From Ulota crispa (Eukaryota > Streptophyta > Bryopsida > Orthotrichales > Orthotrichaceae): 64,000 nt of DNA. The notes beneath the pieces are model-generated. The model did no database searches, was not told where the DNA came from, and worked only from the letters and a program-made list of their open reading frames with translations. The stretch covers positions 9,613,219 through 9,677,218 of the forward strand of contig OY987251.1 of NCBI GenBank assembly GCA_963920765.1. The letters are read 5' to 3'. Both the position numbers and the translations under genes were made by a program. Below, piece by piece: positions 1-64,000 of this stretch (within the stretch, counting starts at the first letter, position 1; every line of letters starts with the position of its first letter).

Positions 1-249
1 ATGATCTCTAGAGGTGGTGATGACTATGGCCAAGGTTGAAGCTTTTTGGCCGAGCCCTTAAAACCCTAAGCTGTTGTCTAGCTACTTTTATTTTATTTTC
101 TTTATTTTTCCCTTGTATTTTTTTGCCTGCATTTTTCAAGTGGTGCTTTCTAGCCCCATGGTGCCAAAAAAAAAGGGGCTGGTGTCCACACCTCGTGCCC
201 ACAAGAGCTAACCCTTTTTGGAGTCAACACCCACTTACAAAGAAGTGAC

Positions 250-462
250 CTTGTCCAAAGTACCCCTTCTTGCCTAATATCAAAAAATTCTTGATAACTT
301 CTTCATCAAATGTTAGAATGAAAATAAATAAATGCCCGCATATGTTTTGGAATTCCCCACCTTCAATAAAAGTTTCAAAAAATCACACAAACTAGTTTAG
401 TTGTAGGTACATGCCCAAAATCCATTTGTCCCTAAGGGAACATTTGGGCCTTTAGGGATTAA
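250..462. mobile_element. Right end of an approximately 0.9-kb TTAA-type element
   Basis: The stretch from GAATGAAAATAAATAAATGCCC to GGGCCTTTAGGGA followed by TTAA (459-462) matches the right ends of the copies at 2.2-3.1 kb and 56.5-57.4 kb, including the internal palindrome around CATTTGTCCCTAAGGGAACA. The left part is missing or diverged. The first 250 bases hold only AT-rich DNA with short chance reading frames. Confidence 0.5.
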
Positions 463-963
463 CCCCTAAATGCCCAAGACCTTTTTGAGCTTCTTGGATT
501 TTCCATGACACTACAATGTTTGAACATGAGGGTGTTAGAATTGCAAAAGTGACTTGAAGTCTTCTAAACTTCAATTCACATGTCAAGTTTAAAAAATTGA
601 TCAACAAAAAAACATGAGGTTTAAGATCATATCATGTTTAACCTTAATCAATTTATGGTTTTCAAAATCTACTCCTACATTTTTTTAAATGAGTTTCTAA
701 TGTGGATTTTTCTCCAAGCTCTAGTGTATTGGAGGTATTTTCAAGATTTTCCAACACTAGAAAACTCAAGATTACACTGGACACCATTGTACAAAAGCTT
801 GAGTAGAAAAATCTTGAACATTCATTTTCATAATAGGATTTTTGATGTTGAAAATAAACTTAAAAAAAAACTTGTATTATACATAAAATTACTTGATAAG
901 ATTTTATTCATCTTCAAAGTTTTATAAACACCCAAATTGGGTGCTTTGGGTATTTGGGGTTAA
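459..963. mobile_element. TTAA-flanked element, 497-bp type
   Basis: TTAA (459-462) + CCCCTAAATGCCCAAG at the left and CTTTGGGTATTTGGGG + TTAA (960-963) at the right form inverted ends. The inside (AACATGAGGGTGTTAGAATT, GTGACTTGAAGTCTTCTAA) is homologous, inverted, to the element at 25.9-26.7 kb. It shares its left TTAA with the preceding element, so one inserted next to the other. It has no protein-coding capacity. Confidence 0.7.
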
Positions 964-1344
964 GTCAAGGGCAACTTTAGTGCAATATTTACTGTAGACC
1001 AGCAAACATTGTAGAAATTTTAGTAGAAACTGAAGCTAAAATTCAGCATTTCCCGTTCTTAATTTTGTTTCATGGACATACACCAGTTATTTCCCACAAT
1101 TTCCCTGGACAATGATATACTGTCATTTTTTTTTGAGATTTTTAGCCGGTTTTAAGCTTAAACACGGTAGTTTTAAGTTTCTCAACTGGTATTTTTGTAA
1201 TTTCAACCGGCTGACAGTATACTAAATGTCGGTTCTCCCCGGACCCTGATCTAAATACGTAGAAGCTGGCGTCCAGTGAGGATGCAGAAAAAAATTCAGT
1301 GAGAAAAAGTCCCGTGGTGTGTCAGGATTTCTCATGCATTTGCT
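964..1344. other. Non-coding stretch, nothing recognised
   Basis: AT-rich DNA with short reading frames only. I see no RNA gene, repeat boundary or motif here. Confidence 0.4.
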
Positions 1345-1700
1345 GCCATTAAGGTAGACGACCCGTAACCGACCCTTTAAGGGTTTGGGGTACCCCAAGC
1401 TCTCGGAAAATTCAAGAAAAAAATCAGCAAGGTTAGCCTTACAACAAGCTGTTGTGGAACATAATTTTTGTGGAAAAATATATTGTAGATTATTTTATAT
1501 TAAAGGGTAAAGGTACAGTTCAAAGGATCTCTATTGGCAATTCTAAACTATCCTTGATATTACTAAGATGTGTTCCTATAATGTCCCAATCCCAACCATC
1601 TCAAAGTAGCTTAGCATTTGACATGTGGCATAATTTGCTTGTGGAAGAGTTATTCACTGCTCCACTTTGGGTTCAACAGTGGATGGAGAAGCCCTCAAAA
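1345..1700. repeat. Dispersed repeat, copy in inverse orientation at 12.3-12.7 kb
   Basis: CCGACCCTTTAAGGGTTTGGG, then TGTAGATTATTTTATATTAAAGG, then CACTGCTCCACTTTGGGTT occur here and, in reverse complement and the same order, at 12305-12700. The 121-codon reading frame starting at 1452 is made of this repeat and is not a gene. From 1820 to 2204 I see nothing further. Confidence 0.55.
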
Positions 1701-2204
1701 AAAAGGTGTGAAATTGGGGAGGGGTTGGAGAATGGTGCAACCTTAAAGCCTGATCTAAAGTGGGCTCTAGGCAATTTAACCCATAAATGTTTCACATCCC
1801 CTTTTTTTTTCTTCTGAAAATTACCTCTTTCTGCAAACACTTATTATAAAAGTCATTTGATTCACTATGCAATGCACTGATAACAATAATTTGCGTAAGT
1901 TTTTAAAATAAGCGAACTTTGGAGGCACATTTAGAAGGGTGGTTCATACCAATTTAACACATGTAAGATTAAATTTAAAAACATCTCAAATATTGTAACC
2001 CAAGTGGCTAAAAGCATGAAGAAATTTTTGCGAGCATGCACCTCAATGACTGAAAAGCGTGGGGAGGATGTGCATAATGGAAGTTGTACACCCATAGTTG
2101 TGGTCAAAGCCTACTTAGAAAATCACCGGAAGGAGGTGTGCCGTGCCTGCATGTTAAAATTCAAATCATGAAGGGGGCTTGTACTATTCAAACTTTCACA
2201 TTCA

Positions 2205-3141
2205 TTAACCCCTAAAGGACTGAGCCTTTTTTTCTATTAAAGTCATTGATAACTGCCACTTCTAAAAGAATGAGTAGAAAAGTAGGAAAATTTGTTTTTT
2301 TTAAAATCCTGCGTAGGATCTTGCTCTAGACTACCAGAGGAACTTGTGGGAAAAAGTCACGTCAATCCACATGGAGAGGAGTGAGATATTTACATCTTAA
2401 GTGCAAAAAAAAAGTTTTTTTCCCTGCTGCTCAGAAATTTTAGAAGTCTTTAACCACTCTCATATCAAATAAATTACTCTATACAAAGTTAAGGTTTATT
2501 TTTCCCGTGTAGGAGATCAAGTCATTTATATGTGGGAGAATTTTCAAATCAATTGGAACTATACAACACATGGGAAAAAAATAATAAGTAAAATGAAGTA
2601 GAGAATGAGTCAAAATACTAAATTGTTAAGAATTTGATTACTGAAATGAAAAATGCAAATCTCAATGGTTGTAATGTTGTGGTAAACAATCTACTTCTTT
2701 TGGTTTAGTTTTTTTTCCAAAATATTGAAAATCGAGTAAAATAAAGGACTTCAAAGTTTATTTCAAAGTAGAGAATCCCTAACTACCTGCAAACAATATA
2801 TCCTCACAACTTTCATCTCATTGATTGAAATTGAATGATTCAAAGCTTCTCATGTATAAAAAAATCTAAAGAACCAATTTCAAAAAACAAAATTCAAATA
2901 ACGTAATTTTTAAAGAAATTTTTGGGCTGCCCAGATGGGCAATCCTCCCCAAATTTTCATAAAATCATGCATAATTTCTTTGTCAATTGTTGAAATGAAG
3001 AAAAAAATAAATGCCCACATAGATCTTCAAATTCCCCACCTACAATAAAAGTTTCAAAATATTGCACAAAGTAGTTTAACCATAGGTACATGACCAAAAC
3101 CCATTTGTCCCCCAAACGGACAAGCAGTCCTTTAGAATTAA
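2205..3141. mobile_element. TTAA-flanked element of the 0.9-kb family
   Basis: TTAA (2205-2208) + CCCCTAAAGGACTGAGCC at the left and CAGTCCTTTAGAA + TTAA (3138-3141) at the right enclose 929 bp. Just inside the right end is a small palindrome-like block, CCATTTGTCCCCCAAACGGACA. The body matches, in inverse orientation, 49179-50108 and the other members. No reading frame resembles a transposase, so it is a non-autonomous element. Confidence 0.75.
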
Positions 3142-3894
3142 CAATTAAGTTGTGTCTCTCTTAAATTCCCATGACTTTTCAAATGACATTTCACTCTTCC
3201 TTTCCTTGCATTTTCCTCCCCCTTCAAATTTTCAATGACTTTTCACCCTCCCTTTCCATACAATTTTCTTTGCCTCTTTTTGTTTGAATTTCAAAATTTG
3301 GCACTTGACACATGATGCTTTATGATAGAAAATTGTGAACTTGTGGTGAAAATAGAGAATTTTGAAGATTGTGTTATAGTCAGACAAACCACAATTTAAT
3401 ATATAACTTCTAAGCAAAATTTATAATAGAGAATTTAGAAAAAACCGAGTGGCTCTTTACCATACCAATGGATGCCTTTCCTCTCCCTAAACTACCCTCT
3501 CTAATCAGGAATATTGAACTTGTGGTGTTAATAGAGAAATCTGAATATTGCGTGATTAGGTTTTATAATATAGATTTGTGCTCATATCAACTTGGTCATA
3601 CACGAAAGTTATTTTCTTTGAAGAGTCGAGTAAAAGTGTGGGTGTTTGAAGAAATGATGGGCTGAATTACCACCGTGAGGCATTTTGTTTATCATCATGA
3701 GTACAATTTGAAACAATTGGGGGTGAACGTTTAGTGCATATCCTACAACAAAAGCAAATTTTGCAATAAGAAGAAAATTCAAATGTCATCACATATGGCT
3801 TGTTGTCAATGGCTACAAGCATGACCACAACTAATGTGGTATTTTGAAATTAGTTTTCTTTTGTCACAATTATATCCCAAACTTACAGTTATTT
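3142..3894. other. AT-rich spacer with CAATGACTTTTCAC-type short repeats
   Basis: The motif TTCAATGACTTTTCACCCTCC (about 3230) belongs to a short dispersed repeat that recurs at 6.3-6.45 kb and 7.8-7.9 kb. No gene seen. Confidence 0.4.
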
Positions 3895-5480
3895 ACGATG
3901 ATGTGAGAAGTTAGAAATGTAGTCCAAATTGAATGTGAACAGGACTTGGATTGGATTCATTTTGAATAAATTTGAATTTTGTAGAATATTGCAAGGAGTT
4001 GGAAACTTTGCATAAGGTGGCTCTTGCTGTCGATCCTGTTTGAATTTCCCAACTATCCAATTGTAGACACGGGTGACTTCTCAAAAAATTATTTTTGGGC
4101 AATTTGTGTGTGTTAGAAATAGACTAATCAAAACAGTTTTTGTTGCTGAAATGCAGCGATTACTTGGAACTTTGCATATACTAGTCGTTGTTTAACCCGG
4201 CTAAGGACCAAAGTCTCTATGGGAGTAAAATGGATTTTAGGAAGGTTTATACTATTAAGCTTTTTGATTAGCTCTTTTTAAACATTTTTTTGAGAGAGTT
4301 TGCAAGGGTTATAATGGGTTTATTTATTTATTTATTGAAACTGGGTATACCCTTCAAAATTTATGGAGAATTATAGAGGAATTTTATTTGGAGGGGTAGG
4401 CCAGGCATGCCATTTTTTATTGACTTCTCCCAAGGGCAATCAATAAAAACCCTTCATTAAAGTATGTCCATAGCAATAGAGCATTAGATAAATACTTAAT
4501 TGTATTAGATATATGCATTGACTTTTGAATTGTAATAGCTATTAAATTTTCCTTTTTTTCCTTTTTTGTATGGTTGTTAAAAAAGGTAAAGTTTATCAAT
4601 CCACTCTTTGGATTTCTATACATCAAAAGCAATCCTTAGAAGTTGGCTTGCAAAAAACTCCAATGTAGTGTGATCTTCAAGTTTATGTTTGCAATGCAAG
4701 GCCTTGTAAGGTGTGTCCCTTGTCTTTGTTGGGCATGAAAACTTGTGGAAATATGCCTAACAAGATTTAGAGCATGTTGAAAAAATTTGTTTTGCACCCA
4801 TAGTGCAAACAATATTCACAACATGTGGTTAAAAGGAATCAAATTTTTGGGTATAGGTCAATTTTTTTTTGATACTAACTTCAAATGACCATATCTCTCA
4901 ATCATGTAGTCAAACCTCACATAACTTTCACCATATCTTCTTGCATGAATCTAGTGCAAGATCTCATGGTTAAATGTGTACAAAATAGGAAAAAATGGTT
5001 CTTGAAATCAAACAATCAGATATGGCAATTTTGAGTGATTTTTCAAGAAAAAAATGAGTTTGGTCCTTCAGGGGTTAAAGGTACATTTTGAGAAAACATA
5101 AAATGATACACTTGATTATGAAAAGTGAAGGAAAAAAATCCATTTGAATATTTTTGGAGAGTGCCTCCACATCATTTGAAATGGAATCTATGTTCTTGTT
5201 CTACACAATTTTAAGTTCATTTCAAACAAGGTAAAAAATATTGCAAAACCAAGAGAGTCATTAACCAAACATGTGTTGAAGATCATACACGCTCTAAATG
5301 TCTTGATTTCTCTCCCTTGACACTATACATACTCTCTATAACAAGTATTGTTCTAGAGGTCAATACAATTAAGACAAATGCAACCAATTGGTCTCAAATT
5401 GCACAAGGTTAAATGTTTGACTACCAAAGAATATTTTGCATCTTGCCGTACAATGTATAAAGCTTGGTAAATTCTTGGGG
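3895..5480. repeat. Dispersed repeat (copy 1) interrupted by a TTAA element
   Basis: The flanking parts (3895-4195 and 5075-5480) align with 8585-9300: shared strings include GATGTGAGAAGTTAGAAA, TTGGAACTTTGCA, GAGTGCCTCCA and TTGATTTCTCTCC. The middle 879 bp is an insertion missing from copy 2. The repeat's function is not recognised. Confidence 0.7.
4192..5078. mobile_element. TTAA-flanked element with an empty-site control
   Basis: TTAA at 4192-4195 and 5075-5078 bound 879 bp that start CCCGGCTAAGGACC and end GGTCCTTCAGGGG. The related repeat at 8.9 kb has a single TTAA at the same place (8899-8902) and continuous flanks, so this piece inserted into one TTAA and duplicated it. Confidence 0.85.
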
Positions 5481-8400
5481 AAGTCACTCAATGTATTTTT
5501 TGAAAACCGCATGCAATCAAAATCTTTGACCCCTATCTTATATTGTAAAAAATCGATTAAATAGTTTGAAAAAATTATAGGTTGTTTTCTAATATTGAAA
5601 GTTAACATTATGAATTATTAAGAAAACTCTTTGTTTTAAATAATTACTTTCAAATTATGGAAGAAAATAAACACATTGTATAGCTAGAAATTGTTTTTGA
5701 CCCCTATATTATATAGTTATTTATTTACTTATTTATTTGTTTATTTATAAAATTACCAAAAAGTGAAGGCTTGGTCATAGTTTTTGTATACCAAAGTTAA
5801 ATATAATTTTCATTCAAACTCAAATCTTGATAAACATTTGAAGCGAAAATTCAACCATTTTAGTGCAATCTTCAATTGCGTGTTTGGATATCTCGTTGAA
5901 TTTAGTTGAATTCAATTCTTTTTCACATTAAATACATAATAGTTTTCTGAGAACATCCAAAATTTGGAGCTAAATCAAAATTTATTAAAAAGCAAGTAGG
6001 AGGTGAAAAATTTACTTGATCCCATATGGTTTCCAAAGAATACATTGAGTGACCTCCTTGAGAGTATGTCTTGCACATGATTTGCTACATGTGACTTTTC
6101 TATGTGAGTTTTCACTAACTTGCCCTTTCCCTACCTTTTTCTCTCCCTCCACCTTCCTTGGATTTGAAAATTTGAGAAACAGAGAGACACCCAATGCAAC
6201 AAAGAGTTTCAAACTTATAGAAGAGAGTTAAATTTCCAACAACTTTTCATCTTCCCTATCAATGCTTTTTCTTCTCCTTCTCCCTTTTTATGAATTCCAA
6301 TGCTTCACATACAATGTTTTGAAATATTGAATTTGAAAAATCTCAATGACTTTTCACAATTCCAATGACTTTTCACAACTCTAGTGACTTTTCACAATTC
6401 CAATAACTTTTCAAAATTTTCACAATTCAAATGACTTTTCACCCTTCATTTAGGTGCCTTTTCTTATGTTTTCTTCCTCTCTATTAGAATTTGTGATTGT
6501 ATCATGAAACAATTATGTCATGAGACAACACACGCTTCATAATATAGATAAGTTCAAATTTGAAAAATAGAGAAATCCAAGCATTTATGAATGAAGTGAA
6601 GCAAATGGTTAACTTTGAATATCATGTTATTGTTGATTTCAATTTTCTTTTACATACTAATAGGTGCTAATAGAGTGAATAACACTAATAGCACAAATGT
6701 TGTAGTATAGTACAAAATGATGAACATTCAAAATCAAAATTTTGAAAGAGCATGTTTGATTTGAATGTTTTATAATTTTCTTTGCATTTCATTATATTGA
6801 TATAAAAAGTACATTGATTTTAAATGTCAAGATCAAGCTTTAATTAATTTTTTATGTGGAAAATCATATCACGCTTAATAAGGTGGCCATTTGTTCATTA
6901 ATACACATATAGTAATAGCATCCAAATCTTTTTTTAAAAATATTATTGATACTTTTTGGATGTCAAATTTGAATCACTATTTTTTTCCTACATCTATGAT
7001 TCATTGTATTTACTTTCAAGTAATTGTAATTTAGCTACTTTGCAAAGGCAAATAACAAGCAATAACTTGCTACAATTTTTATATAAAGAAAAGCAGTTGC
7101 TAAATAAATTATCTTTTTAATTTACATAATTCAAAGTGCAATAAGATTTGTAATGGGGACCCAATCAATATGAGAATTACACACATGTCAAAATTATTAC
7201 AAATTGATATACATACTTTACATGATATACATAGAATAAACCATCTCCAACCACACCTAAAAATTGCACATTTCAATGAATTTATCCTATACTCTATTAT
7301 ACAAATGGTTACAAAACTTCTTCATAAACTATAAATAGGTGTGACGATTGTATAATTTATAATCAAATATCATTTTAAAACAATATTGTTTATTCTTATG
7401 GTCATGTTGTTCAACGTCCAATTTTCAAATTGACATTGATGTGTTTTTCATGTCCAACACCTCTTTCAAATTTTGTGCAGTAATGTGAATTTTTTTTTTG
7501 TTTACCTAAAAAATATATCTTAGTTTGTTGTGCCATCCTATTTAAAGAACCCCCAAACTACATGTTTAATATTGCACAAGTATGCTTTGCATGCACTTTG
7601 TTACATATGACTTTTCATGTGACCTTTTACAATTTTACCCTCCCTTTCCCTACCTTTCCTCTTTGGCTCTCCCTCCTCTCAAATTTTTTTCCATGCCTTT
7701 TCCTCTTCCTCCCAATTTCAAAATTTGAGGAACATGTAGACACTCAATGTTATACATAGTTTAGAATTTGTAATGTTTTAAAATATCAAATTTGAAAGGT
7801 TCCAATGGCTTTTCATAATTCAAGTGACTTCCAATGAACTTTCACAATTCCAATGACTTTTCACAATGCTAATGAATTTTCACCATCCATTTGGATGCCT
7901 TTTCCTCTCTTTCCCCCCACTCTATGGTGCTATTAGAGAATTATATCATGACACGTCATTATCTCATGACTCATGAGACATTAGATCACAAGACATTATA
8001 TCATGAGACAAACACATATCATGAGTCAAACACATCATGCTTTATAGAGTCCCGGACACAAAGGAGCTCACTAAAACCCCTCCTACACACTCAATTTTTC
8101 ATCAAATCTAAAAGTGATTACATATTTGAAAAGCCTACTACGGGGTTAAAACATATTAGAATTTGAAGGGTTGATTATTCCTAACCCATGCTTTTTATCC
8201 ATGTCAAATGCAATTTTGCACAAATGAATATGCCATATTTAACAACTTTTATCATCATAATCGACAACTTTGTGGTTTTTAACCACCTTTTAGAACTTGA
8301 AATTGTCTCATAAATAGCTAGCCTGTTGTACAATGAGCATATATTGGTGATAAATGGTTGACAAACTTGTAGTGATTTCAAAAGCATTTAAATCATGACT

Positions 8401-8584
8401 TGATGTTTTTTTCAAATGTTTTTTTCTTCTAACACTTCCCCTTATTAGATTTATGTCAAACTTTAATGCAACTTGCCCCTTTTTCTAAGCTTTTCAGATA
8501 TATAATTAGTTTCAGAGTTGATTAATTATTGATTATGTGAAAGAATTTAAAAAAAAAGACTGCTGTCTAAGACTCTATCATAGA
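5481..8584. repeat. AT-rich spacer with a 20-bp tandem motif
   Basis: The motif TTCCAATGACTTTTCACAA is repeated in loose tandem at about 6330-6445 and again at 7795-7885, with derivatives at 6060-6120 and 7600-7640. A second short block of CATGAGACA/ATCATGAG repeats lies at 7945-8035. Otherwise I see no gene, RNA or element boundary. Confidence 0.45.
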
Positions 8585-9300
8585 TAGATGTGAGAAGTTA
8601 GAAACCTAGCTTAAATTGAGTGTGAACATGATTTGGATTGAATTCATTTTGGATAGTGTCAATTTGAAAATTGTTGAATATTGCAAGGAGTTAGAAACTG
8701 ATCTGAAGGTGGCCCCACCCTAACCAAACATAATCCTAATTCATTTGTTCAAATTTCTTAACTATCCAATTGTAGATACAACTAACTTACCAAATAACTA
8801 TTCTTGGGCAATTCTTTTGTGTGCAAGAAATAGATAAGCTAGAATAATTTTTGTGAAATACAGCGGCTATTTGGAACTTTGCAAATGCTAGCCATTGTTT
8901 AAAGGTAAACTTTGAAAAATATCAAATGACACACTCAATTTTAAAAAATAAAGAAAAGAAAAAAACTCCTCATGTGAACATTTTTGTAGAGTGCCTCCAT
9001 ATTTTTTGAAATGGAACCTATGCTCTCTTTGTACACAATTTTTAAGTTACCCTCAAATAGGGTATGAAACAATCCAAGAAAAAGACAATCATTAGCCACA
9101 AATTTCTTGAAGACCATATACACTCAAAAATTTCTTGATTTCTCTCCTTTGACCGTGCATGCTCTCTGTAGTGAATTTTGTTTATGAGGTCCAACACAAT
9201 TGTGACTGATGTAGCCTATTGGTCTCAAATTGCACAAGATTAATTGTTTGACGACTAGAGAATATTTTGCCTCTTGCCATGTAGCGTAGGGAGCTTAGTA
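8585..9300. repeat. Dispersed repeat (copy 2), uninterrupted
   Basis: Homologous to 3895-4195 plus 5075-5480 and carrying the empty TTAA target at 8899-8902. From 9301 to 10641 I see only AT-rich DNA without recognisable features. Confidence 0.65.
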
Positions 9301-10641
9301 CACTTTTCAACTTTTTTTTTTTGTATAGACTTTTTTCCTAAGAAGAAAATATTAATTTTTGCAACATTTTTTTGTTTTCTTGGGGAAAGAGAGTGCATGT
9401 TTGCACTTTTTTATACCTCACTAGGTGCTCAAAACTTTTTGTTCCTCACAAAAAGACTTGAGTTTGCATGGAATGATTAATTTTTTTTCAAAAATAACAT
9501 CTAAAAAATTGTGTTTTCTCCAAGGTTTGAAATTCCCTTTTACCTCACAATTGCTTAACCCCCAAAGCTCAAAGGGTGTTTCAGAAGAAGAAAAGTCCAA
9601 GACTGCACTTTTTGATGATTTATTCAAAATCAAAAATCAAAACTAACTTTTTGAGTTTCCATTGTACCAAAGAGTAATATACAAGTAAGGCAATGTGTGA
9701 AAATAAGTTAAGCCATTTGACCACGTGGATTAAAAGATTATAACATTCAAATCTTCACAAAAAAAAATTTGACCGTGCCCAAAAGGGACATCTGACTTTG
9801 AGCCCACTTAGCTGAAATTTTTTGCTCTATACAAACTCAAGGATTTAGGGCATTCATAAGTGTGTGATGTTAGGTTCAATCATGCAAATTTTTTGATGCA
9901 ATTGAGATGTCTAACTCACTCAAAATGAGCTTGCAATACAAGGTGGTCAAAGAAAATAACTATGTGCTAGCCAATTTTTAGAAATTTTTTGCAAAGTCAA
10001 AAAAAATTCTTTCAAATCCAAACAATGAAATGATGTAACCCCATATCTCCTACAAACATGATGTTTTTTAAGAAAATTTCTAAAGCATGCAAAGTTATGC
10101 TAGTTCAAGCTTTGCAACTATCCATAATCTTCAAATCTCCTTCATGAATAAAGCATGTTCACCATTGTCATGTCTAGTAGAAAGAAAACACTCCGCAAAG
10201 TCCCTTGCCAAGTCTCCCGCCAAAACTTCCGCCATGACCTTCACCTAGACTCCCACCAAGATTACTATGGAAGCTAATTTTGGGCAGATTCTTTTCTTCA
10301 CTACTCTCTATTTGCAACAAGTTGTCCAAGAAATTTGCATAATTTCAAGCATCATAATTTTTTACTCAGGCAATTGATTGGAGGTTTTTTTTTTCACATG
10401 AAGGTATTCACTGTATGCACCTTGTCTCCAAATTTCAAAAACATCTGCCTACAATTAACTTCATAGGAACCTACCCAAATTTTCAATTGTCTGTTGAACA
10501 AACAATTGTCCTTTTGGGGTAAAAAATGTTACACAAATATGTTATATCTTTTTAAGGGGCAAAAGAAGCTCAAAAATATGGAGTACAAGCCTTTTTGTGC
10601 AAAATCCTTGCAATGTAAACCAAAGAGATAAAAAAACCATG

Positions 10642-11013
10642 TTAACCCTTAAACACCCGGCTAGTCACTATGCTTGCCCCTCTATAGTGCTCTACAATGG
10701 AGTGGCAAGTGTTCACGCATTACAATATTGTTTCCAAAAATTGCAAAAATCAACAATACATGATACCCTCATAAAAATTGCAAGAAGGATAGTATGGGAC
10801 CTAACACAATGCCTCTGAATCTTCTCAAAATTTGAGTTACCTAAAAATATGAGTACATTTGGTGAGATTGTGTTTTACCTTCAATGATGCACCATGTATT
10901 TATGGTCACTTCTAAGAAAATCAGATGAAAATCAACAGCATTTTTCTGTCTTACAGAGCGTTTTTTTGGTGACCACTGGACGAAAATCATCCCGTTCGCC
11001 GTTTAAGGGTTAA
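10642..11013. mobile_element. TTAA-flanked MITE, 364 bp
   Basis: TTAA (10642-10645) is followed by CCCTTAAACACCCGGC, and the right end is GCCGTTTAAGGG followed by TTAA (11010-11013). The termini are inverted copies (CCCTTAAAC / GTTTAAGGG). There is no coding capacity. Confidence 0.6.
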
Positions 11014-11343
11014 AAAGCAAACAGCTCAAGTGAGTTTGGGAATTTTCTCTTGAATACGAGTGAAGAGCTCGAAGAGCGCATTCTTTTGTGCCAAAACAAT
11101 ATTGAACAAGTTTAATAAAAATCACAATCTCTAAGCTCATTTACACCATTGAAGATCTCTTGTTCACAAAGACATGGCCAAAGGATTCATATGCATTTCA
11201 GGGCAACTTATGGCAATATTGTCCAAAATATTCGCTACAAAGAAAATCCTCACAAAAAATAAAACTCCGCATGATTACCCGCATGAAGTCCTCAAATCAT
11301 TTCTTTTACACCAGGTAAGAGATCCCACACAAGAATTTTCAAT

Positions 11344-11600
11344 TTAACCCTTAAACGACCATAGAGCATAGTATATATGCTGCTGCTGTATAATTGGCAT
11401 TTGCTATAATTTGAGATCTCAAATAAATCACTAATATTGCATTGATCAATTCTCCAACTTCTTTGTTGATCTGAAATGTAGTGAAGGTGTGAATCCATTC
11501 CAAATACAAGAAAAATATCTCGTATTGTACTGGTGACAGTGGCACGCTCAAACGTTGAAGGTAGCTCCAGTGCCTAGCGTGCTGCTTCCGTACGTTGAGC
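11344..11600. mobile_element. Partial TTAA-type MITE, relative of the copy at 21.9 kb
   Basis: TTAACCCTTAAACGACC at the left matches the TTAA/CCC termini of the window's main MITE group. The body is homologous to 21883-22065. The right end is eroded (CACGCTCAAACGTTGAAGG near 11547-11565). It lies about 170 bp beyond the stop codon of the hydrolase gene. Confidence 0.5.
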
Positions 11601-11765
11601 AAACAGAGCCTGACATCAAAAATTTCCTCGTGGAAGATTCCTTACCTAATACAATACAATCTCACCACTGCAAAACTAGAATGAAAAAGCAATAAATCTA
11701 ATTGACAGGTTTATACACAAAAACGTTACACGAGCTAGCAACTAAAAGAAGGTTCTATTCTATTT

Positions 11766-14700
11766 CTACAGGTCTTGCAAAAATGAAGTAAGAGAAGCTG
11801 CCACGTCATCAGGGAACTCCTCTTGAGGCAGCAAAGCTCCCCGGAGCTTAACAAACTTGGAGACACCCGTGGCTCCCTCCAAAGCCTCCATCTCAGCTCG
11901 TGACCGTCGTGGAGCTTTGAGAGTGGCGAGCACGAGAACGGGAACCTTGTGCTCCAGTTTGGCAAACATGGACAGAAACTCCTCCCTTGTTAAAGCAGGG
12001 TCCAGTAGACCCGTGAGGAACGCCGCAGGTGCAAACCGGGCCCCGTCTCTCTGTGTTAGAGCAGTGCGGTTCTCCACAACAGCCGGTGTCACGTTGTCCG
12101 CATCCGAGTACACGTGCGTTAAGTACTGCATTCGGATGTTTTTGGGGCTGCTCACCAGATACTTGTACACAGCCCAGCCTACTCCTGGAGATCTCAGAGT
12201 GCCTCGGAGAAGTCCATATCTGGTACAGGCAAGCCATGCCATAACATTCCTCTCGTTAGCCTTTAAGGTAGACATATCTTTCTCCGACCGGTACCCAAAG
12301 CTGACCCCACACCTCACTTTGAACCCAAAGTGGAGCAGAACACTATTTGCACAAACCCAAAGTGGAGCAGTGAACACTACTTGCACAAGTAAATCTTGTC
12401 ACATGTTAGTTGCTAACTAAGTTAGTTTAAGAGGATTGGGATTGGGATTGGGGACTGTCAAGTGCCATTATAAAAATACATCCAAGCAATTTCAAGGTTG
12501 GTCTAGAGTTGCTAATAGGGACCCTATGAGCTGTAACTTTGCCCTTTAATGTAAAATAATCTACAACATTTTTATCCACAAAAATGACTTTCCATGAAAT
12601 CTTATTGAAAGGCTCATCCTACGGATTTTATTCCTGAATTTTCCAAGACCACAAGATACCCAAACCCTTAAACGGTCGGGTATGGGTATACTTACCTTAG
12701 TGCTTAAACTCAAAACTATAAGAAGGATTTCAGAAAACCATGGTAAACAAGAGTAGCTTCTTCAAAACATACGTGTCATTGAGCATACATAAAATAACGT
12801 TCTGTAACGGCCAACAACACAAATCTTGACAACACGGCTTGCTTGGATTGGCTCGGAACAACCACATTAAGGTAGGAACACCCCTCTCAATGGGTGTCCC
12901 ATCCCCCAATACCTATTTATGTCAGGTATGTCTTAGTGACTGACAATTAAAAAAATTTGGTTATAGATGACAAAGTGATGGTTTTGGGTGATTAGCATGA
13001 CGGTTTTGAGTGCCCCATCTCACTATTTAAGAACTCCTCAAGTTAGTATTATGAGCGTATGAGTACACAAAAGACTTCACTAAGTGTCCTCTTTAGCATT
13101 TTCTACACACAACTATACATTTTCAGTGATTTTGGACTTGAAAAATCTCTGTGAACAAATGCTTGCAGTTGGAACTTTGAAATTAATGCCAATATTTTCA
13201 ATTTCCTCTTCCTTACTTAATACTATTTATTTCAAAGTTCATCAACTGGTTTTCGTACTCCAAAATCCTTAGTTTCAAGCTTATGGATGTTCCTACCTTA
13301 TTAATCGTAAGCGGTGCATCGTGTGCTCACAAATGGTCAGTTCTTGTCAAGGGTTGACATGATAAATTACTACAAGTCTGTCGTTGGACAATTACAAATG
13401 GTGATGGCCACACAATGTGAGCCAATCCAGTTTGTAATTGAGTTGCTACCTCTCTTGTTGCTTCACAGCTCAAGAGCAACTCAATTACAAATCATATTGG
13501 CTCACACCATGGTCATTACCTAGCCTATAATAGTAGCCATGCATCTTTGCGGTTTACATTGGAACAAGTAATTCACGCAGTAACATTACAAAAAAAACTA
13601 CCAAAAAGGGACCTTTGTGCACTAGTCATGCTTGGATAAGGTCAATGTCTTGGGCAAGAAAAAATGTTGACCATATCCAAGCATTGAGTGCAAACATTCC
13701 ATTTAACTAGGCCTAGAACACACAAAAGAGAGTGGAACCTTGACAGTATCCAAACGTTTCTCTTACAAAGGTTAACCTTATCCAAGCATCACTACAGAGT
13801 CAATGCTCTTGTGCCACAAGGATATTTCTTACACGTTCCTTAATCACTCCATCACATGATGCCTAGTGGGCCATCTCCGATACACTAGCTTCTTGAGTTC
13901 TTTGCCTCCTCAAAGAGCATTTTCTAATTCAAGAGACCTAAATCATGTTATATTCATTCTTTGAATTGGCATATCACACAATTCTATTTAAAGCTTCCTG
14001 GAAATGGATGAGATTGAGAGGGATCAGAGAAGCTTTTCAAAACATTCATTGAACACGTAGTGGATGGCTAAGGACTTAGAGGGGGTTAAGACCACCATGC
14101 AAAAGAGAGCCATTCCCGAGGAGAAATTTGAAGAGGTTTTGAATGTTCGGGTGCTGATATGAGATGTATACATACCGAGTTTCCATAGTTGGACTACGCC
14201 CGAACACAATAGGCAAGGGACCACTCCAAGTGGGCGCAACGGCAGCCAAGGCTTTGGCATTGATCAAACCTTGGCTCACCGCACGTACAGCAATGCTGGC
14301 CGCATGACCTCCTCCAACTACCACCAATGACTCACCTGCGCCCAAGAAGTCTCCGTTAGCACAATCAACTATCCAAATAACCATAAAAAAATACAGACTA
14401 ACCACATAAAACATTCCTGCGCAATGGGATAGTAAAAGTACAAACGACCTATTCTGGAAACCTGTTGTTCTGCAAGAAATAAAAGGTGACAAAGTCCTAT
14501 CTGAAGGATAGAGGACACCTTACAAAATACAAGGGTCTTCATAAGGTATAGCAGGCAACAGAGTTCTCTCATCCAGTTCGTAAAAGACCCTCGAGTACCT
14601 ATAGAGTACCTAATGTCTTTATAGAAACTAAAGGTCGATGTGATCATTTCTTACAATTCTTCTTCCATATATATTTTATTTTATTAGACCCTCATTGCGG

Positions 14701-17193
14701 TGACATACAACGTCCAATCACAAACCCTACTTGCTCTGGTCTATGAGGTTTGTAATTTATGAGGGTCTCCAAAGAGCACCCTGAAACCAAAATTAAAAAT
14801 CTGCAGTACATTAGACCAAGCGGAAGAAAGATTATAGCATGTTGAAATTCCATCTCCATAATATCATAAAATAGTAGAGATGTGTCCCGAAGCCAAGATG
14901 AAAACTGGGGAATTTTTTTCATGAGATACCCAGATAAACCTTAAATTCAATTCTACAATTCATTCTGTTGACTAAATGCTCCTATAACTCTGATCTTGTT
15001 CCTATATTCCTGGCATTGATGGTGTTAAGTTAAGGTTCTCTACTCTACAAACTGGCCGCATTGAACATTCACAGTGCCATTAAGTACACTGATAATGTAG
15101 AAATTTATCATTGCTTATTTTATCAACTTGGAGTAAGGGAAACATGAGAACAAGTAAACTGATCAGAAGGAGGATTATCAAGTGAATGGAGGTACCTTGG
15201 ACGCCAGCCAGAGGTCCGGTGGCAGCAGCCACAAAGTCCACTAAAAACTTTTGCAGCACATCAACGGTGTACTCCAATGCAGGCCTATCTGAAAGCCCCA
15301 ATCCAGGCCAATCGACAATCACAGCTCGTCTCTTGCCAGGGCCTGCATTCGCAACAAGCTCCTCCGCCACGGCATACCACTCCTCGGTTGTGCTTACGTC
15401 CGAAAGAGTTGGTAGCAGCAGAAGCGTCTCTTGAGCGTCCCCTTTTTGTGACCCCATCTCCACATAATGGATGTTCAAGTCATTGCCTTCATGCCGCCAC
15501 GTCCATGCTCCAGTTTGGAGCTGCGAAAGTTTTGCACACAAACACACTGTTAGCTCGGGTTACAACAAATCATGCACTGAACCAAGAATGAGGCCATAAA
15601 ATGGCCATTTATCCCGTTCTGTAGCAAGTCACTGCTTTGCACAAACAAGCACCTAAATTGCTTATTTCATCATGTAACCACGCTCTGAACCCTAAACTCA
15701 AAATGACAAAACACTGATAAGGTGGCATTTCTTTTCACCGACTCTTTAGGCAGGGTTTTGAAATGAATAATTAATCGAAAAACTCAAGGCTCATTAAAGG
15801 AGCCATTCTTGCTGTACTGTGTCAGCTAAAACAATAGTTGATCTATACCGTCACAGAAAACTGGATGACGAGGCGCTGTGGTGACCGAAATTCCTCAAAG
15901 ACTGAGAATTTATGGTATTAAAAATGACCAATTGTGAAAATAATAGGATTCAGAATGGGTCACATTTTATATCACCATAATCAGCACATAACATTGCCTG
16001 CGTTGGTAATAAACAAAACAAAACACTGACAAAAAAAACGTCCTAATATGACATACACAAAACTGCTGAAAAAACATGAGGCTCAATATTAGGGTTGATG
16101 TACATTGTTAGTAAATCTGGAAAATTAGGTTTTGGGTTTTGCATTACCAATTTAACTCCTAAAAGACCATGACAACATTGTGAAAAAAACATTGATTGAG
16201 ATGGTTTCAAACATTATATCGCCAGAGACAATGTTACATGTGATGCTCAAAAATTATGAAGAATTGGACAAGAAAATGTTCTTATATGACCAAAACAAAA
16301 CAAAACAAAAAAAAAGACAAAAAGAATGTCCTACACAAAACTGCTGAAAAAAACCTGGGGATTCAATACTAGGGTTGATGTACATCGTTATTAAATCTGG
16401 ACAACGAAGTTTTGCGTTTTGCGTTACCAATTGAACTCCTAAAAGACCATAACAATATTATGAAAAAAAACATTGATTGAGACGGTTTCAAACATTATAT
16501 CGCTAGAGTCAATATTGCATGTGATGGTAAAAAACTATGAAGAATTGGGCAAGAAAATGTTCTTCTCTGACCTACTCAAAAACAAAACAAAAAACAAAAG
16601 ACAAAAAGAATGTGCTAATATGACCTACACAAAGCTACTGGAAAAAACATGAGATTCAACATTAGGGTTGATACACATCTTTAGTAAATCTGGACAACAA
16701 AGTTTTGCATTTTAAGTTACCAATCTAACTCCTAAAATACTATGATAAAATTTTGAAAAAATCATTGACTGAGATGCTAAAAAATTATGAAGAATTGGAC
16801 AAGAAAATGTTATTATATGACCTACTCAAAAAGCGAGATTAGACTGGAAAAACATTCTGAAATTAAAGAGATGAAAAAGAAAGACAGATGCCCAACCTTG
16901 GGAGATTCAGCGGTCTCTACAGCAGCAGCTGAAGCTTGCACTCGCATTCCACGACACTGATGCTCCACGTGAAACCTTCTCAGAGTCGATTTCTCAAACG
17001 ACACAGAAGCATTACTGCCTTGATAAACAGAAGACGACGAAGGCGTCGTGTGTCGAATAATACTCCTCGGTACCTCCGCAATTCTCACGCTCTGCAAGCT
17101 GCTCTTGTTGGAGCCTTGAATGACATTCTGAAGAGCACACGCCATCGATGAGGCGGGTCTGATGCACAACGCAGAGAGAGCCGGGGCCGCCAT
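11766..17193 (-). CDS. Plastid-type alpha/beta-hydrolase-fold protein, 4 exons, 411 aa
   Basis: Exons on the minus strand: 17193-16897, 15520-15196, 14335-14176 and 12219-11766 (stop TAG at 11768-11766). Every intron starts GT and ends AG, and the phases join cleanly (0, 1, 2). The first ATG in frame is at 17193; upstream in-frame codons include only a TTG. Residues 1 to about 87 are rich in Ser, Ala and Arg and end RVQASAA, like a chloroplast transit peptide. The fold is shown by LLLLPTLSDVSTTEEW (about 133-148, the oxyanion-loop region), DWPGLGLSDRP (169-179) and the elbow VVVGGGHAAS (212-221). The later motifs APTWSGPLP and FLTGLLDP match a plant-specific subfamily that I recall from Arabidopsis hydrolase-fold proteins; I cannot give its substrate. 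The usual elbow Ser is His218, and the C-terminal GALLPQEEFP lacks the usual catalytic His, so it may not be a classical hydrolase. Introns are 1376, 860 and 1956 bp; the last holds several MITEs. Confidence 0.9.
12305..12700. repeat. Dispersed repeat inside hydrolase intron 3
   Basis: This is the inverse-orientation copy of 1345-1700, with a local duplication of the motif CCCAAAGTGGAGCAG (about 12328 and 12356). It lies in the 1956-bp intron between exons 3 and 4, beginning about 85 bp from the exon 4 acceptor. Confidence 0.55.
12868..13300. mobile_element. TA-flanked AGGTAGG MITE in hydrolase intron 3
   Basis: TA (12868-12869) + AGGTAGGAACACCC at the left; GGATGTTCCTACCT + TA (13299-13300) at the right. 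The 429-bp body is homologous in reverse to 35199-35560 (shared CAAAACCGTCATGCTA, CCAATATTTTCAATTTC on opposite strands). A TA target suggests a Tc1/mariner-mobilised family. Confidence 0.7.
13398..13521. repeat. Imperfect hairpin in hydrolase intron 3
   Basis: Left arm 13398-13447 and right arm 13477-13521 are inverted copies (TGTAATTGAGTTGC / GCAACTCAATTACAAA; TGTGAGCCAAT / TTGGCTCACA) around a loop of about 30 bases. It is probably a very short MITE. A second, weaker hairpin built from TGCTTGGATAAGGT / CCTTATCCAAGCA spans about 13620-13800. Confidence 0.6.
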
Positions 17194-17794
17194 TTTGAAC
17201 TCCAATCTCTCTATTATCCCTGCCCATCACCAGTTCATAACTTTAGCCAAATACTCAACCGACATACCCAGTGACACGTTTTTATACATTCCATGGCCAT
17301 ACCAACATAACCGGAAGCACTGGAAAAGGCAGAAAATTTGAATTACCTGAACACAGCAAACAGAAAGCTTGCTTGATGGAAAATCTTTTGAAAGTGTTTT
17401 CTGAGATCAGCAGGGATACTGAGGAGAATTTGGTAGTGGGTAAAGGAATTCACGCACTTGGGGTCGTTCAGTAGAGGTTTTTGTAATGAGGAGTGTGAGT
17501 GAGTGAGTGAGTGAGTCTGGGGAGGTGCAAAATGGAGGAGTGAAGGCGGTTTGGGGGAATTGGTGACGTTGCCGGAGTGGCGGGGGTGGTGGGCGAGTGT
17601 GTGAAGGGAATGCGGCCAGCGGCGAGTGTGCGAGGAAGCTTTGGGTTTGAGGCTTTCCTTTTCTTTTCAGCTTGGATTTCTGGGAGTTAACTTACCGATA
17701 ATGGTTCTGCAGGTTTTTGTGAAGGTGATGTGGCAGAGTGCCATTGGTTGAGATATGGATGCTTAAAATCCATTTGATTTAGGAAATTGACATA
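17194..17794. other. Upstream region of the hydrolase gene
   Basis: This is non-coding and clearly more GC-rich (about 17490-17650) than the surrounding DNA, as expected of a plant promoter region. It holds a short GTGA/GAGT microsatellite at about 17493-17515. I see no gene on either strand. Confidence 0.5.
17279..17286 (-). promoter_or_regulatory. Probable TATA box of the hydrolase gene
   Basis: The minus strand reads TATAAAAA here, 86 bp upstream of the ATG at 17193, which would put the transcription start near 17250. The minus strand continues ACGTGTCAC just downstream of the TATA motif, a G-box/ABRE-like core that could be regulatory. Placement is the only support. Confidence 0.5.
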
Positions 17795-17932
17795 AGGTAG
17801 GAGGCTCTAAAAGCGACCAAGTTCTGAATGCGTTTCCTATCTAGGAACAAGTGACATGTTCTTTCAAATATCAGCTATTGTCATTGATGATTTAGGTAGG
17901 CTTAAATGGCCTACTTATGGACCTCCTACCTT
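17793..17932. mobile_element. Short AGGTAGG MITE, 137 bp
   Basis: TA (17793-17794) + AGGTAGGAGGCTC at the left and GGACCTCCTACCT at the right, where the second TA has become TG. It is a deleted relative of the other AGGTAGG elements. Confidence 0.5.
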
Positions 17933-17936
17933 GTGC

Positions 17937-18312
17937 ACACTCAGGGTTTGTTATATGTACACGAGGGGGTAAATTTTAGATATTTTTTATTATGTCAACA
18001 AATTGAATTTGAAAAATTTGAATTTACATTTGGATTTAGAAACCTTAATTTAGTCTAGAACCACAAAGGAAGATACAATTGAATAACACCTAATGGAAAA
18101 GCTTAGCAAAAGGGCAAATTATTACTTTTACCCTTGATTGTAAAAAAACTAGGTTTTTCCATTGAGCTTTGTTCAATTGTAACCTCCTTTGTGATTCTAG
18201 ACTAGACCAAGATCTCTAAATCCAAATGTAAATTCAAATTTTCCAAATTCAACTTGTTGATGGTAAATATCTAAAATTTACTCCGGGAAAACCCCTGAGT
18301 GTGCCTATATCA
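17937..18312. mobile_element. Foldback element, paralogue at 50.46-50.85 kb
   Basis: The two halves are inverted copies (GAATTTACATTTGGATTTAG / CTAAATCCAAATGTAAATTC; ATGGAAAAGCTTAG / TTTTTCCATTGAGC). The same hairpin with the same layout recurs at 50458-50852, so this is a family of foldback elements. Confidence 0.65.
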
Positions 18313-18353
18313 ATTCCCTTGATTTATCCTTCTTAGGGCAAACTTCTATATTG

Positions 18354-18621
18354 AACAGGATATGCATTAAATTGGAAAAAACAAAGGTACCATTTTGTAC
18401 TCCACCTCAATCCAAAATAGTTACCTCAAACCATATTCAAAAGTATCAAATTTAGTTTAAGCCACTAAGATTTTTTCCCTCACAAATTCCTCCTCTCAGG
18501 TGAAGACATGTGTACCAAAAAAACAATGGAACTCGGTTGGGGGCTTGCTTTGGGGTGATCACCCCAAACCTTCAAAAGTCCCAAAATGACTGTTTTGTCC
18601 CAATTTAACGAATATCCCGTT
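18354..18621. mobile_element. MITE of the 4-bp-duplication family (TSD ATTG)
   Basis: Left end AACAGGATATGCATTAAATT, right end the inverse of AACGGGATATTCGTTAAATT. It is flanked by ATTG at 18350-18353 and 18622-18625. The body is homologous in reverse to 45452-45727, including the near-palindrome GGTGATCACC. From 18626 to 19444 I see no feature. Confidence 0.8.
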
Positions 18622-19444
18622 ATTGGCTTTGTAATTGTAGAACCCAGAAAGCGCAAACAAGATTACAATGTAAACGTGTTTGTTATTTCTAAATATTTGG
18701 AATCGCTTTTAGAGCAAAATCCTATGCTAGCCTAGAATCAATTGTAAAACTTAGAAACAACTATGGTGGAAAATTGTTTGTTGTTTAGGGTTTTCCCATT
18801 CCATGTTACAGTATGGAAGTTTGCTCTTAATCCCTCAAATGTCCAGGATGCCATATCTTTGTGTCAAGAAATGTTTGAGGTGACACTACACATATAGGAA
18901 AAGGTTCTCTTTTGAGAAACAATTAGGAGCGTAATATAATGGAGTACTGAACAAAACTTATGTGATGCGCCATTGGTCCTTTTGAAGAAATGTCACTGGG
19001 GCATGTCGAAAATGATGTTATGTGTATCATTATTGATTTTTTATGCAATCTCAATCAACCGTGTTTACTTTTGGGTTTTTGAAGGCTTAGAAATCTAATT
19101 ACTTTCAGTATTTCCAATTGTTTTCCTTGCTTTATGTGAAAATTGATCAATAAATACTGGTGATGATTTTTTCAAATTTGATTGCACAAACATTTTCAAA
19201 TCATCAATGCACACATCTTTGCTCACAAAAGATATCTCTAGAGTTTTTATTGTTAGTTTCATAAGCAATTGTGTGCTCTAATGTCACATGCCCAAATCTT
19301 TGAAACTAAACGTTTCAAAAGAGTAGTTAAATTTCGTTATTGAGTATCCTAAGTTGGCCAATATTGCGTTTCTGGATATAATTATTCAATATTTTTTCAA
19401 AAACTTGATTAGGAGTGTGGAATGTCTATTTTTGAAATTTTGAA

Positions 19445-20210
19445 TTACGCCCAAAAGTGTCCTCACATGATATCAAAGGCTTGTTTCAGGCACTAGATTG
19501 AATTTTTTGATCTTGTTATAAACTATAATTATAAAGGCATTCAAGTTGTCCATGTCAATGGAGTAATGGCAAACCAAGCCAAATGTTGTACAAGTGTCTC
19601 AAGATTTTTGATTGGGTGAAATACCATACAGGCGTGGTGGCAAGTAGCATCTTACAAGCTGCATCCAATCAATACTCCTTACAAGCTTCCTTGTGTGTGC
19701 TTTGTGGTAGCGGGAAATTTGTTGGCAAGGGTTCAACCATGTTCTAGACCCTTATTATGGCAACCGTCACCAATTGTGCCAATCATTATACTTCGTGCAA
19801 TAGCAATTTGAAGCCCTAAAATTTGACATAAAAAAAAGTGCAATCTTTGATAATTTGCAAGCATATGCATTCACATCTAATCTTGCTACTCACAAAATTT
19901 GATGCTACTCACAAAATTTGAGATGAATCATGAGCTTTTAAAAATTTGTAAAAATCATCACATAGCAACTACCTACCAATAAGTGAGATTTTGCCATCAC
20001 ATATTTGATCAAATGTTATAATCTCCCATCTCCCATCTCCCACGGTCAGTTGTTCAAAAAATTTGCAAGTTGTTTTCAAAGTAGGTGTTCCACTATTTCA
20101 ATGGTCATTTTTTGTGAATCATCCGATTGACTGAGATAAGATGCATCAAAGTAGTAGGTCTCCCAAAACCCTGATTTTGGTGAAAATGGCTTGGGCGCTC
20201 AAGGGTATAG
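19445..20210. mobile_element. TTAA-type element, inverse relative of 29.96-30.71 kb
   Basis: About 770 bp align in reverse complement with 29959-30711 (for example GGAGTAATGGCAA, CAAGCTTCCTTGTGTGTGC, CTAGACCCTTATTATGGCAA). The right end GCTCAAGGG lacks an intact TTAA, so this is the older copy. Confidence 0.65.
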
Positions 20211-20406
20211 TTTTATGACGTTCTTAATTTACAAGTTCTAAGGAAAGATGTGCACATTTTGATGATATGTAATTTTTTTTTGCATTCCCTTTATTCTCCA
20301 CAACCCCTATAGTATCCCTGCAATTTCCAAAACATCAAAGGTGTTCATCAGAATATAACAAATATAAAAAAAATTCCGTAGGATAAATTAGTGTAGCTTG
20401 ATACGT

Positions 20407-20412
20407 TTTATT
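20407..20412 (-). terminator. Candidate poly(A) signal AATAAA after the hydratase gene
   Basis: The minus strand reads AATAAA here, about 256 bp after the stop codon. The spacing is plausible for a plant 3' UTR, but the motif is common by chance in AT-rich DNA. Confidence 0.3.
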
Positions 20413-20667
20413 AAACACTTCCTATGAGGAATCTTTGCGTAACAAGCTACGTTTGCCGTACTAAGTAACTTTTTTCCATATCAATGCATGAAGAGCTTCC
20501 TCAATTTGAATGAAATTAAAACCCGTGAGTATACCGTGCAAAAGCTCTATAAAATATACATGCAAACATCAACTTCAGTTGTTAATTCAAACTTTAAAAT
20601 AATTACATATTTGCAAATTTGGTGAACACTTATCAAACTTATATCAGCTATGAACTTCCGCAAGCCT

Positions 20668-23355
20668 CTAGAGTTTGGACTTAGGTTTGGACTGCTTGGA
20701 AGATCTTCCCGAGATGAATTCCTGCATTGCTGCAAAGTCCTCTGGCTTCATATTAGAATAATATTCATGTCCACGTTCCTGCACAACGGTATCATATGTT
20801 CAATGAGAAAACAAGCATCAAGGAAAAAGTAAGCAGAGTTTATATAATGAACATGCGATACAGTAAAAGCACATTTGTGTGCTAAAACTCTCTATATACA
20901 TCCAAACGTATTTCAGGAAATAATCACGTTGAATCTCAATTTTGGTCGTAATATACGAATCTTAAAAATATAATACTACCATTAAAATTTGGGATTTTAG
21001 GAAGGCGTATAAAATCTAAAATCAACTTTGCAAACAATCTTACGAACGTACATCTCATACAACCATTATTGTACTCGATGATGCTCAAAATTGTCATCTA
21101 CTAGATGTTTTATCAATACAACTAATTAAACAATAGACACCGTTGGTCTTGTGAGGCAGTAAAAGTAACAACCATTTCCACAAGCTTAGATCACTATTAA
21201 ATGAAACACTTTCTACTATTAATCATATTTGCAGAAGTTTCAAATCCTTTTTACTTCCAAAGGTTGCAGAATTTCAAATCCACTTCACTGTGTTATTTAA
21301 CTTAGAATGAGATAGTTCACCTAGAGAATTTTCTACCTTTTCTCAAACGGTACAAAGCCTTATGGCATGCAGATATACATGTATAATGACAAGACATCAG
21401 CAGAATATGAGCAGAAGAGTACTTTATAGTTTTTAAAAATTACTTGTACAATTGTAAGAACTGAGAAATGTGAAGATAGCACTTTCATAGTTAAGAATAT
21501 AAGGAATACCTGCTCAAGCTTCAATGCCTCGCCAAGAGGTAGTTTGAAACCATCGTTGATGACCGCCTTGTATTGTAGCACAAGGTTCTCTTGGTTCTTG
21601 AGAATAGCTTCAGCAATGCCTCTCGCTGCTCCTAAAAGCTCCGAGGGAGCAACCACACGGTTCACTAAACCCCATTTCTCAGCTGTTTGTGCATCTAAAG
21701 GCGCAGCTGTTAACGAGACTTCCCGTGCTCTGTAGGGGCCTATTGCACGTTGCAATCTCTGTGACAACCCCCATGACGGAAAAATTCCAAACCTGCACAC
21801 GGTAACAAGAATTTTCTAATCATGCACCAGAAATGAATCATAAACACCCCAAAAACTTGAAAAAAATATCAGCCGGCTTTAACTAAGGACCGCTCTACGC
21901 TGCCGTATAACTGGCATTTGCTACCAATAAAAAGTTTTAACTGCATTGATCTATATTCTAACTTCTTTGTTGATCTCAAATGTAGTAAAGGTGTGACTGC
22001 ATTCCAAATACAAAAAAATACGAAATATTGTATTAGTCGCAAAGGGCTCCTTGGTTGTCGAAGGGTTAATATACATAATACTCCCTCTGTCCCTCTAAAA
22101 AGCGCCAAATCAGACACATTTCTTGTACCACTAAAAAGCTCCCTTTTGCTGATTTCAAATGCTTTCTCAGCATTTGCCATGTTCAATGATCTCATGGGGG
22201 CAAGTTAAGCGATTAGGGAGCATTCCTCTCCTAACAAGCTTGGCCTTGCCCATATGAGGCACCTTTGTTGCTACTATTCTTTAAACCATCAATAATGAGG
22301 AGCTGGCAGCATGCACAAATATGGTACTTTTTGCATGGAATTTGGGTGTCCCTACAGCAACATCAAACCTGGAGATTTTGCATACATTTGGTAGATGGTA
22401 TATTGATTCTAGGATGCATGTATCACTAGCACGAGGACTAAAAATACAGTTAATCCTTTGCAAGGAAGCATTTTGGACGTTTTTAGAGGGGACAGAGGGA
22501 GTAATTAATAAGAAGTTGTTTTGAAGTGTTATTCTTAGCCATATAGCACTAAGAATTCTTTGTTGGAAACGACCAATCTTACTTCAGATAAGGGTCAAAC
22601 TCTATCACCTATTCTAGTGCAAATGTATATCGTATGCGTCGGTCAAAAGGTAAATATAACTGAAGGAAGGAAAATCCCCGTATGAACTACTCCAAACTGC
22701 AGAAAAAACATGAGGCACAAATTGGTTAGAAGTAAATTTCGAATGAGGTATTAAGCACCTACTTGGCATGAGTGTCGATAAATTTTGCAGCAGTGCTGGC
22801 CACCAAAATGTCACACCCTAGTGCAATCTCAAAGCCAGCCGTGATGCAGTGGCCATTGATAGCACCAATAATAGGCTTCCGGCATTTTTGCATCTGGGCC
22901 AAAGTGTCAGTGGCCTCGGTCTTCACATCACCCTTAAACACATCTGCAGCTGCAGTCAAATCCTGCAAAAATAAGAAAAAAGAAAAAGTAGTGTTTAGCC
23001 ACCAACAAGAAAAGCAATCTGCATTTGTCTTATATTTCTAATGTTTCAAAAACTTTAAGTGTAATGCTGCTATATTGTCAAATTTCAAAATGAGGACAAA
23101 AACTACCAAAAAAAGATTTCGCTGAACCATTCAGAGGTACGTACTAACCACTCCAGCGGAGAAAGCTCTCCCAGAGCCGGTGAGAATAATGACTTTGACA
23201 TCTGGGTCCTCGTCCAGGCGAGTGAAGGTGAAGGCCAGGGTCACAAGCATGTCACGAGTAAGAGCATTCAGTGCTTGCGGTCTGTTGAGAGTGATGGTGG
23301 CGATGCCATTGCTGGACTTCTCCACCACGATGAACTTCTCCTTCTCATTCGCCAT
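20668..23355 (-). CDS. Peroxisomal enoyl-CoA hydratase/isomerase family protein, 4 exons, 266 aa
   Basis: Exons on the minus strand: 23355-23149, 22962-22763, 21792-21510 and 20778-20668 (stop TAG). All introns are GT-AG and frame is kept (phases 0, 2, 0). The start is the ATG at 23355 in the context ACAATGGCG. The protein matches monofunctional plant enoyl-CoA hydratase (Arabidopsis ECHIA type, about 265 aa) along its length: ITLNRPQALNALT (21-33), the first oxyanion-loop motif GSGRAFSAGVDL (60-71), the second loop NGHCITAGFEIALGCDI (105-121) and FGIFPSWGLSQRL (137-149). Family enzymes hydrate 2-enoyl-CoA in peroxisomal beta-oxidation or related acyl-CoA breakdown. The C-terminus is SKL, a canonical PTS1, so a peroxisomal location is well supported. 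One of the two glutamates of classical hydratases is kept (Glu114); the other aligns with His134, as I recall for the plant orthologues, so the exact reaction is less sure. Intron 2 carries two MITEs. Confidence 0.93.
21879..22069. mobile_element. Short TTAA-flanked MITE in hydratase intron 2
   Basis: TTAA at 21879-21882 and 22066-22069 bounds 183 bp starting CTAAGGACCGCTC and ending GGTTGTCGAAGGG. The inside (AACTGGCATTTGCT, CTTCTTTGTTGATCT, AAAGGTGTGA) matches the segment at 11344-11600, so this is a dispersed family. It sits 87 bp from the acceptor of exon 3. Confidence 0.6.
22081..22501. mobile_element. Stowaway MITE (Tc1/mariner type) in hydratase intron 2
   Basis: It begins CTCCCTCTGTCCCTCTAAAA and ends TTTTAGAGGGGACAGAGGGAG, an inverted pair, flanked on both sides by TA (22079-22080 and 22502-22503). 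The terminus CTCCCTCYGTCC and the TA target are the hallmarks of plant Stowaway elements. The length is 421 bp. It lies wholly inside the intron between exons 2 and 3 of the hydratase gene and does not touch a splice site. Confidence 0.85.
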
Positions 23356-24930
23356 TGTACACAACTCCTACAATTCTTCACAAAAAATAGTCAGAAAACA
23401 ACTTTGCAAAGTTCTAGACTCGCAATTCTTAGAAATGCAGTTCAGTCTTTACTCTACACAAAAAAAACGCTTCACATCATCATTGGAAATGGAAGGACGG
23501 ACTGGCAGATATCCCAGTCCCTCTTGGTTCCTTCACCTCTAAAAGACCAAGGATTTTTGTTACAAGATCATATATGAATGATTGTATCGACAAAAAGACA
23601 ATTCAGATGAAACCATATTTACATCGCTAGAATCAATGCAGAACATTGCATACAAGGGCTCAAAAAATAAATAGAATTGGACGAAAGATGGTTTCCATCT
23701 GGCCTACTCAAAACTGCTAAAAAAACAGAAAGACCAATATTGGCTTCTGTAGGTCCAAAGAGGATTAAATCATGTAACTACAATTCCAGCCTATGTCATT
23801 CACAGCAGCCAGCTTAATAAAACTAATGAAAATTGTCACATACTAAGATTCAATTTATGAAAAGTGATCTAGTTTAACCTTCTCATGCAAGGTTTTAACG
23901 AAAGGTAAGAATATGCATAATCTAGTGCATGAACTTGAGAGATCTTGAAAGAAGCAGCATGAAGATTTCGGAAAATTCAAAACCAATAAATCCAAAATCA
24001 TGAAACAACTTGCGTAAGGTTTCATATACTCTTGGAAACCACGACAAAGTTCCAAAATCAATTCTCAGACATGTACACAATATCCAACGATCCCTAAAAT
24101 GCTTTTCACTTTTAGCTCAAGTGGCTAAAAACACTGCTATAAAGCTAATATTTTCAAATTTAACACTGTAAAGTTCACAAGTTTTTAGCTGCATAATTTT
24201 TTTGGGTAGCAATCCTACAAAAAAATTTAGCCAGTTTAAAGATCGCATTGCACATAGGTCAGATCCTCGTTTAGGGGTTCGATTATCCAGCACAGACCTA
24301 AATAAATACAAAAAGCTACAAACTCGAGCTCAGAACAATCTACAGAAAACCCCACCCCGCAATTCGAAGCTCCTCTAAACTACAACAAAATCTAAGGATC
24401 ATTATATCTACTACTTACAGAGGAAATCAACAATTAGCCTCTACAATTCAAAAAGCCAAGTGCGTTGATTTCTACAAACCAGCCTGCTACCTTCGTTATT
24501 ATCTTACAATTGCTGAATTACAAAGAAACCTTCATACACAAATTCACAAAGCAAACAGAAAAAAAACAAAACAAAAAAAAAACCCGAGGTCGAATTGAGC
24601 GTACAACCAAACCCTAAAACCGAACCAATTCACGCACGCCATTAAAGGCCAACGTCGCAACCAAACCAAATGAAGAATTACGCAAGAAGAAGGGAATTGA
24701 TGATGAAGCAAAATGGGAATTGTGAGTTTTGCGTACCTGAGTGGTGATTTAGCAGCGATGGCACCAATCTTAAGCTAGAATTGGATGGTATGGAAGGTGA
24801 TGGAGGTCGAAGATGGCGAGGTGTGAGAGTGGTGATCACCACAGCGTGACGATTGTTGTTGATCTGTGCGAGTTTTTGCTGAGAATTCACCTGAGCACGT
24901 ATAAAACAGGCGGGGTTGGAAGCATGCATG
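23356..24930 (-). other. Probable 5' leader of the hydratase gene with a leader intron
   Basis: Upstream of the ATG at 23355 the minus strand has an acceptor-like TTGTAG/GAG with the AG at 23369-23368. A donor-like CACTCAG/GTACGC has its last exon base at 24737. Together they suggest a non-coding first exon at about 24900-24737, an intron of about 1.37 kb (24736-23368) and a short second leader segment of 12 bp. The DNA above 24737 becomes GC-rich (up to about 25070), as promoters of plant housekeeping genes often do. This is inferred from splice-site shape only; I found no clear TATA box on this strand. Confidence 0.45.
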
Positions 24931-25184
24931 GGGGGTGGGCGATGCGAGAGCGATGGCGTTCACCTACAAACGTGAGCGTGATGCGATGATTGTTGCGGAG
25001 ATCATGACGATGGCGTTGGGGGGGGGGCCGCACCGCCCGGGAATGCTATCCCTTGCACCGCCGCTCGGAGCTTTGGAATTTTTATGTTTTATGCATTTTT
25101 GCTAAAGTCTGAAACTGGTGATAGCAATTCTAAGTGGAATGTTCTCCACTAAATAGTGCATCTAGATTGCCCTACACTAACTTC

Positions 25185-25710
25185 CCGAAGTTTTACACTA
25201 TATAAATACTTACTGCTGTTATAGTAAATTTCAACAATAATTACTGCAATAAGCAACTTTTAAAGGCTTAGGTAATAACAACACAAGTGCATAAAGACAA
25301 ATTAGCGGTGTTGATGTGGTAAACCATGTGAAATCTTAGTATTTAAAGAGTTACATGTGTCTCCAATTGACCAAGCAATGAGTCATGAGGTAATTTTTTA
25401 CGATAAGGCAAACTAATTGTTAAGGCAACCCAAATGCACTATTTAGTGTACACTAGGTAGAGCATTTGGGTTGCCTAGAAGGTTACCTCATTACTCATTA
25501 CTTGACCACTTGGAGGCTCATATAACTCTTTTAATATTAGAATTTCATATGGTTTACTACATGGGCGCTGCTAGTTTTTATCTGCAACTTTGTTGTTGTT
25601 GCCACACCCTTCAAAATTGTTTACTGCACTAAGTATTGATGAAGATTATTGCAATATTAGTGTGTATTTGTATACTATAAAATATTGATAAAGTAAGGTG
25701 GGGCAACTTA
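25185..25710. mobile_element. Foldback element of about 520 bp
   Basis: The halves are inverted: TGGTAAACCATGTGAAAT (left) against ATTTCATATGGTTTACTA (right), AAGGCAACCCAAATGC against GCATTTGGGTTGCC, and TTACTGCAATAAG against CTTCATCAATACTTAGTGCAGTAAAC region. The centre is near 25440. A fragment recurs at about 46430-46475. Family unknown. Just upstream, 24931-25184 is the GC-rich upstream region of the hydratase gene with a G-run at 25019-25028. Confidence 0.6.
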
Positions 25711-25936
25711 ACCCTTTAGAAACCACCAAACCATATTTTGGTTCAGCAAAGTGGTTTTTGGCCTATAGAGTAAAATCGCTCAACAATTTGGAAATTGTTC
25801 TTGAAGAACGCTTGTGGGCATAAGAATTTTGCATCCAACCAAATAAATGACATTGGATTGGGTATATAAATTGATAAATAATGGTGTTTAAACAGTATGG
25901 CCTCAAAATACGTATCCATATTTGGTCAAAGATGGA

Positions 25937-26741
25937 TTAACCCCTAAATGCCCAAGGCACCCAATTTGGGTGTTTGCAAAACTTTGAAGACTAATGAAAC
26001 CTTATCAAATCTTTATTTTTGGTATTTTCTTGTAAACACAAGTTTGTTTTGAAGTCTATTTTCAACATCAAAAATTTGATTTAAAAAATGAATATTGATG
26101 ATTTTTCTACTCAAGATTTTGTACAAGGGTGTCCGCTGCAATCTTGAGTTTTCTAATGTTGGAAGAACTTGAAAATGAGTCTCAAATACACTAGAGCTTG
26201 GAGAAAAATCCGCATTAAAAATCCATTTAAAAAAATAAGTGAGTGGATCTTGAAAACCATAAATTGACTAAAGTTAAACATGTAATGACCTTAAATCTCA
26301 TATTTTTTTGATGACCAACTTTTTAGATTTGACATGTGAAATGAAGATTAGAAAACTTCAAGTCACTTTTGCAGTTTTAATACCCTCATGTTCAAACGTT
26401 ATAGTTTTTCAAACTATAAAATGTGTTATTCATTAAATTGGGAAAAGTGGCATTTTGGGACTTTTGGATTATATGTTTTCTAAAGAGTATTCAATGAGTA
26501 CTCTTTAGAAAACATAAAATCCAAAAGTCCCAAAATGCCACTTTTCCCAATTTAATGAATAACGTGTTATAAGTGATATTGTTGTGTTTTCTTTTTCCAT
26601 GTAATCTCTAACATGTCACGTTTAAATGTGTACGGTTACATTTAAAAAAAACTTGATGAGATTTATGAAAAGATTGGTTGATTGTTCACTTTCCTAAAAA
26701 TGCCAAGAAATTCAGAAAGGCCTTGGGCATTTAGCGATTAA
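25937..26741. mobile_element. TTAA-flanked element carrying a nested MITE
   Basis: TTAA (25937-25940) + CCCCTAAATGCCCAAGG and the right end CCTTGGGCATTTAGCGA + TTAA (26738-26741) are inverted ends. The body is the reverse-orientation relative of 463-959. The extra length is partly explained by the 149-bp MITE inserted at 26420-26568. Confidence 0.7.
26420..26568. mobile_element. Near-perfect palindromic MITE (TSD ATAA), nested
   Basis: The whole 149 bp is an inverted repeat: GTTATTCATTAAATTGGG and then AAAGTGGCATTTTGGGACTT on the left mirror the right half. It is flanked by ATAA at 26416-26419 and 26569-26572. It shares its termini with the copies at 18.4, 27.2, 36.1 and 45.5 kb and sits inside the TTAA element 25937-26741. 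Confidence 0.85.
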
Positions 26742-27156
26742 AGCAACAACACAATACGTCAAACATTTAACAAGTTTGCAACGTTTCAATTGTGTGGTCT
26801 TAAAAAATTTCAAATTGCTTAAGAAATACGCTTGTATTGTTTCTCTATACAAGAGTAATATAATCATAGTATTTGAAGATCTATTGAAATTGTACTATCA
26901 TTTTCATTTTTAAAAGTTATCATCCCACATTTAAGGCCAATTCTTTATTGTTTTCACAAATTGGATTTTCTAAAGCATTTATCAAATTTCTTGTAGAATT
27001 GTTTTAGGGTAGCAAGTAAAGTGGGTTTTTTTACCCTTTTTGTCCACTTAGCTACACCTTGTGATTGCTATTTTCATCCATTTTGTGTGAAACTAGTCTT
27101 ATTGGAATGGTGGGAAACCCTACTTTCTAGAAATATAAGGCTCTTCTTAAGCAAAG

Positions 27157-27412
27157 AACGCGTTATTCATTAAATTGGGGAAAATCACTGTCCTAAAATG
27201 TATTTTGGGAATACTAAACTTTGCATTTGTGAGAATAATTGGTGATTTGAAGTAAATTTTTTTGATAATTCCTGTAAGATATTTCATTATTGATGTAAGG
27301 GCTTGAAGAAATCATCATAATACTCACTCTAAATCACCTAAAATCTCTTAAAAACAAAAAATTCAAAAATCCCACTATGTAAGCTTTTTCCCAATTTAAT
27401 GAATAACACGTT
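27157..27412. mobile_element. MITE of the 4-bp-duplication family (TSD AAAG)
   Basis: Left end AACGCGTTATTCATTAAATT; right end the inverse of AACGTGTTATTCATTAAATT. It is flanked by AAAG at 27153-27156 and 27413-27416. Length 256 bp, no coding capacity. Confidence 0.85.
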
Positions 27413-27416
27413 AAAG

Positions 27417-29210
27417 CTTGTATGAAGCAATAAGATCCAAAATCACACAAATATGAAAAACTAGAGATTTTTCACCTACATCTCACTTAATCATTATAAT
27501 ATTTCACCTCCAACAGAAGATCTAGTTGAATTTTTGAGAATTTATAGTAAATAAGGTATTATTCCCATTTGTACGGTTGGATTATACAAAGTAGGTCCAC
27601 ATTTGATTCAACTTCACATTTCAATCAACTACCCAGGTTTCTTGTGAAATTTTTGAAAGTGTGTAAGGTCTTTTAAAAGTTAAATGTAATTTGGTCATTT
27701 TAAGGCCACTTTATAATAGTGTCTGATTGTTGGTCTAATTTAATAAATGAAATAACGGGATTGCTCAAATCCTTGGATTGGCCCGTCAATTGGACCTTAT
27801 GTAAAGTGTGATTTTCATTTGATTTTGGCATTGCTAAAAGCGATCCTTGCTACAACGACAAAGCTAATTTACGTCCATGATAATGAATTCCAATGTGCAA
27901 AATAAGGTAGAAAACTCATTTCTTTGTCAAAAAAATCCACATTCATCCAAATTGAGTAGTATTATTTCAGATTGTAAAGCAATTGCTCAATTTCATTCAC
28001 GAAAGAAAGGAAGAATATCTTGCCAAAAAAAATTTTAAAAATGTAGTGGTTTTTTTTAAACAAAAATCGCACTAAAATTAAACATTGGCTTGTAAGGTTT
28101 TATATTGAGAGTTGTCCCAACTGGTTTTATTGATGACAAGATTGTTCATAAGGCAATTTTTTGCGGCCAAAAGTCGGGTTCAAGCCCAAAAAAATTGGGT
28201 CACCACAATACATAAACCCAACTTATAAACATGGGCCCAATATGTTGATTAGAAATCAGGACATCAGTTCCAAAAAATTATGACCTTTATGATTACAAAT
28301 TGGGCCAACTTGAAATTGGGTTTGGGTCTAGGCATAAAGTGGCTTTAAATTGAAACTTTACATTTACATTTTTTTTTTAAATATATAGAACTAACTTCTA
28401 TCTTTCAACTCTCTTTATAAAAAACTAGTCAAGGAATTTGTTGTAAAGGTACGGAAATGAATATCTCCTTTGGTGATAGGACTCTAACTATGAGAATCCT
28501 TGTACTTTTAGTAATCTGATAAAATTTTCAAAATAAAGAGTGTTATTAAATAATATTCCAAAGTAACTAAAATAAAAGAAGAATGATTTCTTTGGAAGCT
28601 ATAAATCTCTTGTATTAATGGCTGCAACAAAATATTGCACTTCAAAAATGTTGTAGAATGTAACAAAAAAAATTTCTTTATATATTTGTTACTTTTTTTA
28701 AGGCATTTTTAGTAGTTTATCTGGGATGCATTTTGAAAATAACCAGAAAAAATAAAGTCAGATAAGGACTTGAGGATATTTAAGTAAATTTATGGTTCTA
28801 AAAATAAATATTGCTACAATGTTCCTACGTATTGACAATTGATGTTTTTTTATCTTATAATATTTTGTGTTTTCTTTTGTTCAATAAAAATTTATGTACT
28901 CAAATCTGATCAATAGTGCACATGAGTATGGATCCTTCAATTGCCGAGTTTGTAAATACTATCAAATCAAGTGAAGTCATTGTATTCGTTAATTTAGAAT
29001 AGTTCGCTAGGTTTGAATTTGGAAACATGTAAACTAAAGCCAATACAAAGAATTCACTCCATACAATTTCTCCACGGCGACATACTTCCTGGAGGTTGAT
29101 ACAGTACTTATTCTAGTCCCAACTCCCAAGTTGTAAGGAGGTTCTAGAGCTTGTAATTTTTTATCCAAGCTTATATGAACTTCATCCAACTTCGTCTTTA
29201 AGCAAGGTTG
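27417..29210. other. AT-rich intergenic DNA, nothing recognised
   Basis: There are no reading frames of interest, no inverted ends and no RNA gene that I can support in this 1.8-kb stretch. Confidence 0.4.
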
Positions 29211-29275
29211 CTACCAGGCGAGCCTGTGAGCATGAGCTTGTGAGCTTGAGAGCCTATGAGCGGGAAACTTTTTAA
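29208..29275. mobile_element. Solo end similar to the MULE-like element at 47.6 kb
   Basis: CAAGGTTGCTACCAGGCGAG followed by GCATGAGCTTGTGAGCTTGAG and CTATGAGCGGGA matches the left terminus at 47631-47690. I see no partner end nearby. Between 29275 and 29950 there is nothing recognisable. Confidence 0.4.
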
Positions 29276-29954
29276 GTAAATTTTGAAATGAAGTACTTAT
29301 GATCGTGGAACTTTCATACAAATATGAAATTATAAGTAGGTCATATTGTAAGGGAACTTGTGAAATATATGAAACAAATCGGACATCTTAATCAAATTTT
29401 TCAAATTTACTGTAGACTTATATAATCATGTAATAATTTTATAAACTAACAAATGCAAGGAGGAAATATTTAAACATAAAACACAAATATGTATAGATAA
29501 TTAAAAAAAGCATATACAAATTACTATGTGAATTATAGTCTCACATGTCTAAGTCCCAATGGATTTGTTAGATGAATCATCAGCACTAAGCATGTCTGAA
29601 GACACAGTTTGACACCCTCAATGTTTGGCTCTAATTGGTTGATTTTTGAAAATGGCCTCAAAGTTGTTATCCAACGAGTCGAGACCAAAATTCTAAAACA
29701 TTTCCTGATATTTAAACGACAAAATTTGGCATATCCAATTCCAAAAATCAAGTTTTCCAAAACTGAAAAACCAATTCTTGATCCTATGGCCATTTTTAGA
29801 TTTTGTTTACATAAGATAGTTTCAACAAAATAATTCTTTTGAGATAATCAAAAGTATAGAATGAATACAAATATCAAATACTCTCGGTCTCTTTTTATAT
29901 CCCCTTTCTCCCGAAAAGTTAGAATTTTGTTTTAGTAGCCTCACCTTTTTGGCC

Positions 29955-30715
29955 TTAACCCCTGAGCGCCATGGCCGTTTTTACCAAAATTAAGTTTTTA
30001 GAGACCGACAATTTTGAGGCATTGTATCTCAATCAATCAAATGATTCACAAAAAAGTGACCAGTGAAAATAGTGGAACACCTACTTCAAAATTGGCTTGC
30101 AAATGTTGGGAACAGCTAACTGGGGGAGATGGGAGATCATAACATTTGATCAAACAACATGTGATGACAAAATTTCATTTTTTGGTAGGTAGCTATTATT
30201 TGATGATTTTTACAAAAAAATTTAAGTTCTAGATTCATCTCAATTTTTGTGAGTAGCAAGATTAGATGTGAATGCACACACTTGTAAATTATTGAAGATT
30301 GCACTTTTTTTATGTCAAGTTTTAGGGCTTCAAATTGCTATTGCACAAAAAACAATGACCAGTACAATTGGTGAGGGTTGCCATAATAAGGGTCTAGAAC
30401 ATGCTTGAACTCTTGCCAACAAATTTACCGCTCCCACAAAGCACACACAAGGGAGCTTGTAAGGGATATTGACTAGTTGCAACTTGTAAAACATTGCTTG
30501 CCAACATGCCCAGTATGATGTTTCACCCAATCAAATCTCTTGCCACACTTGTAAAACATTTAACTTTCCTTGCCATTACTCCATTGACATGGATAACTTG
30601 AATGCTTTCATAATTGTAATTTATAGCAAGATCAAAAAGTTAAATCTAGTCCTTGAAACAAGGCTTTGAAATCATGGGAGGCAATATTTGAGGCGCTGGG
30701 GCGCTCTGGAGTTAA
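29955..30715. mobile_element. TTAA-flanked element with a degenerate Cys-rich reading frame
   Basis: TTAA (29955-29958) + CCCCTGAGCGCC and GGCGCTCTGGAG + TTAA (30712-30715) are inverted ends enclosing 753 bp. On the minus strand a frame reads LCVLCGSGKFVGKSSSMF, then a TAG stop, then HCFLCNSNLKP. The relative at 19.4-20.2 kb has the same frame and the same stop, so it is not a live gene in either copy. Confidence 0.7.
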
Positions 30716-30994
30716 GGCCTTCAGACACAAGAGATTTGGCCCTTGTTATTCTCATAATATATATAGGGCACTTGGGGTCGTCTTTGAAGCCATTCTGGCT
30801 AATTTTTTGATTTAAACATCCTGGAGTTTCTATGCCGGGTCTTGACTCCTAGTGTAAATCGGCCATAAGAAATATGTGTGGAAACTCACATCAAAGAAGA
30901 AGGCAAAAGCTCAGTCACGGAAGCGAGTCAGACATGTTAGTGCAAATGGAGCACCACTTCTAATGAGATTAAGCAAATGTACTTTATAGACTAA

Positions 30995-31520
30995 GGGCAT
31001 TTGTAATGGCACTGGGAAAAACCCGGGCAACGGTCTCCACAACTCAATCTGATCTTTTAATTTGAGTATAAATTTTTTAGTGATTTGAAGGGTATTGAAA
31101 ATATTATTGTGAAAACGTAATAACATTTGGGTTTGGACATTGACTAACTTAAATATATCCCATCAAGTGTTAACTAACTTCTAAAACACTTAGAGGCCCC
31201 TCCAAATCAAGCCTAAATAAGGAAATTTTTGTAGAGGGGTTGGTAAATTGCCAACCATTTACCAACCCCTTTACAAAAATTTCCTTATTTATGCTTGATT
31301 TGGAGGGGCCTCTAAGTGTTTTGGAAGTTAGCTTACACTTGATGGGATATATTTAAGTTAGTCAATGTCCAAACCCAAATATTATTACGTTTTCACAATG
31401 ATATTTTCAATACCCTTCAAATCACTAAAAATTTATGGTCAAATTCACTATCTATTAAAAAATCAAACTGAGTTGCCGGGACCGTTGCCGGGGTTTTTCC
31501 CGGTGCCATTACAGTTGCCC
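30995..31520. mobile_element. Long foldback MITE, PIF/Harbinger-like (TSD TAA)
   Basis: The element is one large inverted repeat of 526 bp: GGGCATTTGTAATGGCAC at the left, GTGCCATTACAGTTGCCC at the right, and nearly every base between pairs with the other arm around a small centre near 31255. It is flanked by TAA at 30992-30994 and 31521-31523. GGGCA ends with a TAA/TTA target fit Tourist-like MITEs. Confidence 0.85.
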
Positions 31521-31523
31521 TAA

Positions 31524-32158
31524 CAATTGCAAAGGAGTGATTGATGCTGGGGCCACACAAGCCAATTGGTTTGAAACGGGTGAAGAATATATTCTTAGAA
31601 AATTGAAGGACAATTACTATATCAAGGTTTCATTTATTGATTTACTGAAGGTAAATTCTCTACCACTCTAGGCCATGAAGTTGGAGACGCCAGTTTTGTA
31701 AACACTCAAAACCGCCTATTTGGAACATACCCAAAAATGGAACATAAATATTCAAAGAATTTACTTTTACATAAAGAAGTGAACGTCGTCCCTTGTTTTA
31801 TATGAAACACCCGTTTAGGTGTAGCCTGGCCTTAAGTCAATGGCACATAGTGCGAGAAGTTGGGTTTGAGTCAATGCCACATAACTAATAACACGGTTCT
31901 TTTTTCTTGCAAATTTCTGCCTAAATCTTACCTCAAAAGTCATTTTGCTACTAATGCACTAAGAAATTTGGACTAAATTTGGGTGAAAATGGGGATGAAA
32001 TCGCCATATCCCTCCTTTAGCAAAAACCCAATTTGCCATATTTTGGATGAAAATAACATATATTAGTAAATTTTTGGATGAACTTTCACACATCACTCAT
32101 TTCAATTTTAGTCAAATTTTCCTTACATGCGTGCATTCTGGTGGTCTACCCTGACCAA

Positions 32159-32204
<46 letters not shown>

Positions 32205-32580
32205 ACCACATAGTAAGCAAAGTTGGGTTTGAGTTGATGCCATGTACAGTAACTCACAAAACCAAGTCAGTGTTTACTAATATTACTTAGTATAATTTAT
32301 CATATCAAATGCATTAATAAATATTTTCAGGCATCATAAAGAGTATATTAAAGGTATCCAAGTACCTACTAAAACATGGAAGCTTTAATAGGAAACTTGC
32401 CAAGGTGATTGAGATATTTCATTTCAAAGGAGAGTCACTCACTGACTCACTTTTGGTATTGCATGCCTACATCTCCATCTCCTCCTTACATTGACAATAC
32501 ATTACAAAATTTTAATTTAATTGTAAGTGTTGTAAGTAGGAAAGAGTGTTTCTACTCCTCCAATAGTATGTTGCACTTTT
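31524..32580. other. AT-rich DNA with a 42-base poly(A) tract
   Basis: The A-tract is at 32160-32201. Similar sentences flank it (GAAGTTGGGTTTGAGTCAATGCCAC at about 31857-31880 and AAGTTGGGTTTGAGTTGATGCCA at about 32220), so the tract lies between direct repeats of some kind. No gene seen. Confidence 0.4.
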
Positions 32581-32581
32581 A

Positions 32582-33605
32582 ATTGTTCCATAACGTGATA
32601 AGGCCATTGGTTTTCTAAAAGAAATATAGTGTAATATCATTGCTACAAAATGGAGGAATCACAAAAAATGTAGCCAAATAGATTGATGTTAGTCAATCTA
32701 ATGTCAACTGAGAGAATCCAAAAGAAACTTCTTTTTGATACTAAACTAATTATAGAAAGATAATCAACTTAAATTTTATACCATATAGGGAGGGCTTGTG
32801 TAAGAGCATTGATAAGTAGAAGATTTATTATTGCTATAAATGCATTCAAGTTAGTTAGGCAACAATTTGACAATGAAATTAGTGTTTAAACAATGCAATG
32901 TGCATTGGATTTGCAAGTTTAAAGCCTTGTGTGAAAAAGAAAGAACCTTTTTTTTCAAAAAATAATATTTAAGTTTGTTTAAATTTTGCCAAATCTCTTG
33001 AAAATTCAATTATTGCAGATTGGAAGCAAGTGGTTTTTTGAGATGAGACTTAAATCAATCATTTTTGCTTAGATGGTTGTTACTAATGTTGGGATTGAGA
33101 TGGAGAGCGTCTTATAGATTGAACAACAAAGAAACTTGTGAAACATGGAAAAGGTTTTACAATAGTTTGGGGTTGCATAAGTGCAATTAGACTTGGTTTG
33201 ATTTGCACAATAGAAGGTACAATAAATCAGTATGTTTATTGTGAAGTATTAGAGACCAATCTCCCACTGCTGTTTTTTTTGAGGTATGGCATAGATGCAT
33301 CTAGAGTCATTTTTCAACATGACAACAATCCTAAACATATAGCAAAAAATGAAAGAGTATTATTTAAACAATTTTTCAATGTTTTAAAGTGACATGCTCA
33401 ATCACCCAACCTAAACCCTATAAATCATCTATGGGCAACACTAAAATGGAAGCTTAATTGTTAATCAACACGTCCAAAGGATCTTTTAGAATTGTGAGAG
33501 CATGGGTTTGAGATTTTCCTTTCTATCACTTCCACGGAGTGTGAGAATCTTTATGAGATCATGCCACAAAAAATGAGGGCAATTAGTTATGCAAAGGGCA
33601 AGTAA
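32582..33605 (+). pseudogene. Decayed Tc1-like (Tc1/mariner) transposase
   Basis: Recognisable blocks in order: a helix-turn-helix remnant near 32600-32720; DWKQVVF-stop-DET (33018-33050), which holds the first catalytic Asp; KHGKGFTIVWGCIS and IEGTINQYVYCEVLE (33141-33260); FQHDNNPKH with the second Asp (33310-33336); then SPNLNPINHLWATLK and STECENLYEIMPQKMRA up to a stop at 33603-33605. This is the Tc1 (DD34E) arrangement, the class that cuts and pastes at TA. It is dead: several in-frame stops (one at 33390-33392), frameshifts in the N-terminal half, and the third catalytic residue, Glu of LNPIE, is Asn. The A-rich flanks gave no convincing terminal repeats. Plants usually carry mariner-type DD39D elements instead. 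Confidence 0.8.
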
Positions 33606-34750
33606 ATTAAATTTTGAGTGTGTATAGACACACTAAGTAAGTGAGGGGTTTGATTTTAGAATTTTTGTGCTTCCATATATTATGTGTATTTTGTTTTCAA
33701 TTTCCATGTGAAAAATCAATAAAGCTTCTACTTTCCTAAAACAATTTTGCACTTGTTGGATTGTTCGCTCTTTGTGCTAATACTGCTTATTTATTGAAAA
33801 TGTTCAAACCTTAACTCAGTTTTGTGAGTCACTTGGGGTAATCACAGTTGATTTTTTTGCATTCTCAACCTTCACAAAAAATTGCCATGGCACTCTGTCC
33901 GCAACTGACGCAAGGGAAGTTCCATGAAAATTGAGAAAAAAAATTCTTGTCCTCCAAGCATGAAGAAATGGCCTGAGATGAGGTTTCTGCATGAGAACTT
34001 TAACCTCAGGTCATTGGCATGTAACTATGCTTTCACTTTCTCCTCCTTGCAGTTGCTTCTCCCTTTGTTGTTGCATGTATTTTCTTACCTTAACCCTTTC
34101 TCTAAGTAAAACATTCTTCATTCTTCATTCTTCATCCTCCATCACCCACAAAAGGGGTGTCACACCTCCTTCCATGGAGAAGTGCTCCCACTGGCTCCTA
34201 CTTTCACTTAGCCGTTTCTATCTCAATCTTAGACCACCTGTGACTAAGCTTATCCCTAGTTAGAGCACCCCATTGCAACACCAGCCGTTCTCTGACATCT
34301 AAAATTAAACCTAAAGTAGATAGATTTGCACCCAAACAAGACACAAATGCACCCAAATCAAACACGCAAGTTGACATAAGGGAATAGAAATTGTGTAGGT
34401 GGCAGTGTTTGATTGGGTGTGACATGCACATGACATGGTCTTGTTTTTGTTGCTTTTTTAGGGGTCTAGTATCCACAATAGGTAAGTCTAGGGAGTTGTC
34501 TTCAACAATTCATAATTTATTCATATGATCTCAAAAAATTTCAAAAAACAATTTTCCTTACATCCGTATCCATTTCCTAACAAACCTATGCCATCAGATT
34601 CTTAGAAGACCCTCCCAATTACCACATCTAAGGTAATTGTTGCATTTGGGTGCTTCTACCTTAAGGCCCATTCACACCTGGTCTTAGAGAGTGCATAAGA
34701 GCAATTCTACAAATGGTTTTAGTGAAGTGTATTCACATATCTAAGTGTTC

Positions 34751-35070
34751 TTAGGGCATCTCCACCAGTGGCTCAAGCACGCTCAAAGTGAATAAAAAGT
34801 AGCCAAGCCCCTCTCAAGACCCTCTCAAACTCTCTTATCTGGCGAGTTTAGCAAGCCACTCTTCAAGCCACTATTCATGCACTATTCACCCTAACTTTAG
34901 TGATCTTTATCCTCTACTTCCCTAGATAAGTGGTCAACTGCTTATTTATGGGGTATCTTGGAGTATTAAGCCACCTTTTCAAAGAGCATGGGTGGAGATT
35001 GAGAGCCTTTAGGCCTTGCCACACTAGATGGAAAACTTTGAGCAAGTCTACACCAATAAAGATGCCCTTA
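34751..35070. mobile_element. Tourist-like MITE (TSD TTA)
   Basis: TTA (34751-34753) + GGGCATCTCCACCAGTGG at the left and CCAATAAAGATGCCC + TTA (35068-35070) at the right. Length 314 bp. GGGCATCT ends with a TTA target are typical of PIF/Harbinger-derived MITEs. Confidence 0.75.
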
Positions 35071-35196
35071 CACACCAAACCTGAAGTTAGGAGCGCTCTT
35101 TCACCCAAATTAGTTGCACTTTTAACAATATTTTTGGCATGCAAATCCAGTTATACATAAGAACAAGATCATTCCAAAACAAACATGTTAGAGATT

Positions 35197-35560
35197 TAAG
35201 GTAGGCGCACCCATAAGCGTGGAAATAAGGGTTTTGGAGTAGGTAAAACAATTGACTAACTTTGAAAAAAATATTGTATGTTAGGAAATGAAAACCAAAA
35301 ATATTGGCATCAATTTCAAGGTTCCCACTGCAAACATTTGTTCACAAAGATTTTTCAAAGTCCAAAATCACTAAAATTGTAGGAACCATGTGTAAGAGAT
35401 GCTAAAAACAAGGCTTGTTGGTTCTAAAATAGTGAGATGGGTGCTCAAAACCGTCATGCTAGTCACCTACAACCATAACCATCACTCAATCACCCACAAC
35501 CATTTAATTTTTTATTAATTAGCCCTGCCATTGTCAAGTGACAGGCATGGGGATGCAATG
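35197..35560. mobile_element. AGGTAGG MITE, right end lost
   Basis: TA + AGGTAGGCGCACCCATAAGC begins the element. The body aligns in reverse with 12870-13298 until about 35560, where GGCATGGGGATGC marks a decayed terminus. Confidence 0.6.
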
Positions 35561-36100
35561 CTTAAGGGCCATTCACACTTGTACTTACGAAAGAACAAAC
35601 AGTGGTTATAAAAGTACTTTAAGTGCTGTGCGTTCCCACTCAGGAGGGGTATTTTAGGCCAAACCTAGCTGGCAGGGCCATGGAGAGGCTCATAAGTGCG
35701 GGTGTCAAAGATTAGATTCCATAACTTTTGGCAAAGAGTCCAGGATTTTGTAGTTGGAAAATCTATCAAAAATAGAGATATGCGAGTTGAGCGGGGTCTG
35801 CTTTTCAATTTTTGGTAATGCCAACGCAGGGGCTCAAATATAAAAGAGCGCCTGCTATTTTTTGCATAACTTTTGGGTGAGCCTCTTTATGAAAGTAGGC
35901 CATGGCGATGATGCCACAAGGAAGGTTGTTTTGTGAAGCCTCAAATACAGAGAAGTGACGAAGCCTTTAGCACATTCTCCCTTGTGTCTTGAGGTACGCT
36001 ACAGCTCTTGCATTTCAATTTTCATGAGTTTGTTGCATTGTTGGCATGTTACTAGTAACAAAGAGGAGAATGCATGGCACATTATGCATACATTGATTGT

Positions 36101-36355
36101 AACACAATATTCATCAATTTGGGAAACGGCAATTCCCAATTTGTATGTCTCCTTAATCTGAAACTTTCATCTTAATCTTGTTTGGCACACCTGTGAGAAA
36201 ACAAATGAAAACAAATGATACTTTACAGATGATAGATGTTTAGATCCAAATTAGTCACAAAGAAGTGGAAATAAAATGGGTGTGGCATGAAATGAAAATG
36301 TGACCAGAAGTCTTAAAATGTGCTGAAATTCCCAAATTAATGAATATTGTGTTTT
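36101..36355. mobile_element. MITE of the 4-bp-duplication family (TSD TTGT)
   Basis: Left end AACACAATATTCATCAATTTG and right end the inverse of AACACAATATTCATTAATTTG, flanked by TTGT at 36097-36100 and 36356-36359. Length 255 bp. The DNA from 35561 to 36096 and 36360 to 36950 holds nothing recognised. Confidence 0.8.
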
Positions 36356-36960
36356 GTATAGTTTCTTGTGTTTATTGCAGAGTTCTAGAGTATACAAAGA
36401 ATGAAGAACCAGTATCAATCTAGTATGTAAAATTTGCCCATCTGGCCAGCTCCATTGTTGTTGCATCCTGCAGGGATCCCTCTAAACGGTGAATGAACAC
36501 AAACATTCTCATGTGTCTCAAAGTAGAAAATAGACATTTTCTACTACATGAGACTCTAATGAAGTCAATTTTGGTTTTGCAAAGTATAAGGATGAAGTGC
36601 TTATCTAGACATTGCTCTATCAGTCATTGCCGTTGTCCTTACAAATAGAGAAACTTCCATATGACTTGTTATTTTCATTCACTTGACTTGCACAACCAAC
36701 ACAAGTCCTCCAATGCCTTAATGAATACAAGTATACATAGAATCAGAGTTTAATGTTTAGAGACAAGTACCTTTCTTTAGCATGCTGGTTTGCTGCTGTA
36801 ATCTGCTCCATGTGTTTCATGTCCACTTCCCCACAAATAACAACACCGTGATGAACATTTTTTTTGGGGTTTTATAGCCACTCCACCACCGGCTGGTTTC
36901 CATTTCTCCCAACAAGCACCTCCTGCTAGGAGTCCCTCCTCATTTGTTTGGCCAAGGTCT

Positions 36961-38477
36961 GTGCTGCCTCGCCCTCCACAAGTACCTCCACTCCCGATTC
37001 CCATGTCCATGCAGATGCCATCCTATAGCAGCGCCCAAGTACTAGCCACGTACAGCCTTGGACATGCGCATATCCCTTCGTTGATGCCAAGTCTTGTACT
37101 TGCAACTGCAACCTCTACACACGTCACAAACATGAGCAACAAAAAAGCAATGAAAGAAAGAAACCCCAATTGGGTGCAAGCAGAAGTGATGGCGCTAATA
37201 GGTGCAAAGCTCGAGTTGTATATCTAGGAGTTGGACACCATTGAGAGCAGGGATTGTATGACATCAGATACCACAAAGTGGCAGAGGGTTTCTCAGGAGG
37301 TTATGCAAGCAAATTTTTCCCATGTATACCACAACAATGTTGCCTATAAAGCAAAGTGGAATTTGATTATTTTGGAGTACAAGAGGATCTTTGACTACTT
37401 GAGGTGCACAAATACAAACAATCAAGACTATTGGGAGTTGACATCTTCTCAACGGAAGGACGACGGCCTACCAAAGCAATTCTCCCTCGAGATTTACTAC
37501 ACCATCAATGAGTGGTACGGCTCCTGCCCAACAAATCAGCCCCCTGGTATGTTGGACACCTTCTCACCAAGTGATTTAGAGATGAGAGGTACAAAGAATC
37601 CAGAAAATGGTGGAGATGATCAAAAGAAGTAATAGGAGGCCCATGACTCTGTATACATGGCAAATGTTGAGGTTGAGGAAGGGATCAGTGAAGTGCTAGG
37701 TACGGGGTCTGCCCGACCTCTATCTTTGCCATTGAAGAGTTTCACGTCAAGCTTGTTGCAGAAGGGCGTGCCTCTTCCTCCATGGGGACACCGCCAACGA
37801 GGACATGACCTGCGGTTCCACCTGGAATCGTCCCCCACGTCATTAGTTCTTCCGGTACCTCCTCACATTCTCTTGCCCGCGGTCTAAGAAACACCGGCGT
37901 GAGGCGTAAGAATGTGTCGGGGCATATACAAATAGTGGAAGCCACAAAGACAAGTAGTGAAAATCTGGTGAAACGGATGTACGACATTGCAAGGACACAT
38001 TGTGAAATGGAGAGGGAGAAGATAAGCGTGCAGTTCAAGTTGTTCGAAGACAACATGAAATTCTTACGAGATAGAGACTTGTGCCTTCACGCACAAGTAG
38101 CAGAAGTGAATGCAATTGCACTCAAGGCAATCGACAAGCAAAATTAGATAGTTGAGTGCCTAACAAACATATCAACTGCATTAACTCGCCGCTATAGAGG
38201 AGACAGTAGCCCCAAAAGGCAGAAGGCCCCTCTACATGCACAAGGAGGGCACTCAACCGAAGTGACTCCAAAGCCCACGCGGGCTCCTGAGAACAATGGC
38301 AGAGCCCCAGCTACACACCCTAATGCAAACACCACCATCAATATGATGCAGGACGAGCCTGCTAGTGCCCCCCATAGAAGGGAATGCCATCAGAACCCTG
38401 TGAGTGCTCAAACTTCCCCCTTGAGAAGTAAGCGCAAGCACAACCGGGTTCTAAAAAAACTAGGAGATAAGCTATAA
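36961..38477 (+). pseudogene. PIF/Harbinger ORF1-like Myb/SANT (trihelix-type) protein, broken
   Basis: A proline-rich N-terminus leads to NPNWVQAEVMALIGAK (about 37165), TTKWQRVSQEV (37270) and YKAKWNLIILEYKRI (37350): the spaced Trp residues of a Myb/SANT-like, trihelix-type DNA-binding domain as found in PIF/Harbinger ORF1 proteins. A Ser/Pro-rich linker (37650-37890) and a charged helical tail follow (37920-38140). ORF1 proteins bring the transposase to the element ends. The frame is broken by TAG at 37227-37229, by stops and a frame change between about 37630 and 37890, and by TAG at 38145-38147, after which the same frame continues to 38477. The base composition is more GC-rich than the surroundings. 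An alternative is a host trihelix pseudogene; the nearby PIF transposase remnant favours the transposon. Confidence 0.65.
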
Positions 38478-39464
38478 TAGCAAGAGGGTGGATTTGGTTG
38501 TAGATTTCCAACTAAAGATGCTTTCCAAGCAATGGATCTTTACTAACAAGCCTACAATATACAATGATGAATAAAGGAGAGGACAATCTACTTAGTATTT
38601 TGCACGAGGGAGTTCGTGGTAACTAGAATGGGGATGTGAGTAATCATATCTCGTCATGGGGGTTCACATACCCTACGTCTTGCTCATGAATGGCTTCCAT
38701 TCCTCCGTGAGATGATGGTGCTGGTTCAACGTGTAATGACTTTATAATAGGGACAAATAATCACAACACTTTAGGGGTTTGGTGGTTTTCCCCGTATTAC
38801 TTGGCCAGTTTGGGTTATTGCCTTGTAACAAATAATCACAACATAAATTGGCTTCTATATTTGAGGGTCAAGGATTATCTAAATCCTTTGATACTTGAGA
38901 ATCAAGGATTATCCAAATCCCTTGGTGAGTGTCAATGTGTTCAAAATGCCAGAGGCTAACTCCTTTTTCAGCCACTTAATGAAAATATGACGCCTTAAGG
39001 TTCTATGTGTTTCCTATGACATACTCATAGTTCAATCAAAATGAAGATCTCTCCGTACTTTGGGCCAATTAGTTAAATATTTTAGCCAAGACAAAGAGTA
39101 GATGAGTCCAATTAATGGCTCTACATCCCCTTCCCTTTTGGTCAAAAATACCTTGAAAATTGGGAAAGTGGACCTGCTAGCCTAGCAGGGCGGAGTTCAA
39201 GGCTTGGAGGCGGATTGATACCTGACGGTGGGTCCGGTAGGTCAGGTCTAGGTGTGGCAGGGTCCGAGTATGACAGGGTCTGGGTCTGGTCCTCTGGCGA
39301 CGTGACTGCAGTTGTTGCTATGATCAAAGGCCAGCTCCTTTGGGGCTTGGCTGCGACTTCGAGTGCTCAGACTAGTGTTGGCTGCTGCATTTGAGACTAA
39401 GACTAGGTGAGCTGGAATTTGGCAGAATGATTTGTAGCTCAATGCTAGTCTGGGGATCAAGTGT
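38478..39464. other. Non-coding stretch between ORF1 remnant and tandem block
   Basis: It holds a short direct repeat around AAGGATTATCTAAATCC / AAGGATTATCCAAATCC (about 38870-38925). Otherwise nothing is recognised. Confidence 0.4.
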
Positions 39465-40210
39465 GAGAACTAGAAATTCGGCAGAATGTCTATAGCTCAA
39501 GGCTAGCAATGGGCTCAAGCAGTGAGAACTAGGATTTAGCATAATGTTTGTAGCTCGCTACTAGTCTGGGGAGTGTGAAGGGCTAGGGCTTCAAGCTGTG
39601 AGACTAGAATTCGGCAAAATGTCTGTGGCTCAATGCTAGTTTGGGAATGTGAAAGGCTGGGGCTCGATTTGCGAGACTAGGATTCGGCAGAATGATTTGA
39701 GGCTTTGAGGCTTAGTAAGGGAATGTGAAGGGCTAGGGGCTCGAGCCATGAGAACTAGAATTTGGAAGAGTTTCTGTGGCTCGATGCTTGTCTGGGAATG
39801 TGAAGGGCTGGGGCTTGAGCTGGAAGACTAAAATAGCAGAATGATCTAAGGCTTAAAGGCTAGCCTAGGATTGAGCTATGAGAACTAGGAATTTGGCAAA
39901 ATGCTTGAGGCTTCAAGGCTAGCAAGGGAATGTGAAGGGTTAGGGGCTCAAGATGTGGGAACTAGAATTTGGTAGAATGCCTAAGGCTTCCAGGCTAGCT
40001 TGGGCTTGAGCTGTGAGAACTAGGAATTCAGCGGAATGCTTGAGGCTTCGAGGCTAGCAAGGGAATGTGAAGGGCTAGGGGCTCGAGCTATGAGAACTAG
40101 GAATTCGGCAAAGTGATCTGAGGCTTCAAGGCTAGTCTGGGATTGAGTTGTGAGAACTAGGAATTTGGCAAAATGCTTGTAGCTTGGCCTTGTGAGCTCA
40201 AAAGCCAAGA
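39465..40210. repeat. Tandem repeat block with alternating short and long units
   Basis: The motif GAGAACTAGGAATTCGGCA recurs at 39465, 39524, 39600, 39673, 39750, 39823, 39880, 39958, 40015, 40092 and 40152. Spacings fall into two classes, about 57-60 and 73-78 bases; the long unit contains an extra GGGAATGTGAAGGGCTAGG. Each unit also has GGCTTCAAGGCTAG. It is a degenerate minisatellite, probably the internal repeat of a transposon. Confidence 0.8.
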
Positions 40211-41900
40211 GCTACCGTGAGAGCTGAGAGTTCTAGGCCTGGCTATTGGGAGCTTGAAAGCTAGAACTAGCCGTAGGGGCTAGAGAGAGAGCAGGTTCAC
40301 CAGCTTAAGGATCCTGATAGCGAGGCAAGCCTCAAGCTAAGAGAGCTAGTGAGCAAAGTGACTTCCCATGGAACTACTGAGGGAATCAAGAGAGCTGGCC
40401 ACTCAAGGCAGAGCTGAAAGGATTCCCCGCGAGCTACTATGAGGGCTTGTTCTGGTATGGGAGTTTTGATAGTGGCTGGTAAGTGGAGGCTCAGGTGAGG
40501 ATCCTACTCTAATTGACAATGGACTTGAAGGCAACTGGACTTCTAAGAAAGTGTGGAAGAGCGGCATCACCAATTGTAATCCAACTTCCTAGAGGTTAGT
40601 ATGATTGATGCTAACTATGTCCTAACTAATTGCCTGAGAAAGGGGGTCATTTCTAAAGCAAGACACGAGGAACTAAGGGATTGGCAAACTACAAGTGTGG
40701 AGAGCTCAAAGAAGGGCTATGAAAGAAGTGACAAGTTGTGGTAAGTGGCCTAAAATCAAGGAAGTGATGATGAAAGTGATAAGTGGCCAAAGAGTGGGAA
40801 TGAGTACAAGTGATAAGAGGAGTGACAAGTGACCAAGGGGATTGTTTTTGGGAGGAGGTGGACCTCCCTTTATACTTTTGAGGGGGGGGCCACCTTGGCC
40901 CTCTATCTAGGAGATCCATAGATCCCTTGAAATCTACCTAAAATCTAAGAAAAACAAAAAATGGATAAAATTTGGATGAATTCATCATAACTTTTGGAGC
41001 GTAGCTCCAAATGACAAATGGACGGTGGTATTGAATTCCTTGGACCCAAAATAGCCGGTTTTGATTATTCACACTCCCAATTCCAAGCTACAAGGCGTTG
41101 GAAAATGTGAATGAAGGATTAGGGGTGAATGGATGAAAAACCTAGAATTGGGAATTCATCCCAAATTGAGAAATTGATTTCCTGAGGTCTTCCAACATTG
41201 TTGGGGGAGCCGGGAAACACTCCTTGCTTTTGTCAATTGGACTCCAAATGGATGATATCTAGAATTGGATGTCGGGTGCCTTCCTGAAACTGGATGGATG
41301 TTGTTGTTCAAGGCCTTGCCGCTATCAAAACGACTTGAAACTTGAGGGATCTTCTTAAATCCTTGAGAAACTCTTCCATGAATTTTGATGGCATTTTATT
41401 GCCTTTTGTCAACCTCCATTCACCGAGGTTGACTGGTATCTTGTAGGGTTGACCGCTTGGAATCATGTTCGCTAAGGAGCTAAAGGTTTTGGGCACCTTG
41501 GGTATAGACACACCAAATGTTGTTGTCGATAGTCATTGAGTTGTAAGCTGATGATATGGCCTTTGGCCATGACATAACTAACCAAACCTAAATGACCTTC
41601 TCTAATTAGGCTAGTGGGGACTTTTGAAGGGGATTCCAAGCCCCAAGTATGTGTGTCACTCAAATTACTAAAAACCACTAAAACCTCACCAATTGCTTCT
41701 AATGACTTACCAAATGGAGTAGGGTAAATGGTGTACCGCTAACCATTTGGTCTAACTACTCTCAATCAACATAAGTGGCTATTCCACTCATATTGATGTA
41801 ATTTCAAAGCTAAGTAAAACAAAAAATGAATTCAGGACTTTTGGTGCTAAATCTGGGACTCACAAACCCTGAACTTCATGAGGCCGTCTGAAGGGCTGAA
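40211..41900. other. GC-richer non-coding DNA, possible transposon interior
   Basis: It is compositionally like the tandem block and unlike the AT-rich spacers. Short minus-strand frames exist (41308-41678) but match no family I know. It may be interior sequence of the same large element as the ORF1 and transposase remnants, or an unrelated insertion. Confidence 0.3.
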
Positions 41901-42116
41901 TGACAACGTCCTACTGTTGACATGTAGAAGTCTCGGCTTTTGTGCAGGGACACCTTCCCGCCCCTAAACTGCAGCAGTGCATCAGAAGATGTTGTACTCC
42001 ACATGTTAGGAAGTGATGAACACCATGTAACTCCTAGCATGCTATGACAGCAGCTTTTGAAATGAAGTTGTTGCAATGAATTGAAAGACAAATTTTTGAT
42101 GCTCTCACTTGCGTAG

Positions 42117-42604
42117 CTAAAGAACTTGTGGTCTTTGTGAGGTGAGGTGGATCCCAAGTAGGCGCCGTTTGTCTGTAGCTGCCGTAGTCTTGGATGTCTT
42201 GAGTATGATTTTAGCAGCTTCATTGGCGTGTGCTCCATCACAGTCAACTGTAGTCTCGTCCAATACTTCACCATTCAAGCCTTCCCTTTGCAAGACTCCA
42301 AATAAACCTTCCACTTCCTCCTTACGCTGCCTTAGAAGCATGTTATGCAAGAGAGTGCAAGAAAGAATCACTTGCGACAAGAATGCAACATCTAAATCAG
42401 ACTTGTTTAATAATTCTTTAAAGGTTTATTTCAAGATACCAAATGCGTTCTCTACGATGCAGCGCCCTCTCCATAATCTTCTATTGAATACTGCGTTGGA
42501 CATCAACAAAAGTGTGGTATTGCGGTGAGGAACCATTAGCCATGGCAGCAAGGGGTATCCTGAATCACTGAGAAGATAAGGAGAAAAACTCTTGGAGCCA
42601 AGGT
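42117..42604 (-). pseudogene. PIF/Harbinger transposase, C-terminal half, broken
   Basis: Reading the minus strand from 42604: LLSDSGYPLLPWLMVPH, then NAVFNRRLWRGRCIVENAFGILK, a TAA stop (42428-42426), then VAFLSQVILSCTLLHNMLL and a charged tail to 42117. DSGYPLLPWL and VENAFG carry the second Asp and the Glu of the PIF/Harbinger DDE nuclease (DDE_Tnp_4 type), and the LHN motif follows as usual. The N-terminal half, with the first Asp, is missing: similarity stops at 42605 where a CACTA-type terminus begins. Relative to the ORF1 remnant at 37-38.5 kb it is in convergent orientation, 3.6 kb away. With no N-terminus and an internal stop it cannot be active. Confidence 0.8.
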
Positions 42605-42720
42605 CACTACAAGGGAGATAGTGACCTAATTGACAGCAATTTGACTAAATGTTGTCAACTAAGCTGTCAATTAGGTCACCCTGATTTGGTCACATAATTG
42701 ACAACATATTGTCAGTTTTT
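42605..42720 (+). mobile_element. End of a CACTA (En/Spm) element
   Basis: CACTACAAGGGAGATAGTGAC is a typical CACTA terminus, followed by subterminal repeats of the motif GTGACCTAATTGACAG in both orientations (about 42620, 42665 and 42690). I did not find the partner end GTAGTG within the window, so the element is truncated or runs on without a recognisable end. Confidence 0.65.
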
Positions 42721-43369
42721 TTGTCAGTCCACTTAGGACTCCTTGTCATCAAATCATGCAATACCCATGTCTATATAGTCACCGTATAATTCCACGTCAC
42801 TGCGTCAACAAGTTACTTACCATGGACTTTGCCCATGTGAAAAAATATATGTGCAATTTTGATCTTGCTATAATTGGTACAGTTTTTTTTGCCAATGTAT
42901 TTTTAGTACACAGTTGCAACTCCATTTTTAGATGCACATTGTACATTCCTTGCAGTTTATGATTTTGTTACTTTTGCAAGTACTAGACCCATGCATAGGA
43001 TACGTGTTTGCATCATATTTGCTAACGTTCACCAATTAGAATGTGCTTTTGAATACCAGCCATTGGATATAGAAATGAATCAATATCTGAGCTTTTATTA
43101 ATTTTGTTTTGTTGTATCAGCATGTGTGCACACGTGTCCCATGTTGATACAAAGGTAAGCAAACTTTAGCTCCCACAAAAAGGTACAAAATGTACATGCT
43201 CACAAAATGGTAGGAATTAAATAATCTTGCGCTAAAACCTGGTCCTCTTTCAAACCTTGTCAAAGTCATAACTTTGGCTTGGATATTCTTCACAACAACT
43301 ACTTGATGTCATTGTTTGGTGAGTTCAAGTCTTGAGTATTCCATCCTTAGAATCCTTTTTGCATCAGCC

Positions 43370-46225
43370 ACCAACTTCTTTCAATGCAATTTGAGGTATC
43401 AGTAAGAATTTGCCATTCTCTTTGGCCACCCCATGAACATGCATTGTGCTTGCAAGTCTGACAACTTCTTATTGACACTACAAACAGATATCTACACTTG
43501 CAAATATACTCAAATAAAACAAATACCTCAAAAAATTCAACATTTTACTCTACACATATTCTCATTAAAGATCCTTTGCAATAGAGCAAAACAAAGAAAG
43601 TGACATTAAAAAGCTCTGAAGCACATAAACATGCGTACCATGCTATGTTGCTCCAATTTTTTTTTGCATTTGTCACACTGCGCCCAATCCCCACAATATA
43701 TTACACACCTTTTTTTAAAGGCTCTCACTAACTGCATGATATAATAAAATTTAATAAACAAAATTGTCTAACCTGATAAAGTGAAAGACAATTTTTATAA
43801 TAAACTGCCTTACCGTGACAGCGCTCATGTGATCCACAGCGTGAATGTCAATCGGCATTTTCCCCTACATGACAATTACCACCCACACTTTGTTTGAGCT
43901 GTGTTGCTGAGTTGAAGTATTATTGTGGACTTAAAGCTTTTACTAAGTAAAGTACATGCAATATTAGATAGAATCAATAACATAGTCAAATAGTTTACAC
44001 ACCTATGTGTCTGCATTGAGCTGTTCCGGTGGCACCGCACTCATGTCCATGTTCAAGAGTAAATTGTCCAATGCTAGAGGTGTTAAAGGTTCTACCTCCG
44101 CTGTCACTTGCCCTTGCATATGTAGTTTGTATTGGAATGAAATGGTAAATCCTCACCCTCCATATTCATGCATCACTAAAAGCACACAACTTGTTTCACA
44201 GATAGTAACAAACCTTAATAGACGATTATAAAACAATTTAAGGTTTTAGTAGTAGTTGCACAACTGAAAATTACAATTCATATGTAATCCTATTCCACTA
44301 CAATCACTGTTCCAAGCACTAACTTAGCAGACACAGCAACAACATATATGGTGTTACAACCTTGCACCTTCTGTGCATAGCACAAAGCCAAAATTATGCT
44401 TGCATTATATGGATTACGAGTTAAACATCTCTACAATTTTTGTGCCTTAATTGCAAAGGACATTGGTATGTTCCTCTATCACTTAAACTTTTGTGTTCTT
44501 TCATTGTCCACTTCAATCAATACTCTTACAGAGATTCACATTCATTGTAACCTTCAAATCCAATATACATGTGCTTGCTTTCTTTCTAGATTGTCTACAT
44601 GGAAGGATATGTAAGATATTGCTGCACAAAACTAGCTTGGATTGACAAAGTATGTGCCACATTGTTCAATGTAAAAGTAACATTGCTCAATCAATACTAA
44701 TCATTATACTAATACCTACACCGCAAGTACAGATTTGTTCATGACAAAAGTGTGTTTGCAAACAAGTTTGAACAACAACTACCTTTACATACAAAAATTG
44801 AAGTACCTTGACTTGCATATGAGCTGCTCACTTGTACGTGAAAATTTGAGTAATTTTGTTATATTGGACCGCCATCTTTTCCTCCAAATATTGCACAAAA
44901 TACTGCAACATAGTCACAAAATTAATACGGTGTTTGATTACAATAGCAAGCAAAATCACCTACTTAATACTTTGTCAAAAGTGAAGAGTTCCAAAATTCC
45001 AAACCTACACTTGAATGTCTACAAGTTCTATCCAACCTTGTGTCCAACCAACTGAACCAAGGAACCAGAGTACTTTGTAACAACAACCGCAATATATCTA
45101 AATAGAATTCATTATGTTTTTTCTATAGTCAACATCACTTATTCCATAGTTATATTGCATGTTCAAAAGATATTTCTCAAACAAAATGAAGACATTACTC
45201 AATCAATAGTCACAGTGCATCACACGTACTTTTGTTGTTTTAGTGGAAGACAACGTACTCCGCACTGCTTGCATGGCCTCGTCCCTCAAGTTGTCGGAGA
45301 TTGCTATGTCTACTTTCGGCATCACGCAATCTCTGTCACCACCCTTTTCAAAGGCAGACCTCGTCGGAAAGGTTTAACTAGGATCCTGAAATTTCTCAAA
45401 ACATTTGGAGTCACAGGTGTCTCCGGAGATTCCTTTGTCACTGCAATATAAAACGTCATATTCGTTAATTTGGGCCAAAGGGTACTTTTTGAGACTTTCA
45501 AAGTTTGAGGTGAAAGTTTTAGGTGATCACCTAAAAAGCTAAATTCAAGCTCAAATTTTTTTTATGTACACGTGTCCTCACCTGAGAGGAGAAATTTGCA
45601 AGGGAAAAAATCTTAGTGGCTCAAACTGAATCTGATACCTTCAAATCTGGTTTAAGGTAAATTTTTGGGTTTAAGGTGACGTACAAAGTGGGACACCCCA
45701 GTGGCCCAAATTAACGAATATGACGTTATAAACACTTCGCGAAGTCTGATGTGATTTGTTCTGCTTTCCTTGATGGATTCCTCAATGGCATTAAAGACTC
45801 ACAGGTATTGATATCGCCCAAGTTTAGGGGATACTCCTCCCCACGACTATTTGCTCTACTTGGAAAGGCTGCAATGAATCTTTCGAACAAAAGCGCTAAC
45901 CGTGTTTGAGCGATGACATGTCTCGACACTTACTTCAAGCAGAGTTTATCTCCCATGTTGCTAATGCAGTTTGTGCATCATACAGAGCTTGAGCATTCTA
46001 AGCTAGACATCACCGGAGTTAGAAAAAGGTGTACTAAAGACTAAACGGCTTGCCTTGTAAAGACCAACACATCGCCATACAATGAAATTTAACACAAACC
46101 TAAGCACTGGAAAATGTAAAGTTCAATGAGCGCTCTACAGCCCGTGAATACAGTTTACACACATTTTGCACCCTAAACCCTTGCCGCCATCTGTTCTCGC
46201 CACCCGCAATGACAGCAACCTAGAA
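43370..46225 (-). other. Possible unidentified gene or captured gene fragments
   Basis: On the minus strand several short GC-richer stretches look like exons with splice-like edges. They are: 46219 (after TTTCTAG) to about 46165; about 45930-45805 (RLALLFERFIAAFPSRANSR, then ACCTGTGAGT); 45447-45345 (after ATTGCAG: KESPETPVTPNVLRNF and GLPLKRVVTEIA); about 44130-44010 (VEPLTPLALDNLLLNMDMS, ending before GTGTGT); 43872-43822 (after CATGTAG: MPIDIHAVDHMSAVT, ending before GTAAGG); and 43480-43400 (after TTTGTAG: NKKLSDLQAQCMFMGWPKRM). I do not recognise a family, and a continuous frame over all of them could not be shown; the 45.3-kb piece has a TGA. It may be a real gene, a decayed one, or fragments carried by the CACTA element that starts at 42605. 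Confidence 0.3.
45452..45727. mobile_element. MITE of the 4-bp-duplication family (TSD ATAA)
   Basis: AACGTCATATTCGTTAATTT at the left is mirrored exactly at the right, and ATAA flanks both ends (45448-45451 and 45728-45731). The 276-bp body is the reverse-orientation relative of 18354-18621. Confidence 0.85.
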
Positions 46226-46489
46226 ATTGAAAGAAATGACATCCATACATCAATTTTGACAAGCTGATGACAAAATGATATCTTTCATTGATAGCAGTGC
46301 CTTCTTGTCCGTCCACGTCGCCTGACTTTTGTTAATTGTACTATACCTAAAATACAGAAGCTATAATCTAGAATGAATATTGCATTTCCGTTGCCTTGAT
46401 AACTAGGTTCCCTTATCTTGGAAAGTTATCTCATGACTCATCACTTGACCATTTGGAGACACATGCAACTCTCTTAATCTCTACAAGAT

Positions 46490-46822
46490 CATTGTCCCTT
46501 TAAGGGATAAATGGGATTTAGGGCAAGAATCTGCGGCCTTAATTTTTGTTAAGATTTTTTGAAAGTTTTTTTGAAGATAGAAAAACACATTTTAAGTTTT
46601 TGGGGAATATAATTTTTATTCCAATCTATGCCCAAGAGCAAAAGTTATGCCCAAATAAGCACAAATTTGGGGAGACTGGGCAACAATTTTTTTACAAAAC
46701 CTTGAAAAAAAAAAAAAAAAAAAATTCTCATATATTATATTTTTGTCTACATCTGAAGCTTTGATTCATTCCCTTTGGACTAGTTATGAGAAAGTTAAGG
46801 ACAATATTGTTTTTTGGGCAAT
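46490..46822. mobile_element. Partial 0.9-kb TTAA-type element
   Basis: TGTCCCTTTAAGGGATAAATG and the following 300 bases match the corresponding end of the copy that starts at 46827, but the terminal TTAA is gone. The similarity stops where the next element is inserted (GGGCAATTTAACCCC). Confidence 0.55.
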
Positions 46823-47630
46823 TTAACCCCGTAAAGGACCATTGTCCCTACGGGGGACAAATGGGATTTCAGGCAGGTACCTACAGCCTCAATTTTTGTT
46901 TTAATTTTTTGAAACTTTTTTGAAGATAGGAAAACACATCAACTTTTTGGGAATATAGTTTTTATTCCAATCTATGCTATGGAGCAAAAGTTATCCCCAA
47001 ATAAGCACAAATTTGGGGAGATCAAGCAGCAAAAAAAAATCTAAAACTTGAAATTCTTTTAAAAAAAAAATTTCTTGTAGATTACATCTTTGTCTACATC
47101 TAAAGCTTTGATTCATTCCATTTGGACTAGTTATGAGAAAGTTATGGATAATCTTGTATTTTGGGCAATTCAAACATCTTCTTGAAAAAATAACTTATAA
47201 ACTTCATTTTTGAATGCAAGTTTAATATATTTTTTTTTTTAAATGTTGAAAAGGATGAAGTTTGCTTGCTATAACAGTCTCACCATTGAGATTTTTGTGT
47301 TTCAATTCCATTGCAGGATTACTAACAATTTAAGTTTTTGTTCAATCTCATACTTTCTTCTACCTATTTTATTTTAAAAATGAAAATTAAGTTTTTTTTT
47401 TTTTTATAATTTTTTTTTAAAGAATCACAACTCAATTCTCCACCATAAAGATTTAAACCTCCAAACTCCGTGGTGCAAAACTCTTAAGTTAAATAAGTTC
47501 AAAGTCAAATAACTTAGTCATGTAAGTTGCAAAAAAAATTGTTTTTACACTTTAGACTCAAATATCTTGCAATCTGTGTCGTCAAAGTTTTTGAATTTTT
47601 TTTTATACATTCATGTACTAGTCTAGTACA

Positions 47631-48970
47631 CAGGGTTGCTAGGAGGCAAGCCTATGAGCGGGAGCCCATGAGCTTGTGAGCTTGTGAGCAGTTAGTTTCA
47701 GACCTTGAAATTTTTAGAGAGGTCCTATTACCATGGGTTTAGGGTGACCAAGATAAGCCGCACACCTATTACCATGGAACAAGCAATGGGGTGGCCCTTC
47801 ACAAATGGTATGTATTTAGCGGCCCTACCATCTCAAATGATTAATTTGTGCTTCTTTGTACATACTGCTTAACATATAAATGTAATTCATATTGATGCAA
47901 ACTAGATTGTTTTGGGACCTCTCATATGTTGTTAAAATTGCTCTTCACTCAATTAGTACCGGAGACTAGGTTATTTTTCTGAACATTTGTCCAAGAATGA
48001 TCTTGAAGACAATGTAGTGTCCGTGAAAATAAATTACAAACTTCCACTAGAAGTCCCTTCTATAGTGGTTCTATTATTTGAACATTCTTCCAAGAATGAT
48101 GTCTAAAGGTGGCTACTATCCGCAAAGAAATGGACTTGAACATTCTTCCAAGAATGATTTTGTAAGGTGCCCTATGTCCGTAAAGAAATGAACTTGAACA
48201 TTCTTCCAAGAATGATGTTGTAGGGAGGTTGCTGTTCACAAAGAAATTCACCTCACTCAATTGAAGTTTACTGCAAGTGAACATTATGCCAAGAATGATG
48301 TTCTAGGGGTATCACTGCCCATGAACATTTTTAGCATATTTCTTACAGAGTAATAGAACTTCTAATATGTGTTGTATGTAGAACTTCAACCTAGAAGAGC
48401 TGGCGGATATGCCTACTTGTAATTTGTTGGAGATTGTTTACAACAAATGGCTTTAGATGTCTGGTAATCGTGGAGGTAATATACTTGAAGCTTCTTGTGA
48501 CAACGGCTATTTTGTTCTTCTTTGTTTGTGACCAAATAATAATACCAAAAACTATGCACTCACTATTGCTCAGCAAATCCAAACTCCCTCTTTGACACCT
48601 TGTGTATTACACTACCAAGTCATGGCAAATCAAATTCCCTCAATTTTTGCACCTTCACTTCTTTTTCTTGAATACTACCTATTTTGTTTTATTAATGTCA
48701 TGTTATGTGCTACAAAAATTTAAGAAACCTCTAAAACATTTGGCTTAATCCACTTCAACTACACGGTCATGGGTGCAACACAATATCCATGGTAATAGAA
48801 TCCCATTCTTAATTTGAATACTATTTTCATTAAATTACTACAAGTGTTTAAACTCATCATTGTAAATTTCATTTATACTTCAATGTTTAGGATTTAGGCT
48901 TCACACTCATGACTTTCCCGCTCCTGGCTCACAAGCTCACCGCTTGCCGCTCTCCTAGTAGCATCATTGG
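47631..48970. mobile_element. MULE-like element (9-bp TSD TCTAGTACA)
   Basis: It is bounded by TCTAGTACA at 47622-47630 and 48971-48979, a 9-bp direct repeat as made by Mutator-like elements. Its ends (GGGTTGCTAGGAGGCAAGCC and the inverse of TGCTACTAGGAGAGCGGCAAG) are inverted relatives, rich in GAGCTTGTGAGC. No transposase frame is visible, so it is non-autonomous. It interrupts a TTAA element whose sequence resumes on the other side (GGATCCTATGGTTAGATATG). Confidence 0.75.
47981..48300. repeat. Tandem repeats with a GAACATTCTTCCAAGAATGA core
   Basis: The core occurs at 47981 (variant), 48080, 48138, 48196 and 48279 (variant). The three central copies are spaced exactly 58 bases apart, and each unit also holds GCAAAGAAATGGACTT or a variant. 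The core is a palindrome (CATTCTT-CC-AAGAATG). The array lies inside the MULE-like element. Confidence 0.85.
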
Positions 48971-49174
48971 TCTAGTACAGGATCCTATGGTTAGATATGT
49001 CAAAAGACCAAATTTCAAATTTATTTACTCTTTCCCATAGAAATGACAGTTTTGAGTTCTTTTCACAAAGTAAAATCCGCAATTCTTCAAGGGTAAATAT
49101 TGGGAGTTCACATGTTTGTGACTTGAATTTTGCTAATTTGTCTTTCCGTAGCTAAGTTTTTTTTGCCATGCCCT

Positions 49175-50108
49175 TTAACCCCTAAAGGCCCAATTGTCTC
49201 CTAGGAGGACAAGTGGATTTCAGGCATGTACCTATGGCTAATCTAGTATTTGTGATTTTTTCAAACTTTTATTGAAGGTGGGGAATTCCAAGACCTACGC
49301 AAGCATCTAATTTTTTCTTCAATTTGACATTTGACAAAGAAGTTATGCAAAGATTTTTTGCAACCTGGGGGAGGGAGGGCAATCCAGGCAGCCCAAAAAC
49401 TTCTTTAAAATTTATATTTTTTTAAGTAAAAATCTGAAATTGGTTCTTTAGATTTTTTTGTATGTGGGAAGCTTTGGATCATTCAATTTCAATCAATGAG
49501 ATGAAATTTATGAGGTGTTTTAGCTTGTGAGTAGTTATGGATCCTCTACACTAAAATAAACTTTGAAGTCCTTTGTTTTCCACAATTTTCAGTGTTTTGG
49601 AAAAATAAAATAAACCTACAGAAGTAGATTGTTTATTACCACATTGTGACTGTTGGGATTTGTATTTCTCATTTCAATAATTGAATTCTTAACAAATTAG
49701 AGATTTAACTCATTCTCTACTTCTTTTTACTCACTATTTTTTTTCTGTGTATTGTATAGTTCCAATTGATTTGAAAATTCTCCCACACATACCTAACTTG
49801 GTCTTTTACATGGAAAAAATAATTTTCAACTTTGTGTAGAGCAATTCTTTTCATATAAAAGTGGTCAAAGGCTTCTAAATTTTTTGGATAGCATGGAAAA
49901 ACACTTTTTTTTTCACTTTAGATGTAAATATCTCCCTCCTCTTCATCTAGAATGACCTAATTTTTTTCTGACAAGTACCTCTTCTAGTTTAAAGCAAGAT
50001 CCTAAAGTTGGATTTGCAAAATAAATTTTATTTCCTATTTTTCTACTCATTCCCTCCAAAGTGACAATTTTCAGTGACTTTCACAAAAAAGGGTTTGGAC
50101 CTCTAGGG
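49175..50108. mobile_element. 0.9-kb TTAA-type element
   Basis: TTAA (49175-49178) + CCCCTAAAGGCCCAATTGTCT at the left; GTTTGGACCTCTAGGG at the right, where TTAA has decayed to TTTT. The body is homologous in reverse to 2209-3137. Confidence 0.65.
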
Positions 50109-50457
50109 ATTTTTTTGTTTTGTTTGTGCGGTAATTATTTATGAAAATTATTGTAGTAATAGTAAATATTTATATAATGTAACATGTTGAGAGAGGCAAC
50201 CTAAACGCAATATTCAATATAGGCCATTTATTGAAACTGGAATAGCTATCATGATTGTCAAATATGCCTCCAATTATAGGAAATCTCTATAATGAAATCA
50301 CCAAATTAGAGCCTTCAAAGTTGGAGAAGGTGCATACCAGGGCACACTTGGGCTCAGTTTACTACACATACATCAATGTGGGGCCAGAGCACAAAAGCTC
50401 AAGTTTTTTTTTTCCAAAGGATAATAGTAATAGTTTGCCCCTTATATTTTAGGGAAT

Positions 50458-50852
50458 ATGTGCACACCAGAGGTTGATATATGCATACCTCCTCCATGGG
50501 TAAATTTTGGATTTCTACCATGAAAAAGCTAAACTTGAGAAATTTGAATTCAAATTTGGACTTAGAGACCATGATTTAATCTAGAATAAAAAATGTTGCA
50601 ATTGAACAACACCCAAAGAAAAAGTTTAGCTAGGGGGAAAGTGTTACTTTTACTTGTGTTTGTAAGAAAAGATAAGCTTTTTCATTGGATGTTGTTTAAT
50701 TGCAACCCTTTTGATGGTTCTAGACTAACTAATGGTCTCTAAGTCCAAATCTGAATTCAAAATTCTCAAATTCAGCTTTCTAATGATAGAAATCTATAAT
50801 TTACTTGTAGAGGGTGTGCATATCAACCCCAGTGTGCACATATCAATTCCCA
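50458..50852. mobile_element. Foldback element, paralogue of 17.94-18.31 kb
   Basis: Inverted halves (GGACTTAGAGACCATGATTTA / CTAATGGTCTCTAAGTCC) with the same order as the 17.9-kb copy. A third, partial copy (AATTCAAATATGAATTCAAAATT and following) lies at about 50885-51000. Confidence 0.6.
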
Positions 50853-51134
50853 TATTTTATTATTTGATTGTATCATCTTCTAGAATGCACAACTAAAGCA
50901 AGATCTTTGAATTCAAATATGAATTCAAAATTTTCAAATTCAATCACCCGATGATAAATATCTAAACTCTCACATTTTTTGGCGGGTGTAAAAACAATGT
51001 TTTTCCACCTTGGCCCCACATTAGCGTATGTGCAATAAGTTGAGCCGAGCTGTTCATTGCCTTCATAGTTGATAAACTTATCCAGAGGGCAATTTCTTTT
51101 GAGAAACTTCTTAGTAATCAAGGCAAAAAATCAA

Positions 51135-51543
51135 GGGAATTACTATAGCAACACCCTAAATTGCTAATAGGACACCCCCTCTAAGCATGAAAATGTGATT
51201 TTTAATGTTGGTTTTGCTGATTTCTTAATTTGGATCAAAAGATTTGTTTCTCCTTCATCATTCTAAGGTTATACTAAAAGAAAATAAGTGTGCTTAGATT
51301 TCAAATTAAAAATATAGGACTTTAGAGTTACCTAAAGCAAAAATATATCAAAAAATACTATTGGTGCAATAATATTTCAATTTTTTTGTTGTATTTATCA
51401 TGTTTTCTTTCAAAGAGGGTGATAATGTTGTGATTGAATGAATAATGGACCACTTAATAAATCAAAAATAGCACTAAATTATCAATTTTCATGCTCAGAG
51501 GGGTGTTCCGTTAGCAATTTAGGGTGTCAATTTAGTAATTCCC
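51135..51543. mobile_element. hAT-like MITE (8-bp TSD AAAATCAA)
   Basis: GGGAATTACTATAGCAACACC at the left is mirrored by GTGTCAATTTAGTAATTCCC at the right, with further inverted similarity (CACCCTAAATTGCTAA; AAGCATGAAAAT). AAAATCAA flanks both sides (51127-51134 and 51544-51551), the 8-bp duplication expected of hAT elements. Length 409 bp. Confidence 0.8.
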
Positions 51544-51859
51544 AAAATCAATTACCAAAATGGTGAACATACATTGTTACAGTGAGTTTTCGTGTTGACT
51601 CTGTTGCTACAACCGTAAAGGAATTACAAGCAACCTTCCTTGCAATAGTGAGATAAAAGACCCATAAAGTAGCAGTGATTCTATTCATAAAGTTTAAAGC
51701 TGTTAAAGATGTGCTTTTGCAGCCCAGTCAGCATGCCTCCAGCACGGCAGCATGACCCCAATACCCATTGAAGCACGATGTATGCCAAAAATGTATGCAG
51801 CCGGTCCCACGCAGTGGAAAATTGACAGGGAAATCTGGTTGATAGTTGGTACCAGTGTT

Positions 51860-53205
51860 TTTTTTTTGGACAATTTAAGGCTCAATTGCCTCAAAAGAAT
51901 AGGCTAGTCTCAAGCTTATAGGAAAAAAAGGGGGAATTTTTTCCAAAAAATGCCAAATTGCAATAATAAAAATTGAGTTGTAGCCTAGGTTTTCATAAAA
52001 TTCTTATCAAATTGTAAATTGATGCCATCATTTTAAAATTATATGAGCATTTAAATTTTTTTTGAGTTGTTGCCTAATCCAATTCAAGACAATACTTAAC
52101 CCCTAAAATTCTTTTGTGTTTAGAGGTACAAAACTGCTTCAAAATGCTAGTCTCCAAACTAGGGTCAAAATCTTCATTGAAACTTATTTTTTAACAAATC
52201 CAACCGTAGGATCCTTTGGTTGACTTGCACAAGTACATTGTCCCAAAATTTCAGAATGAATATCCCCACCAATTGCAAGATCAATGTGCCTAAACTTCAA
52301 AATGTAGGCTTTTCTAGTCCTTCCAAAAGGTGAAATTTTGTTTTTCAAACTTTATAGAAAAAACACATAAGTTGTATTTCTTGTGCAATTTTTGCAATAT
52401 GTCGGAAAATGGGTTGAAAGCTCATATAAAAAAATTTAACCAAAAAAAATTGGATTCATTTTTACAAAAATTGTAAAGTGAAAGGTATTGATGAATGAAA
52501 GCTATAACTAATATGCTAATAAGTTTTGGAAGAATTTGAAAATTGTTAATCCCAATGGTGAGAATGCTCTAACAGACAATTAGTAACTTTATTTTTCATT
52601 TTCATTTGTAATTTTTCAACATTGAGAGTAAAAGATAACTTTATATATGTTTTTCCTACCCTCTTCCTACCTTCATTGCTCGCAAAAGAAAATTCCTTGT
52701 AACTCTTACCTCATTATTTGGAATTGAGTGATTCAATTTTTTGAGTAGGTACCAATCTATACAATTCTATAAAAAAAATTTAAAAAAAATTAGAATATAA
52801 TTTCTGTTGCCCGGTTTGACATTGAAATTGAAAAAGCCTTCTAACTTTTGCATTACTTATTGGAATGACATGAAATAAAGCTTCACATGTAGATTATGAT
52901 GAGTAGCATCCATCCTAAAAAATTTATGAAAAAATTCCAAACTATGAAGTCAATAGAGCCTGCCTAAGTTCTCATAAAGTCCAAAGTGGGTTCCTTGGGC
53001 CTTTAGGGGTTAAGTGATGGCAAGAGTTATTTGGATGTTTTTCAAAAAATGACCAATGAATATTTTTTTACCTAAAAAAGAAACCCATGATGCTCCAAAA
53101 ATCCATGCATAGGAGCCACCTTCAACTCCAACAAAAATAGGGACAAAGCCAGCAAGCTACAAACCATTTTCAAAAAATGCCACAGTCATTTCAGGCATTT
53201 TTTTT
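51860..53205. repeat. Dispersed repeat split by a TTAA element; empty paralogue at 55.8-56.2 kb
   Basis: 51860-52095 and 53014-53205 together align in reverse complement with 55805-56225 (GGCTTGAGGCTAGCC, ATTGCAATCTGGCATTTTTTGG, AAAAATGACCAATGAATATT on opposite strands). From 51560 to 51860 nothing is recognised. Confidence 0.75.
52096..53013. mobile_element. TTAA-flanked element with an empty-site control
   Basis: TTAA (52096-52099) + CCCCTAAAATTC at the left and GGGCCTTTAGGGG + TTAA (53010-53013) at the right enclose 910 bp. The paralogous sequence at 55.99 kb has one TTAA (55995-55998) between the same flanks, so the insertion and its 4-bp duplication are shown directly. Confidence 0.88.
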
Positions 53206-53732
53206 GTCAACTTTCTGTCATATATACCATGGTTTCCTTATAGTGTCTTCTCTTTAAAATATAAACCTACATAATACATGTAGAACGTGGATGAAGTTGT
53301 ATTCATCCGAAATCTATAAATCACCCCCAACATAGCAGTAACATTTCAAAATTTAGAAATAGCTTTTATCTGCTTTTGTTGAAATCTTGAGTCGAAGCAT
53401 ACACTTTCTTTGATTGCAAAACGAAGTTCCGCAATGAACCCTAGGAATTGAACCGCGAGGAGAAAATTGAGGTAGAAAATCTTCGATGTAGCTTATTAAT
53501 CCATACACCGTAATACTCGGTAAGATGGGATGAAACACACTTAAAATGGTCTTCCATCAACCTCAAGTCTTGTGTTTTTGTAATATAAGGAGCCCCTTAA
53601 TCCACCTTATAAGACTAGGTTTATGTGGACTCTTGCACTTGAATACACATACATACAACGAAGTTGTATTTTACATTCTGAATGTACGGTGGGTGATTGA
53701 CTGATTGTCCAATTGATAGTTTATCAGGCGTA

Positions 53733-54049
53733 TAAGGTAGGAGCACCCATAAGCATGAGTTTGAGGGTTTTAAACATGATGACTATTAGTAAAAGTCTAG
53801 CAAATTATAGGATCCTATTAGCAAGAGAAAAATAATGAGTTTGCACTTTCGAATTTATTATTTGAATACTGTGAGAATAAGTTGTGAATTTTTAAAGAGC
53901 AGACTGCCATTGTACCCATAACCACTTTTAAGATTTCATGTTCTCATGTTGTACATTTTTGTCATTACATTTATCTACTTCCACAAATTTTCCAAAATTT
54001 TAGAGGACACGCTTATGGGACCCTCACGATAATGGGTGCTCCTACCTTA
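53733..54049. mobile_element. AGGTAGG MITE, 313 bp (TSD TA)
   Basis: TA + AGGTAGGAGCACCCATAAGC at the left; GGGTGCTCCTACCT + TA at the right. It is the same length as and closely similar to 59079-59391 (GAGTTTGAGGGTTTT, TTATTTGGATACTGTGAGAA-type inner sequence). From 54050 to 54816 nothing is recognised. Confidence 0.8.
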
Positions 54050-54816
54050 GGTAGTGTGGTTGAGTGGCTTGAATTTGAAGTATGGACAAAAGCATTCCTT
54101 CACAAGAATGTGGGATGTCGCATCAGTCATGCCCTTCTTTACAAACTGAATTTATAAATATTTCAACTATCACCTCTCCTCTGAAAGTTGGAGAACTTTA
54201 GCCAAATTCTCTCCCAAAAACCTTTTGATGTCTTCCAAATGGTAGATTGCTTTGAAAAACAAGTCACTAAATCCACCACAGCTCACTCTTGTGCAATTAC
54301 TTGTAGCGTACAATTTGCTTTCATAAGGAACCACTCATATTCGTTTACATTATACTGCAGGAAGTGCCTCATATTCGTTTCTTGTAAAAACCATTTTGCT
54401 GAGTCACAATAACTCAGGATACCGGTCATACCAATATGTAAAACGTGTGGAGTGTGCCGCCTCCGTCTTTTTATCTTTCAGTTAATATGTAGGAATATTT
54501 ATTTTGTCAATATGCAAGTTATGTTGCTTATTTTTTGTTTAATGCCATATTTTGAATAGTGCAAGACCTCTTCACACTAATTTAGGTAATTTTTTTATGA
54601 TTGATATGAAAATGTGACACACATTACAACTTTGTTCTATAAGTAGGCTTTTGGATACAACCTTTGGACACAACCTTTATCGCTCCTTAAATAGCAACTT
54701 GGTGGTATGGCGTTTATGATGCAATTATTCACATAGTTACTCTCTAGTTGAGAATAAATTCTTGCAAAATATCCTCAAAAATTTGGTCACTTGAATCGCA
54801 CGATTTGCAATGGTAT

Positions 54817-56479
54817 TTAACCCCTAAAGGACCAAGCCCTTTTTTTTGTAAAAGTCATTGAAAATTGCCACTTTTTGGGGAATGAGTAGAAAGGTAAAAA
54901 ATATAGTTCTTTTTGAAAACCCAACCGTAGGATCTTGCCCTAGACTACTAGGTTAGCTTGTGGAAAAAAATTAGGTCATTTTGCATTGAGTAGAGTGAGA
55001 TATTCACATGTGAAGTGAAGAAAAAAAGTTTTTTTCACTACTACCCAAATTTTTCAAAAGCCTTTGACCGCTCCTATTGCAAAAAAAGTTACTCCATGCA
55101 AATGTGAGGTTTATTTTTCCCATGTAAAGTTCCAAGTTTGGTATGTGTGGGAAAATTTTCAAATCAATTAAAGGTGTGCAACACACTTCAAAAATCTTGC
55201 AATGGAAGAAGGTCCTAAAAAATGCAAATACACTATGCAAAATTGGGGACTTTATGTAAAATTCAGAAATTCAAATTACCTTGATCCAAATGGTGCAAAG
55301 CAAGAAATCTTAACTTCAAACAAATTGGAAAAAAAAACCCTAACTCAAATGAGTTTACTGCTCAAAATGAAAAAAAATTAAAATTTAGCAAGCAGGCAGG
55401 GTTTTAAGGGCCATGAGGATGGGCCCTATTTGCCCCCATTCCCCATCCCCTAGTTGAAGCCCCACCATCCCACATGAGGGCCACGTGGTGGGCACTGTGA
55501 TATTGCCTTCTTGTGTAACTGCCAACGGGGGAGCTTTTTGAATTTTGATGCAGGTTCTCCACTCTTGCTCCCCTCAAGTCCCGACAGTGAAGTTCATGTT
55601 CCCCTCACGTTCTTACGTTATAATTTTGTTCCCCTGTTGTTTTTCATCCCCTCTCCCCCTCCAAAGCCGGACCTTTCAGGCCGGTATCAATAATGGGTCT
55701 AACAACAAATCCTCTAAAATTGCTGCCCAAACAACTGCTAACCCTGCCCTTGGTGAGCTGCCCTTGTGGGAGTCAACATCCACATATAGAGTTTTTTTTA
55801 TTTGGTTTTCTCACTGATGCTTGGGTGGCATTTTTTGAAAATGGTTTGTAGCTTACTAGCTTTGTCCCTATTTTGGTTGGAGTTGTAGGTGGCCCCTATG
55901 TATGGATTTTTGAAGCATCATGGGTTTTTTTTTGTAGGTAAAAGAATATTCATTGGTCATTTTTTGAAAACATCCAAATAATTCTTGCCATCACTTAAGT
56001 ATTGTATTGAATTGGATTAGGCAACACCTCAAAAAGATTAAAATGCTCGGATAATTTTAAAATGATGGGCATCAATTTACAATTTGATAAGACTTTTATG
56101 AAAGCTTAGGCTACAACTCGATTTTTATTATTGCAATCTGGCATTTTTTGGAAAAAATTCCCCCTTTTTTTCCTATAGGCTTGAGGCTAGCCTATTTTTT
56201 TGAGGCAATTGGGCCTTAAATTGCCCAGAAAAAAACACACTATCCACATGCAAAGGGGAGGAGCTGCCCGGGCTGCCCCATCTCCACCTTTTTTCAAAGA
56301 TAGTTGCATAACTTCTTTGCCAAATGTCAGAATGAAGAAAGATTTGAATGACCACGTAGTTCTCTCAATTCCCACTTTTATGAAAAGTTTCAAAAAAAAC
56401 TGTAAACTAGAAAATCTGAAGTTACATGCGCAAAGTACCACTTGTCCCACGAGGGGACGATTGGTCCTTTAGGGTTTAA
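54817..56479. mobile_element. 0.9-kb TTAA-type element enlarged by insertions
   Basis: TTAA (54817-54820) + CCCCTAAAGGACCAAGCCC and the right end GATTGGTCCTTTAGGGT + TTAA (56476-56479) are a matched pair, and both outer portions align with the family. The middle (about 55390-56245) is foreign and includes the repeat segment 55805-56225 that supplies the empty site for 52096-53013. Confidence 0.65.
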
Positions 56480-56494
56480 ACCTTTTAACCCACA

Positions 56495-57421
56495 ATATCC
56501 CCTAAAGGACCATGGCCTTTATTTTGTCAAAGACATGCAAAACTACCACCTCTATGGCAAAGAGTAAAAAAGTTTGAAAATCAATCTTCTTGCATATCTA
56601 ACCATAGGATCTTGTACTAGGCTACTATAAGAATGTGTCACACAAAACTCAAAAACTTTGACCGCACAGATTGCAAGATATTTGCGTTTAAAGTGTAAAA
56701 AATAGCTTTTTTTGCACTATGCAGGATTAGATTATTTAACTTTGAACTTTTTTAACTTAAAATTTTTGCACCACAAAGTTTGGAATTCTATTTTTGCATG
56801 GTGGGAAGTTAAGTTGGTAATCTTGGGAAAAAAAAAACAAAACAAAAATAATTTTCATTCTTCAAAAAAAACATTAAGCAAAAGAAGGTATGAGATTGAA
56901 CAAAAACTTAAATTGTTAATAACCTTGCAATGGAATTGAAACTCAATAATCCTGATGGTGAGATTGTTCTAGCAAGCAAACTTCACCCTCTCCAACAAAT
57001 TTTTTTGAAAAAATGTTAAATCTGCATTCAAAAATGAAGTTTATAAGTTATTTTTTAAGAAGATGCTTGAATTGCCCAAAAAACAAGATTGTCCATAACT
57101 TTCTCATAACTAGTCCAAATGGAAAGAATCAAAGCTTCAGATGTAGACAAAGATACAATCTATGAGAAATAAAATAAAATAAATAAACCAAGTTTTTATA
57201 AGAATTTTTTTTGCTGCCCGGAGTCCCCAAATTTGTGCTTATTTGGGCATAACTTTTGCTCCTTGGCATCAATAGGAATAAAAATTAGATGCCCACACAG
57301 ATCTTTGAATTCCCCATCTTCAATAAAAGTTTCAAAAGATCATGCAAAGTTGTTTGGCCATAGGTACCTGCCCAAAATCTCATTTATCTGTTGAATAGAC
57401 AGTTGGTCCTTTACGGGATAT
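56495..57421. mobile_element. 0.9-kb TTAA-type element, here flanked by ATAT
   Basis: CCCCTAAAGGACCATGGCC at the left and AGTTGGTCCTTTACGGG at the right enclose 919 bp (56499-57417). Instead of TTAA, ATAT flanks both sides (56495-56498 and 57418-57421), so this copy may have used a non-standard target. Confidence 0.7.
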
Positions 57422-59076
57422 ACTAACTCAACCTAAATTGATGTGAGCTATACTCTTCATGCCTCTAACAAATTCACTTATTTCTTAGAGTAGTACAAAC
57501 TAACACTATTAATGCAAGTCGTAGCGGGAGTTGTAGCAATTAAAATAATATGTACAGTATGTTGATTTTGAAACTTAGTGATTCATATACTAGTATAGGC
57601 ACCCGTCGGTCCGACAAATGCAAGATAAGATCAAGCCCACTTATGCAAAACACATCCTCCGCAAAAAAATTAACTATTACTTTTTTTTAGCACACTCCAA
57701 TTTCAAATTTTACCCATGCAGTAAACATTTGTCTTTGTTTTCAAAACTTTCCTTTATAGCAAAGCATTTTATGTTCAATACCCATAGAGTTTTTTATCCA
57801 TGTAATAAAAGGAACGTCACAAATTTTCACGCAAAAAAATAATATTTATTTTCTACCAATACAAATTTTTTATCCACATATAATTATTCAAGTAATTTCT
57901 TAATACATTTTTTCTTTTTACCCCGCAATTCGTTACATTTTTTATTATTTATCCTCGAATTTTTTATAAATACAACTTTTTACCCATACATTTTTTTCTC
58001 ATGCAAGTTTTTACCTACACAAATTTTTATCTATGCAAGTTTTTACCCAACCAAGTTTTTACCTACACAAATTTTTATCTATGCAAATTTTTACCCAACC
58101 AAGCTTTTACCCATGTAAGTTTGTTTTCCCATACAAGTTTATGGTAAAAATATTGCAGTAAAAGGATCGCCAAATCGGTAAGTCGTATTTTGTTGTATAG
58201 ATAGATGAACAATCAAATTGTGAGAAATGATGCAAGGGTGATAGTAGATATAATTGGCCAACTACAAAAGAAGGGGCATGTTATTAGTTTTTACTTTGGT
58301 AAAGAAAATGCAAAGTTGCACGGCCTTGATCCGAAATGATCTGGAAGGACACAAGGAAGACTCAAATTGGATGTGGGAGGATTTGGAGGTGGTTCAGTTG
58401 ATTGCATTGAAGGAAAATTTGGGGCCTAAGTTCATTAGACATGGCAAAAAAAACAAGGTACGCAAAACCTAAACCTTGATCTTGCATTTCAAAAATTAGA
58501 GAATTGGGGATGAGGATCATTAAAGGGCTCACCTCCCTGCCCTCCTTCCCTGAGTATCATGAAAGCATCTCCAGCCCTTTCTTGTCACACAAAGGGCCCC
58601 AAACGGGGCTTGGAGTACAATGAGGTAGGAATACCATAAATTGTTACCCATCCTCTACGAGGAGAAGTAGAACATTCTAAAATCAATAATAGCAGGCTTT
58701 GAAAAAGATTTTGAAAAGATGTTGCTTTTTCACATTTAATTAGTTCAGACTTGTTTTAGAACAAGATTCTAGAGGTAACCATTTAAGGTATACTTATGAA
58801 ACAAGAATGGGATCCCAATGAAAAATTCACATTTATATTGTATAAAGTATTCATTCTTGAGTAAAAAAAATTATTATTCTTGGCATTCTCCCTTATCCTT
58901 GTTTTTGCACAGATTGAGCTTAATTTCTTAAGAAATTCCCCCTATCTTATGAGGCTAAGTGGTTTATTTTAACTGTTTATGGTATTTCTACCTTAGTTTA
59001 GTTGACAAGGGTGACTACGAGCTAAACCCCAACGTCCACCATTAAAAACACTCGCCACAAGTGGGCTGCCTATATT
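57422..59076. repeat. AT-rich spacer with a short tandem repeat
   Basis: At about 58013-58110 the phrase CCTACACAAATTTTTATCTATG alternates with TTTTTACCCAACCAAG in roughly two 51-base units, with looser TTTTTACCCATG copies before and after. A 72-codon frame at 58254-58472 (MWEDLEVVQLIALKENLG) faintly recalls the start of a trihelix domain but is too short to call. Confidence 0.45.
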
Positions 59077-59393
59077 TAAGGTGGATACACCCATAAGCGT
59101 GAGTTTAAGGGTTTTGAACAAGATGACTATTAATAAATATCTAGCAAATTATAGGATCCTATTAGGAACAAAAAAAAAAGAGTTTGCACTTTCAAATGTA
59201 TTATTTGGATACTGTGAGAATAAGTTGTGAATTTTTAAAGAGCAAATTGCCATTGCACCCATAACCAACACTAAGATTTCATGTGCACATGTTCTACATC
59301 CTTGTCATTACATCTATTTACTTCCATAAATTTTCCAAGATATTAGAGGTGACTGTTATAGGAACACTAACGTTTATGGGTGTACCCACCTTA
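59077..59393. mobile_element. AGGTGG/AGGTAGG MITE, 313 bp (TSD TA)
   Basis: TA + AGGTGGATACACCCATAAGC at the left; ATGGGTGTACCCACCT + TA at the right. It is a close relative of 53735-54047. Confidence 0.8.
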
Positions 59394-62300
59394 TTGCCAA
59401 TATTGTTAGCCTCCGCTAAGCCACTCAACCACCTCTTCATTTGCTCTAGTTACTCTTATTTCATTGGCTCCTTTTGCACCGTCATGCAAATATAAACTTG
59501 GCTCTCAATAGCAACTAGCCAATCAACTTCCTAAAAAGAAATGCAAGATTCAAGCTCACTAGAACTTGAAGAAGACATGCCAACTTGTCGTGTTTGAGGT
59601 TGTGCTTAACAAGGCTTCTAAATTTTTTGTAAGTGATGTTTCCCTATTAGACCTGATTTTCAAGATCAAACAAGTCAAGTCTAGTAAGGTAGAAGTACCT
59701 AAATGTGACATTTTTTTCGAATCACTTCATTAGGAGTGTGCATTGTAATTCTGAGATCGTATAAGGATTAGGAAACCTAGCTGAAAGTTGTTTTTGGAAT
59801 TTTTTGAGATTGTATGAATAAATTACAAATTGTTGAAATCTAGACCAACTTATTGTCAACACTAGACCCTCATTGAAATGAGAAAGCAACATCAAAAAGA
59901 CCATGTCACATGCTACCATAAAGTACCACCTAGACAATTTATGTTTCTATACTCAATTATGGGGACAACTTAAATTAATCCAAGTATCTGATTTGAATGT
60001 TTGCCGTGTCTAGTTATGCATCTTTTGACTCCTTTCTAGCTATCCTAAAACAAACCCTGTCATATTTAACCCTTAAAGGACCAAAAAGCCTAATATGGCC
60101 ACATGGGGTGCTTGGAGGTGCGAAAGTATATAAATGAGGCATTTTTAGCTCAAACTTTGGTCTGCCACTCAAGTTCAAATGGAATTATTAGTTTAATAAA
60201 TTTTTTTGATGAACTTGTTGTTCTTTAATGCACCTCCTTTGCTCTAGATTCTATATGGAATATGGAAAATATTTTATTTTTTCAATAATTAGGAGAAGAA
60301 TGTCTTTGTGCAAATGAAAGAAGCAACTTAAAGAGCGATGTCCTGATGGAGATCCTTCCATCATGTAGATACTCGTTATTTATTTATGTTTGTGCTAATT
60401 TCAATAAATCAATAGTTAAGGTAAAAGTGGTGGTCGTGGTAAGAACCACGGTTTGGTGACAGCGCGACGATCATAGATTCCAATGCGCTACACCATCTTG
60501 TCACATGCACAGCTCAGGGGGATAGGTAGTGGATTGGCTGGGCTAATTTCATGCCTCACTAGCTGCCAGGCCGTGGGCTGCCATCATCGCTCAATTAGTC
60601 CAATAAGGTTCAAATCGAGACCAGCGGGCGGCCAAAGATGACCGCTTTTCCAACCAACCAAGTCCACGACTTTGCAATTGAAGAAAAACATTTGATGCTA
60701 TTATATGCTCGTAAAGGTACGTGGCTACTTTACGATAGTGCCTATTTTTTAATTTAATGCTTTTTATAAATTTATTTAGATGTTTTGGAAGGCCCATATA
60801 TTTTGTCTTTGTTTGAATAAAAATATTAAGGATTTAAAAATCAATGAGAAAAATGTGAAAAAAAAAAGAGTTTGGCATCTATGATGGGGTTAAGATAGAA
60901 AGGGGTATAGGCTGATGTGCTCTACTTCCCTACCTTAGATATAGTCAAAATTATAGATGAGAGATTCCTTAGTATGTTGGAAATTAGTATATGAGTATTG
61001 GTGGGAAAAATAGAGAAAATCCCAAAACTTTGATGTAAGAGAACATTTTGTGTATATATGATTTTGAATTGAAAATTGGAATAGTTGTTTTTATGAGATT
61101 ATTTTTCCAAAATGAGTTTGAAAATTTGATTTGGAGTTGTGATGCAAAAGTTATGAGTGTTTGAATTTTGGAGTCAACAAGCCAAACTATGAAGAAAAGC
61201 TGAGACTTTGACAAGTCATAGCTTATGATTTGTAAATCATTTTGCAACAAGATTTAAAAAGAGTGTTCATCTTAGTCTTAGCTTTGTAGAAAGTCCTTAA
61301 ACTCAAGATTTAAAACTTGGAAGAAAAAGTTATGAAAGTGTGAATGATTAAAAGTGACTGCTCTTTTATTAGGAGAGGGCCGAAACTTTGAAAAGTTACA
61401 ACTTTTGGACAATATGAAAGTTTCTTTTCAAATTTTTAGAAGTGATGTTTTATTGTCACTGCTTTCCAAATTATCTTCAGTTATTTCATTTAGAATCTTA
61501 TTGAAGAAGTTATAGTAAGTAGAAGTTGGAGGTTTGGGTGCTCTCTAAAAAATAGAGACCCACAATTTGATTAATTAGAATTTTCAGATAAAATTTTGTT
61601 TTAAAGTGAAAATTTTATCAATTGCAGCCAGTGGTATCATCTTTTCAAATTAATATTAGATTTCTATGGGTGATGTGTAGAACAAAAGTTATAGAGGTTT
61701 AAAAAGGCAGTGTTTAATTTACAAAGAGTAAGAAGAGCTTCTATTTTGAACCCGCATAACTTTTGGATAGTAGCTTAGATTGAGTTGTAATTTGAAAAAA
61801 CATTAGAAAATTAGAAGAGCTTTTCAAATTGCTATTACACTTAGCATTTGGATCTTTGAGCCATTTGTGACACTAGATAGAAGGTCGCAACCTTTCTAGG
61901 ACTTATTATTTATGATTTTTCTATTGTTTTATCAAAACATGAAGACTTGAAGACATGAAGACTGGAAGACATGAAAATCTGAAGACTTGAAGACCTGAAG
62001 ATATGAAGACTTCAAGAGGAATGTTTTGGGTTTATTTTTTATATATGTGTAGGATGTGGCTTTGTTATTCCTAGTCGGTTTTGGAGGCTCGTTTGTTAAT
62101 TCATTTCTATTTTGTTTTGTAAACCTTGTTGCGAGCAGTTTGGGTTAAATCAAACTTAATCCCATTTATTGTTGTGGTGACAAAGTGAGATTGATCATTT
62201 ACATGATCGAAATTTATTTTGTTCTCACGATCTAGAATTTTGCCCAGCAAATCGTGAATTTGATTTTAGAATCTCGTCATATGGACGGCAGCTCGTGTTT

Positions 62301-63018
62301 GCTGTCCCGATCTACCAGTCTCGTATCCAGTGGGCTCTTATTTCTACCTTGACCCTTATATCCGTAAAGCCAGCCACGGGATAGACTAACGGAAGAATGA
62401 AGATTGAAGATTTGAAAAGTGAAAATCAAGACCGACAATGATTCTTAGTCAGCGACGCATAATCGCAGCAAGACACCCTGCGTGTTCTCAAGGCGCACTC
62501 CTCTCACTCAGACAACGGATAGAATGGGTGTTCTCATGTTTCATATTGCACAAGAAATAAGTTTGGTGATGCGTCACTTTTTTTTTTTCTTGATTTGGGC
62601 AAGGTTTTTATAGCTCTAAAGTAAGGAGCTAGTGAAATCTACCTACTTTGAGTGACCATATCTTTTGGAGTTTTTTTCCATTTATGGATTTTTTTTTTCC
62701 ATCAAGTACAACAAGACACAATCTCATAGAATTAGCCATTAGGTTAAATTTTTTTTGAGAAATATTAGAAAAAAATCTAAAATCTATGTTTTGTACTATT
62801 GCCCAAATTGGAAAACATGAGATTTCCAATAGTGGAGATTTGGCAAATTTACTTGGATTTGAAATCAAATTGGTTTAAAATATTTGATTTATAGTTGGGT
62901 ATAGAATGACTGGTTTAGATTATGTGATTATTTGTTCAACTTTCCAAAAATTAGAGGAATGTGTTGAAGGTTTTATGTTGGAGTTATGCTGAAATTTCTT
63001 AGCAAGACGCTTAGGAGT
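59394..63018. other. Spacer with a lone TTAA-type end and a GAAGACNT repeat
   Basis: At 60066 TTAACCCTTAAAGGACCAAAA looks like the end of a TTAA-type element, but I found no partner. At 61938-62013 the motif GAAGACTTGAAGACATGAAGA forms a tandem repeat with a period of about 9 bases. No gene is supported. Confidence 0.4.
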
Positions 63019-63453
63019 TAAGGTAGAGCCGCCCATTCCCAACCAGGGTTCTATTCCCAACCTCTAGGGTGTGCTGGTTTTCAACCAGCCTATTTTCAAG
63101 CCTTGGAATGCATATTTTCCCTTTTTAAGATTAAGACAAATGAGGTCATGATATGTGTCTCAAATGAAAGTAGGAAGCAATGAGCAGAAAGTATTTTGGC
63201 TATTTTGGCTATGATTGGGATCAGGAGAGTCTAATGATCATGTATGGGTTCATAACACTTTATGCACTTCAAAATTTGTATATAACTGAGTTTTGTATGA
63301 AAAATTCCAAAAAAATATGTGTTATAATATTATGTATGAAGCCTCCAAAGAAAACTTTGCGCTGCATTATTGCTCTAATGTGCTGTCATGTAGAAGTTTA
63401 AATGATTGGGAATGGGTGGTTCTACCCGAGGTTCTATCCAAGGTTCTACCTTA
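63019..63453. mobile_element. AGGTAGA-type MITE, 431 bp (TSD TA)
   Basis: TA (63019-63020) + AGGTAGAGCCGCCCATTCCC at the left; GGTTCTACCT + TA at the right, with an inner inverted pair (CCCATTCCCAACC / GATTGGGAATGGG) and the terminus repeated three times (GGTTCTACC, GGTTCTATCC, GGTTCTACC). The frame at 63406-63606 is made from these repeats. Beyond 63454 to the end I recognise nothing. Confidence 0.65.
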
Positions 63454-64000
63454 GGTGCTTCTACAATAGGGGTAGTCATGGCACTTTCTTTTACTAGTGT
63501 TGCAAATGAAAACATAGACGTGCCACGTCACTGGTGGCTGCCGGAGCTTCTGTCCTTTTTTGCATGTGAAACTTTTCAGCGTCCCATTCTTCTCCTCCGG
63601 AGGTGAAGAATGGAGTGGAGAATGAGTTAGCATGTGAATTTCTTACCATGGTTTGCTTGTTTTCCCCGCTTGTGAATTGCTTTTCACCCTAACTCTTTTT
63701 GCTCCTCTAATAGCTGGCCGTGCTACCTTTCTCTAAGTAAACCATTCTCTATTTACTAAAGCACACTAATGAGGATATCATAACATTTTCATGAAGAACG
63801 AGCTCCTATTGGCTCCTCCTTTCTCTCCACAACTTCTCAATCTCCATTCTCTTTTCATTCTCTAAGAAGCTGTGATTACCCCTAATATTTGTTGTCTGTG
63901 TGTTGTCCGTGTGCAGTGTAACGTTACACATGCTCTGAGCTGGTTTCTACGAAAGTTTGCTATGGCTCCCTTCAAGAACACAGTCAACCCACTGAAGGGC

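Follow-up and report, generated by a model that had tools for sequence, protein, structure and literature searches.

TTAA-targeting elements and the Ulota crispa insert

piggyBac, a mainstay of genome engineering, is known mainly from animals, insects among them. Terminal inverted repeats that start with CCC directly after TTAA are typical of piggyBac, and the ends of the Trichoplusia ni element start in this way; TTAA is also the target of Sola3. The active-site residues of piggyBac are given as D268, D346 and D447 (PMC7351741). Excerpts of the literature name insects, fungi and plants as sources from which piggyBac was isolated (PMC10813416), count PiggyBac among the angiosperm MITE superfamilies (PMC10004981), and list 1,230 PiggyBac copies, amounting to 0.12 Mb, in the repeat table of Ceratopteris (PMC6890710) and one copy in that of Stipa (PMC8319324). 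In the available portions of the openly licensed literature, surveyed non-exhaustively, native piggyBac in plants appears, besides engineering use, only in review or abstract mentions and repeat-table entries. The original prediction held that piggyBac and Kolobok are not known to be standard in land plant genomes; piggyBac is indeed unusual in plants, but it is not unreported there (excerpts of PMC10004981 and PMC6890710). Because plant piggyBac has been listed before, the kind of element is known and its abundance is the notable part here.

Within the window, a 64,000-nucleotide stretch of the U. crispa genome that was analysed as a whole, one copy of a repeat is interrupted by an insert that is like piggyBac and piggyBat in its TTAA target, the duplication of that target and its CCC-starting ends; unlike them, it sits in a plant host and is without a long open frame. 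The transposases of this genome have in common with piggyBac and piggyBat the DDE_Tnp_1_7 domain along with the VTVDE and VTCDN motifs and, at locus L071, GGVDVADQ; they are distant from the solved piggyBac (E 4e-20), and the L069 frame has N at what is, by motif, the third D. Coral CMITEs are comparable in being small and non-coding, in their link to piggyBac-like transposition and in their tandem or end-to-end copies, and are described in the available text as more conserved in the interior than at the ends, whereas here a 56-bp right end is common to elements that otherwise do not align to the insert (PMC2872659). The Xenopus T2-MITEs of the Kolobok superfamily, as excerpted, share the TTAA target and the organization as a MITE family with many subfamilies; their ends read AGGRR, against CCC here (PMC6004289). 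Very probably, the insert is an old MITE-like element of the piggyBac superfamily, itself non-coding and moved by a transposase encoded elsewhere in the genome.

A filled and an empty copy of one host repeat

Each flank of the insert was aligned separately to the region 8500-9500, with 200 shuffles for each flank. The left flank (3832-4195) aligned to 8503-8902 with a score of 328 (shuffle maximum 113), and the right flank (5075-5676) to 8899-9500 with a score of 464 (shuffle maximum 192). The overlap of the two alignments on the relative is a single TTAA and nothing else, and the filled site carries TTAA on both sides of the insert (Table 1). The alignment of 3895-5480 with 8585-9300 thus holds around 4192, 5078 and 8899, and the originally predicted arrangement, an 879-bp insert bounded by TTAA with one TTAA in the relative, is confirmed exactly. 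The common host repeat lies at ~3900-5476 and ~8587-9307, near the limits first predicted. Inverted ends, TTAACCCGGCTAAGGACCAAA and TTAACCCCTGAAGGACCAAAC, are present, short and imperfect; the arms at 4203-4215 and 5056-5068 are 92% complementary.

Table 1. Coordinates of the insert, its host repeat and two further filled sites within the window
Feature	Position	Strand	Remarks
Non-autonomous piggyBac-type element, including both TTAA copies	4192..5078	+	887 bp; 879 bp between the TTAA copies
Left TTAA, target copy	4192..4195	.	
Right TTAA, target copy	5075..5078	.	
Left terminal inverted repeat	4196..4215	+	CCCGGCTAAGGACCAAAGTC
Right terminal inverted repeat	5055..5074	-	CCCCTGAAGGACCAAACTCA, inward reading
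Last 56 bp of the insert	5023..5078	-	77-82% to window 54817-54870, L004, L012, L019, L051 and L072
Host repeat that was hit, left part	3895..4191	+	flank alignment
Host repeat that was hit, right part	5079..5480	+	flank alignment
Host-repeat relative without the insert	8585..9307	+	flank alignment
Single TTAA of the empty site	8899..8902	.	
Second filled site, element	52096..53013	+	918 bp; L019 and a place near window 55995-55998 are empty relatives with one TTAA each
Third filled site, element	25937..26741	+	805 bp; empty relative L003 reads TCAA; L076 not clean

Further filled and empty pairs

Further pairs were sought in the window and in the fetched loci, which cover ~296 kb of the genome besides the window. 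The search gave 33 rows; from these and the original case, with same-locus rows left out, 23 pairs representing 12 elements were compared. In six of the 23 pairs, from four of the 12 elements, both flanks extend to the site and exactly TTAA lies between them. Besides the original case, clean pairs are formed by L019 1501-2421 with window ~56058 and again with a place near window 52000, by the second filled site of the window (52096-53013) with window ~55996 and with L019, and by L025 1265-1504 with L046. Two more pairs, from two elements, retain four letters with one substitution between the flanks: window 25937-26741 against L003 (TCAA), and L026 1501-2425 against the window (TAAA), the latter with a right flank that aligned over 33 columns only.

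The other 15 pairs are not clean, and six of the 12 elements are without a clean empty site. The third filled site of the window (25937-26741) meets TAAAAA in L076; L026 was compared with two places in L022; the site of L032 reads, across four relatives, either ATTGGAG or TTGA or TTGG with unaligned bases after it. Both flanks of L034 were placed on one spot in the window, and L025 finds TTAA plus five unaligned bases in L004 and 24 intervening bases in the window. The L008 and L044 pairs are unreadable. For L016 (1256-1497) against L036 (691-984), the matching flanks are separated in the relative by 52 bases, TTAA first, in one orientation, and by 55 in the other; about 48 bases could have been lost at insertion, or gained or otherwise changed on a small scale in the relative. 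Extra deleted bases, against which the original prediction had cautioned, are found in none of the eight readable pairs, the L016/L036 pair with its possible ~48 bases standing apart.

The target is TTAA

The cut position within TTAA cannot be read from a single pair, and an element ending in A...T would also leave TTAA if its superfamily targeted TA, as Tc1/mariner does, or TAA/TTA, as PIF/Harbinger does; TAA/TTA is the Tourist duplication in the available text of PMC10004981. Termini were counted genome-wide. Perfect termini TTAACCCCTAAAGGACCAA number 4,495 (2,282 + 2,213), and the same terminus with A, C or G as the outermost base occurs 208 times (107 + 101); T thus takes the outermost place in 4,495 of 4,703 (95.6%). 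Under a TA or TAA target this outermost base would be free to vary; since T is kept, all four letters of TTAA belong to the target, and the shorter TA and TAA were rejected. Among 50 termini collected without requiring TTAA, the motif is intact in 38, its four columns being kept in 45, 46, 43 and 44 termini, and the four bases directly beyond it are mixed. We regard a Tc1/mariner- or PIF/Harbinger-type origin as scarcely credible. The pair in the window had been offered as proof of TTAA specificity; a TTAA target with its duplication holds there and in other elements, but a single pair does not amount to proof, and the specificity is carried by the genome-wide counts.

A large family of short non-coding elements

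The insert is short (887 bp), non-coding, present in many copies and bounded by inverted ends, as a MITE is. It overlaps no open reading frame of at least 150 aa, and searches for transfer RNA genes and Rfam matches found none. A DNA search of the genome with the insert gave 1,034 candidates; the 40 that were scored comprise the insert itself and 39 others, and these relatives are 71-74% identical across the aligned parts, and this copy therefore looks old. Termini TTAACCCYTAAA occur 39,919 times genome-wide versus 792 in the reversed control, ends of the form TTAACCCN{3,6}AAGGACCAAA 860 times versus 0 in the reversed control, and, when up to two mismatches are allowed, ends TTAACCCCTAAAGGACCAAA 16,075 times versus 2 in the control. 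If each element has two ends and spans 0.7-1 kb, rough arithmetic would give perhaps ~20,000 elements, or ~6% of 275 Mb.

The interiors of the elements differ and their ends are common. Elements that carry the 56-bp right end of the insert are otherwise without alignment to it, and this end is a probable transposase-binding end.

Two candidates for autonomous elements were rejected. C1:28169556-28171356 (L053), taken as a long autonomous copy, is in fact two adjacent MITE-sized elements. Termini of the AAAGAGCCC type are paired in L041-L044 and L050 with a different end, TTAACCCCTAAGCGTC, ~780 bp away. These loci represent a separate ~780 bp family whose termini are unlike, one TTAACCCCTAAAGGACCAAAGAGCCC-like and the other TTAACCCCTAAGCGTCTTGC-like; within an element they agree over only about the first eleven letters. 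A B3 domain, which is plant-specific, is present in L043.

piggyBac transposases in the same genome

The genome contains at least 120 matches to PF13843 (DDE_Tnp_1_7, the piggyBac transposase family), 116 of 528 candidates having been scored; all 120 listed matches exceed the cut-off, the best at E 1.3e-73, and matches were found in none of 14 control genomes. Of the 120 rows, 110 contain in-frame stops and ten are stop-free. The stop-free frame P0001 (L069) matches PF13843 at 8e-60 and, among solved structures, the T. ni piggyBac 6x67 at 4.1e-20 and piggyBat 9c0f at 5.8e-17. Both frames that were read (L069 and L071) hold VTVDE and VTCDN around the first two catalytic aspartates; the region of the third, a position assigned by motif, reads GGVDVADQ in L071 and GGVNVGDQ in L069, with N for the third D.

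No sequence common to the insert and any transposase frame was found. Matches to the insert within transposase loci comprise 126 bp in the L056 flank and the 56-bp end in the L072 flank.

Open frames lie upstream of the transposase in L069 (929-1990) and L071 (399-1651): one of 354 aa without a Pfam match in the former, and two of 299 and 211 aa in the latter. At the DNA level L069 and L071 are 66% identical over 359 columns, and a second gene, or else a long 5' region, may be part of the full elements. Separately, transposase matches form three oppositely oriented pairs with equal or nearly equal scores (C2:36765124/36779670, C7:18203169/18223004 and C10:676128/785346, spaced about 15, 20 and 109 kb, respectively); they may reflect large inverted duplications or effects of the assembly.

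Ends of transposase-bearing copies

The located ends of transposase-bearing copies read TTAACCC and are mostly TTAACCCTTTAANGACC-like. Between L054 and L063 an identity of 90% extends as far as 4003/4002, at most one base from the terminus TTAACCCTTCATTGCC, and the alignment of L071 5531-5845 with L074 4928-5235 stops five bases before the outer edge of TTGACCCTTTAAGGACCGTGG and TTAATCCTTTAACGACCGTGG. The ends of L069 and L058 (in L077), TTAACCCTTTAGCGACCATGG and TTAACCCTTTAATGACCATGG, were located by motif. Compared with the MITE end TTAACCCCTAAAGGACC, the right ends of L071, L074, L069 and L058 agree at 13-14 of 17 letters, with L071 at 14. Candidate left ends of L071 lie, by motif only, at 187 and 195 (TTAACCCATTAACCCATTAAGGATC), which would make the full element ~5.7 kb long; no end was established within the 1.5-kb flanks of L055-L057, L060-L062 and L064-L068.

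With up to two mismatches allowed, the end TTAACCCTTTAANGACCRTGG is counted 2,705 times against 4. Proximity of ends to transposases was assessed with 109 rows; of the 120, seven on C9-C11 fell beyond the tested stretch, and four were dropped as second fragments of copies already represented. Of the 109, 93 lay inside the stretch spanned by the 100 perfect TTAACCCTTTAANGACCRTGG termini listed. Among these 100 sites, a perfect TTAACCCTTTAANGACCRTGG within 3 kb downstream and facing inward accompanies four of the 93 matches, one of them L058, against an expectation of 0.057; outward-facing termini accompany none, and no TTAACCCTTTAANGACCRTGG end lies within 4 kb on the 5' side of any of the 93.

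These ends bear on two other TTAA superfamilies. Kolobok, which the original prediction had named beside piggyBac, fits the TTAA target; its ends, however, are defined as RR, with AG in Xenopus, in the available text of PMC6004289, and those seen here start with CCC in a genome abundant in piggyBac transposase matches, PF13843 being the one transposase family searched, so that Kolobok is disfavoured and, in our judgement, highly unlikely, and piggyBac is the candidate that stands, by its transposase matches and TTAACCC ends. A Sola3-type or undescribed TTAA superfamily could alternatively have moved this family while coexisting with piggyBac: the search for transposases, which covered PF13843 only, did not reveal the exact partner of the CCCCTAAAGGACC ends. 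No transposase-bearing copy with exact CCCCTAAAGGACCAA ends was found, the closest right ends differing at 3-4 of 17 positions. The closeness of the MITE ends to those of the piggyBac-bearing copies speaks against such a coexisting superfamily, and we give it very little weight.

The insert itself has TTAA duplicated on insertion, followed by terminal inverted repeats that start with CCC, as in piggyBac. Movement by piggyBac would proceed as follows: a transposase from elsewhere in the genome would bind the related ends of the element, cut it out and join it to a target TTAA, leaving TTAA on both sides. One of the transposase lineages found here presumably moved this very family, and, by analogy with piggyBac, the reaction would use hairpin and seamless excision chemistry.

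At three ends near transposase-bearing copies (L071 187-202, L076 221-236 and L070 6005-6013) the TTAACCC motif occurs twice, eight bases apart, as in TTAACCCATTAACCCATTAAGG, with a letter changed once or twice; the pattern suggests a duplicated terminus or renewed use of an earlier TTAA.

Abundance and end-to-end stacking

Elements also stand back to back with one common TTAA. When up to two mismatches are allowed, 1,025 sites fit the junction CTTTAGGGGTTAACCCCTAAAG, and none does in the reversed control; by rough arithmetic, random choice of TTAA would give ~200 junctions, a count that is not like for like with the 1,025. No clear excess of junctions is seen in the window (one among 16 terminus sites) or in 12 longer loci (none among 28). 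The coral piggyBac-linked MITEs are described as forming tandem arrays, to which the end-to-end junctions of this genome are a parallel (PMC2872659, available text).

The abundance of piggyBac in this plant is unusual. We suggest, tentatively and as something a little short of probable, that piggyBac, usually scarce in plants, became one of the major DNA transposons here, with perhaps 20,000 MITE-sized copies, several families that share ends and >100 transposase copies of several lineages, and that it landed on the TTAA of earlier copies and so built end-to-end stacks. If true, the tens of thousands of piggyBac-type ends and >100 transposase matches would mean that the superfamily can thrive in plants, and the genome would supply plant-derived transposases and natural filled and empty sites for studies of TTAA targeting.

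Examples of back-to-back junctions are found at window 459-462, L016 1256-1501 and L025 1265-1504; at L025 an element sits within such a junction, and the same junction is empty in L046. Elsewhere in the window, a 19-base unit (CAATGACTTTTCACAATTC-like) forms short tandem arrays at 6325-6436 and 7784-7905.
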